From positions 1 through 43,009 of the forward strand of contig DAOUTW010000035.1 in assembly GCA_030668485.1 (NCBI GenBank): a stretch of DNA of 43,009 bases, in the 5' to 3' direction. This document shows positions 1-43,009 of this stretch, piece after piece (position 1 is the first letter of the stretch; every line of letters begins with the position of its first letter). The DNA is from Candidatus Zixiibacteriota bacterium. GTDB lineage: Bacteria > Zixibacteria > MSB-5A5 > GN15 > JAAZOE01. The position numbers and the translations under genes were made by a program. Under the pieces are notes generated by a model that worked only from the letters and a program-made list of their open reading frames with translations, had not been told where the DNA came from and did not search any database.

Positions 1-9
1 AATGCAACT

Positions 10-33
10 AAAAAAGAAGGCTTAAAATAGCCT
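10..33 (-). terminator. Rho-independent terminator of the signalling operon
   Basis: Read on the minus strand, a 5-bp stem AGGCT/AGCCT with a 6-nt loop is followed at once by TCTTTTTT. It lies 35 bp past the stop of the CheY-like gene, the last gene of the minus-strand operon that begins at 3669, so it closes that operon. Confidence 0.8.
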
Positions 34-67
34 AACTTGAAGAGGCTTTGTCATTAAACTTAAGGGG

Positions 68-445
68 TTAGATATCGGCGAGGATCTGCTCGATTTTGTC
101 CTTCAGGGTTTCGGGGGAAAACGGCTTGACGATATATCCGTTGACTCCGGCCTTGATGGCGGCGACAATATCTTCATGGGCCGAGCGGGTGGTTACCATG
201 AGAATCGGGATATCCTGAAGGTCTTTTGAATGTTTGAGCAGGTCGGTCAGGGTGATGCCGTCCATGACCGGCATATTCCAGTCGGTAATGATCATATCGA
301 AAGGTATTTCCTTCATCTTCATCAAGGCATCTTTGCCGTCGGTGGCTTCAGTGGTATCCTCATATCCGACTCTATTGAGAGTATTGACAATGATTCTTCT
401 CATCGTCTGAGAATCGTCCACTACCAATATTTTCAGTTCGGCCAT
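68..445 (-). CDS. cheY: CheY-like single-domain response regulator
   Basis: A 125-residue stand-alone receiver domain with no output domain. The full phosphorylation site is visible: acidic pair D10-D11, phospho-acceptor D55 in TDWNMPVMDG, T85 and K107 in VKPF. The TDWNMP motif, the MVTT strand and the AGVNGYIVKPF end are those of chemotaxis CheY, which binds the flagellar switch when phosphorylated by CheA. No chemotaxis gene is nearby, so it may instead act in the phosphatase/STAS cluster upstream. It is the last gene of the operon, 54 bp after the previous one. The start follows a GAGGAG ribosome site. The fold is certain; a flagellar role is only inferred from motif similarity. Confidence 0.9.
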   Translation of the reverse strand: MAELKILVVDDSQTMRRIIVNTLNRVGYEDTTEATDGKDALMKMKEIPFDMIITDWNMPVMDGITLTDLLKHSKDLQDIPILMVTTRSAHEDIVAAIKAGVNGYIVKPFSPETLKDKIEQILADI

Positions 446-499
446 GTGCTCCTCCTCGATTCGCTGCCTGGTTCGATTAATGCCATATTGATCGAACTC

Positions 500-1075
500 T
501 TAATCGTTGATGGCGTCACTATCGTTTATTATTGAGACGCTCCCGACCGGGTCGTCGCCAATGCCATAAGGGGAATCGCTTTGTTTGTCGGCAGGGCCTT
601 TCAGTGTACTTTTTCCGCCCGGAATCTTTATTCCATTTTTCTGCAGGAGTTCTTCCAACAGCCTGATTCGGCCTCGCAACTGATTCTCCACATCAGATTC
701 GACCGACGGTTGACAGGCGCGGTCGACGGTTTCTTTCAAATCTTCAAGTCGGAAAGGCTTGACCACGATATCATAGACACCGTGGCGAAGAGCATTGATA
801 ACGCCGTCGAGAGTGGGATATCCGGTAATCAGGACGACTTTGAGTCCCGGGCGAGCCACTCGGAGTCGATCGACCGCATCCAGATAATTTCTATCGGAGG
901 CTGACCCCGTATCGATGAGAGCTACTTCCACATTTCCGGCGGAAATAATTTCGAGACCATCCGAGACTCGGGCAACGGCTTTAACCTCATAACCCAACTC
1001 TTCGAAATATTCGCCGAGCAATTGCCTGATAAATTCTTCAGGATCGATCACCACTATATTTTTTGATCGTGCCAT
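500..1075 (-). CDS. Atypical receiver-domain protein with C-terminal extension
   Basis: 191 residues: a receiver domain at about 5-120, then a helical stretch (about 128-148) and a polar, probably disordered tail. The phospho-acceptor D55, T84 and K106 (VVKPF) are present. The acidic pair is broken, however: the strand-1 motif reads VVIDPEE, so the second Asp, which normally binds Mg2+, is Pro12. The usual MP after the acceptor Asp is also missing (DTGSASD). It could therefore be weakly phosphorylated or act as a pseudo-receiver. It lies 18 bp after the preceding receiver gene and is part of the same operon. No DNA-binding output domain is seen. Confidence 0.8.
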   Translation of the reverse strand: MARSKNIVVIDPEEFIRQLLGEYFEELGYEVKAVARVSDGLEIISAGNVEVALIDTGSASDRNYLDAVDRLRVARPGLKVVLITGYPTLDGVINALRHGVYDIVVKPFRLEDLKETVDRACQPSVESDVENQLRGRIRLLEELLQKNGIKIPGGKSTLKGPADKQSDSPYGIGDDPVGSVSIINDSDAIND

Positions 1076-1093
1076 TTTGTTCCAAGTTGTCTA

Positions 1094-1486
1094 TTAGGTT
1101 TTGGCTTCGGCTCCTTGACGTTTTAGTTCCGCCACTTTCTTTACTATCTTAAAAAGCTGATTGACGTTAAAAGGTTTGACGATATAATCGTCAACCTTGA
1201 AACGCAGCGCTTCCACCGCTGAATCCAGCGATGGGTATCCGGTCATGATAATCACCGGCAGATCATTATACAGACTGCGAATTCTGCCGGTTAGATCCAT
1301 GCCGTCGATATCGGGCATCTTGAGGTCGGTCAGGACGACATCGAACTTCTGGTTCTTCAAATAATCGATAGCTTTCTGTCCGCCGTCGGCGACAACAATA
1401 TCCCACCCCTGGGACGTGAAAAAGTCATAGAGCAGGTCTCGTATAAGCAGTTCATCGTCGACCACCAGGATCCTGTAATTGTCCAT
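1094..1486 (-). CDS. Single-domain response regulator
   Basis: A receiver-only protein of 130 residues with all phosphorylation residues: D10-D11, D54 in TDLKMPDIDG, T82 and K104 in YIVKPF. The pattern (MTGYPSLDSAVEALR) resembles the receiver of NtrC/atypical two-component regulators rather than CheY. The start chosen is the second of two nearby ATGs, 8 nt after GGAG; the first ATG is only 2 nt from that site. It is the first of three consecutive receiver genes downstream of the STAS gene. No histidine kinase lies in the window, so the phosphate donor is unknown. Confidence 0.85.
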   Translation of the reverse strand: MDNYRILVVDDELLIRDLLYDFFTSQGWDIVVADGGQKAIDYLKNQKFDVVLTDLKMPDIDGMDLTGRIRSLYNDLPVIIMTGYPSLDSAVEALRFKVDDYIVKPFNVNQLFKIVKKVAELKRQGAEAKT

Positions 1487-1577
1487 TGTCATATCTCCAA
1501 ATAATATTCAACCGCCATCATTCCCCCCCCAAGCAAGTTATCATGAAATCGCTTGTTGGAAGTATCCAGAAGAAACG

Positions 1578-1928
1578 CTATACCATCGGCGCCGGTGTAT
1601 GGCTGTTAACAGCCTCTTCCTCATTCCCGTAGATTTCGAAGACATTTGACAATTGGGTAATTTCGAAAATCTCATGCACATAGGGAGCCAGGTGTGATAG
1701 AGTCAGCCGCCCCTTATATACCCGAATTTCTTTCATCATCGAGACCAAGGCCCCCAGGCCCGAGCTATTGATGAAGTCGACGTTGAGCATATTGAAATGC
1801 ATCAGGATTTTATCCTGCTCAAGAAGTGATTTCACGGTGCTTTTTAAGACACCGGCATTGGCCAGATCCAGTCTGCCCTTCAGAACCAGGACATTTACTT
1901 TGCCCTGTTCCCTGACAGTGATGTCCAT
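1578..1928 (-). CDS. STAS-domain anti-sigma factor antagonist
   Basis: 116 residues forming one STAS domain. The signature VDFINSSGLGALVSMMKEIR region contains the serine (in NSSGLG) that is phosphorylated by a cognate HATPase kinase in the SpoIIAA/RsbV family and dephosphorylated by a PP2C phosphatase. The start ATG is preceded by a strong GGAGG with 7-nt spacing; a longer in-frame reading would run into the upstream gene and is rejected. It sits 22 bp after the phosphatase/HATPase gene, which is the expected partner. Regulation is therefore by partner switching: bound or released according to its phosphorylation state. The target sigma or other regulator is not in the window. Confidence 0.88.
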   Translation of the reverse strand: MDITVREQGKVNVLVLKGRLDLANAGVLKSTVKSLLEQDKILMHFNMLNVDFINSSGLGALVSMMKEIRVYKGRLTLSHLAPYVHEIFEITQLSNVFEIYGNEEEAVNSHTPAPMV

Positions 1929-1950
1929 AATTTCCTCCGTCTGATATATA

Positions 1951-3669
1951 TCACGATAAGTTTTTGACAATTTTAACTTCCATTCCTCCCCGAGGGATTT
2001 TCGTAAAACTCGCCTCGTCAGATAATCTCCTGATAAGACCGAGGCCTCGACCACCTTCAGCATCGGGATGACCGACCGGATCGGCATTATCGACAGGCAT
2101 GTTACCCCGATCGGGGCCTTCGTCAATTATGACTGCGACTATTCTCTCTTTATTAAGATCGACCGCAAAGCGAATTATTTTAGAACTATCGCCATTATGA
2201 GCATGAACAATTGCATTGGTAACCGCCTCGGAAACGGCAACCCGGAAGGGATGAACGACATTTTCGGCGATATTATGACTTTCGGCGATGGTATCGATAT
2301 CGCCATGCATATGCTCCAGGCTCTTCAAATCTGACTTATATTGGAAATCATATGTTTCCGAATCTTGATCCTGACCGGTGAAATCTATGACCAGGGTAGT
2401 GTAATCGTCGACAGCCTCGGCTTTTCCTTTGCAGCTAAAATTATAAATCTCCGTTTTGACATCACTGCTGAACCGATCTGTATCCAGGTTGACATTATCC
2501 CGGAAAAATCTCTCCAGACGCCTCAGACCGTAAAGCTCATCCTCTTCGTTGGCCGCCTCGATAAGACCATCGGTATAGCAAAAAATCCGATCCCCCGGAG
2601 CAATCTCGATGCGGATTGCTTTATATTCGGTGCCGGCGAATTGCCCGACTAACGGTCCGCCGCATTTCAATGGAGTCGTCTCGGTTGTCGAGGACCGGTA
2701 GAAGAACGGCGGCGGGTGGCCGCCATTGCAGTATTGCACTTGTCCCGAATCGAGGTCGATAAATGCCATGAAAAGGGTAATGAACATGCCATGGCTTTTA
2801 ATGATATCGTTACATAGAGTATTGTTAAGCTGCTGCATCAGGATGGTAACGTCAATGGTCTCTCCCGAATTGATATAGGACCGGATGATGGAATAGACCG
2901 AGGCCATCACCAGGGCGGCCGGGACCCCTTTGCTGGTAACATCGCCAATTAGGAAAAACAGCTTTTTTTCTGAAAGCGGTATCAGATCGTAATAATCGCC
3001 CCCGACCTGCCGGGCAGGGATATACAATGAGGTTATTTTTAGCCCTTTGATATCAACCTCATCGGGGAGGAACGTCGCCTGAACCTGGCGGGCCAGGTCG
3101 AGTTCCTGCTCCAACTTTTGCTTTTCGAGCGATTCCTCAAGGAGATTGGAGTTTTCGATGGCGACTGAAGCGAATTTGCTTATCATCTCCAGGGTTTGAA
3201 TATCTTGATAAACAAACCCGTTTATGGCATCTTTGTTAAAAATGACCATCACCCCGATCACCTTTTCCTTTGACAAAATCGGGGTGCAGACAAAATTGCG
3301 AACCGTGATATTCCCGGGGAAAAGGCCGTCATGGCCATTATCGAACACTGTTTCCCGGCGGTTAAGACAGTAGCGAACAATATCAAGGTTGTCTTTGTAG
3401 ATGAGGGTATCGAGGATGGTCGAATCGACTCCCCAGGAAACCTTGACCACCGGTTCATCATTGATAATCTGCAGAACCGCACCGACCTCGCCATCCATTT
3501 GCCTGATACCAATTTCCATAGCGGCGGCAAGAACCGACTCAATGTCGAGCAGGGAGGTAATAACCGAGGCGATATTAGCTATATCGCGAGTGGCCTCCCT
3601 TTTCGACTCCAGTTTTTTCTCAAGGTCGAAGATTTTTTCTTCCAGATCGCCGATTTTGTCCCGAACCAC
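1951..3669 (-). CDS. GAF-SpoIIE phosphatase-HATPase partner-switching protein
   Basis: 572 residues. Order: an N-terminal coiled coil (about 5-30), a GAF sensor domain (about 30-175), a linker helix, an RsbU/SpoIIE-type PP2C phosphatase (about 200-415) with metal-binding motifs GGDYYD (223-228), GDVTSKG (242-248), YTDGL and DDYTTLVIDF, and an RsbW-like HATPase domain (about 430-570) with N-box SEAVTNAIVHAHNG, DEGPD and GGRGLGLIRRL. The phosphatase and the opposing kinase are thus fused in one chain, and the STAS substrate is the next gene. The start is GTG, directly after an in-frame stop and 10 nt after AGGAG. It is the first gene of the minus-strand operon. The GAF ligand is not evident from the sequence. 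Confidence 0.92.
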   Translation of the reverse strand: MVRDKIGDLEEKIFDLEKKLESKREATRDIANIASVITSLLDIESVLAAAMEIGIRQMDGEVGAVLQIINDEPVVKVSWGVDSTILDTLIYKDNLDIVRYCLNRRETVFDNGHDGLFPGNITVRNFVCTPILSKEKVIGVMVIFNKDAINGFVYQDIQTLEMISKFASVAIENSNLLEESLEKQKLEQELDLARQVQATFLPDEVDIKGLKITSLYIPARQVGGDYYDLIPLSEKKLFFLIGDVTSKGVPAALVMASVYSIIRSYINSGETIDVTILMQQLNNTLCNDIIKSHGMFITLFMAFIDLDSGQVQYCNGGHPPPFFYRSSTTETTPLKCGGPLVGQFAGTEYKAIRIEIAPGDRIFCYTDGLIEAANEEDELYGLRRLERFFRDNVNLDTDRFSSDVKTEIYNFSCKGKAEAVDDYTTLVIDFTGQDQDSETYDFQYKSDLKSLEHMHGDIDTIAESHNIAENVVHPFRVAVSEAVTNAIVHAHNGDSSKIIRFAVDLNKERIVAVIIDEGPDRGNMPVDNADPVGHPDAEGGRGLGLIRRLSDEASFTKIPRGGMEVKIVKNLS

Positions 3670-4164
3670 CTAAATTACGCTCCTGTAAATAGTTCCGTCT
3701 ATATTAGTTATCGGTTTTCGGCCAGGAAGATTTATCAAAAAATGCAGGTAGAACAACATTTTCAGCCATTTTCAAACGTAAAAAGACGTTAATAAATCCT
3801 GATCTGACAAAGTGTAAGCATAACCGACAAACGAATAATGGCCAACAAAACCCTCGTACAAACATAGAGTGGCTATAAGGCGTTGTATATATATGACTTA
3901 CAGGAGCCTAAAGGCGATATGGCGGGAATTATGCAGAAAATGTGTTTTTCCCTCATCTTTGATATGTCGGTTAGTTGGACACTTTTGCATATAAAAGTGA
4001 TCCGGTTTTTATTCAAATTTCTGGTCGGAAATCACACCTTTCGTATCTCGTTATATAATAACAAGTTCACAGCGCATCTAAAAACCTAAATTAATGGACT
4101 CTTACGGTATAGTATTTGCTTAATTTCAGTTTATAAAGATTTACATCAACATGAGGATAGTTTA
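3670..4164. other. Divergent intergenic region
   Basis: About 495 bp between the start of the phosphatase gene (minus) and the PEP-CTERM gene (plus). It must hold both promoters. AT-rich, with a small inverted repeat AACGT/ACGTT at 3775-3790. A 68-codon open frame at 3883-4089 lacks a ribosome site and any recognisable motif and is not called. The only promoter-like element I can defend is the sigma-54-type site at 4106-4119. Confidence 0.6.
4106..4119 (+). promoter_or_regulatory. Possible sigma-54 promoter (-24/-12)
   Basis: GG at 4106-4107 and GC at 4118-4119 are exactly 10 nt apart, and the downstream element reads TTTGC, matching the GG-N10-GC rule of RpoN promoters. Transcription would start about 33 nt before the ATG of the PEP-CTERM gene. 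PEP-CTERM genes in other bacteria are often under the PrsK/PrsR sigma-54 system. This is one short match; no activator site was identified. Confidence 0.35.
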
Positions 4165-4824
4165 ATGAAAAAAGTATTACTTCTCGCTTCGATGCTGTTC
4201 CTCTTGGTTTTCACCTCGCAATCAGCCATGGCTCTGCTGAGTTTTTCAGGATCGCTGTCCACTCCGAGTGGAATTACCGCTTCTGAGCCCTGGATGACTG
4301 AAGGTATGATAGTCAATTGGACGGTCAGTCAGAACGCGGATATGACCTGGGATTACAGGTACACCTTCCGCGATTACGCTGGCAACGCGCCGCGCAAAGA
4401 GATCAGCCACATGATTATAGCGATTTCCCCGAATGCTATCGATACTGACTTCTGGGACGCTAATGGCCCGATGGAAATCCAGACCTGGACCAGTGATGAT
4501 GCCGGTAACCCCGGTTTGCCGAGTTCACTTTATGGATTGAAGATTGATATTGCTGCTGATGAATATTTCTTCACTTCAACCAAAGCTCCGGTATGGGGTG
4601 ATTTCTACATCAAAGACGGTAATTTTGATCAGGATCCGATCTTCGCGCACAACTCGACTTTCGGCTCCGCTGATCCGCTTGATCCTCCGTCGAACGGTTC
4701 GGTGAATTACAAAATTCTCCGTCCCGATTCAACCAGTGTCCCGATTCCCGAACCGTCAACTCTGTTGCTTTTCGGATCAGCCCTGGCTTTTGCCGGTGGA
4801 TTCAAGAGATTCCTTAGAAAATAA
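4165..4824 (+). CDS. PEP-CTERM sorting-domain exported protein
   Basis: 219 residues. N-terminal signal peptide (KK, then a hydrophobic stretch to about residue 23). The C-terminus has the tripartite PEP-CTERM signal: PEP in VPIPEPS at about 195, a hydrophobic helix (LLLFGSALAFAGGF) and a basic end (KRFLRK). Such proteins are cut and re-anchored by an exosortase (EpsH), usually with exopolysaccharide export. No exosortase gene is in the window. The central part is rich in Trp, Asp and Pro and matches no domain I recognise. It is monocistronic: promoter region upstream and a strong terminator 45 bp downstream. Confidence 0.88.
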   Translation: MKKVLLLASMLFLLVFTSQSAMALLSFSGSLSTPSGITASEPWMTEGMIVNWTVSQNADMTWDYRYTFRDYAGNAPRKEISHMIIAISPNAIDTDFWDANGPMEIQTWTSDDAGNPGLPSSLYGLKIDIAADEYFFTSTKAPVWGDFYIKDGNFDQDPIFAHNSTFGSADPLDPPSNGSVNYKILRPDSTSVPIPEPSTLLLFGSALAFAGGFKRFLRK

Positions 4825-4869
4825 TCCAGTATAGCTGGTTTTCATGAGTAAACAGTTAAGAGCATAATA

Positions 4870-4900
4870 AAAGGCCGCCTTTAGGGGCGGCCTTTTTCTT
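4870..4900. terminator. Bidirectional terminator between convergent genes
   Basis: A perfect 10-bp stem AAAGGCCGCC/GGCGGCCTTT with a 6-nt loop; plus-strand T-tract TTCTTTT follows, and the A-rich left side gives TTTTATTA on the minus strand. It can end both the PEP-CTERM gene (plus) and der (minus). Confidence 0.9.
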
Positions 4901-4919
4901 TTGGCTTACAGATCCGCTG

Positions 4920-6239
4920 CTAATTGCTACCGCGGGACTTAATCTTGAATTCGATCGGGATGCCTTCAAACCCGAATCTTTCCCGAAGCCGGTTGGCTAA
5001 ATACCTCCGATAAGCCTCCTGAATCAATTTGGGATAATTGCAGAAAATGATAAAATTCGGCGGCGCGGTTTCCGCCTGGGTCATGTAATAGAGTTTTATC
5101 CACTTGCCTTTGATCGCTGCCGGAGGTTGCTTTTCAATCGCCTCCCGGAGAAAATCGTTCAACTCCGAGGTCGCCACCCGCCGGGTATATTGTTCGTAAA
5201 CCGTATCGACAAGGGTCATCGTCTTATGCACTCGCTGGCCCTTCAGGGCCGAGATAAAAATCGACGGAATATACCGGTAAGTCGGCGCTGATTCCTTGAT
5301 CTGGCGGGCATATATCTGGGCGGAATTTTCATCCTTGTCAAAAATATCCCATTTGTTCACCGCCAGAACCAAGCCACGGCGCGCCTGACTCACCTCATCG
5401 ATAATTTTCAATTCCTGCAGATTGAGCCCATCGTTGGCATCGAGTAAAATAACAGCTATATCGCAGCGCTGGATGGCGCGGACAGTCCGGAGAGTGGTAT
5501 AGTATTCCACATTCTCCTTGACCTTGCTACGGCGCCTGAGGCCGGCGGTATCGATCAGAATATAGCGGCGTCCGTCGATCGTGACCGGAGAGTCGATTGA
5601 ATCGCGGGTAGTGCCGGGAATGTCAGATACGATATGCCGGTTTTCACCCAGCAGGAAATTGACAAATGATGATTTGCCGACATTAGGCCGTCCGACCACG
5701 GCAACCCGTATGACGCCCTCTTCTGACGGCTCATCCGATATCACGGGCAAACACTTAACGATTTCATCAAGCATGTCGCCAATGCCGCGACCGCTGGTGG
5801 CCGAGACGGGTAATACGGTTTCTATTCCGAGGCTATAGAAGGCATTGGCATCGAGCTCCAGGCGGTCGTTGTCGGCCTTGTTGGCCACCAGGAGCAGGGG
5901 TTTATCGGTGCGCAAGAGCTGGCGTGCGATGCGGGTATCGACATCGGTTATGCCGGTCTGGCAATCAACGACATAGATGATCAGGTCGGCCTCTTCCATC
6001 GCGATACTGGCCTGTTCGAGGATCAACTGCTCCATCTGATCAATGCTGCCGGGAACCATGCCGCCGGTGTCGACCAGGTAGAAATCATGCCCGGTCCATT
6101 CGCATTGCGTAAAATTGCGATCACGGGTAATCCCGGACTCGCTATCGACGACTGCCAGTTTTTTCCTGATCATCCGGTTGAACAGGGACGATTTGCCGAC
6201 ATTCGGCCGCCCAACTACGGAGACAATCGGAAGCGCCAT
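4920..6239 (-). CDS. der: Ribosome assembly GTPase Der (EngA)
   Basis: 439 residues with the diagnostic tandem of two GTPase domains (about 1-165 and 175-345) and a C-terminal KH-like domain (about 350-439). Each G domain shows GRPNVGKSS, DTAG-type G3 (DTGG in the first, DTAGLRRR in the second) and N-K-x-D (NKAD, NKWD). Der is needed for maturation of the 50S ribosomal subunit. The ATG at 6239 is used: it follows GGGGGAACTG and overlaps the stop of the upstream gene as TGATG, so translation is probably coupled. A GTG four codons earlier is possible but less likely. Normal length for the family; nothing unusual. Confidence 0.98.
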   Translation of the reverse strand: MALPIVSVVGRPNVGKSSLFNRMIRKKLAVVDSESGITRDRNFTQCEWTGHDFYLVDTGGMVPGSIDQMEQLILEQASIAMEEADLIIYVVDCQTGITDVDTRIARQLLRTDKPLLLVANKADNDRLELDANAFYSLGIETVLPVSATSGRGIGDMLDEIVKCLPVISDEPSEEGVIRVAVVGRPNVGKSSFVNFLLGENRHIVSDIPGTTRDSIDSPVTIDGRRYILIDTAGLRRRSKVKENVEYYTTLRTVRAIQRCDIAVILLDANDGLNLQELKIIDEVSQARRGLVLAVNKWDIFDKDENSAQIYARQIKESAPTYRYIPSIFISALKGQRVHKTMTLVDTVYEQYTRRVATSELNDFLREAIEKQPPAAIKGKWIKLYYMTQAETAPPNFIIFCNYPKLIQEAYRRYLANRLRERFGFEGIPIEFKIKSRGSN

Positions 6240-7528
6240 CAGTTCCCCCACCGATCTATTGCCGTCTGAAAGGATTCAGTAAGAATATAACTCCCGACCA
6301 TGACCGGCTTCCCGGCCTCTTCGGAAAATTCTTTCAATGACATATCATCCAGAAAGAGATCGTCATCGTTGAGACAATTGGGCGGCAGTAGAATCATATC
6401 ACTTGCGGACTGTTTAACCGTATCGAGTATATCCCGGCCGGTAAGCAAGCCGGTTACAGTCACGGTCTCCCCCCAGAATTTGTTGGTCACGGCTGCCAAC
6501 TCAGGCTGCAAATTTTCTATATCGTTCAGCACTGGCAGAATATTTTCACGCAGGATCGGCGCGGCTGAATGTCCGGTAACTAATTCCAGTTTCAGGGGTC
6601 GTTTCACCTTTCGAGGAAGATATCTTTTACGACGATTGAAATCGACCAAAAACTGGCGTACCATGCCGATGCCGTTTTCGAATTGCGGCATCTCTTCATA
6701 GTAACTCAGTGGCGGCAGCTTTTTTCCGGCGCAAAGAAACCATTCATCCGCCGGATAGACAAAGCGAGTGCCCATCTCCTCCAGATATTTCTCATGGTAT
6801 GACTCGACCAGATCGATGATTTCCGAAGCTTCCTCGCCGGTGAAGGTCCTCAACTGCGGCAGGCGGTCTCGGTATCTGGTCAGGCCGATCGGGACAACGG
6901 CCAGTGAATCGACACCGGGCGCAAGCGATGCCAGGTCGGTGATGGTTTTATGCAATTGATCGCCATCATTGATTCCGGGACAGACAACGGTTTGGGTTTG
7001 CAGGCTTATGCCGTTCTCAGTCAGCATAGTCAGGCGGGGCATGATCGATTCCAATTTTTCGTTCTGGAAGATGCAGCGCCGCAGGGTATCGTCGGTGGCA
7101 TGGACGGAGATGTATAAAGGCGATAGGCGTTGTTCGATGATCCGTTGAAAATCAGGCTCGGTCATTGTCGAAAGGGAGATGAAATTGCCGTGGGTGAAGG
7201 AATAGCGGTAGTCGTCGTCTTTGATATAAAGGCTGCGGCGCATCCCTTTCGGCTGCTGATGCACGAAGCAGAAAATGCAGTTATTATTGCAAATCTGGAT
7301 TTTCGATTCTTCGAGGACCAACCCCAAATCGCCGCAGGTGATGGTATCGAGTTTTATCTTCTGCAGCTCTCCCCCCTCGGAGATTTCCAGTTCAAGAGTG
7401 TCTTCGGTGTTGTGGAAATGGAAATCGAGGTTGTCAGACACCGGGTGGCCGTTGACCTTAAGCAGGTCGGCACCGATGGCGACTCGGCCGTGGAGGGGCG
7501 AAAGTTTGCATATGTCAATTATCTTCAT
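6239..7528 (-). CDS. DUF512-family radical SAM protein with N-terminal PDZ-like segment
   Basis: 429 residues. A short PDZ-like segment (about 1-60, GADLLKVNGHPVSD) is followed by a cysteine motif CNNNCIFC (C80, C84, C87), the CX3CX2C [4Fe-4S] site of radical SAM enzymes, then a TIM-barrel-like region (VHATDDTLRR, PGINDGD) and the C-terminal DUF512 domain. Conserved in many bacteria next to der, as here; its reaction is unknown. The ATG at 7528 is chosen because any longer reading runs into the tRNA-Gly gene. Stop and der start overlap, so the two genes form an operon, probably read together with or just after the tRNA. Confidence 0.9.
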   Translation of the reverse strand: MKIIDICKLSPLHGRVAIGADLLKVNGHPVSDNLDFHFHNTEDTLELEISEGGELQKIKLDTITCGDLGLVLEESKIQICNNNCIFCFVHQQPKGMRRSLYIKDDDYRYSFTHGNFISLSTMTEPDFQRIIEQRLSPLYISVHATDDTLRRCIFQNEKLESIMPRLTMLTENGISLQTQTVVCPGINDGDQLHKTITDLASLAPGVDSLAVVPIGLTRYRDRLPQLRTFTGEEASEIIDLVESYHEKYLEEMGTRFVYPADEWFLCAGKKLPPLSYYEEMPQFENGIGMVRQFLVDFNRRKRYLPRKVKRPLKLELVTGHSAAPILRENILPVLNDIENLQPELAAVTNKFWGETVTVTGLLTGRDILDTVKQSASDMILLPPNCLNDDDLFLDDMSLKEFSEEAGKPVMVGSYILTESFQTAIDRWGN

Positions 7529-7541
7529 ATCAATAAAAAAA

Positions 7542-7613
7542 AGCGGGCGATGGGGTTCGAACCCACGACGTCCAGCTTGGGAAGCTGACATTCTACCACT
7601 GAATTACGCCCGC
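7542..7613 (-). tRNA. tRNA-Gly(CCC)
   Basis: 72-nt cloverleaf on the minus strand: acceptor GCGGGCG/CGCCCGC, D-stem ATTC/GAAT, anticodon stem TCAGC/GCTGG with loop TTCCCAA (anticodon CCC), T-arm loop TTCGAAC, discriminator T. The 3' CCA is not encoded. A run of eight T follows directly, which may end transcription before the radical-SAM gene 13 bp further on. Confidence 0.95.
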
Positions 7614-7778
7614 TAGTAAAAACTAGGTTTTGGCTGTCGCGTAGACAACCTGTTTTTTTTATACTCCTTAAAAGCGATCAAAACTTTGGCCGACTCCCAC
7701 AGAAGGCCAACCCGAATCTAACCATTTGCCGATACGCTGTCAAGTGACAAAAAATGAAGAGAATTGATATTTAAGTTC

Positions 7779-7807
7779 TTGACATTGAGATACCAAGATA
7801 TCTTAAT
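7779..7807 (+). promoter_or_regulatory. Sigma-70-like promoter with palindromic spacer
   Basis: TTGACA at 7779-7784, 17 nt, then CTTAAT at 7802-7807 (two mismatches to TATAAT), 36 nt before the DUF4062 start. A perfect palindrome AAGATATCTT (7795-7804) lies over the spacer and -10 edge, a position suited to a repressor. Confidence 0.45.
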
Positions 7808-7843
7808 AGGATTATAGATATTCTCGTTCAAGGGGTATAGAAA

Positions 7844-8851
7844 ATGGAAAAAAGATATCAGGTCTTCGTAAGTTCCACATATGGAGATCTTAAAATTGAG
7901 CGTCAACGGGTTATTCAGGCCCTTCTTGCTTTTAATTGTATTCCTGTCGGTATGGAATTTTTTCCTGCTGCAGACGATTCGACATGGGACGTAATTCAAC
8001 GAGTAATTGAAGAATGTGACTATTATATTGTCATTGTAGCAGGTAAATATGGATCGGTTACGCCCGAAGGAATAAGCTATACCGAAAAAGAATATAAATA
8101 TGCCGTTGAAAAGGGAATTCCAGTTTGCGCCTTTCTCCATTCTGAGCCAGATGAAATTCCGGCAGGCAAGACGGAATTAGGTGAAGATAGTAGAGTAAAA
8201 CTTGAAGAATTCCGCAATCTTTGCAGACAAAAAATGTGTAAATCATGGACGACGGCAGATGAGGTGGCAGGTAACGTTGTCATGAGCCTTATCCAACTTA
8301 CGAAAACTCGTCCTGCTGTTGGGTGGGTTCGCGCCGATCAAATCGCTGACGAGACTGCAACTAAAGAAATTTTGCAATTGCGTGATCTCACTGATAAATT
8401 GAAGAAGAAGCTGGCGCGTCTCGATGCTTCACCTCCTGAGAATATAGCGGATTTGTCGCAAGGTGAAGACAGGTTTGGAATAGAATTTACATATTCAGGG
8501 GACGATTTTTTTGATATTGTAAACTTTCTGGAGTTTACATGGAATGATATATTTTCAACAATCGCGCCGACTATGCTTAAAGAATCTCCAGAATATATAT
8601 TAAAACGTACTCTTGAAGATTTCATCAAATGGAATGCCAGGGATGATATTATGGCACAACATCATAGCGAGCCAACTGAAATAAATATTCGTAATGATAC
8701 TTTCCTGACCATTATAATACAACTTCGCGCTTTGGGACTAATAGACAAAAGTGGAACACAAAAAAGTCTTAAAGATACCGTAAATTATTGGCAACTTACT
8801 CCACATGGGGATTCATTAATGACGAAAATTATGGCAGTTAAGAAATCATAA
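7844..8851 (+). CDS. DUF4062-domain protein (putative defence/stress effector)
   Basis: 335 residues. The N-terminal 90-100 residues are a DUF4062 domain: QVFVSSTYGDLKIERQ, GMEFFPAADDSTWD, CDYYIVIVAGKYGS and SYTEKEYKYA. This is a TIR/nucleoside-deoxyribosyltransferase-like fold often found at the front of defence and signalling NTPases. Here it is followed by a coiled-coil linker (about 175-195) and a C-terminal domain (about 205-335) that I cannot assign, ending with a winged-helix-like LTPHGDSLMTKI. AT-rich codon use unlike its neighbours suggests recent gain. A ribosome site AAGGGG is 10 nt upstream. It is a single-gene unit beside tRNA-Gly. The enzymatic activity is not known. Confidence 0.85.
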   Translation: MEKRYQVFVSSTYGDLKIERQRVIQALLAFNCIPVGMEFFPAADDSTWDVIQRVIEECDYYIVIVAGKYGSVTPEGISYTEKEYKYAVEKGIPVCAFLHSEPDEIPAGKTELGEDSRVKLEEFRNLCRQKMCKSWTTADEVAGNVVMSLIQLTKTRPAVGWVRADQIADETATKEILQLRDLTDKLKKKLARLDASPPENIADLSQGEDRFGIEFTYSGDDFFDIVNFLEFTWNDIFSTIAPTMLKESPEYILKRTLEDFIKWNARDDIMAQHHSEPTEINIRNDTFLTIIIQLRALGLIDKSGTQKSLKDTVNYWQLTPHGDSLMTKIMAVKKS

Positions 8852-9061
8852 GAAACTGTCAAAACCACAGGGGTTTCAACATACGCAACCGGGAGGCGAG
8901 ACAATCAGGCGGGCGATGGTTCTTGAGGCACAAAATCAGCCGTTGGTGCACGAGACGTACCCAACCACAAATTTGAACCCACCCGAGAAAACTCGGGTGG
9001 TCCACCGAAAATAGTTGTTTAAAGCCTGTCCAATCAATGATTCTATGTGAAAGCCGGACAG
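8852..9061. repeat. Intergenic repeat remnant with perfect hairpin
   Basis: A 210-bp gap between convergent genes. It holds a perfect 9-bp hairpin CCACCCGAG-AAAA-CTCGGGTGG at 8979-9000 without a T-tract. The 14-mer CGTTGGTGCACGAG at about 8941 recurs near 23029, which points to dispersed repeat debris rather than a terminator. Confidence 0.5.
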
Positions 9062-10489
9062 CTAAGGGCAATATGGGCCGGGGCCGCCCTTGAAGATGTA
9101 GTTGATCAGATAGACCGCTTCTCCGATATCAAGTGAGCCGTCGCAATTGGTATCCATAGCCACCAGTTGCCATGGTTCAGGGACATCCCAGCCAAAGACG
9201 ATTCTGATAATGGCCACCACATCGCCGACATTAATCTGCCCGTCGCCATTGACATCCCCACGACTGATTATGGACAGATTCACTTTTTCAGCTTCAAAAC
9301 CCGCCGATGATGCTGACACCAGGATGGGTGGATCACCGGTATACGTTATATCCACCACATCGGTGGCGGAAGTACCGATATATTCGTTATCGAAATCGTA
9401 TATTAGAATTCGCAAGGTATCGTCGAGCAAGTCATAAGCAGCTATCATGCCTGCCAAATCTTCGGACAAGGTTACTTGATAATCAGTCAGATTGGGGGCC
9501 AAATATGTTAGATATATTGCGCCTACTTCATTTTCGGCTGTGGAATATATCGAAATCGATTCGTCGGATTGCGAGACAATCAGCTGTTCCTGAAAGGTCG
9601 GACCGATGGGATCGTCGGGATTTATCCTGCCAATTATAACGCCGATGAAGAATTCATAATCTTCCACCGTAAAAGGAATACCGTCGCCATTGGCGTCGGT
9701 GGCCGCCATCTGGATTTCAGGATCGATTCCAAACCTTTCCTCGCCATAAATCAGGGCATTGGTGAACAACACCACGTCGGCTATTTCGAATGGATAACTA
9801 TTCATGTTGACATCACCCACATGGAATTCACCTTCGCTAACCTGCATATCCAGATGCTCGCCATTGAGTCCGGTTCCGCAGATCTGATTTAGAATCGGCG
9901 AAGGGCCGTCATAAGATATTTCAAGAAAATTGGTCCGGCTGTCATCGCTTTGAATAGAATGGAGACCGGAGACGATCAGGATCAGGTTAGCTCCGGAATA
10001 GTCATACTGAATGGATATTTCATCATAGCCGGGATATACCGTCACTTCATTTAATGATGCTTCAATCATATAATAATGAAGCACCATCCGGTCACCCTGG
10101 TCGGCCTCCAGAGCCAAACCAAGCCTTAATGAGGATTCATACTGGTACTCTCTGAATCCGACCGAGATAGTATCTGCCGGCGGAACCTGGGGATCGCTGT
10201 CACCACTCAGAATTTTAAGCATGAATATAAAGTCGGCCACCGAGAGCGCCATTCCATCCATATTAGCATCGGTGGCGGCAATCTGAGCTTCGAGGTCAAT
10301 ATTAAACACGGCCAGTCCCAGGGCAAAATAGTCCGCGAATATGGCGACATCGTCAAGTTCAAAGGGGGTACCGTTGAGATTGATGTCGCCCGGGATGACT
10401 GGCTCAGCCGAGGCCTGGGCGCTGAAGATGAAAATAATCGTGACCAGTAGCGGCAATAGGCATAAGGTACGGGATTTTATGTTTCGCAT
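9062..10489 (-). CDS. Secreted protein with alternating dockerin and cohesin-like segments
   Basis: 475 residues with a signal peptide (about 1-28). Three dockerin-like calcium repeat pairs are seen: about 34-92 (GDINLNGTPFELDD, DANMDG), about 220-285 (GDVNMNSYPFEIAD, DANGDG) and the C-terminal pair (GDVNGDGQINVGD, DTNCDGSLDIGEAVYLINYI). Between them are two beta-rich segments ending in ISYDGPSPIL and ITYTGDPPIL, which look like cohesin-type or Ig-like folds. The ATG at 10489 is chosen: it lies after GGAGGG, while an earlier GTG forms part of that ribosome site. Probably cell-surface, of unknown function. The cohesin assignment is tentative; the dockerin repeats are clear. Confidence 0.82.
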   Translation of the reverse strand: MRNIKSRTLCLLPLLVTIIFIFSAQASAEPVIPGDINLNGTPFELDDVAIFADYFALGLAVFNIDLEAQIAATDANMDGMALSVADFIFMLKILSGDSDPQVPPADTISVGFREYQYESSLRLGLALEADQGDRMVLHYYMIEASLNEVTVYPGYDEISIQYDYSGANLILIVSGLHSIQSDDSRTNFLEISYDGPSPILNQICGTGLNGEHLDMQVSEGEFHVGDVNMNSYPFEIADVVLFTNALIYGEERFGIDPEIQMAATDANGDGIPFTVEDYEFFIGVIIGRINPDDPIGPTFQEQLIVSQSDESISIYSTAENEVGAIYLTYLAPNLTDYQVTLSEDLAGMIAAYDLLDDTLRILIYDFDNEYIGTSATDVVDITYTGDPPILVSASSAGFEAEKVNLSIISRGDVNGDGQINVGDVVAIIRIVFGWDVPEPWQLVAMDTNCDGSLDIGEAVYLINYIFKGGPGPYCP

Positions 10490-10909
10490 AGTGCTACCCT
10501 CCACTAATAAATTATAGAACAGTTAAATCCCGTAGCGATATAATCGAGGCTGTACTCCTTACGGAAGACAATCGTGAGTTTCTTTATTATTTCCCGCATC
10601 TTAAAGATACGTTTTTGCGCGCTTTTGTCAACGAGAAAAGTAGAAACGGAGGTATCGTCACAGCCTGCGTGTACCCCACCGGAACGGTGGGCGAAGTGAT
10701 TTTTGCCTGAGGAGATAGTGTTCAATTACTTGATACGATCATGCTTGTCGTTCAATTCAACTATTTCAGGATGTCCCAATAAACCTACTATTCTGGTGGG
10801 GTACAAAATGATTGAATAATCGGCCGATGTGGACATCGGGTGTTCACGAAGAATCCCACCCGCCGTCCGACTTCTCGGCCTCTGGGCGGGGTACTCATCA
10901 CACGTGGAT
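10490..10909. other. Repeat-derived intergenic region
   Basis: 420 bp without a convincing gene. An 11-bp inverted pair TGTACCCCACC (10670-10680) and GGTGGGGTACA (10795-10805) encloses 114 bp. A 14-mer GGGCGGGGTACTCA at about 10884 recurs near 33485. A 73-codon minus-strand frame here (10504-10725) has no motif and is rejected. Confidence 0.5.
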
Positions 10910-11473
10910 CTATTCGATTGAATCGACTGTGGCAGTGTCGCTCTCCTTTTGCCTGTCTAAAGCTTCTTGAAAATTACGACGCATCAATCTGATATGCGGC
11001 AGAAAATTTTTGATCTCAAAACAGGGCAAACGATAACTTTCGTTTATAGAAGTATCCCCGCAGGCCTCTTCGGCAAGATTCAGGTAGACAATGGCGGAAT
11101 CCACAACATTTAATTCTCTGTATAAACTCGCAAGAAGGACACACAGTTCAGGAACCGATCCGAATCGGGAGTGCGCCTCCAATAAGAGTTCTAAAATATG
11201 GTGACATTTCAATCTCGCATTAATGGGACTAAATGGGGAGTGAGACAGCATCTCGGCCTCTTTAATATAATTAGACACTCCCCACTGTGACCGCCTTCCA
11301 TAGTCTTTTCCCGCATCCGGCAACGCTTCAGGTGCGGCGCTTATAGAATCATCGCATGTTTCTCCGACATCCTGTTTATCACTATTATTCTGTGGTGTTC
11401 CTTCAATAGTACAAAATATAATCAGGACAAATGTTAGTATAATGTTTTTACGGAAATGGTAAGACACCGGCAA
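10910..11473 (-). CDS. Exported protein of unknown function
   Basis: About 187 residues with a signal peptide (FRKNIILTFVLIIFCTIEG). The mature part is helical, with an alternation of small and large residues at about 85-140 (LELLLEAHSRFGSVPELCVLLASLYRE-like, split here by composition) that resembles one or two TPR-type helix pairs; four Cys are scattered through it. I do not recognise a family. An ideal AGGAGGTGAT ribosome site precedes a TTG (11473) and, 6 nt on, a GTG (11467); either could start translation. It is 69 bp from tatC on the same strand and could be cotranscribed with it. Confidence 0.6.
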   Translation of the reverse strand: MPVSYHFRKNIILTFVLIIFCTIEGTPQNNSDKQDVGETCDDSISAAPEALPDAGKDYGRRSQWGVSNYIKEAEMLSHSPFSPINARLKCHHILELLLEAHSRFGSVPELCVLLASLYRELNVVDSAIVYLNLAEEACGDTSINESYRLPCFEIKNFLPHIRLMRRNFQEALDRQKESDTATVDSIE

Positions 11474-11542
11474 ATCACCTCCTCTATATTATGACGAAAT
11501 CCGCCTGCTGTATAACTAATGTCAATTACGATACATCTGGCG

Positions 11543-12292
11543 CTATACGCTCTCGTCATCCATTTTCCAGCGGTCATCGGCCTTTTTACCGGTGAAGCGG
11601 ACTACGAGAATCGAAATCTCATACAGCAAATATAACGGCCCGGCCAGGAGAACCTGGCTGATGACATCGGGCGGAGTCAGCACCGAACCGAGGATCAGGA
11701 TGCCAATAACGGCATAACGGCGGCCTTTGCCGAGCATTTTATGATTGATGACACCCATGCGGCCGAGAATAAACGAAGCCACAGGCAATTCGAACACCAG
11801 CCCGAAAGCCAGCACCATCATTCCGGCAAAACTGATATAATCCCCGATCATTATCATCGGCTGCATATTTTCGGTGGCGAAACCGAGCAGAAAACGAATC
11901 GCCAGCGGGATGACGTAGAAAAAGCAAAAACCGCCGCCGATGAGAAAGAAGATCGTCGACGACAGGACGACCGGGATGACGATTTTGATTTCGCTTTTAA
12001 ACAATCCCGGCCCGATGAACATCCAGATCTGGTAAAAAAGGACAGGGACAGCAACGACCGCTCCGGCGAAAATCGATATTTTGAGCCGCACCATAAACGC
12101 CTCGGCGGGGGCTTTGAAATAGACCCCCACATCCTGCAACGGTTCGGAGACGATATTGACCAGGTAGTCGGAAAAGAAATAGGCTCCAATAGCAAAGACG
12201 AACACGGCGATCAACGCCTTGATAATCCGCTTCCGGAGTTCCTCGAGATGGTCGAGGAAGGTCAATTCTTTTTCAGGCAGTTCTTTCGGCAT
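11543..12292 (-). CDS. tatC: Sec-independent protein translocase TatC
   Basis: 249 residues and six membrane helices. The family signature is present: N-terminal FLDHLEELRKRI, then P-rich loops (FKAPAEAFMVRLKIS), FYQIWMFIGPGL, FEIPV-type FELPVASF and the VLTPPD motif. TatC binds the twin-arginine signal of folded proteins at the inner membrane and recruits TatA. The ATG at 12292 starts at the family's usual point; a longer in-frame extension upstream has no similarity and is excluded. No tatA/tatB is adjacent. NapH-like and other redox proteins elsewhere in the genome could be clients, but nothing in the window shows a twin-arginine signal clearly. Confidence 0.97.
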   Translation of the reverse strand: MPKELPEKELTFLDHLEELRKRIIKALIAVFVFAIGAYFFSDYLVNIVSEPLQDVGVYFKAPAEAFMVRLKISIFAGAVVAVPVLFYQIWMFIGPGLFKSEIKIVIPVVLSSTIFFLIGGGFCFFYVIPLAIRFLLGFATENMQPMIMIGDYISFAGMMVLAFGLVFELPVASFILGRMGVINHKMLGKGRRYAVIGILILGSVLTPPDVISQVLLAGPLYLLYEISILVVRFTGKKADDRWKMDDESV

Positions 12293-12610
12293 CTCAGGAT
12301 GATAAATATGAAGTTTGGGGACAAATGTCAATATAAGAGATTGCGGAACCTGACATGGTAGAGCCAGCCCCTCCCTCTCTTTTGGGCTTGCATCTTCCCT
12401 AAAAAGCAGTATAATATTAATGCTGGTTATAAACGGTATTGAATTCCATGCGAAACGCATTGTAGCCGGCATCATTGCTCTATCAGTCAATTTTCATCAA
12501 TAGGTTTTGTTCGGGAGATTCAGGCCCAAAAAGGGCCGGACAATTTTAATCATCGGTTTACAACACCAATGGTTTATTAAGCAGTTCAATCAATGGCAAG
12601 GAGGTTTGCG
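12293..12610. other. Divergent intergenic region
   Basis: 318 bp between tatC (minus) and the von Willebrand A gene (plus). Contains a short perfect hairpin GGCCC-AAAAA-GGGCC (12523-12537) without a T-tract, which would lie in the leader of the plus-strand gene. No convincing -10/-35 pair was found. Confidence 0.45.
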
Positions 12611-13750
12611 ATGCGAAAATATAACGCATCCTGTTTTGGGGGATTAGTTCTGATTGTAATGGCCATATCTATTTTGTTGCCGTCAATTGCATCGGCGGTG
12701 GATTATAAGTTTTTCTTAATCGATCGCACGGGATCGATGTCGATGTCACGAGAAAATGGAGAAACCCGGTTTGAGGCGGCCATCGCGGCGGCCAAACAGG
12801 ATATCGGTATGATGGTACTTAATGGCAATGTCGTGTATATGGCCGCCTTCAATGCACAGGAAGGATACCAAATGATTGAATACCAATATGAAATCACCGA
12901 TCTTGATGCCGATCGGGCCTACCTGATTTCGGTTTTGGATGGGATACCGGCTCCGGTAGGATTGACGCCATTGGCCGATGCGTTGTGTGAATCGGCTACG
13001 ATATTGGAATACTGGCCAACCGGAGGCCGTTATCTGTTTACCTATACCGATGGTGGTGAAAACAACAGCGCGGGTACTTATGGCCTCTGCGCCGACTGTA
13101 ATGATGATATTCCTGACGGATGGATGGGCGGTGACCCCAGTGTGTGGAATCCGACTTGCGCCCCATATGATATGGTGAATTTCCCCTGTACCGATTGGCA
13201 AATATGCATGAAGGACTGTATCGAGGGTGGCGCGTCAGTATTAATGGTGAACTATTTCGGGATGACCTATCGAGATGGCGAATACATTAATTTGAACCCC
13301 GCTATGGATAAAACCGGCAATGAGGATGTATCCCGGAATCCCAATTCCGATTTTGATTTCCTGCAATTTATCTGCGATTCTACCGGTGGTGAATTCGAGT
13401 TTATACCCGACGACATTGCCACGCAGGACGACATCGACGGCGACGGTATCGCGGATCAAATGGATAATTGTCGCATTATATTTAATCCCGAGCAGGAGGA
13501 TGCCGACTTTGACGGCATAGGTGATGCCTGCGACGCCGTTTGCGGCGACGCCAACGGCGACGGCGGTGTGAATGTGGGTGATGCCGTTTATGTCATACAA
13601 TATGTCTTCAGCGGAGGACCTCCGCCCGATCCGGAATGCAGCGGCGACGCCAATGGTGATGGCAGTACCAATATCGGGGATGGAGTATATGTTATCAGCT
13701 ATATATTCAAAGGCGGCCCGGCGCCGGTGCTCGATTGCTGCATACAATAA
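12611..13750 (+). CDS. Secreted von Willebrand A protein with type-3 repeat and dockerin
   Basis: 379 residues: signal peptide (1-29), a VWA domain (about 30-230) with MIDAS motif DRTGSMS (D38, T40, S42) and the later TPLADAL and YTDGGEN strands, a thrombospondin type-3-like calcium repeat ([12 protein letters not shown]...[12 protein letters not shown]) and a C-terminal dockerin pair ([40 protein letters not shown]). The VWA domain usually binds protein partners through a metal. The start is the second ATG, 6 nt after AAGGAGG; the first ATG forms part of that region. The dockerin and everything after it are repeated 2.5 kb downstream. Confidence 0.88.
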
Positions 13751-13810
13751 TTGCAATGGTCAATTGAGGCAGGCACCCGCCTTACTCTTGGCAGCCTTCA
13801 TTTATAATTC

Positions 13811-13845
13811 AGCCCGTCCGCATCTGCGGACGGGCTTGAATTTTA
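13811..13845. terminator. Terminator after the VWA-dockerin gene
   Basis: An 11-bp stem AGCCCGTCCGC/GCGGACGGGCT with loop ATCT, then TGAATTTT. It is identical in stem to the copy at 16299-16324. Confidence 0.75.
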
Positions 13846-13863
13846 ATCTCATTGAAATAGAAT

Positions 13864-13965
13864 TTAGAACTGGGTGACGCAGATCGGTTTTTTGTCGGCG
13901 GTGAATATTTTTGTGACTGTATCGAGATAGGCCGGATCGGATATTTCAGCCTGGCCGTATTCGTA
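13864..13965 (-). pseudogene. 3' fragment of the Eis-like acetyltransferase gene
   Basis: 102 bp equal to the last 33 codons plus stop of the gene at 16352-17602, still in frame and ending ICVTQF. It has no start and stops matching at 13965. It is a by-product of the 425-bp duplication. The next bases (13967-13979) match 13 nt of nrdR at 18000-18012. The remainder to 14096 is AT-rich promoter-type DNA. Confidence 0.92.
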
Positions 13966-14096
13966 GGTCGTATATCGCTTAAACAATAGTTAATTTGACT
14001 ACTATTATTACATATTGCCTTGACAAATAGGCTATAATAAATATCTTAACATTAAGACTACTTCCTGGAATCATCTCTGCGAAATGGGAGGGTACT

Positions 14097-16238
14097 ATGT
14101 CCGCCAGAATCTTTTTCCTATTATCCTTTATCTTGGTGCTTTTTGTATTTTCGCCTTATTGTGAATCGGGTTCTCCCATGGCTTCTTATATTGTTCGAGG
14201 CTTCGATGAGGCCGACGCTATCAATGTCGAAATTGATATTTCCCTCGAAAGTACCTGCCTTTGGACACAAATGACTCATGTTGAGGTTTCCGGAACATAT
14301 GCATATTGTGTTGTTGCTTACGGATTGATAATTCTCGATATCAGCAATACCGAGGCTCCTGAATTTGTGGGTCGAAGTTATATTCCGGGGGCGTTCGATG
14401 TAGCCATAGAGGGCGACTACGCATATATAACCTGCGGCAATGAACGGGTTCTCGATTCAGAGAATACAGGTCTCAGGATAGTCGATATATCCGACCCGTA
14501 CAACCCTGTCCTTATGAGTGAATATCGTGCCGTATATCGATCAAGGGGTATCGATATCCAGGGAGACTATGCCTTTGTGGCCAACGAGACCGACGGCCTC
14601 CTGATTATTGATATTTCGGATCGTTCGTCGCCTGTTCTTGCCGGGCAATGCCCTACTGAGTCTTTTTGTATGGATGTCGTAGTCAGGGGCGATTACGCCT
14701 ATATTGCGAATTATTTCGGGGTGATGATTGTCGATATCAGTGATGTTTCCAACCCTTTCATGACTGATAGCAGGCCTATTTCAGATTATGATCCGGCCAA
14801 GCGACTTGATCTGGATGGCGATTATATATTCGTCGCCAACGATTATTCCGGACTGACCATTTTTAATATCTCCGATCCATATAACATTCTGCCGGCAGGG
14901 ATATATAACGTCACCGGGAGTGTCAGGGATGTTGCTATATCGAATTCAACGGCCTTTATAACGCTTCGCGACAGTACCTTGATGATGGTCGACATATCCA
15001 ATGCTTACTCGCCGGTTCTTCTCGGCTGGTATGATTCAAGCATGCCTTACCCGACTAATTCGGGTTTGGATGTTTCGGGCAACCATGCTTTTATCGCCGA
15101 CAGCAATATGCTGCGTATCATTGACATCACCAATTATACCGCCCCTGCCCCGGCCGGGTATTATGATCTCAAGGGCCCGCCCATGCATGTGACCGTCTCA
15201 GGGAACAATGCCTACATCGCCAACCGGAGCGGAATGAAGATTCTGGACATATCCGACCCTGCTCATCCATATGAAACCGGTTACTTCTGGACCCCTGACA
15301 AGGCTTTCGATATTGCAGTCGACGATACTATCGCCTATATCACCGACGCATTTTACGGTTTACGTATAGTCAACATCGCCGACCCCTCTTCGCCTGTCGA
15401 AATCTTGCAATACGACACTCCCGGTTTCGCATATTGTGTCGAGGTCTATGAGAATTGTGTTTATATAGGTGACGACGACAGCCTGAGGATTATCGAGGTT
15501 TCCGACCCTGCCGCTCCCAAGCGTCTGGCATCGCTATCGCTTCCGGGCACAACAAGAGATATAGCTTTCAAGGGGGACCATGCTTTCGTGGCTGATTATG
15601 ATGGGGGAATTCATGTCCTGGATATCTCAGATCCGGCGGAATGCGCACGGGTCACCGATTTCAATTTCGCAGGATACATATCCGATGTCTACATTTCAGG
15701 CGATTACTTATACGCCCTCGCGACAGTGACATACGGCATCAGGGATCTTCAGATCATTGATATTTCCACACCGTCGTCACCGGTTTTGAGGTCGGTTTTT
15801 CGATTCGATAATTCTCCGTTCAATATCGAGGTAATTGGCGATTACGCCTTTGTCGCCTGTTCGTTCGCAGGACTTTATGTACTAAATATTTCCAACCCCG
15901 ATATGCCTACTGTAGCTGGTACTCATTCTACTCCGGGGATTTCGCATAGTCTGGATGTGGTTGATAACCATATATACCTGGCCGATTATTATGGATTTAT
16001 GACTTTTTCTTTCGAATCGGATATAATCTGCGGCGACGCCAACGGCGATGGCGGTGTGAATGTGGGTGATGCCGTTTATGTCATACAATATGTCTTCAGC
16101 GGAGGACCTCCGCCCGATCCGGAATGCAGCGGCGACGCCAATGGTGATGGCAGTACCAATATCGGGGATGGAGTTTATGTTATCAGCTATATCTTCAAAG
16201 GCGGCCCGGCGCCGGTGCTCGATTGCTGCATACAATAA
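14097..16238 (+). CDS. Secreted LVIVD-repeat beta-propeller protein with dockerin
   Basis: 713 residues. Signal peptide (about 1-25), then about 14 repeats of 40-45 residues of LVIVD type, each with a core such as GDYAYIANYFGVMIVDISD followed by P-S-x-P; the repeats fill residues 60-640 and should make one or two beta-propellers. The C-terminal dockerin pair is identical in protein sequence to that of the VWA gene upstream. Likely an extracellular binding or scaffold protein. The start ATG has GGGAGGG 6-7 nt upstream. It shares its 3' end, terminator and downstream context with the upstream gene by duplication. Confidence 0.9.
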   Translation: MSARIFFLLSFILVLFVFSPYCESGSPMASYIVRGFDEADAINVEIDISLESTCLWTQMTHVEVSGTYAYCVVAYGLIILDISNTEAPEFVGRSYIPGAFDVAIEGDYAYITCGNERVLDSENTGLRIVDISDPYNPVLMSEYRAVYRSRGIDIQGDYAFVANETDGLLIIDISDRSSPVLAGQCPTESFCMDVVVRGDYAYIANYFGVMIVDISDVSNPFMTDSRPISDYDPAKRLDLDGDYIFVANDYSGLTIFNISDPYNILPAGIYNVTGSVRDVAISNSTAFITLRDSTLMMVDISNAYSPVLLGWYDSSMPYPTNSGLDVSGNHAFIADSNMLRIIDITNYTAPAPAGYYDLKGPPMHVTVSGNNAYIANRSGMKILDISDPAHPYETGYFWTPDKAFDIAVDDTIAYITDAFYGLRIVNIADPSSPVEILQYDTPGFAYCVEVYENCVYIGDDDSLRIIEVSDPAAPKRLASLSLPGTTRDIAFKGDHAFVADYDGGIHVLDISDPAECARVTDFNFAGYISDVYISGDYLYALATVTYGIRDLQIIDISTPSSPVLRSVFRFDNSPFNIEVIGDYAFVACSFAGLYVLNISNPDMPTVAGTHSTPGISHSLDVVDNHIYLADYYGFMTFSFESDIICGDANGDGGVNVGDAVYVIQYVFSGGPPPDPECSGDANGDGSTNIGDGVYVISYIFKGGPAPVLDCCIQ

Positions 16239-16453
16239 TTGCGATGGTCAATTGAGGCAGGCACCCGCCTTACTCTTGGCAGTCTTCATTTATAATTCAG
16301 CCCGTCCGCATCTGCGGACGGGCTTGAATTTTATTCTCATTGAAATAGAATTTAGAACTGTGTGACGCAGATCGGTTTTTTGTCGGCGGTGAATATTTTT
16401 GTGACTGTATCGAGATAGGCCGGATCGGATATTTCAGCCTGGCCGTATTCGTA
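16029..16453. repeat. 425-bp direct repeat, copy 2
   Basis: See copy 1 at 13541-13965. This copy is joined to the complete Eis-like gene and is therefore more likely the parental arrangement. Confidence 0.95.
16299..16333. terminator. Terminator between the LVIVD and Eis-like genes
   Basis: The same 11-bp stem as at 13811, followed on the plus strand by TGAATTTTATT. It lies between convergent stops and can serve both strands, weakly on the minus strand. Confidence 0.75.
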
Positions 16454-17602
16454 CAGTTTATCGTACGGCACCACCCCCATCACCATCGATGAATAATCAG
16501 CAACATCCATGACGATCTCAACATCATATTCATTTCCAGTTTTCATTTTCGGCCTGCCGTCGACAAAATGAATTAGATAACTGCCGGCGTTTTTGGGGTA
16601 GAAGCTGTCGCGCACGGTAATCTTCAATTTACAGTTCCGGCCATTGAAATTATGGTTCTTCAGCGCCCGGAATAAGCCCGGAGTGTCGATAATCCGGTAC
16701 ATCAGGCCGACTCCCTGAGTGTTGCATTCATGTCCCACCGGAGGAATAAGTTTCCCTGAATCGGTGCGCGGGTCGGATGGCAGGAAGTGAAAGAATTCGT
16801 CCTGGGTTATATATCGAATCGTATGCACCTGATCGGCCTGGGAGTTCAAAAAGGTCATCAGTTCCGATAAAGCCTCACGGTTCTCGTAAATGAGTTCCTG
16901 CATCTGGATTTCGGTTTCGAGCCAGTTTTCATCGCTGGAGGATTTAAAATTGAAGATTATATAACCTTCGATCCTCTTCCCTTTTCTATAAGCGGCAATT
17001 TTGGTTTCGGGTCGGAGTGGGAAACTGAGATACGCTTTATTGCGCTTCATCATTCCATGGGTCTTGGCAACATACCGATGATAGCAATCGATAATCGCCT
17101 GGCGGTCTTTATGATCGACGAAAACGACATGTTCGCGGGACGCTCCCTTCGGGAGATCGCCCGGTTTGAAACGATACTGATTTATTTTGGCGCCGTACCC
17201 GAATCCCATTTTCCTGTAGAAATCGGGCCTGAAAGGATATAGCGCCAGCATGGGAGATTTCTTTTTGGCATAATGATTAATATAAAACTCGACCAACTCC
17301 TTGCAGACATGTTCCCTTTTATGTAGCAGATCTACGGCGACAAAACCCAGGCCCCCGACAAGGATATCGGTCGAAAACATCCGCATGGTAAAATCAAACA
17401 TGCGCATGCCGCCGACAAGTTTTCCCTTCCGGAACAACCCGTACAGATTAATCTCCGGGTCGATGCGCTCCATTTTCCAGAGCCGATCACCCAGTTTCCG
17501 GATATCCTCCTCAGACGTAACTTTCATCCCAACATAGGCATTGGCGCCGATAACGGCGAAGGGAAACATATCTTTGCGGGTAAGCCTTTTGATAGTACTC
17601 AT
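16352..17602 (-). CDS. Eis-like GNAT acetyltransferase with SCP2-like C-terminal domain
   Basis: 416 residues, the family's usual length. Two GNAT folds (about 1-150 and 165-300) and a C-terminal SCP2-like domain (about 305-416). Seen: the acetyl-CoA loop region around LGFVAVDLLHKREHVCKEL, the FYRKMGFGYG motif that in Eis carries the catalytic Tyr, and a C-terminal Phe, whose free carboxylate acts as the base in mycobacterial Eis. Eis enzymes acetylate amines such as aminoglycosides or protein lysines; the substrate here is unknown. Last gene of the ilvE-to-nrdR minus-strand run, 66 bp after nrdR. Its last 102 bp are duplicated upstream. Confidence 0.88.
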   Translation of the reverse strand: MSTIKRLTRKDMFPFAVIGANAYVGMKVTSEEDIRKLGDRLWKMERIDPEINLYGLFRKGKLVGGMRMFDFTMRMFSTDILVGGLGFVAVDLLHKREHVCKELVEFYINHYAKKKSPMLALYPFRPDFYRKMGFGYGAKINQYRFKPGDLPKGASREHVVFVDHKDRQAIIDCYHRYVAKTHGMMKRNKAYLSFPLRPETKIAAYRKGKRIEGYIIFNFKSSSDENWLETEIQMQELIYENREALSELMTFLNSQADQVHTIRYITQDEFFHFLPSDPRTDSGKLIPPVGHECNTQGVGLMYRIIDTPGLFRALKNHNFNGRNCKLKITVRDSFYPKNAGSYLIHFVDGRPKMKTGNEYDVEIVMDVADYSSMVMGVVPYDKLYEYGQAEISDPAYLDTVTKIFTADKKPICVTQF

Positions 17603-17668
17603 GCCGTAAACCTCTCCCCTGCTTTAGGGAAATCAAAAGATATAGATTATTAATATCTTACGGAAATT

Positions 17669-18118
17669 CTATTTCAGGAGTTTCGTCAGCTCTTCGAGAA
17701 ACTCGCCGGTGTCGGCGAATTTGCGATAAACCGAGGCAAAACGAACATAGGAGATCTCATCGACCTCTTTGAGCTTTTCCATCACCAGTTCGCCGATATA
17801 TTTCGATGACACCTCATTGCGGGATAATTCGCTGAGGCTCGCCTCGATTTCAGAAGCCATCGCCTCAATTTTCTTGGGACTGACCGGTCTTTTATTACAG
17901 GCCAGTCGGATACCCTGAGTGACCTTTTGACGGTCGAACGGTTCGCGGCGATCATCCGACTTGAGCACCGTCAGGGTCACCGCTTCGATATATTCATAAG
18001 TCGTATATCGCTCGCTGCATCCGAGACATTCTCGTCTCCGGCGTACCGCCCGACCTTCCTGTACCGGCCGGGAATCGACGACCTTGTTTTCCTCATGTCC
18101 GCAAAATGGGCACTTCAT
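17669..18118 (-). CDS. nrdR: Transcriptional repressor NrdR
   Basis: 149 residues. Zinc ribbon with CPFC (3-6) and CLGC (31-34), followed by the RYTTYE motif, and an ATP-cone domain (about 47-137). NrdR represses ribonucleotide reductase genes according to the dATP/ATP level. It is commonly linked to glyA, as here. Start ATG, normal length. No ribonucleotide reductase or NrdR box is visible in the window. Confidence 0.98.
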   Translation of the reverse strand: MKCPFCGHEENKVVDSRPVQEGRAVRRRRECLGCSERYTTYEYIEAVTLTVLKSDDRREPFDRQKVTQGIRLACNKRPVSPKKIEAMASEIEASLSELSRNEVSSKYIGELVMEKLKEVDEISYVRFASVYRKFADTGEFLEELTKLLK

Positions 18119-18173
18119 CTATAGTCTTCCATCTTTATAACATTTTGGTCCGTTTAATAAGTTACGGGAGAGA

Positions 18174-18950
18174 TCACTCTGATGCAACCTCAATTTTGAT
18201 TTCGGCGCCTTCGGCAGGAAAAAAATAGTCACGGGCCGATCCATCGCGAACCGCTATCTCGAGATGCCCTCCCGATCCGATATAGGCCAACGGTTGTTTC
18301 GGCCTGACATCGGAAAAGGTCCGGCGCAGGGGGCCGAGATCTTCACCGTTCACGCTGACTTTGGCCCCGAGAGAGAGTTTGTCATTTTCGATATTCGAGA
18401 TAAGATTTCCGAAACGGTCTATCCAGAGAACCTGGCCGATGATTTTGCCTTTTTTGCGGGCCGGATCGGTTTGTGACAGCTTTTTGATCTCACGGCATTT
18501 CCTGCCCAGGCAAGACGGATCAATTCCGAGACTGAGATATGTCGCCGCCGGAGCCATGATGTCGCGGCCATGGAATACCGGCGAAATATTCGCCAGAGCA
18601 TATTTGCGGTTGGTAATCGAATATATTGAAATGATATCCTTCTTTTGAATAAATGACAGCAACCCGTTGTCGGGGGCGATAAAAGTGTAACGCGCGGTTT
18701 GTACGGCAATAATCTTTCGTTTGCTTCCGACGCCAGGATCGACCACCGCCAGATGCGCGGTGCCGGGAGGAAAGTAGTGATGATGCGTTTTGAGCAGATA
18801 CCATGCCCCGGCGATATCACCCGGCGGCACTTCATGGCTGATTGGCACCACACGTGCGGCAGGGTTAATTCCGGCGATAACTCCCTCGAGGACCCCCTGG
18901 TATCCGTCGGCATGACCGAAATCGGTAGTTAACGTGATTACAGATCCCAA
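18174..18950 (-). CDS. SAM hydrolase (S-adenosyl-L-methionine hydroxide adenosyltransferase)
   Basis: 258 residues of the DUF62/SAM hydroxide adenosyltransferase family, which splits SAM to adenosine and methionine and is related to fluorinase and chlorinase. Motifs: TLTTDFGHADGY, VDPGVGSKRK and HGRDIMAPAA, which supply the Asp-Arg-His set that activates water; a C-terminal beta-barrel starts at about 170 (GQVLWIDRFGNLISN). The start is a TTG inside the end of the PPC gene (13-bp overlap); no ATG exists at the right place. The overlap implies translational coupling. Confidence 0.9.
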   Translation of the reverse strand: MGSVITLTTDFGHADGYQGVLEGVIAGINPAARVVPISHEVPPGDIAGAWYLLKTHHHYFPPGTAHLAVVDPGVGSKRKIIAVQTARYTFIAPDNGLLSFIQKKDIISIYSITNRKYALANISPVFHGRDIMAPAATYLSLGIDPSCLGRKCREIKKLSQTDPARKKGKIIGQVLWIDRFGNLISNIENDKLSLGAKVSVNGEDLGPLRRTFSDVRPKQPLAYIGSGGHLEIAVRDGSARDYFFPAEGAEIKIEVASE

Positions 18951-19357
18951 AAGTTAAATCCTACCTGGGGGTCGGGAATGCGATTGAGTTTTTTTGAGAT
19001 GACTTTGATATATATTTCGAGGGTCACGGCGACTGTCGCCTGGAACAGATGACCGCCCGAAAGCCGGTGATCCGGACCGGCGACGGTGATATGAGCATGA
19101 ATGAAAGGTTTATTGTCCAGGTAGGAAATATTGCCGGTCAGGTTCAGGACCTCAACCGTTTTTCTGATTCGTCGTTTTCGGTATTTACCTGCGCCGGTGT
19201 CGAAATATCCCAGTTGAAGATTTTTGACGGCGCCGATGCCCTGCAGAACGCCGCACGGAATTTTCTTTTGAGACACAAAGGAGGACAGCGTTTCAATCGC
19301 TTCCTCCTCTTTATCCAGTCTCACCAGATAGCCGCCGGCGATTTTTCTAGATCGCAT
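18938..19357 (-). CDS. PPC/DUF296-domain protein
   Basis: 139 residues forming one PPC (plants and prokaryotes conserved) domain: YLVRLDKEEEAIETL, GIGAVKNLQLGYFD, GNISYLDNKPFIHAHITVAG and GGHLFQATVAVTLEI. The His residues of HAHIT and GGHL are typical metal ligands in bacterial members. In plants the domain follows AT-hook motifs; here it stands alone. The role in bacteria is not established. The start ATG overlaps the cutA stop as TAATG, and its own end overlaps the SAM hydrolase gene. Confidence 0.9.
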   Translation of the reverse strand: MRSRKIAGGYLVRLDKEEEAIETLSSFVSQKKIPCGVLQGIGAVKNLQLGYFDTGAGKYRKRRIRKTVEVLNLTGNISYLDNKPFIHAHITVAGPDHRLSGGHLFQATVAVTLEIYIKVISKKLNRIPDPQVGFNFWDL

Positions 19358-19764
19358 TAGCCTTCGGTTTCTTCTTTTTCTTCCTCTTCTTCAGCGTCCT
19401 CTTCCACTTCACCATCATCGACGTCATCGTCGAGATCGATTTCATCGACTTCGATTTCCTTGCCGGCCAGCCAGTCCAGATAATCCTCATTGCCCGATAC
19501 GATTTCGGTGCAAAGCACTTCGGGAACTTCGTAGGGATGAATCTCTCTGACCTTTTCAATCAGAGCGTCGGTTTTCTCGGCTGGTCCTTTGGCGATCAGC
19601 AACGATTCGGTGGTATGTTCCAGGTGACCTTCCCACTTGTAAACCGACTTGACATGCTCGATGATGTTGACACATCTGGCAAGGTCTTCTTCGACCAGGA
19701 CGCCTGCAATCTGCTCGGCGACTTCCACCGGAGCAGTGATATAAACGATTCGATTCTTGGTCAT
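19357..19764 (-). CDS. cutA: CutA1-family protein with acidic tail
   Basis: 135 residues. Residues 1-101 are a standard CutA1 trimer subunit (ITAPVEVAEQIAGVLVEE, ARCVNIIEHVKSVYKWEG, HPYEVPEVLC). CutA was first linked to divalent-cation tolerance; its true role is debated. Unusual: the family normally ends at about residue 105, while this protein adds some 33 residues of which about two-thirds are Asp/Glu. The stop overlaps the PPC start and its own ATG overlaps the previous gene as ATGA, so it is in the middle of a tightly coupled operon. Confidence 0.95.
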   Translation of the reverse strand: MTKNRIVYITAPVEVAEQIAGVLVEEDLARCVNIIEHVKSVYKWEGHLEHTTESLLIAKGPAEKTDALIEKVREIHPYEVPEVLCTEIVSGNEDYLDWLAGKEIEVDEIDLDDDVDDGEVEEDAEEEEEKEETEG

Positions 19765-20066
19765 TTCTGCAACTTTCTATTTAAAACCTTTTCGACAGCT
19801 TCCACTTTCCCTGTCATTCGTTTTTTTCCACTTTTGCGATCATCAATCACAATCGAGGTGTAAATTCGATTATGCGATCTTTTCATTTGGGTATGGCACT
19901 TCTTTATCAAGGCCATAACCGCCTCCCAGTTTCCCTCAACGATGGTCGACATGGGAGTGAATTTGTAAAGAAGCCCGGATTTATCTATAATGTCAAGGAT
20001 TTTCGCAACATCTTTTGACAGCGATTCTTTGGCGCCCACCGGGAATATTGAAAACTGAGCCAGCAT
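19761..20066 (-). CDS. MTH1187-type thiamine-binding protein (DUF77)
   Basis: 101 residues matching the MTH1187/YkoF-like thiamine-binding family: MLAQFSIFPVG, SLSKDVAKILDIID and the TPMSTIVEGNWEAVM core that forms the ligand pocket. Family members bind thiamine or related ligands as tetramers and may report or buffer the cofactor. It overlaps cutA by 4 nt and lies 60 bp after glyA in the same operon. Confidence 0.9.
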   Translation of the reverse strand: MLAQFSIFPVGAKESLSKDVAKILDIIDKSGLLYKFTPMSTIVEGNWEAVMALIKKCHTQMKRSHNRIYTSIVIDDRKSGKKRMTGKVEAVEKVLNRKLQK

Positions 20067-20126
20067 TTTTATCTTCCTTAGTTCCTTTTTCCATTTACTC
20101 AGTTATACGTAACAATTGCCTTTTTG

Positions 20127-21392
<1,266 letters not shown>

Positions 21393-21415
21393 TTTCGAAC
21401 ACTCCCTTATTTGGT

Positions 21416-21862
21416 CTATTCTTTCATTCCTGAATGAGGAATTTTGGCCAGCCGTCTCAGGTGACGGCCGCCTTCGAATTCAGTATCAAGCCATACTTTA
21501 AGAATATCTTCTAATTCACTTAATTTTAGATACTTGGAGGCAAGTGCGAGGACGTTGGAATTGTTGTGGGCGCGGGCCAGGAAAGCCATATCAGGATTGA
21601 GTGCAATCGCCGAACGCACTCCATCAACCTTGTTAGCGGTCATATTAACCCCGTTGCCGGTCCAGCAGATGACTACTCCTCTTTCCACAATATCGACTGC
21701 AACCGCCTCAGCCACCTTAAGGGCGTAATCGGAATAATCGACCGATTCCTTGGAATCGGTTCCGAAATCGGTTACTTCATGTCTCCAGGATTCGAGTATC
21801 TCTTTGACTTCTTCCTTCAACTCAAATCCGGCGTGATCGCATCCTATCGCTATTTTCATCAT
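21416..21862 (-). CDS. rpiB: Ribose-5-phosphate isomerase B
   Basis: 148 residues. [11 protein letters not shown] at the N-terminus and the active-site strand [18 protein letters not shown], in which Cys is the general base of the E. coli-type enzyme; the residue after it is Trp instead of the more usual Gly. NNSNVLAL is the conserved second site, and RHLRR near the C-terminus supplies phosphate-binding basic residues. It links the pentose phosphate pathway to the glyA-nrdR operon. Two ATGs in tandem; the first is given. Four bases separate it from ilvE. Confidence 0.95.
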
Positions 21863-21866
21863 AATC

Positions 21867-22811
21867 TCAGGATTTAACGGTTTTTGAGGTCGGGACCATG
21901 GTCAGCCAGCCATGTTTATCTTCGGCCCGGCCTTCGACAATATCAAAATACGCTTTCTGCAATTTCTTGCTGATCTCCCCGGCCTTGCCGTTGCCGATAA
22001 CTATCCCATCGATTTTCGATATCGGAGTTATTTCGGCGGCAGAACCGGTGAAGAACACTTCGTCGGCGATATAAAGGGCCTCGCGCGGGACCGGTTCCTC
22101 GATAACTTTCAGTCCCATTTCCTTGGCAAGAGTAATCACTGTCCGGCGGGTTATACCCGGCAGGACCGATGACCCGAATGACGGCGTAATCAAATTACCG
22201 CGCTGGATGAGGAAGATGTTTTCGCCCGAACCTTCGGAGACCATACCGTAAACGTCAAGGGCAATTCCCTCGACATAGCCGTGTGAGATCGCTTCCAGTT
22301 TGATTAACTGCGAGTTCATATAGTTGGCGCCGGCTTTGGCCATCATCGGCATGGTGTTGGGAGCATTCCGATTCCATGAGGAAACACAGACCGAAACGCC
22401 GTTTTCCATCGCTTCTTCGCCGAGGTATTTGCCCCAGGGCCAGGCAGCGAGAGTGACATCGACCGGGCAGTTTCTTGGGTCGACGCCTAAATTTTCATAT
22501 CCGCGGTACACTACCGGGCGAACATAGCAGGAGTCTAATTTATTGACGGCAATCAGATCGATAATCGCCTGATTGATTTCTTCTTTGGTAAACGGTATTT
22601 CCATGCGGTAGATTTTGGCCGAATTGAACAGGCGGATAATGTGCTCATCGAGCCTGAACAGGGCCGGGCCTTTGGGCGTGCTATAACAGCGCTGACCCTC
22701 GAAAATGGAGGAGCCGTAATGGACGACATGTGATAAAACATGAATTTTGGCGTCGTCCCAGTTGACGAATTGTCCATTCATCCAGATTTTATCAACTTTA
22801 TTGAAAGCCAT
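21867..22811 (-). CDS. ilvE: Branched-chain amino acid aminotransferase
   Basis: 314 residues of the class IV PLP aminotransferase family. Motifs: IWMNGQFVNWDDAKIHVLSHVVHYGSSIFEG at the N-terminus (in pieces typical of IlvE), YVRPVVYRG, the PLP Lys in MMAKAGANYMNS, EGSGENIFL and FFTGSAAEITPI. It makes valine, leucine and isoleucine from their keto acids. First gene of the minus-strand operon that runs to the Eis-like gene, with a good promoter 40 bp upstream. Confidence 0.98.
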   Translation of the reverse strand: MAFNKVDKIWMNGQFVNWDDAKIHVLSHVVHYGSSIFEGQRCYSTPKGPALFRLDEHIIRLFNSAKIYRMEIPFTKEEINQAIIDLIAVNKLDSCYVRPVVYRGYENLGVDPRNCPVDVTLAAWPWGKYLGEEAMENGVSVCVSSWNRNAPNTMPMMAKAGANYMNSQLIKLEAISHGYVEGIALDVYGMVSEGSGENIFLIQRGNLITPSFGSSVLPGITRRTVITLAKEMGLKVIEEPVPREALYIADEVFFTGSAAEITPISKIDGIVIGNGKAGEISKKLQKAYFDIVEGRAEDKHGWLTMVPTSKTVKS

Positions 22812-22849
22812 ACGAATTTCCCGAATTTCAAGTTATAAAGCCGCTTAGG

Positions 22850-22878
22850 AGTATAATATATCGCCCCCGGCATATCAA
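22850..22878 (-). promoter_or_regulatory. Sigma-70 promoter of the ilvE-nrdR operon
   Basis: On the minus strand TTGATA (22873-22878), a 17-nt spacer and TATACT (22850-22855); each hexamer has one mismatch to consensus. Predicted start near 22843, giving a leader of about 31 nt. Confidence 0.75.
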
Positions 22879-23136
22879 GATCAAAATAGACAAGCCGTGG
22901 TATATTAAAGAGATATAACAGGCAAGAAAAGGATGTATGGGCACCGGTCGAAGTTGGCCTAAGGACGAAAAGGTTCGATCCCGATAGATAAGGCATTTTC
23001 ATGGATATGGATGACGTGATGCTAATTTCGTTGGTGCACGAGGATCCTTCGAAACTCAGGACGTGCGTACACCATCCATAAAAACCCAGCTTTCAGGAGG
23101 AGTACAATGTGGCCCGCCCGTCACAAGCTAAACGTG
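22879..23136. other. Intergenic junction with possible truncated gene start
   Basis: No complete gene. The 14-mer CGTTGGTGCACGAG near 23029 is shared with 8941. At 23094-23112 a strong AGGAGG site precedes ATG/GTG codons on the plus strand; the GTG frame (from 23109) reads like a gene start (MARPSQAKRVRRAYL) but then runs antisense into the HEPN gene, so it may be a gene cut off by the insertion of the HEPN-DUF262 module. Confidence 0.4.
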
Positions 23137-23829
23137 TCAGACGAGCTTATTTGCGATTTTTATTATTCGCAATGCTATATGTATTGCTCTTGTCTCGCCA
23201 TTTTTCAATCGTGTACGTAAATATTTTCCAATTGGAATTAAGTGGCCGGCCAATTCAGAATCACCATCAGTTTTCTGAAGGATGGAAAGGGATAGCTTCA
23301 AAGCGCTCGATGATCGTCTGCTTCCATGACTAAGATAATTTCGTAGGCAAGTAATGAAATCCAAGAATGCACTATCAACCGAATCAATCATAAATTTTTT
23401 GGCATATTTGGCACTCAAATATTGATTTGCTTTTTGACTCAATTTTTCGAATGTACTTGCGGATATATTCCATCCACGTGGATCTAGTATTTCTTGAGCC
23501 ATAGTTGACGTAAGACTCTCTGGAGGCACAAATTTAATTTTTTTTGAAATGAACAAGCCGAATTTGTCAGCATTGCTTTTGCGAATATTAACTTTCAACT
23601 TTCTCAGAAAAGGTTTAGGGGCATCAGTAAAATACGCTATAAATAGATCATTGATAAAAGCCTCCCATTTAACAGCAATGGATAGAACGAATTGTTCAAC
23701 AAGCAGCATTTCAAAAGACGACTGGTTACGATCTCTTTCAATAAGTAACATTTGTCTCTTATGATAGTTGACAGCTTGATCAGATATTGCTGTAAAATTA
23801 CGGAGTACATCAGGTGCTTTATTTTTCAT
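23137..23829 (-). CDS. HEPN-domain protein (putative RNase effector)
   Basis: 230 residues, mostly helical. The segment R163-N-Y-L-S-H168 fits the RX4-6H catalytic motif of HEPN ribonucleases and lies in a helix after FLDFITCLRNYLSH, as in the MAE_28990/RiboL-PSP-like HEPN group; the N-terminal VEQFVLSIAVKWEAFINDLF helix is also typical of that group. It is 24 bp downstream of a DUF262 gene, and both are AT-rich. HEPN proteins in such pairs act as toxins or as anti-phage RNases. The start ATG has only a weak ribosome site, which suggests coupling to the upstream gene. Function inferred. Confidence 0.78.
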   Translation of the reverse strand: MKNKAPDVLRNFTAISDQAVNYHKRQMLLIERDRNQSSFEMLLVEQFVLSIAVKWEAFINDLFIAYFTDAPKPFLRKLKVNIRKSNADKFGLFISKKIKFVPPESLTSTMAQEILDPRGWNISASTFEKLSQKANQYLSAKYAKKFMIDSVDSAFLDFITCLRNYLSHGSRRSSSALKLSLSILQKTDGDSELAGHLIPIGKYLRTRLKNGETRAIHIALRIIKIANKLV

Positions 23830-23853
23830 ACATTAATACCCAACAATATTAGC

Positions 23854-24897
23854 TTAAAGCCTTTTTAGTATATTTAGAAGAATTTGATGACGATCTTTGC
23901 GTTTCTGAAGTTTCCCCGAACCCTCTATCACAGTACTGTGATATTCCTTGGACTTCCTAAAACTAAATGATTTATTCTCTATGCTGGATTCCAGCCTTTT
24001 AAGGCTGGCCTTTGCCAACTCCAAATCTATCGGATAGCCAATTCTTCTATTCATAGTCAATGTTGTTCCAAAGAGCGCGTAGAAATCTGCTTTTTGTTTG
24101 AATCTACTATCTCGAATAAATGAATCAATTGACTCCAAAGATTCGATTACATCATTAAACTCCTTTATATATGCAGTTTTCTTTGGGAATATTAAATCAA
24201 AATTCGCATAAAAATCATCCAGTGTTTTCTGCTCATCTTGTATTCCACTAATAACAAGGGCTAACAATTCACTTATGAATTCGACATCTTTCATGCGACG
24301 ATAATCATTAGGTGTAAATATGTTTATACTCTCCCAAAAATTAATGTCCGCAAGTTTTTCAGCAGTTTTGATAAATATTCCAAAATATTGAGAATGCCGC
24401 AATTCTTGCTTGTTTAGATTAATATTGACAATATTAACCCTACGAAATAAGGCATGTATTTCCTTTTCCTTCCACTCCCTTAGCTCCTGAACTGCAAGAG
24501 GATAATTCCATATAAGTTCCTGAAGGGAATTCGGCAATTCTGAATACTTTTTATCAATATTCGATTTGTATGCTTCAGATACGGGGTATGATTTTGCATT
24601 TATTTTTTGTAATTCCCATTTATCCTGCATGAATTCAAGTATAGTGGTTAATCTTTGTTGTCCGTCTACAACCTCATAATATGTTTTTCTATTGATGCTT
24701 TTTCCCTTTGTGACAATGTTTAGAAATACTTGTGGAATCGGGTTTGAGGAAATTAGGCTATCTATCAAGAAACATTGTTGACCTCGTGACCATACTTTAT
24801 TCCTTTGATATTTTGGATCAAGTATTAATGTCTTTTTCTTAAACTCGCTAAAGAACCAGCTTATAAATTGTGTATTTGGCTTTGGCAGTTGAGGCAT
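23854..24897 (-). CDS. DUF262 (GmrS/ParB-like) domain protein
   Basis: 347 residues. DUF262 at about 5-200 with the motifs LDPKYQRNKVWS (QR at 31-32) and VVDGQQRLTTI (DGQQR at 78-82), the nucleotide-binding set known from GmrS/GmrSD and other restriction and defence proteins. The C-terminal half (200-347) is helical; there is no HNH/DUF1524 nuclease domain, so the nuclease partner is probably the HEPN protein next door. The ATG at 24897 is preferred: AGGAG lies 9 nt upstream, and the possible 33-residue extension is made of hairpin repeat DNA. AT-rich and unlike the neighbours. Confidence 0.82.
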   Translation of the reverse strand: MPQLPKPNTQFISWFFSEFKKKTLILDPKYQRNKVWSRGQQCFLIDSLISSNPIPQVFLNIVTKGKSINRKTYYEVVDGQQRLTTILEFMQDKWELQKINAKSYPVSEAYKSNIDKKYSELPNSLQELIWNYPLAVQELREWKEKEIHALFRRVNIVNINLNKQELRHSQYFGIFIKTAEKLADINFWESINIFTPNDYRRMKDVEFISELLALVISGIQDEQKTLDDFYANFDLIFPKKTAYIKEFNDVIESLESIDSFIRDSRFKQKADFYALFGTTLTMNRRIGYPIDLELAKASLKRLESSIENKSFSFRKSKEYHSTVIEGSGKLQKRKDRHQILLNILKRL

Positions 24898-24941
24898 TAA
24901 ATATTTCTCCTTTCCTAGCTGGTCATACAATATGGCCGGGT

Positions 24942-24981
24942 GGCCCATGCGATGACCGCCATAGGCGGTCGAGAGTGGGCC
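24942..24981. repeat. Nested hairpin in the DUF262-HEPN leader
   Basis: A perfect 7-bp stem GACCGCC-ATA-GGCGGTC (24954-24970) enclosed by GGCCCA/TGGGCC (24942-24947 and 24976-24981). It lies 45-84 bp upstream of the DUF262 start on the minus strand. It could be a repeat element or a control structure in the leader RNA. Confidence 0.6.
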
Positions 24982-25815
24982 TTTCTCTTCCATCATGTCA
25001 CGCTGTCAATGCCGGTGGATACCTTGCCTGTGTGACAAAACCAATATAAACCTATATTAATATAGGGGCAATAGTATTTTCCTGCAATTTCGCGAGTAAA
25101 TCGCTGTTGATTCTGGTAACAACCGGTTAGGTGAAAACTTTGATTGAGGAAAAATTGCCCGTGGCCGGTGTATGTCCACATGCGCCGGCTTAGGAGAAGT
25201 TAAAAAATGTGTACACGACCTGAAAAACAGCAGTTCCGTAGCCCGGGATCCCTGCGATCCCGGGAATTAATCGAGGGCAGGAATGGATTCCTGACCGCCA
25301 AAAAAGAAAAAACTTTAAAAACGATCGACCAAAGCCAAATTCCTTGTAAGGTGTTGGCTGTCATTCACATCGAATGTCATGAATGTGAAAACGGAGTTGA
25401 AAACATTAAAAATGAGCAAACAAAGCCAAATTATTGTTGAACGACAACAACATAGCTTTTTGACAAAGCCATTTTAACCCATTTTTAAGCCATTTTATAG
25501 CTCAAAAGGGGTCAAAAAAGGGGTACAAAATGGCTTAACGTGATCGACATACATATGGAGATATTGTGAACAGCTTAACCCTGGCTTGCTCATTCTGGAA
25601 TTTTAAAGAAAGGACTTAAGGTCATCCACGCGACAGCCTACAACCGGCCCCCGCCGGCTTTGTGGGCGGCAGACGTCCCGTCTGCCCCAGCGTTTACAAT
25701 GGCCATTAATTCAGATCATCTCGGCGACAGCCAAAAAGTGGCTTTGCCACCGCGACAGCCAAGAACCGGCCTTTGCCGGAGGCGGGCCGTTTGTGGCCCG
25801 CCTTTGGGGGGAATC
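24982..25815. other. Long gene-free, hairpin-rich region
   Basis: 834 bp between the DUF262 leader and the M6 protease. Holds a 16-bp palindrome (25051-25066), hairpins at 25242-25264 (CCCGGGATC-CCTGC-GATCCCGGG) and 25276-25297 (a CAGGAA-N4-TTCCTG family member), an inverted pair AAGCCATTTT/AAAATGGCTT at about 25465-25545, and GC-rich stem repeats at 25640-25805. A 77-codon plus-strand frame at 25207-25440 has a fair AGGAG site but translates the palindromes and is not accepted as a gene. Confidence 0.5.
25051..25066. promoter_or_regulatory. Perfect 16-bp palindrome upstream of DUF262-HEPN
   Basis: CCTATATTAATATAGG is fully self-complementary, 154 bp before the DUF262 start in AT-rich DNA. 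It is of the size and symmetry of a dimeric repressor site. No regulator gene is adjacent, so this is only a candidate operator. Confidence 0.35.
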
Positions 25816-28800
25816 TTAGGCGCATCCGGGTTGTGGTGGAGTGCCACCCCTGAAAATGTACTTGATCAGGTAGACGGCATCACCGACATCGACCGAACAA
25901 TCGGCATTGACATCGGCGGCCGTCGGGGAAGCCGGTTCGGCTCCGCCCCGGAAGACGTAATTTATAATCACCACGGCATCGCCGACGTCGACCATGCCGT
26001 CGAGGTTGGCATCGCCCGGATTGAGAGTCGAAAACATAAACGCCTGGCTGCTTTGCGTGACACCACTGAATTTATCGACCGCCAGAACTTTCCAATAGTA
26101 ATTCAACCCGGCGGAAGTCGAATCGACCGGAGTGTATACCGAATCATTAATCCCGGACATGGTGTCGGCGGCGGTAAACGCTTCATCATTGGCAATGATC
26201 AGGCTGTAGCTCAACGTGTCATAAAGATCGCTTTCGCTGGATTTGGCCCAGTGGTAGGTGACAAGCTCATCGCTCATTATCGCACTGTCGGCCGGTGCGA
26301 TCAGATCGAACGCCCCCGGAAGCTGGTTGTCGGCATTGACCCAGAAGGTTGCCGCCGTACTCCAGGCGCCGTCTTCGTAACCGTCATTGGCGCGAGCACG
26401 CCAGTAGTAAACCATATCATCGGTCAATGACATACCGACCGCCCAGGAACTATTCGTCGCTCCTTCCGGTTGATTGTCAGCCTGAGCGACCAATGAGGTC
26501 AGCAGTTCGTCATCATAAAGTTCATAGTCATAGGTCAGAGCATCAAGTTCATTGTCACTGGAATTTTGTATCTGAAGAGTCGGCGTTGCATCGGTTATCG
26601 CATCCAGATTCGCAGGAGTCATTCCGGAAGGCATTCCGGGAACCGAATTCATTCGGAACTGGCCGGTTTGCCAGTTGGACCATTGGGTGCCGTTGTAGAC
26701 GCGTACACGAAGATGATAGGTCTGCCCGTCGTTGAGAGCCGCGCCGGCATAGACGACATTGGTATCGGCTCCGGCTGTCGGACCGTAATCCCACATTTCG
26801 GCAATCGCCCAATCGGTGTCGGTGCCGACCTGCACATGATACTCCTGCTGCGGTGCGCCGCCGGCATCATAGTAAGGCCAGGCAACATTCGGCGTATGAT
26901 CGGTCAGGTTCATATCTGCTCCGGGACCGATCTCGATCATGGCAACTTCAGGATAACCTGCCGCGGCGCTTACGCCGAGAAAATCGAGAATGCGATAATA
27001 TATCGTATCTCTTTCGGCGAAACGATAATCACCCTCGACGATCGCCTCGAATCCGAAGGAGAAGAACATCATCTTGTATGCTCCGGAATAAGATACTGCC
27101 GCCAGGTCGGTGCCGCCGTAGTGCAGGAGTTCTCCCAGGCCGCCGTTGACGGCCGAAAGGTGATCCGGATTAGTCTGATTGCTGGCCCCTCCGGCGCCGG
27201 CAAGTGACAGGATATTGAGATCGCCAAATAGCGCCGATCCTGGATCGGGAGTCAATACCGGTATGAACGAGGTCGACAAGTAAGAAGCTTTCAAATAGTC
27301 GGACAGGAAGGTCGGGTAGGAGGATGACATCTGAAGCGCTATCCCCTGCCCGGATAAAAACAAGCTGCCGCCACCGTCCATAAAATCTTCCAGAGCACTT
27401 ACATCGGAAGCGGTTAACGGGTCGGTGCGATAATCCCCCGAGAACCAGATAACGGCATCGTATTTGTCCAGATCTGAAAGAGTCGGCGAACCGGAGGACC
27501 ATTTGTTCCACAGATCATAAGGAACCCGTCTGCCATAGAGAGGATCGGAGTAATATTCGTTGATGCTGTCATTGTAATCATCGTCAACCAGCAGTACCGC
27601 CGGGCGTCCGACATTTTCTTCCACGGCCAGGACACTTACGAACGACCCGCCATCGGAAGTAATCGTAAGGAAGAAAGAGTCAATCCGAGGCGTATAGTCG
27701 AGAGGAATTTCGAATTCCAGAGGAAGGCTGTTATTGTCGGCCGATCCGCCGCCCGGTATCGTGCCGAGTACGGCCGAACTGTTGGTAATATTAATCGTGC
27801 CGTCGTCGATAGACAGGTCGACTGTGGCCGAGGATGCGTCCTTCCAGTCATTACCGACCGTCAGAGTCAACTCAATCGTCTCCCCTGCTTCGAGGACACC
27901 GTCACCATCACCTCCGGCAACATCGGATAACACGTGTCCCATCAAATAAAGATAGGGTCGCGACCAACTGATATCCAGATCAGCCGCCATGATGGAATCC
28001 GATGAAGAGATATTCCAGGCTGCAACCTCGGTCGAAGTATTCACGTATGTTTTCGAGCCGGGATTGGTTTTATCATTAAAATGGGGAGCATATCCGTCAT
28101 TGGGAAAAGCATCGCCGCCGTCCCCGGAATTATTATTGTTTTGCAGATCGAATTTGCCATCGGCCTGTTCCAGCATTACCCTCGGGTGCCAGTCATTGGA
28201 ATTGCCACCGACATTTTCATCGATATGCCAGACCAAAAGCCCTGAACCGGGCAGATAATCATCGAAACCCATTTTCTGGCGGTTTTCGATCAGAAAATAC
28301 TCGTTTCCGATTTGTCCATTTTTCCACAAACGGTAACCGGTCGAGTTCCATTCAATAGCCGGGAATTCAATATTGGTCTGGTTGGAAGTTATGTTTATCG
28401 GATTTAACCACCCAAGGCGATACTTGGACCAGACGGTAAAATGTGAAGGCGACCGCGACTGACCGTTGTAGCTGCCGCTGGCCATCACGGCCCATTTGCC
28501 GGCGCCGCTGGAGGAGTAATCGGTATCGTAAAGATCAGGCAAACCGAGGACATGACCAAATTCATGGCAAAACACGCCGATCGGAATCAATCCCTGGTTG
28601 CTCGGGCTTTCTTCCGGTTCAATCGAATAACTGGCCACGTAAACGCCGTCTTTGTAACGGGGATTAATATTCCATTGATGCGAATGAATCTCGCAATTGT
28701 TGCCCGATTCCTCGTATCCGGTCCCGGCATGAACCACAAAAATGCCGTCGACATAATTGTTGCCGTCATTATCATAGAGTGAAAAATCGACATCGGCATC

Positions 28801-29334
28801 AGCGGCATCGACAGCCTCTTCAACCAATTTTTGAGCATTATTCGGATAGGAACCCATGCCCCGCGATCCATCGCAGAAATTGGTATAGTAGTCCGAGTTT
28901 TGAGAAGCGGTATACCATCCGGCGATGTCACCTTCCATGACAAAATTGCCGTAGGAGTTTTCGTAGTAGAACTCTGTCATCGAGCCGGTGGGGTTTATCC
29001 CCTCGGAGAAGAGAAGAGAATCGAAATCGGCGGTCGAACCGGCAGTCCACCCGGAGGCAAACGACTTGTTCGGAAAATCTACAAGGATCACCAGCACGCG
29101 AAAAGTAGCATTGGGGGACAAAGAGAAGTCGGCCCGTCCTTTGCCATCGTCGGCAAGGCCGGAATTAACGCCTCTGGCGCGAGCATCGGCCATCGACTGC
29201 ATAAACTCGTCGAAGAGTCCCTCATCCTTGAGTTTTTGAATGACCTCTTCGGTCGGCGGAACCGCAAAAAGGCTGGCGCTGAACAATATGAAAATGAGTG
29301 AGGTTAGTATCGTCGTGAAGTATTTTGAGTTCAT
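25816..29334 (-). CDS. Secreted M6-family metalloprotease with dockerin
   Basis: 1172 residues. Signal peptide (1-23), propeptide-like helix (25-60), then an M6 (immune inhibitor A-like) zincin domain (about 75-400) with the zinc site HEFGHVLGLPD (H257, E258, H261, D267). It continues with an Ig-like segment, a flavodoxin-like segment (AVLLVDDDYNDS), two or three fibronectin-III-like modules (YHLRVRVYNGTQWSNW, YYWRARANDGYEDGAWS, YYWKVLAVD) and a C-terminal dockerin pair. Likely an extracellular protease held at the surface through its dockerin. The ATG at 29334 follows GGAG by 7 nt and starts the signal peptide; an 18-residue upstream extension is rejected. Confidence 0.92.
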   Translation of the reverse strand: MNSKYFTTILTSLIFILFSASLFAVPPTEEVIQKLKDEGLFDEFMQSMADARARGVNSGLADDGKGRADFSLSPNATFRVLVILVDFPNKSFASGWTAGSTADFDSLLFSEGINPTGSMTEFYYENSYGNFVMEGDIAGWYTASQNSDYYTNFCDGSRGMGSYPNNAQKLVEEAVDAADADVDFSLYDNDGNNYVDGIFVVHAGTGYEESGNNCEIHSHQWNINPRYKDGVYVASYSIEPEESPSNQGLIPIGVFCHEFGHVLGLPDLYDTDYSSSGAGKWAVMASGSYNGQSRSPSHFTVWSKYRLGWLNPINITSNQTNIEFPAIEWNSTGYRLWKNGQIGNEYFLIENRQKMGFDDYLPGSGLLVWHIDENVGGNSNDWHPRVMLEQADGKFDLQNNNNSGDGGDAFPNDGYAPHFNDKTNPGSKTYVNTSTEVAAWNISSSDSIMAADLDISWSRPYLYLMGHVLSDVAGGDGDGVLEAGETIELTLTVGNDWKDASSATVDLSIDDGTINITNSSAVLGTIPGGGSADNNSLPLEFEIPLDYTPRIDSFFLTITSDGGSFVSVLAVEENVGRPAVLLVDDDYNDSINEYYSDPLYGRRVPYDLWNKWSSGSPTLSDLDKYDAVIWFSGDYRTDPLTASDVSALEDFMDGGGSLFLSGQGIALQMSSSYPTFLSDYLKASYLSTSFIPVLTPDPGSALFGDLNILSLAGAGGASNQTNPDHLSAVNGGLGELLHYGGTDLAAVSYSGAYKMMFFSFGFEAIVEGDYRFAERDTIYYRILDFLGVSAAAGYPEVAMIEIGPGADMNLTDHTPNVAWPYYDAGGAPQQEYHVQVGTDTDWAIAEMWDYGPTAGADTNVVYAGAALNDGQTYHLRVRVYNGTQWSNWQTGQFRMNSVPGMPSGMTPANLDAITDATPTLQIQNSSDNELDALTYDYELYDDELLTSLVAQADNQPEGATNSSWAVGMSLTDDMVYYWRARANDGYEDGAWSTAATFWVNADNQLPGAFDLIAPADSAIMSDELVTYHWAKSSESDLYDTLSYSLIIANDEAFTAADTMSGINDSVYTPVDSTSAGLNYYWKVLAVDKFSGVTQSSQAFMFSTLNPGDANLDGMVDVGDAVVIINYVFRGGAEPASPTAADVNADCSVDVGDAVYLIKYIFRGGTPPQPGCA

Positions 29335-29369
29335 CGAAACTCCATGTTTTATCGATCCAAAATATTTAC

Positions 29370-29392
29370 GGCAGTGCCTTAAAGTCACTGCC
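29370..29392 (-). promoter_or_regulatory. Hairpin in the leader of the M6 protease gene
   Basis: A perfect 7-bp stem GGCAGTG/CACTGCC with a 9-nt loop, 36-58 bp before the start codon and without a T-tract. It may stabilise or control the mRNA; no known riboswitch class is matched. Confidence 0.3.
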
Positions 29393-29484
29393 GCTCCCGT
29401 AGTATAAAACCGGAATAATGCTTAACGGTTCCTCAAACAACTCCGATTTCCAATGCAGGTTCCCGAAAGGGAGTAATTGCAGTA

Positions 29485-30204
29485 TTACACCACCGGCGCC
29501 TTTTGCGGCTCGGCGATCAACCCCTTAACCAACGCGGTAATATATTCCGGCACTACCTGTAATTGAGCGTCGAACTGATTATAAAAATTTCCATCGGGCG
29601 TGTCAACTACAGTCCGGATTAATAAAAAAGGCTTTTCGTTCATCTGGCATACGCGAGCCACTACCGCCCCCTCGCGGTCAATGGCAACGACACCGAAGTC
29701 CCGCTGCATCTGACCGATAATTTTACGGTCGGACAGCGGATAATCGCTGGATACAACAGTCCCGACGACCAGTTGCGGCCGATTGGATTTACCCCCGAAA
29801 ACATCATTATATGATTCGCCGATCCGGGCCAGAAGATGTGAGTCGACCGGAATCAGCAATTTATCTGCTTCTGAGTCATTTCCCGAATTTGCAGTCTTTG
29901 CGGAATTGGCATCTATTTGCATGAGGCGATTGGCGATAACTATATCCCCCTGCTGGAGGAACGGCACCAGTGGGCCGGCCGGACCGGTTACGATAAGCGA
30001 TTCAACATCGAAACGGTCGATAGCGATCTGGGCGGCAATGGCGACCGGAAGTTTGCCGATATCACTGCAAACCATGACAACTTCAGCCCCGGCGAGAATT
30101 CCGGAAAAGAAAGTCATACCGGCATAGGTATTTTCAGATAAGATATCAGCCTGATGCTTAAAATAACCGATTTCTTCCCGGGCCACGCCTATAATTGCAA
30201 TCAT
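29485..30204 (-). CDS. MTA/SAH nucleosidase-like phosphorylase-family protein
   Basis: 239 residues of the PNP/UDP phosphorylase superfamily. Seen: MIAIIGVAREEIGYF at the N-terminus, GPAGPLVPFLQQGDIVI, the purine-binding AIDREGAVVARVCQ with the conserved Glu, and RTVVDTPDGN with the catalytic Asp. The Met usual before the Glu in MTA/SAH nucleosidase is Arg here, so futalosine hydrolase or another N-ribosyl hydrolase is also possible. Single gene on the minus strand, between the M6 protease and a methyltransferase; not obviously in an operon. Confidence 0.75.
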   Translation of the reverse strand: MIAIIGVAREEIGYFKHQADILSENTYAGMTFFSGILAGAEVVMVCSDIGKLPVAIAAQIAIDRFDVESLIVTGPAGPLVPFLQQGDIVIANRLMQIDANSAKTANSGNDSEADKLLIPVDSHLLARIGESYNDVFGGKSNRPQLVVGTVVSSDYPLSDRKIIGQMQRDFGVVAIDREGAVVARVCQMNEKPFLLIRTVVDTPDGNFYNQFDAQLQVVPEYITALVKGLIAEPQKAPVV

Positions 30205-30430
30205 TGCGCCTTTCCTCGATCAGAATTCTGAGTAAAACTCCGTCAGGTATGCCTGCCGGGGACTTTTTCTTAAAAGTTCGGCAGGAGACGACTACAATTA
30301 TATATTATCGGCGATCAGGGAAATATGATTAACCCGGCAATAGCGGGGGCTACTCTTTGGCTGTTGGGTAAATGGCCTGATTGTGATGCTGGAGTTCTAT
30401 ATTTATGACAGCTTTTCCAGTAAATTCTGC

Positions 30431-31171
30431 CTATTTGGTCAGAACTGCCACAATATCACGGGAATCGCGGTCCAAAGGTCTGGTCAGGACCAGGTCGGAA
30501 AAGAATTCCGATTGAGAAAATCCGGCTGATTTCGCCGCATTTTCCAGCATTTCGGCATTCATTGCCATAATTGGCGAAGTGATAAATTTATGGGTGACCT
30601 TACCCATATCATGCTCGATCACGACCACGTTCAGGCGGGTATCTCCCTTGTCAAAATCGAAAAAGCGGACAAAGGTGAAATTGTCTTCGCTGGAAACTTT
30701 GATTATCCGCTGGTCGTTGTTTCTGAACCAGGCGGTATTGAGTAGCTGCAGTATAGCCCTGCCTCCCGGTTTCAGGGCACGCTGAAACGATTTCATAGCC
30801 AGACTCAGGCGCTGCTCATTGACCACCCCGGCGATGGAATTGGCCATGCAGAAGATAGCGTCATAATTACCCCACCATTCTTCGGGAATGGTTTCGAAAT
30901 ATTCATGCTCGAATTGCGGCTGGATCCCCTCCTTCAGGGCGTTGGTGCGTGCCAGATCGAGCATCTCTTTGGCGGCATCGAATCCGAGAACATCGACACC
31001 GATTTTGGACAGGATAATCGTATGAATTCCCGAACCGCATCCGGCATCCAGGGCTTTTTTGATATTAAATTTTTCGACAAGGTGTTTGATGACTCCGAAA
31101 TCATTGATCAGCCGTCTGGAATAGCCGGTCATCAAATCGTAGAACGATGATATTTCTGAAAAATCCGCCAT
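30431..31171 (-). CDS. Class I SAM-dependent methyltransferase
   Basis: 246 residues with the Rossmann-type SAM-binding motif LDAGCGSGIHTIIL (about 40-53), the acidic loop VDVLGFDAAKEML, and post-motifs YDAIFCMANSIA and LKPGGRAILQLLN. The substrate cannot be told from the sequence. It starts 2 bp after the stop of the NapH-like gene and is therefore probably cotranscribed and coupled with it. Confidence 0.85.
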   Translation of the reverse strand: MADFSEISSFYDLMTGYSRRLINDFGVIKHLVEKFNIKKALDAGCGSGIHTIILSKIGVDVLGFDAAKEMLDLARTNALKEGIQPQFEHEYFETIPEEWWGNYDAIFCMANSIAGVVNEQRLSLAMKSFQRALKPGGRAILQLLNTAWFRNNDQRIIKVSSEDNFTFVRFFDFDKGDTRLNVVVIEHDMGKVTHKFITSPIMAMNAEMLENAAKSAGFSQSEFFSDLVLTRPLDRDSRDIVAVLTK

Positions 31172-31173
31172 GG

Positions 31174-32247
31174 TTATCGGCCGGGATGTCCGTACTCCGG
31201 CCCATCCATCCTTTCCATATGATAAATATATTCCTGGTTAGAGATGGAGTTTTCCCATGGTCCTGTCAACTTAAAAAGGAGTAAGGCGCCCCAAAATGTG
31301 AAAACGATGGCATAGGCCCACACTCTTTTAGGGATTCGTTTTTTTCGTCCGACCACTTTCAATTCCAGCGCGCCCTCGACCGGGCAGGCATCGACGCAAT
31401 CGAGGCAGCCGGTGCATTCGTCCGAGACGACGGTTTTTATTTTATCGACTTTGATAAACGACGGACAGGCTTTGGCGCACTTGCCGCAATCGATACAGGC
31501 TCCGGCATCGCGCTTGATTTTTCCCGGTCCCAAAAGGGAAAGCATTCCCAGCAATGCACCGTAAGGGCAAAGATAGCGGCACCAGAATCCACGGAGGATA
31601 ATCGACAAACCGAAGAGAGTAATAATAGTCCAGAGGCCAAACGAATCAATCTCGGTGAAGAATTTGAGCATTTTAACGTCGGCGACTTTATTATAGGGCG
31701 AAGTGATAAACTCCCGAATCATCTCTGGCGACATCGACCAGAAAACAGCCCAGACAAAGAAAAGCAAAAGTAGATATTTGAGCGACCGTAAGGGGTAATC
31801 GAGGAGTTTCGGAAGTTTCAATCGTTTGTCTTTGAACCATCGGCCGACGACGCTGTCGCCGATGTTGCCGATCATTTCGGAGATAAACCCGAACGGGCAA
31901 ACCCAGCTACAAAACCCTTTTTTAAATAGGAACCCGACCGCCACCGCCACCAGAAGGATTACCATAGCGCTTGGGTGGATGGTGTTTAGTGTACCCGTTA
32001 AGACCCAGTCTCGCAACGAGATCATACCTGATATCGGAAGGAACGATTCAACCCCCGGAGGTCTCGTTACCGACGCTCCTGCGGTGCCGGATTCGAGATA
32101 ATTGACGAACCGGATAAACTCGACGCCGATCCAAACGGTAATCGCCGATCCGACGATCTGCATCCAGAAACGAAACTTCCGGGTCGAAAACCGTTTCCTG
32201 CTGCTGTTTGTTGACTCTTCTATTTTATCTGCTGCGACTGCTTTCAT
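31174..32247 (-). CDS. NapH/RdxA-like membrane polyferredoxin
   Basis: 357 residues. Several membrane helices carry two cysteine motifs near the membrane face (CSWVCPFG and CRYLCPYG), and two cytoplasmic [4Fe-4S] ferredoxin motifs follow (CIDCGKCAKACP and CTGCLDCVDACP). This is the NapH/NosR/CcoG-type layout that passes electrons between the quinone pool and periplasmic enzymes. A partner reductase is not in the window. The ATG at 32247 is preferred (GAGG 8 nt upstream) over a TTG six codons earlier. The basic N-terminal tail is cytoplasmic. Confidence 0.85.
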   Translation of the reverse strand: MKAVAADKIEESTNSSRKRFSTRKFRFWMQIVGSAITVWIGVEFIRFVNYLESGTAGASVTRPPGVESFLPISGMISLRDWVLTGTLNTIHPSAMVILLVAVAVGFLFKKGFCSWVCPFGFISEMIGNIGDSVVGRWFKDKRLKLPKLLDYPLRSLKYLLLLFFVWAVFWSMSPEMIREFITSPYNKVADVKMLKFFTEIDSFGLWTIITLFGLSIILRGFWCRYLCPYGALLGMLSLLGPGKIKRDAGACIDCGKCAKACPSFIKVDKIKTVVSDECTGCLDCVDACPVEGALELKVVGRKKRIPKRVWAYAIVFTFWGALLLFKLTGPWENSISNQEYIYHMERMDGPEYGHPGR

Positions 32248-32387
32248 TTTCTCAACCTCAATCAATATTCAGATATAAGTTACGAAATCCCCGGAATAAG
32301 TAATTGATTTAGGTCAACTGCCAAAAGGCAGCTTTTGGTATCTCCTACATATATAAAATGCGCATGTTCACATCAGCCAGCATTTGT

Positions 32388-32535
32388 GTGCGGCGTACGT
32401 CCCCGTGCACCGTGAGGTGTTTAATGACAGCGCGGTCAGGAATCCCTTCCTGACCGTTTGAATCGAATAATAAGCTTTGGGCGTCAGGAAAGGGTTCCTG
32501 ACGCCGCATAAAATATTTCATAGGCGGTGCACACG
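32388..32535. repeat. Composite palindromic repeat element
   Basis: Two perfect hairpins of one family: CGGTCAGGAA-TCCC-TTCCTGACCG (32433-32456) and, at 32480-32505, an 11-bp stem GGCGTCAGGAA with loop AGGG. They are enclosed by GTGCACCG (32405-32412) and its complement CGGTGCAC (32524-32531). The whole 307-bp gap 32248-32554 has no gene. Confidence 0.75.
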
Positions 32536-32554
32536 GAAGGAAGCCTTTCAGTTG

Positions 32555-33412
32555 TCATTTCATTAAGAGGGTTTTTTTTACAAACATTGAATCATCTATC
32601 CTAATTGTATAATAATATACCCCGGAGGGGAGATCGTAAGCTTCCCAAAGAGCATGATAATGGCCCGGATTTTGGAATTCATCGGTCAGTGTATCAATTA
32701 CTTGATGCAGAGAATCATGGATTGTAAGAAGTACATTTGTTGGGGAATTTACCCTATACGAAATTGTCGTGGTGGGTCCGAATGGCGCATAAGGATAATG
32801 CTTATCCGTGGTCCAAACGGCATACCCGCCTTTGCCTATCGCATGAAGAATATGATTAAACTCTTTTCGAAATAATTCGATACCAGTTCTGCGATCAACC
32901 AAAACTGCCTGGTAACCAACATTTATATTTTGCTTATTTGGGGGGGAGTAAGTTTGGCGAAATATAAACCTGGGACCACACATTTTCTCAACAATAATAT
33001 TAGTTGCATAAGTGCCCGCAATACATTTTTCATAAGTTCCTTTATAATGATATAATTCAAGATGTGTTTCAGCGTGTTCATCATTTTCTCTAATTGAAAG
33101 GCTATCGATATTTAGAATTGGTATATCATCAACATTGTCTTGTATGCCCTCGCCTAATTTATAATAAGTTTCGAATATCCCCATAATAGTAAACTGCGAA
33201 CTGTCAGTCGCGTTATAATCTTGTTCCACTCGCAGGACCCAAAGATATCCATTTAATGAATCAATAGGCAACATTTCACCTTCTATCTGCCACTCCCTAA
33301 GCAATCCCTCCTTAGCCTGTGAGTATACCATCGGTAATGTCAAAACGAGGCAGATAACAAAGAAAGTCTTAACCACAGTTGACATGGCGGACGACTGTGA
33401 TAATAATGTCAT
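32555..33412 (-). CDS. Secreted protein with FlgD/Por-like C-terminal domain
   Basis: 285 residues, AT-rich. Signal peptide (about 10-32). The last 75 residues form an FlgD-like/T9SS-type Ig fold (ISYRVNSPTNVLLTIHDS, HYHALWEAYDLPSGVYYYTI, KKTLLMK) as found in surface-exported proteins of FCB bacteria. The middle part is not recognised. The start ATG is 9 nt after AGGAAGG. It stands alone, with palindromic repeats on both sides (32388-32535 and 33514-33539), which may mark a transferred gene. Confidence 0.78.
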   Translation of the reverse strand: MTLLSQSSAMSTVVKTFFVICLVLTLPMVYSQAKEGLLREWQIEGEMLPIDSLNGYLWVLRVEQDYNATDSSQFTIMGIFETYYKLGEGIQDNVDDIPILNIDSLSIRENDEHAETHLELYHYKGTYEKCIAGTYATNIIVEKMCGPRFIFRQTYSPPNKQNINVGYQAVLVDRRTGIELFRKEFNHILHAIGKGGYAVWTTDKHYPYAPFGPTTTISYRVNSPTNVLLTIHDSLHQVIDTLTDEFQNPGHYHALWEAYDLPSGVYYYTIRIDDSMFVKKTLLMK

Positions 33413-33513
33413 AACAAATCCTTCCTTTGATTGCTTATACTGTATTATCGGCTATGATATCCACACAATAAACTGGTTTTTTTGAGGGCGGGGTACTCAG
33501 TAAATAAGCAAAC

Positions 33514-33539
33514 GGCGTCAGGAAAGCATTCCTGACGCC
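33514..33539. repeat. Palindromic repeat of the CAGGAA-N4-TTCCTG family
   Basis: Perfect 11-bp stem GGCGTCAGGAA/TTCCTGACGCC with loop AGCA. The stem is identical to 32480-32505; only the loop differs. It lies 22 bp after the hisS stop and could help end transcription. Confidence 0.85.
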
Positions 33540-33561
33540 TCATAGAAATTTTGCGAGATGA

Positions 33562-34992
33562 TCAACGTTTGATCTTTTGCAGAAGGTCGCGGAGGTAGGG
33601 GATCAATTTGTCGCGGTCGATGGTTTCCTGGATGTTTTCGGCCTTGAGCCACTCTTCCCGGTCGGAAACTTCCTGTGCCTGCACCCGTCCGGCGACAAGA
33701 TTTTTGATTGTCACCTGGTTGTTTGCGAACTCATCCGACCCAAGTATAACTGCAATCGGGACACCGATTTTGTCGCCATACTTCAACTGTTTGGTTAAGT
33801 TCTTGGTCTCCCCCAGAAAGATCTCGGCGCGGAATCCCTGCGAACGAATTTCATTGAGGATCTTTATATATTCCGGCATCTTCTCCCGGTCCATAGCGGT
33901 AACCAAAACCTCGGAGATGGTCGTCCGCGACTGGATCAGATCACGCGACATGAGCGCTGCCAGCAGACGGTCTATTCCCGCTGATGCTCCCGTGCCGGGG
34001 ACTTTTTTGCCCAAAAATCTTTCGACCAATCCATCATATCTTCCGCCGGCGAAAACTGAACCAACCTCGGGAATATCTTTCAGGACCGTCTCAAACACCG
34101 GCCCAGTGTAATACCCGAGACCCCGCACGATGGTCATGTCGACAATTGTTTTTTCGGCAGGAACGCCGAAAGCGAGGAGGTATCCTGCTATTTCGCGGAG
34201 TTCGTTGATACCTTCTTCGGCCTCTTCAATTCCCTTGAGCATGCCTTCTGCGGAATCAAGAGATTTTTGGGAAAGGAATTCTTCTATGATGGCAATCTGC
34301 TGGACCGGTAAATTTAGTCCCGGAATCTTGTCGCCCGATTTGTCGATCCGCCCCGGTCCCAACTCCTGTTTGATCGCTACCATCCCCTGCTTTTCGAGTT
34401 TGTCCATAACGCGGAAAATATCGGGGGACTGCTCCGGTGAAATTTTTGCAAATTCGGCCAGACCGTTCAGGATGCGGCGATTGGAATAGCGGATTTCATA
34501 GTTGGGTAGATTCAGCTTTTCGAATGAGTTTCCGATGGCGGCCATGATTTCGGCGTCGGCCAGCATCGAGGCGGTTCCGACCGAATCGATATCGAATTGC
34601 ATAAATTCGCGGAATCGTCCCAGCCCCGGTTTATCGACGCGCCAGACCGGGCCGAATTGGTAACGGCGGAACGGGAGAGGAAGTTCGGGATTTCCGGCAA
34701 CATAGCGGGCCAGCGAGGCGGTTAGTTCAAACCGCAAAGCCATATCGACCTTTTCAGGGCCGGTGAAATTGAAAATTGTCTCAAGGTTGTCCGAACCGTA
34801 ATCGGCGCCTTTGAGCGTCTCTATTTTTTCCAGAGCCGGGGTTTGAAGGGGCGAAAAGCCGAATGATTCAAACACTTCGCGAAATGTTTTCAACAGTTCT
34901 TGCCGAGCGATCTCCTCGGAGGGCTCATAATCGCGAAATCCCTTCAGGACTTCGGGTCGGATTTTTTTTGATTTGCCTTTTTTCTTACCCAT
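33562..34992 (-). CDS. hisS: Histidyl-tRNA synthetase, divergent (alpha/eukaryote-like) type
   Basis: 476 residues. Class II synthetase: motif 1 region (about 45-55), motif 2 at 108-135 (R118, R126, R128), the HisA/HisB region (VRGLGYYTGPVFE, AGGRYDGLV) and a C-terminal anticodon-binding domain (about 370-476). The motif 2 loop reads RVDKPGLGRFREFMQFD. The canonical bacterial loop has Gln (E. coli Q118) where this has Gly123; the GRFREFMQFD pattern is close to the alphaproteobacterial and eukaryotic enzymes. It lies 26 bp downstream of tRNA-His on the same strand, probably in one transcript. See the finding on tRNA-His. Confidence 0.97.
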   Translation of the reverse strand: MGKKKGKSKKIRPEVLKGFRDYEPSEEIARQELLKTFREVFESFGFSPLQTPALEKIETLKGADYGSDNLETIFNFTGPEKVDMALRFELTASLARYVAGNPELPLPFRRYQFGPVWRVDKPGLGRFREFMQFDIDSVGTASMLADAEIMAAIGNSFEKLNLPNYEIRYSNRRILNGLAEFAKISPEQSPDIFRVMDKLEKQGMVAIKQELGPGRIDKSGDKIPGLNLPVQQIAIIEEFLSQKSLDSAEGMLKGIEEAEEGINELREIAGYLLAFGVPAEKTIVDMTIVRGLGYYTGPVFETVLKDIPEVGSVFAGGRYDGLVERFLGKKVPGTGASAGIDRLLAALMSRDLIQSRTTISEVLVTAMDREKMPEYIKILNEIRSQGFRAEIFLGETKNLTKQLKYGDKIGVPIAVILGSDEFANNQVTIKNLVAGRVQAQEVSDREEWLKAENIQETIDRDKLIPYLRDLLQKIKR

Positions 34993-35018
34993 GGGATTTC
35001 ATTTTCTCAATAAAAAAA

Positions 35019-35093
35019 TACTGGGGGGCGGAATTGAACCGCCGGCCTCCTGATCCACAATCAGGCGCTCTAACCTAACTGAGCTACCCCAGC
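35019..35093 (-). tRNA. tRNA-His(GTG) lacking G-1, with A73
   Basis: 75-nt cloverleaf on the minus strand: acceptor GCTGGGG/CCCCAGT (G1-U72 wobble), T8-A9, D-stem GCTC/GAGC, anticodon stem CCTGA/TCAGG with loop TTGTGGA (GTG, His), T-stem GGCGG/CCGCC with loop TTCAATT, discriminator A. The base before position 1 is T, not G, and no C73 is present. The 3' CCA is not encoded; seven T follow. Confidence 0.93.
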
Positions 35094-35193
35094 ACGGACT
35101 CTATATATTATTTCTTATCGCCGGTAAGTCAAGCGATTTCAACCCAGAACAGAAAATTACAACCTTCGGTTCCCGCTGCACTGCTACCCGCGT

Positions 35194-35874
35194 TTATTTC
35201 GTGATCGTGATCGAGCCGTTCTGGTAACTGGCGATGGTCGTATCCAAGCCTGCAACCGGTTTCTGCCGCCAGGAAACGCAGGAATCGCCAACATACTGGG
35301 CGCAATATTTTTGCATCGTTTTCGCCATTCCAATAGTAGAGCCGGTCGGATCGGCAAAGCTGGTTTTCTTTGAATTGACGGTTATTTCGTACGTGACCGT
35401 CTCGTCGACCGGATGGGCCTTGTCCATCCTCAGGTAGAGGGTCATCAGGAGTTCCTTGTCGGCCGGTATCGCCGGGGGCGTCATCACTTCATTGGGCCAG
35501 TCGGCCAGGCTGACGGTCCTGACATCATAGACATTACTGTCAAGGGAAGTTATTCCGATCCATTCCCATCCGGACAACATCGATCCGGCGGTATCCGCTG
35601 CCAGCGGAAGTCCGTCGGGACCGTTTTCAGCCGAGGCGAAATAGATATTCGGATTTTCTTTGATCCGGAAATGGACCTCTACCCCGGCCAGAGTGTCCTT
35701 GGGATGTGAAAGATAAACCGGAACGGCAACGATGGAATCATCGGCGGAAACGGTTACATCATCGATCTTGAGAGTAAGCCGGTAATCGCTGCCCTGGCCG
35801 TCGGCCTGCCCGCATGAGGACAGAGAAATGATAATGAAAAGAATCGCGCCTAACGTAAATGACTGCTTAATCAT
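35194..35874 (-). CDS. Cohesin-like lipoprotein
   Basis: 226 residues. Lipoprotein signal with lipobox LSSC (Cys21). The mature part (about 30-175) has the pattern of a cohesin fold: VTVSADDSIVAVPVYLSH, LAGVEVHFRIKENPNI, SGWEWI and ELLMTLYLRMD. Cohesins bind dockerins; five dockerin proteins are in this window, so this may be an anchor for them at the outer membrane. Two Cys near the C-terminus may bond. The start follows GAGGTG. It is 24 bp after the WlbA-like gene on the same strand. The cohesin call is by pattern only. Confidence 0.7.
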   Translation of the reverse strand: MIKQSFTLGAILFIIISLSSCGQADGQGSDYRLTLKIDDVTVSADDSIVAVPVYLSHPKDTLAGVEVHFRIKENPNIYFASAENGPDGLPLAADTAGSMLSGWEWIGITSLDSNVYDVRTVSLADWPNEVMTPPAIPADKELLMTLYLRMDKAHPVDETVTYEITVNSKKTSFADPTGSTIGMAKTMQKYCAQYVGDSCVSWRQKPVAGLDTTIASYQNGSITITK

Positions 35875-35898
35875 TGAAATTCACCTCGAGTTAACAAC

Positions 35899-36867
35899 TC
35901 ATTGGGAAATACCTTCAGGCCGGTTGACCAACATATAATGGGATCTTTCTCTTTTTCCCAGTATTTCCGCGTTTCGTATGCTATGAACCAGTTCCACCGA
36001 CGGTCGTGCATCTTCCAAACCGAAACCGCCGCCGTTGAGGATATCCTGATAGACGACGGTATGGAGATCTGTAAAACCGCCGGAAAATTCGACCTCTTCC
36101 CCATCTATGGTAATCGATCGATAGGTCGGTTTGCCTTCCTTGACAGCTACTTCGGGCAGATCCTGACGATCAATCGACAGATACCAGTTAACCCGGGCTC
36201 GTTCAAGTTCCAGTGAGCCTCCGACCCGGGTCTGATCGGAAACATGCACTTCACTGTTCTCCACCGGCCCGAAAAGCCAGATCAGGAGATCGAAGAAGTG
36301 GACCCCGATATTGGTCGCCAGACCGCCTGACCGCTCCAGTTGGCCTTTCCATGAGACCTGGTACCATCGGCCGCGCGAAGTAATATACGTCAGGCAAACA
36401 TCGTGCTTGCGGCCCGATTTCTGCGCGAGAAGCTTTTTCCGCAGAGCAATAAGGGCGGGATGGACCCGCAATTGCAAGACGGTATAGATTTTGCGCCCGC
36501 TTTCTTTTTCCAATTCGGCCAGGGCATCGATATTCCAGGGATTGAGCACCAGCGGTTTTTCGCAGATGGCGTCAGCGTTTACTCGCAGGGCAAAACGGAC
36601 ATGGGCATCGTGCAGATAATTGGGCGAACAGATACTGATAAACTCGATCGGCTGTTCATCTTTGGACCGTCGCAATTTTTCAATGTGTCGGTCGAAACGC
36701 TCGAATTCGACAAAAAAGCGAACATCCTTAAAATGGCTGTCGAGGATACCAACCGAATCGCTGGGGTCAACCGCCGCCACCAGGTTGTTGTCTGTATCTT
36801 TGATGGCCTTCAGGTGGCGCGGAGCGACATACCCCCCGACACCGATAATAGCAAAATTCTTGGCCAT
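35899..36867 (-). CDS. wlbA: WlbA/WbpB-like UDP-GlcNAc(A) 3-dehydrogenase
   Basis: 322 residues of the Gfo/Idh/MocA family, closely following the WlbA/WbpB pattern: N-terminal FAIIGVGGYVAPRHLKAI Rossmann motif, RFDRHIEKL, SICSPNYLHDAHVRFAL, the active-site EKP in CEKPLVLNPWNIDAL, YITSRGRWY and GGLATNIGVHFFDLL. The enzyme oxidises C3 of UDP-N-acetylglucosaminuronate with NAD for 2,3-diacetamido sugars of O-antigen. The usual partner genes (aminotransferase, acetyltransferase, epimerase) are absent here. RBS GGGAG upstream. Confidence 0.85.
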   Translation of the reverse strand: MAKNFAIIGVGGYVAPRHLKAIKDTDNNLVAAVDPSDSVGILDSHFKDVRFFVEFERFDRHIEKLRRSKDEQPIEFISICSPNYLHDAHVRFALRVNADAICEKPLVLNPWNIDALAELEKESGRKIYTVLQLRVHPALIALRKKLLAQKSGRKHDVCLTYITSRGRWYQVSWKGQLERSGGLATNIGVHFFDLLIWLFGPVENSEVHVSDQTRVGGSLELERARVNWYLSIDRQDLPEVAVKEGKPTYRSITIDGEEVEFSGGFTDLHTVVYQDILNGGGFGLEDARPSVELVHSIRNAEILGKRERSHYMLVNRPEGISQ

Positions 36868-37000
36868 TGTCTTCTCCCAAAAAGTAATTAAAACGCTTAG
36901 TTCCGGCGTTCATAAAATATTCAACCTCCCATAATAATAAAAATTACTGAATTTTGCCTCACTTTTTTATACATTTCTGATGACGAAAGGAATATCGTAA

Positions 37001-37777
37001 ATGCAAAAGCTGAACTCGCAAATAAAAGGTTTTCTGATTGATCTCGATGGGGTCCTTTATGTCGGCGACAATTTGATCGACGGGGCCGCAGAAACGATCA
37101 ATCATATCAAGTCGAGCGGTCTCCCCTGCCGCTTTGCCACCAACACCACAACCAAATCTTCGGCGACTCTGTACAAGAAACTTCAAGCGCTGGGCTTGCC
37201 GATTGAAAAGGACGAAATTATAAGCGCTCCCCGGGCGGCTGTTCTTCATTTGAGAAAGCTCGACGCCCCTTCCTGCTTTCTTTGTATGAATGACGATGTC
37301 AAAACCGATTTCGCCGAGTTTGAGATGACGGAGAAGGAACCGGATGTCGTTGTCATCGGCGATATCGATGATGGCTGGAATTATGATATCATGAACCGTT
37401 TGTTCCTTATGGCGATCGGTAAAGCTGAAATCCTGGCTTTGCATAAAGGACGATATTGGCATGAGCCGGATGGGTTGCGACTGGATATCGGGGCGTTTGT
37501 GGCTGGAATTGAATATGCTTCCGGGAAGGAGGCGACGATAATCGGCAAACCCAGCCCCGATTTTTTTCAGATGGCAGTTGAGGATATGGGGCTGATCCCT
37601 AAGAATGTAGCAATGATCGGCGACGATATCGAATCGGATATCGGCGGGGCTCAGTCGGCAGGTCTGAAGGGTATCCTGACCAGGACCGGTAAATATCGCG
37701 AGGAATTGGCGGCGCGGTCACATGTGATTCCATACGCGGTGATTGATTCTATTGCCGATTTGAAGAATCTTGTCTGA
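37001..37777 (+). CDS. HAD-IIA family phosphatase (NagD-like)
   Basis: 258 residues. HAD motif I DLDGVLYVGD (about 14-23), motif II in the ATNTTTKS strand, motif III Lys in IGKPSPDFF and motif IV GDDIESDIGGAQSAG. The C2-type cap between motifs II and III marks subclass IIA (NagD, HDHD2, 4-nitrophenylphosphatase-like). Substrate unknown. The start ATG lies after AAGGAA. It is divergent from the WlbA-like gene with 133 bp between them, and has its own terminator. Confidence 0.9.
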   Translation: MQKLNSQIKGFLIDLDGVLYVGDNLIDGAAETINHIKSSGLPCRFATNTTTKSSATLYKKLQALGLPIEKDEIISAPRAAVLHLRKLDAPSCFLCMNDDVKTDFAEFEMTEKEPDVVVIGDIDDGWNYDIMNRLFLMAIGKAEILALHKGRYWHEPDGLRLDIGAFVAGIEYASGKEATIIGKPSPDFFQMAVEDMGLIPKNVAMIGDDIESDIGGAQSAGLKGILTRTGKYREELAARSHVIPYAVIDSIADLKNLV

Positions 37778-37803
37778 GGAAAAGCGAAGAATATCAAAAT
37801 GAC

Positions 37804-37836
37804 AAGGGCCGACTCGGCTGGAGCCGGCCCTTGCTG
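37804..37836 (+). terminator. Hairpin terminator after the HAD phosphatase
   Basis: Stem AAGGGCCG/CGGCCCTT with a 13-nt loop, followed by the weak tract GCTGATTT. It lies 27 bp after the stop. Confidence 0.6.
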
Positions 37837-37889
37837 ATTTAAGTATTATCTCTCTTGGCCGTCAGTATAGGCTTTTAATATCCTCCTAA

Positions 37890-40697
37890 TCAGTCTGGCC
37901 ATGTGCACTCGTCATTGCATATTGGCGGATCGCCACCCTTAAAAATGTAATTAATCAACGACACGGCATCACCGACGTTCAAGTTACAGTCCCCGTTGGC
38001 ATCTCCTTCAGGAGAGCAGGGCGGCGCTGGACCTCCCTGGAATACATAGGCAATCAGAAAGACAGCATCGCCGACATTACATGCTACGTCATTATTGGCA
38101 TCGCCGGGGGTATCACAGCAAGTTCCCGTCGGATTGATCTGTACCGAAATACGGCGATCAATACTCTGGCTATTGTTATCCGTTATTGTCAATGTAATTG
38201 AATGAGCAACCACTGCCGTTTCCTTGTATACAATCGACAGGTCGTCAATCATGATCGTGCTACCTGATCCCAAATTGCCATCGGCATCCGATTCCCAGTC
38301 AAATGTATAAGGGCCGGTTCCCCCGGAGGCTGAGCCCTCAAAGGTAACCATTTCGCCAGTTTCAAAACTGCTTCCCTGAGACGGCTGGATTATGGTTCCT
38401 CTAAGGAGTGAGGATCGAGCGGGGACATAGACATCGGTATAGACAGAATCCTCTGTACTTACCGCATAGCAGGCAAAGTGGTATATCGGTTCGAGGATGT
38501 CTGTCTCGTATTCGCCATTGGTATTGTAATAGGCAAGTTCAGAGCTTTCTATCAGGAGGACATCGGTTATCGGCGGTATTCCTCCGATGGTGGCGTTTTC
38601 ACCTTCGGATGCCAGAAGATCCATAGCTTCTTGAACTGTGATAATCGGTTCGGAGACCGGGTTGATCAAATCCTGCCATCCGCCCTTGGTAAAATGCTGA
38701 TACCATGATCCCTCGCCAATAGTTACTGTAATATACCCTCCAGGGCCAAACACGGAATAACCATCTACTACACGGTGATATTCGGCATTTATCGATATAT
38801 CAAAGGAGGAATCGGCAACGATTTGTTCCGCATCAAGGTCATAAACGGTCTGTATATTATATGTCGCTCCAGTAGTATATTGACCTGTCGGACTCAGGCT
38901 TAAATCTGACAATAGCCAATCGGCGACCATACTCGCCGTACCAGGGTCCAAAAGAGTTGGAGCAACCTCTTTATAAGCAACGTATTCATTATCATCGATG
39001 AACTGAATTACACCGCTTTCCGGATCGCCCCATACAGCGTATTCATCCTCGGCCGCCCACCAATTGCCCTCATCATCCTGACCCGTCTCCGTGGAGCAAA
39101 GAATTCCGTAATTTGCGCAGAAGTCATCAACCAAATCGCTGATGACTGAGGCATTTATAATCATTGGAATCAAATCATAAACAAACATATTATCTCGCGA
39201 TTCTGAGGCATAGAGCTGTTCGGTCGTTTTCACAGGTATTCCCATCGACGATTGGGCAGGAATCGATTTGGAGGAAGGTCCTGACATTATATCGGATATG
39301 GATTTCAACTGTTCAGCATTCAGCGCGGGGGGATATTCCTCCGCTCTCGGGTCTTTAGAATCAAAAGGCGGATCCCAAATGGCATATACCAATCCTCTCA
39401 GCGTGCCGGTAGCGATGCTGGGATCGGGAGAAACATATCCATATCCCCAGAGATGATCCATGAAGGCCCGTTTATCGTCAGCAAGCACAATAACGCAAGT
39501 TCCGGGCCCCTGCCATCTGGCTCTGGCTACAAACCAGGCTCTTGATATCGGCATGGGCATCCAGCCTCGGGTTATCAGCCTTGCGAAGCCGCCGAGGAAT
39601 CTTCCACCGGTGGCCCAAGCCGGGGTGATAAATCCGCATTGCAGGTGGAGTCCATCAAATGCCTGGGCCCACGACCAGGCACAGGGGAAGGCATAGGGGC
39701 TGCAACTGAGGGCGCAGAACCATTCGGCGTCCCGGTTTCCCCATGAATGGAAAACATCTCCGGGTGCAGTAAGAACATTAGTGGCGGGAGCCGGTCCGGT
39801 TGTGAACCAAATTTTGCATGGAGCTCCATGACAGGCGATCACTGAGAGATCATGAAAGTCCATACCGGTAAAGCCGCCGGCATGAATGTTTTCTCCTCCG
39901 CCGACGCCTGCCCTTTTAAAATCGCCGGCCCAATCAGCCGACGGCACCCAGAGATGACACCAGTGATTAAATGAAGGACACCAGCCGGGGCGAGAAGTAA
40001 TCCGGTTCCACAGCGGTATAATATCCGGAGGGCCTATTGTTGGGTCGCCGGTTTCACATAAGAGCCAATTAACCGAATCGCTGGGATCGGGGTCGGCTGC
40101 TCGGTCCGAATCTGTTTGATGAAACCATACCTGTAATTCATAAATATCGACCGATTCATCGACTTCATCTGATTTGGTTCCTGACCATCGGATCGCTTTG
40201 GCACGCAGGGGCTCGAATTCAATTGTCTTGATCACTGTTGCGTTCGGTCCTTCACGCAGGAACGATGCAAGGGCATTAATTTCCTCGCGCTCCCCCCTGG
40301 TGTTGATTATTTCGAAGATAAAATTATCGCTGCCTGAAAACTGGATTTCCAAAAAGTTCACCCATTTTCTGGCGCCGATAAATTCGAGTTCGATCCATTG
40401 ATCCGGTGAATTTTCCTTCGTGATAAACGTGTAAACATTCTGGTCCATTATTGGCCGCAAGATAGATTTTTCAACGGGTATAAATTCGAGCTGCTCATTT
40501 TCACGGACTTGGGAATTGAGGCAATAATTCACCGGCCCTATGGGCGGTGCCTTTTCACAGGTGGGAAAGGATTCCATCAGCCCTCTGATAGAGTACGGAT
40601 ATTGCTCAGCTCTGGCGCTGCCACTGATAAGTGTGCCGGTCAAAAGGAGTAGAATCACAGATGATAACCCAACAAAGATGTTAGTTTTCACCGTCAT
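37890..40697 (-). CDS. Large secreted protein: F5/8C-like, DUF6345, PKD-like, dockerin
   Basis: 935 residues. Signal peptide (1-30); a discoidin-like segment (about 95-195, WIELEFIGARKWVNFLEIQF); a DUF6345-type domain (about 225-410) with FHDLSVIACHG (H290) and EWFCALSCS (C332) and the later FDGLHLQCGF; a Ser/Pro linker; a large unassigned region (about 480-770); an Ig/PKD-like domain (about 775-860) and a C-terminal dockerin pair. The spacing of H290 and C332 after hydrophobic strands recalls clan CD cysteine peptidases. Likely surface-exposed. GAGGAAGGAACA precedes the ATG. Single gene, converging on the HAD gene. Confidence 0.85.
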   Translation of the reverse strand: MTVKTNIFVGLSSVILLLLTGTLISGSARAEQYPYSIRGLMESFPTCEKAPPIGPVNYCLNSQVRENEQLEFIPVEKSILRPIMDQNVYTFITKENSPDQWIELEFIGARKWVNFLEIQFSGSDNFIFEIINTRGEREEINALASFLREGPNATVIKTIEFEPLRAKAIRWSGTKSDEVDESVDIYELQVWFHQTDSDRAADPDPSDSVNWLLCETGDPTIGPPDIIPLWNRITSRPGWCPSFNHWCHLWVPSADWAGDFKRAGVGGGENIHAGGFTGMDFHDLSVIACHGAPCKIWFTTGPAPATNVLTAPGDVFHSWGNRDAEWFCALSCSPYAFPCAWSWAQAFDGLHLQCGFITPAWATGGRFLGGFARLITRGWMPMPISRAWFVARARWQGPGTCVIVLADDKRAFMDHLWGYGYVSPDPSIATGTLRGLVYAIWDPPFDSKDPRAEEYPPALNAEQLKSISDIMSGPSSKSIPAQSSMGIPVKTTEQLYASESRDNMFVYDLIPMIINASVISDLVDDFCANYGILCSTETGQDDEGNWWAAEDEYAVWGDPESGVIQFIDDNEYVAYKEVAPTLLDPGTASMVADWLLSDLSLSPTGQYTTGATYNIQTVYDLDAEQIVADSSFDISINAEYHRVVDGYSVFGPGGYITVTIGEGSWYQHFTKGGWQDLINPVSEPIITVQEAMDLLASEGENATIGGIPPITDVLLIESSELAYYNTNGEYETDILEPIYHFACYAVSTEDSVYTDVYVPARSSLLRGTIIQPSQGSSFETGEMVTFEGSASGGTGPYTFDWESDADGNLGSGSTIMIDDLSIVYKETAVVAHSITLTITDNNSQSIDRRISVQINPTGTCCDTPGDANNDVACNVGDAVFLIAYVFQGGPAPPCSPEGDANGDCNLNVGDAVSLINYIFKGGDPPICNDECTWPD

Positions 40698-40985
40698 TGT
40701 TCCTTCCTCTCTTAGTTATTGGCCTAATTAGCCTTTACTTTATTGTAGAATTTGATCATAATTTGCTTTTCTGCAAGAACGTAGGATATTTCTTGGATAT
40801 ATTTTAATATACCAAATAACTTACTCGGTGCAAGCACAATAATTTGTAAAATGGGTCAGTAGCATCTCTCTGACACAGACACGATGCCATTAAATGAAAT
40901 CTCAAGATTCACTTTTCAAGGCTGAAATTCATTCGATGATCTGGCTAAGCGGCTTCGCCGTCTCTTCTATCGCCCTGCGATTAAG
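40698..40985. other. Intergenic region upstream of the DUF6345 gene
   Basis: 288 bp with no gene. A near-palindrome GGCCTAATTAGCC (about 40726) lies 30 bp before the DUF6345 start and could be an operator. Nothing else stands out. Confidence 0.4.
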
Positions 40986-41071
40986 TGCCGGAGACCGGAA
41001 TTGAACCGGTACGCCCCTTACGGAGCAAGGGATTTTAAGTCCCTGGTGTCTACCAATTCCACCACTCCGGC
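40986..41071 (-). tRNA. tRNA-Leu(TAA)
   Basis: 86-nt class II tRNA on the minus strand: acceptor GCCGGAG/CTCCGGC, T8-G9, anticodon stem AGGGA/TCCCT with loop CTTAAAA (anticodon TAA), long variable arm, T-arm ACCGG-TTCAATT-CCGGT and discriminator A73. CCA is not encoded. Its 5' half, from the anticodon loop on, is repeated at 42706-42744. Confidence 0.96.
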
Positions 41072-41240
41072 ACAAGCAAAAACTTGTTTTTGATTCGGCA
41101 CGCTTCGCTTAGCCGACAGGCAAAGGCCTGTGCGGTAAACCATCAAGGCGACCGAACTTCGTCAATGTATGTTATATGATGATTTGGCGCAAGGAACTTT
41201 TTGTATTTGGGATAACACATTCCAGAAGGAGTGCGCCACC
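41033..41240. repeat. 208-bp direct repeat, copy 1 (tRNA-Leu 5' half + upstream)
   Basis: Identical to 42706-42913 but for 4 mismatches, at a constant offset of 1673 bp. The left edge falls exactly at the edge of the 7-nt anticodon loop (plus-strand TTTTAAG, 41033-41039). Together the copies flank the RelA/SpoT-type gene like attachment sites. Confidence 0.95.
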
Positions 41241-41280
41241 CGACAAAGGGGCACAACAAGCAATAGGCTGGATTGCCTAG

Positions 41281-42345
41281 TTAGGTCAAGTCTTTCTTCA
41301 GTTTCTCCCACGCCTTCAGGAAATCTATCTGAGATTTGACAGCTTGCTCAATTCCATCTACCTTTCCCATTCCTCGAATCGCCGCCACGCTCGCGACAAT
41401 CTCAAAATGATTCGGTTCGCGCTTTTCGCACGTCCGATAGATTGCCCGAATTGCCTCGATTCGGTCATGTGTCGCCTCTAAGCGCAATTCCCCTACCGTT
41501 TCAATTCGCCTGCTAACCAAGAGCTTCAATAGACCATCAACCTCCTTCTGCGCACAACCGATTCCCATTTCGTTCAGGACAGCAGGTAGGTTCTCAGCAT
41601 TAAGAGGGCTTTCGTCGCGGTATAAGCTTTCTTCCTGAAAGCGCGACAACTCCTCATACAGAAGGTTGAAGTGTTCGTCAATGGCGGTGAGTTCTGCGCT
41701 AATAATCTGGAATTGCTTACGAACTGCAAATGAGGTTTTCTTATTCGGTTTGTAACCCAATATGTGCTCGATCTCACCCCAGACATCTTCCGCAAGCGTT
41801 CTCACTTGTAGTTCGAACCACGGACGGTTTTGCGGTGCTACAGTCGATGTCCGCAAACGGACAATATAATGAATAGAGGCATAACCGCTATCTTTGTGCC
41901 CCCGTTTTATGTCTGTAAGACCCAAACGCTCGATAAGCTCTTGAGACAGGTACGCCACGGGGGGCGAGGCTGAAGACACTTCCAGATCTTCACTGCTCCG
42001 TAGCGCCTTGTCTACGAAGGGAAGGTTGGCCAAGAAGTAGACGATGACTCTACCAGCGATTGCGTCATGCATCTTCATCACACTCTGGATAGATAGCCCA
42101 TCAGGGAAAACAAACGGGTGTCGAAGAATTTTGTCCACAACACTTTCTGGTCGCTTGATTCGGACATGGGTCCTTTGAACAGGGGAAGGTGAAGGCAGGC
42201 GGCTGACACGAGGAGCTAATGCCCAATACTCCGAATTGCGCCATTGCAAAAAGAGGTCGCGAATCTCGTCATTCGTTGGAATCAAAATTTCCCTAACGTA
42301 TTTCTCGAAAACAGTAAGAAACTGCTTGTGTTGTTGCGCTTGCAT
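41281..42345 (-). CDS. Stand-alone RelA/SpoT-type (p)ppGpp synthetase-like protein
   Basis: 354 residues. RelA_SpoT nucleotidyltransferase domain at about 55-205: R62-x-K64-R-P-E-S68 (ATP site), D94 in HDAIAGRV (metal), Y155 and H159 in SGYASIHY (acceptor-nucleotide site) and E178-x-Q-x-R182 (ELQVRT), then WGEIEHILGYK. All residues needed for pyrophosphate transfer appear to be kept. No HD hydrolase, TGS or ACT domain; an unassigned helical domain fills 215-354. That layout resembles small alarmone synthetases and toxSAS/CapRel-type toxins. GGAGGAGGAGA precedes the ATG. It is the only gene between the tRNA-Leu repeats; no antitoxin-like gene was seen. Confidence 0.85.
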   Translation of the reverse strand: MQAQQHKQFLTVFEKYVREILIPTNDEIRDLFLQWRNSEYWALAPRVSRLPSPSPVQRTHVRIKRPESVVDKILRHPFVFPDGLSIQSVMKMHDAIAGRVIVYFLANLPFVDKALRSSEDLEVSSASPPVAYLSQELIERLGLTDIKRGHKDSGYASIHYIVRLRTSTVAPQNRPWFELQVRTLAEDVWGEIEHILGYKPNKKTSFAVRKQFQIISAELTAIDEHFNLLYEELSRFQEESLYRDESPLNAENLPAVLNEMGIGCAQKEVDGLLKLLVSRRIETVGELRLEATHDRIEAIRAIYRTCEKREPNHFEIVASVAAIRGMGKVDGIEQAVKSQIDFLKAWEKLKKDLT

Positions 42346-42705
42346 TCTCCTCCTCCGGTTGCCACTACTGACCTAACTACAATTATTTCATCCGCATAAG
42401 ATGCGGAATTGCTATTCCTTGCCCAAGTCTTATTTCGCCAGGATAATTTTACTTTATAATGCCCAAATTGACACAAGCCCAAAACCTATCGGGACACTGA
42501 TGGCACTGAATCTCGCCACCGCAACCACACCATCATCCACCGGCTTTACCTAAGGGGTCATAGAATATAATCAATATACGACTATAATTCGTACAAGTCA
42601 ATTAAAAATACATCAATCACGATATTCGAACAAACACGATCTATCTGCTTGTCCAGCGATGAAATTCGATGATTGTCAATCAGTTGCCAAATCGTCTGAA
42701 TAAGT
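42346..42705. other. Gene-free right part of the tRNA-Leu insertion
   Basis: 360 bp, AT-rich, upstream of the synthetase gene on its strand, so it should hold its promoter. No integrase, excisionase or antitoxin frame of useful length was found, and no clear -35/-10 pair. Confidence 0.5.
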
Positions 42706-42744
42706 TTTTAAGTCCCTGGTGTCTACCAATTCCACCACTCCGGC
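42706..42744 (-). pseudogene. Truncated tRNA-Leu (5' half)
   Basis: 39 bp equal to the 5' half of tRNA-Leu(TAA) from the acceptor 5' strand to the anticodon loop; the 3' half is missing. It is the left end of the second direct repeat. Confidence 0.95.
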
Positions 42745-42913
42745 ACAAGCAAAAACTTGTTTTTGATTCGGCGCGCTTCGCTTGGCCGACAGGCAAATGC
42801 CTGTGCGGTAAACCATCAAGGCGACCGAACTTCGTCAATGTATGTTATATGATGATTTGGCGCAAGGAACTTTTTGTATTTGGGATAACACATTCCAGAA
42901 GGAGTGCGGCACC
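42706..42913. repeat. 208-bp direct repeat, copy 2
   Basis: See copy 1 at 41033-41240. This copy continues into single-copy flanking DNA and probably is the original upstream region of the tRNA gene. Confidence 0.95.
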
Positions 42914-42943
42914 TGCAGAAAAACAACATTATCCTCGATTAAA

Positions 42944-42980
42944 AAAGGCCGGATGGGAGGGTTTCCGGCCTTTCTTGTGT
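42944..42980. terminator. Terminator-like hairpin near the window end
   Basis: A 10-bp stem AAAGGCCGGA/TCCGGCCTTT with a 10-nt loop, followed on the plus strand by CTTGTG and on the minus strand by TTT. The A-run to its left gives six T on the minus strand, so it best ends a minus-strand gene beyond the window. Confidence 0.65.
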
Positions 42981-43009
42981 GCTCTTTTTATGCCCTCTTA
43001 TGTGATTGA

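Follow-up and report, generated by a model that had tools for sequence, protein, structure and literature searches.

How is histidine identity specified in a bacterium whose tRNA-His gene encodes no G at position -1, and where did such a system come from? The additional G at the start of tRNA-His is regarded as almost universal, and the question is raised by a locus within a window of 43,009 nucleotides (the whole stretch of DNA that was analysed) from a Candidatus Zixiibacteriota bacterium. A mature tRNA-His that lacks the -1 nucleotide and is charged without G-1 has been reported for Alphaproteobacteria (PMC9976931, PMC4284800), and the reviews consulted give its bacterial occurrence only for one group of these organisms (PMC4284800, 2014; PMC6471195, 2019; PMC9976931, 2023). 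The alphaproteobacterial trait has served as a phylogenetic marker, and published explanations for it invoke either gene transfer from eukaryotes or convergence. No report of such a pair in other bacterial phyla was found in the literature searched; an earlier mention is not excluded. The pair type itself is already known, and what is new here is its spread over phyla, its transfer as a cassette and its variants at 1:72 and 73.

The tRNA-His gene and the adjacent hisS

The locus comprises the following features:

35019 to 35093, minus strand: tRNA-His(GTG), positions 1-73 (ARAGORN; Rfam RF00005, 71.4 bits; sequence)
35094, minus strand: base -1 of the tRNA-His, T and not G (sequence)
34993 to 35018, minus strand: spacer of 26 nt between tRNA-His and hisS, with the tRNA upstream on the same strand
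33562 to 34992, minus strand: hisS, histidyl-tRNA synthetase of 476 aa, Gly123 (G-1-independent) type (TIGR00442; PF13393)
34600 to 34644, minus strand: motif-2 loop, residues 117-131 of HisRS (alignment, residue numbering)

Positions 1-72 of the tRNA-His occupy 35020-35093 on the minus strand, with the discriminator A73 at 35019. The acceptor strands GCTGGGG and CCCCAGT place a G:U pair at 1:72, and CCA is absent from the gene. The T at -1 means little by itself, because it is shared by 22 of the 38 other tRNAs of the window genome and is the commonest -1 base there; the telling features are the lack of G-1 combined with U72 and A73. These features are kept throughout the whole order of the host. 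The score against the Rfam tRNA model, this order-wide conservation and the perfect covariation between tRNA and HisRS over 69 genomes (see below) argue that the oddity is not due to chance.

The adjacent HisRS matches TIGR00442 with 362 bits, above the family cut-off. Its motif-2 loop reads KPGLGRFREFMQFD (KPGLGRFREF). Residue 123 in this loop is Gly (codon at 34624-34626), a position at which the aligned canonical bacterial enzymes carry Gln. The same residue number, Gly123, is given for alphaproteobacterial HisRS (PMC3937112). Both features claimed by the original prediction held, namely T-1, G1-U72 and A73 in place of G-1:C73 in tRNA-His(GTG), and Gly replacing Gln (E. coli Gln118) in motif 2 of the adjacent enzyme, numbered Gly123 here. 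As a separate observation, the HisRS of the f1 genomes G066-G070 carries an extra stretch after residue 250, which reaches about 100 aa in G068 (L070 1959-3692) and is not present in the window HisRS or in G065.

The only histidine system of the genome

The window genome comprises 139 contigs and is 99.95% complete. Exactly one tRNA-His was found among its 42 tRNA loci, every one of which was examined after an Rfam search, and protein searches returned one HisRS, with a single PF13393 match. No second tRNA-His or HisRS was found in the genome by these searches, and a hidden second canonical pair is unlikely on the same grounds. Thg1 (PF04446) was detected neither in the window genome nor in any of the 129 Zixibacteria genomes searched, and the Methanosarcina match that served as control was recovered. 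It was also absent from 31 of the 33 non-Zixibacteria genomes that were reached through the non-Gln HisRS type. A second canonical tRNA-His, a bacterial-type HisRS elsewhere or a Thg1 homologue would have refuted the original prediction; all three were searched for and none was found. The two Thg1-like genes (PF04446) among the 33 genomes belong to L266 (G143) and L267 (G147), both Planctomycetota.

Covariation of the motif-2 loop with the tRNA

The covariation set consisted of 69 genomes from all phyla in which both genes were read. HisRS with Gln123 goes with a G-1/C72/C73 tRNA-His in 14/14 cases, and HisRS with another residue at 123 (Gly, Asp, Ala or other) is never combined with C73 (55/55; 53 A73 and 2 U73). 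G119 was not caught by the loop pattern and was assigned Gln by alignment. Since Gln members of the eukaryote-like HisRS branch (G008, G010 and a Chitinophagaceae MAG) retain a G-1:C73 tRNA-His, loop residue 123 tracks the tRNA-His type better than the HisRS branch does.

Of the 55 non-Gln genomes, 52 have G:U at 1:72. The other three are exactly those whose enzyme differs in loop length. All are Planctomycetota (L161, L168, L183) with A73 and a longer motif-2 loop. Two planctomycetes with G1:C72 have the HisRS loop NPYEKRGRF, to which NPAMTRGRY of human HisRS is similar, and one Planctomycetaceae with C1:G72 has KKPGPGRF. A link between the 1:72 pair and loop length is possible but remains only a lead, because it rests on three cases of which two are close relatives.

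Distribution in Zixibacteria and other phyla

The near relatives of the window genome are titled Candidatus Zixiibacteriota. Among 132 Zixibacteria genomes, non-Gln HisRS is carried by the order of the window (families f1-f4), by f9, f10, f15 and f18, and by genome G128 of f19; these enzymes are 42-76% identical to the window HisRS. Most other families have a canonical bacterial HisRS with about 30% identity to it, and the enzyme of f7/f8 is eukaryote-like and carries Gln. The tRNA-His was read in 80 Zixibacteria genomes, of which 51 show no G-1, G1:U72 and A73, and 27 show G-1, G1:C72 and C73. The pair without G-1 is standard in the order of the window and not peculiar to the window genome. 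Base -1 in relatives of the pair is mostly T, with some C or A.

The remaining two of the 80 genomes, both of f18 (G123, locus L130; G124, locus L061), have G at -1, G1:U72, U73 and an encoded CCA. The rule of the missing G-1 is not absolute, as here a non-Gln HisRS is paired with a gene-encoded G at -1. The U73 of these genes is a third discriminator state alongside the non-Gln HisRS type.

The HisRS alignment was used for a single scan of GTDB genomes. By record title, the loci that it returned belong to Acidobacteria (Acidobacteriota), Planctomycetota, Hydrogenedentota, Neomarinimicrobiota, Coatesbacteria, Stahlbacteria and Alphaproteobacteria. One MAG each under the titles Nitrospiraceae and Bacteroidetes was also matched, but we do not trust these labels. 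The tRNA-His could be read in 32 of the 34 scan genomes searched: 31 lack C73, and the Chitinophagaceae genome is canonical with Gln. The Alphaproteobacteria of the set gave the known U72/A73 form and served as positive control. The original prediction had inferred the same paired change in a non-proteobacterial lineage; this held and is amended to about eight phyla, Zixibacteria included. Among pair members with A73, T is the commonest base at -1, and several have A, C or G.

The pair is rare in the sampled Acidobacteriota and Planctomycetota. The U72/A73 pattern is present in at least 4 of 149 Acidobacteriota genomes, and a pattern search with A73 fixed found A73 tRNA-His in at least 14 Planctomycetota, against at least 161 with any tRNA-His pattern.

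Linkage and transfer of the pair

Of 26 linked loci from several phyla, 23 have the tRNA-His a short way upstream of a hisS in the same orientation, with gaps of 15-274 nt. The other three are one inverted locus, one with a mis-set start (L171) and one split by the choice of frame (L183). In canonical Zixibacteria, tRNA-His and hisS are far apart or on separate contigs.

The clearest transfer is seen in G128 (f19), which has only the G-1-less pair, while its congeners G126 and G127 are canonical. The tRNA-His of G128 is 66-69% identical to those of its congeners and 97% identical to that of L151, whose HisRS is also near. In G125-G127, an M48 peptidase gene and aspS flank hisS. In G128 these two neighbours are still adjacent, but the resident hisS has disappeared with no remnant that could be detected; the incoming tRNA-His/hisS pair is located away from this site. 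Because the tRNA resembles that of L151 and the resident hisS was lost from a conserved site, the tRNA-His of G128 was not adapted in place; tRNA-His and HisRS arrived together. The pair does not always move as one, however, as in f3 the HisRS belongs to a planctomycete-like branch, the tRNA-His is like that of other Zixibacteria, and the two genes are unlinked. Here the enzyme seems to have been exchanged at a time when the tRNA-His was already of the new type. The earlier claim that linkage supports a co-moving pair therefore held, with G128 as the main case and f3 as an exception.

Phylogeny of HisRS

All non-Gln HisRS form one clade, supported by 95/91 in the final tree (96/87 in the first tree, before the L183 row was corrected), and the Gln types, Nostoc and human HisRS are outside it. 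The enzymes of the window lineage (f1, f2, f4 and f10) form a clade with 100/100 support. Alphaproteobacteria are placed deep in another subclade, together with Planctomycetota, Neomarinimicrobiota, Coatesbacteria and Zixibacteria f15 and f3. The corrected L183 falls near Alphaproteobacteria with weak support, and alphaproteobacterial monophyly is no longer supported as it was in the first tree. Because the inner branches are partly weak (13 of 61 open), the donors and the number of transfers are uncertain.

A single clade for all non-Gln HisRS of Zixibacteria was rejected (p=2e-5); therefore, the phylum acquired this enzyme more than once. The HisRS of the window lineage looks vertically inherited, and the clearest transfers are those in G128, f15 and f3. 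One clade of Alphaproteobacteria and human HisRS was also rejected (p=1.6e-4). Eukaryotes are represented by the human sequence only, and the question of a eukaryotic origin is answered in that form alone. Since Alphaproteobacteria lie within the supported clade, the trait extends beyond that class and is not a product of convergence. The original prediction had left the choice between transfer and convergence to a tree of HisRS; the window enzyme shares a clade with the alphaproteobacterial enzymes, human HisRS is outside, and homology with transfer is favoured.

A proposed matched identity pair and its alternatives

We consider it very likely that the tRNA-His and HisRS of the window are a matched histidine identity pair, which works without G-1 and which, in the wider family, has moved between lineages as a unit. 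The sequence features, the covariation, the common clade, the linkage and one displaced resident gene are observed; where the mature tRNA begins, what determines aminoacylation and which way the transfers went are inferred. RNase P would cut the leader at +1, as in an ordinary tRNA, so that the mature tRNA-His would start at G1, and because Thg1 is absent, no G would be added afterwards. Charging is inferred from homology with Caulobacter, in which the HisRS determinants are A73, U72 and the anticodon (PMC9976931). By this analogy and from the covariation, a HisRS whose motif-2 loop lacks the Gln that goes with C73 is predicted to read A73, G1:U72 and the anticodon. To our knowledge, neither 5' end mapping nor aminoacylation data are available for such a pair outside Alphaproteobacteria. 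On this reading the pair belongs to one bacterial HisRS clade of about eight phyla with Alphaproteobacteria as one branch, and in this family it has passed between lineages as one unit and taken the place of the resident canonical pair. On a bolder reading, which we regard as likely, a mobile two-gene cassette arose once in Bacteria outside Alphaproteobacteria and, through repeated co-transfer in which resident pairs were displaced, reached at least eight phyla, Alphaproteobacteria being one recipient; 1:72 and base 73 then changed with the motif-2 loop.

Two alternatives concern the 5' end. U-1 might be kept after processing and be read by HisRS as U-1:A73, another form of extra nucleotide, and T is indeed the commonest -1 base in tRNA-His genes of the pair. 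This is very improbable, since T-1 is also the commonest base in other tRNAs of the window genome, several pair members with A73 have A, C or G at -1, and the Alphaproteobacteria with T-1 belong to a group reported to lack the extra nucleotide (PMC4284800). Alternatively, G-1 might be added post-transcriptionally, as it is in eukaryotes, whose tRNA-His likewise has A73 and no encoded G-1; the enzyme would be Thg1-like or one not yet known. The distribution of PF04446 (0/129 Zixibacteria; only the two planctomycete matches among the 33 others) makes this hardly credible.

The other two alternatives concern the origin of the pair. Under convergence, Zixibacteria would have lost G-1 and gained A73 independently while their own HisRS changed in parallel, for which the different phyla and the weak inner branches of the tree could be cited. 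However, the window HisRS is not a modified canonical Zixibacteria enzyme (about 30% identity), it falls in one supported clade together with the enzymes of Alphaproteobacteria, and the Gly123 loop, U72 and A73 are identical in both pairs, which renders convergence highly unlikely. A HisRS acquired from eukaryotes, with the bacterial tRNA-His adapting in place, is suggested by the eukaryote-like similarity of the window-type enzyme (PDB matches) and was proposed for Alphaproteobacteria in work cited by PMC3937112. We find it equally hard to sustain, because the clade of human and Alphaproteobacteria was rejected, albeit with one eukaryotic sequence, the nearest relatives are all bacterial, and in G128 the tRNA-His was swapped along with hisS and not adapted; PMC5370408 also cites a study that does not support eukaryotic transfer.

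Relation to known systems

The pair of the window is closest to that of Alphaproteobacteria (the RRCH clade, with biochemistry from Caulobacter crescentus), with which it shares the lack of an encoded G-1, G1:U72, A73, Gly123, the absence of Thg1 and the HisRS clade. Alphaproteobacterial HisRS is 40-44% identical to the family member of G128. In contrast to the window, where tRNA-His is directly upstream of hisS, the alphaproteobacterial loci have no such tRNA-His within the 4-kb flanks that were fetched. The canonical bacterial pair of E. coli and other Zixibacteria families belongs to the same enzyme class, catalyses the same reaction and matches TIGR00442, but differs by Gln at 123, G-1:C73 and G1:C72. 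The eukaryote-like Gln HisRS (Bacteroidota PDB 6nhi; Zixibacteria f7/f8) shares the large branch of the window enzyme with 38-41% identity, yet keeps Gln123, and in f7/f8 and the Chitinophagaceae MAG it occurs with a G-1:C73 tRNA-His. The Thg1-dependent eukaryotic system has A73 in common with the window, although human HisRS is in a different branch and the window genome has no Thg1. HisRS of the protists Acanthamoeba and Trypanosoma also works without G-1, but this solution is described as having no sequence similarity to the bacterial one (PMC4284800).

A family of about eight phyla alters the reading of the trait as a marker, as a eukaryotic transfer and as a convergence. Comparison of G128 with its congeners gives a case from nature in which a linked tRNA-synthetase pair replaced the whole identity set of one amino acid in a single step; such a route would get round the obstacle that normally hinders the passage of tRNA identity rules from one lineage to another. 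Many members of the family are also candidates for orthogonal HisRS/tRNA-His pairs, in which 1:72 and 73 vary by degrees.

Another unusual tRNA

A well-formed tRNA with a long variable arm and a Leu-like D arm, but with the anticodon UGC (Ala), was observed at L053 108-194 and at L280 8129-8301 (G000:C51:90128-90300, in the window genome). It adjoins a second tRNA-like sequence whose loop likewise contains TGC, and the two may form an island of odd tRNAs. A normal tRNA-Ala(UGC) is also present at another place in the window genome.
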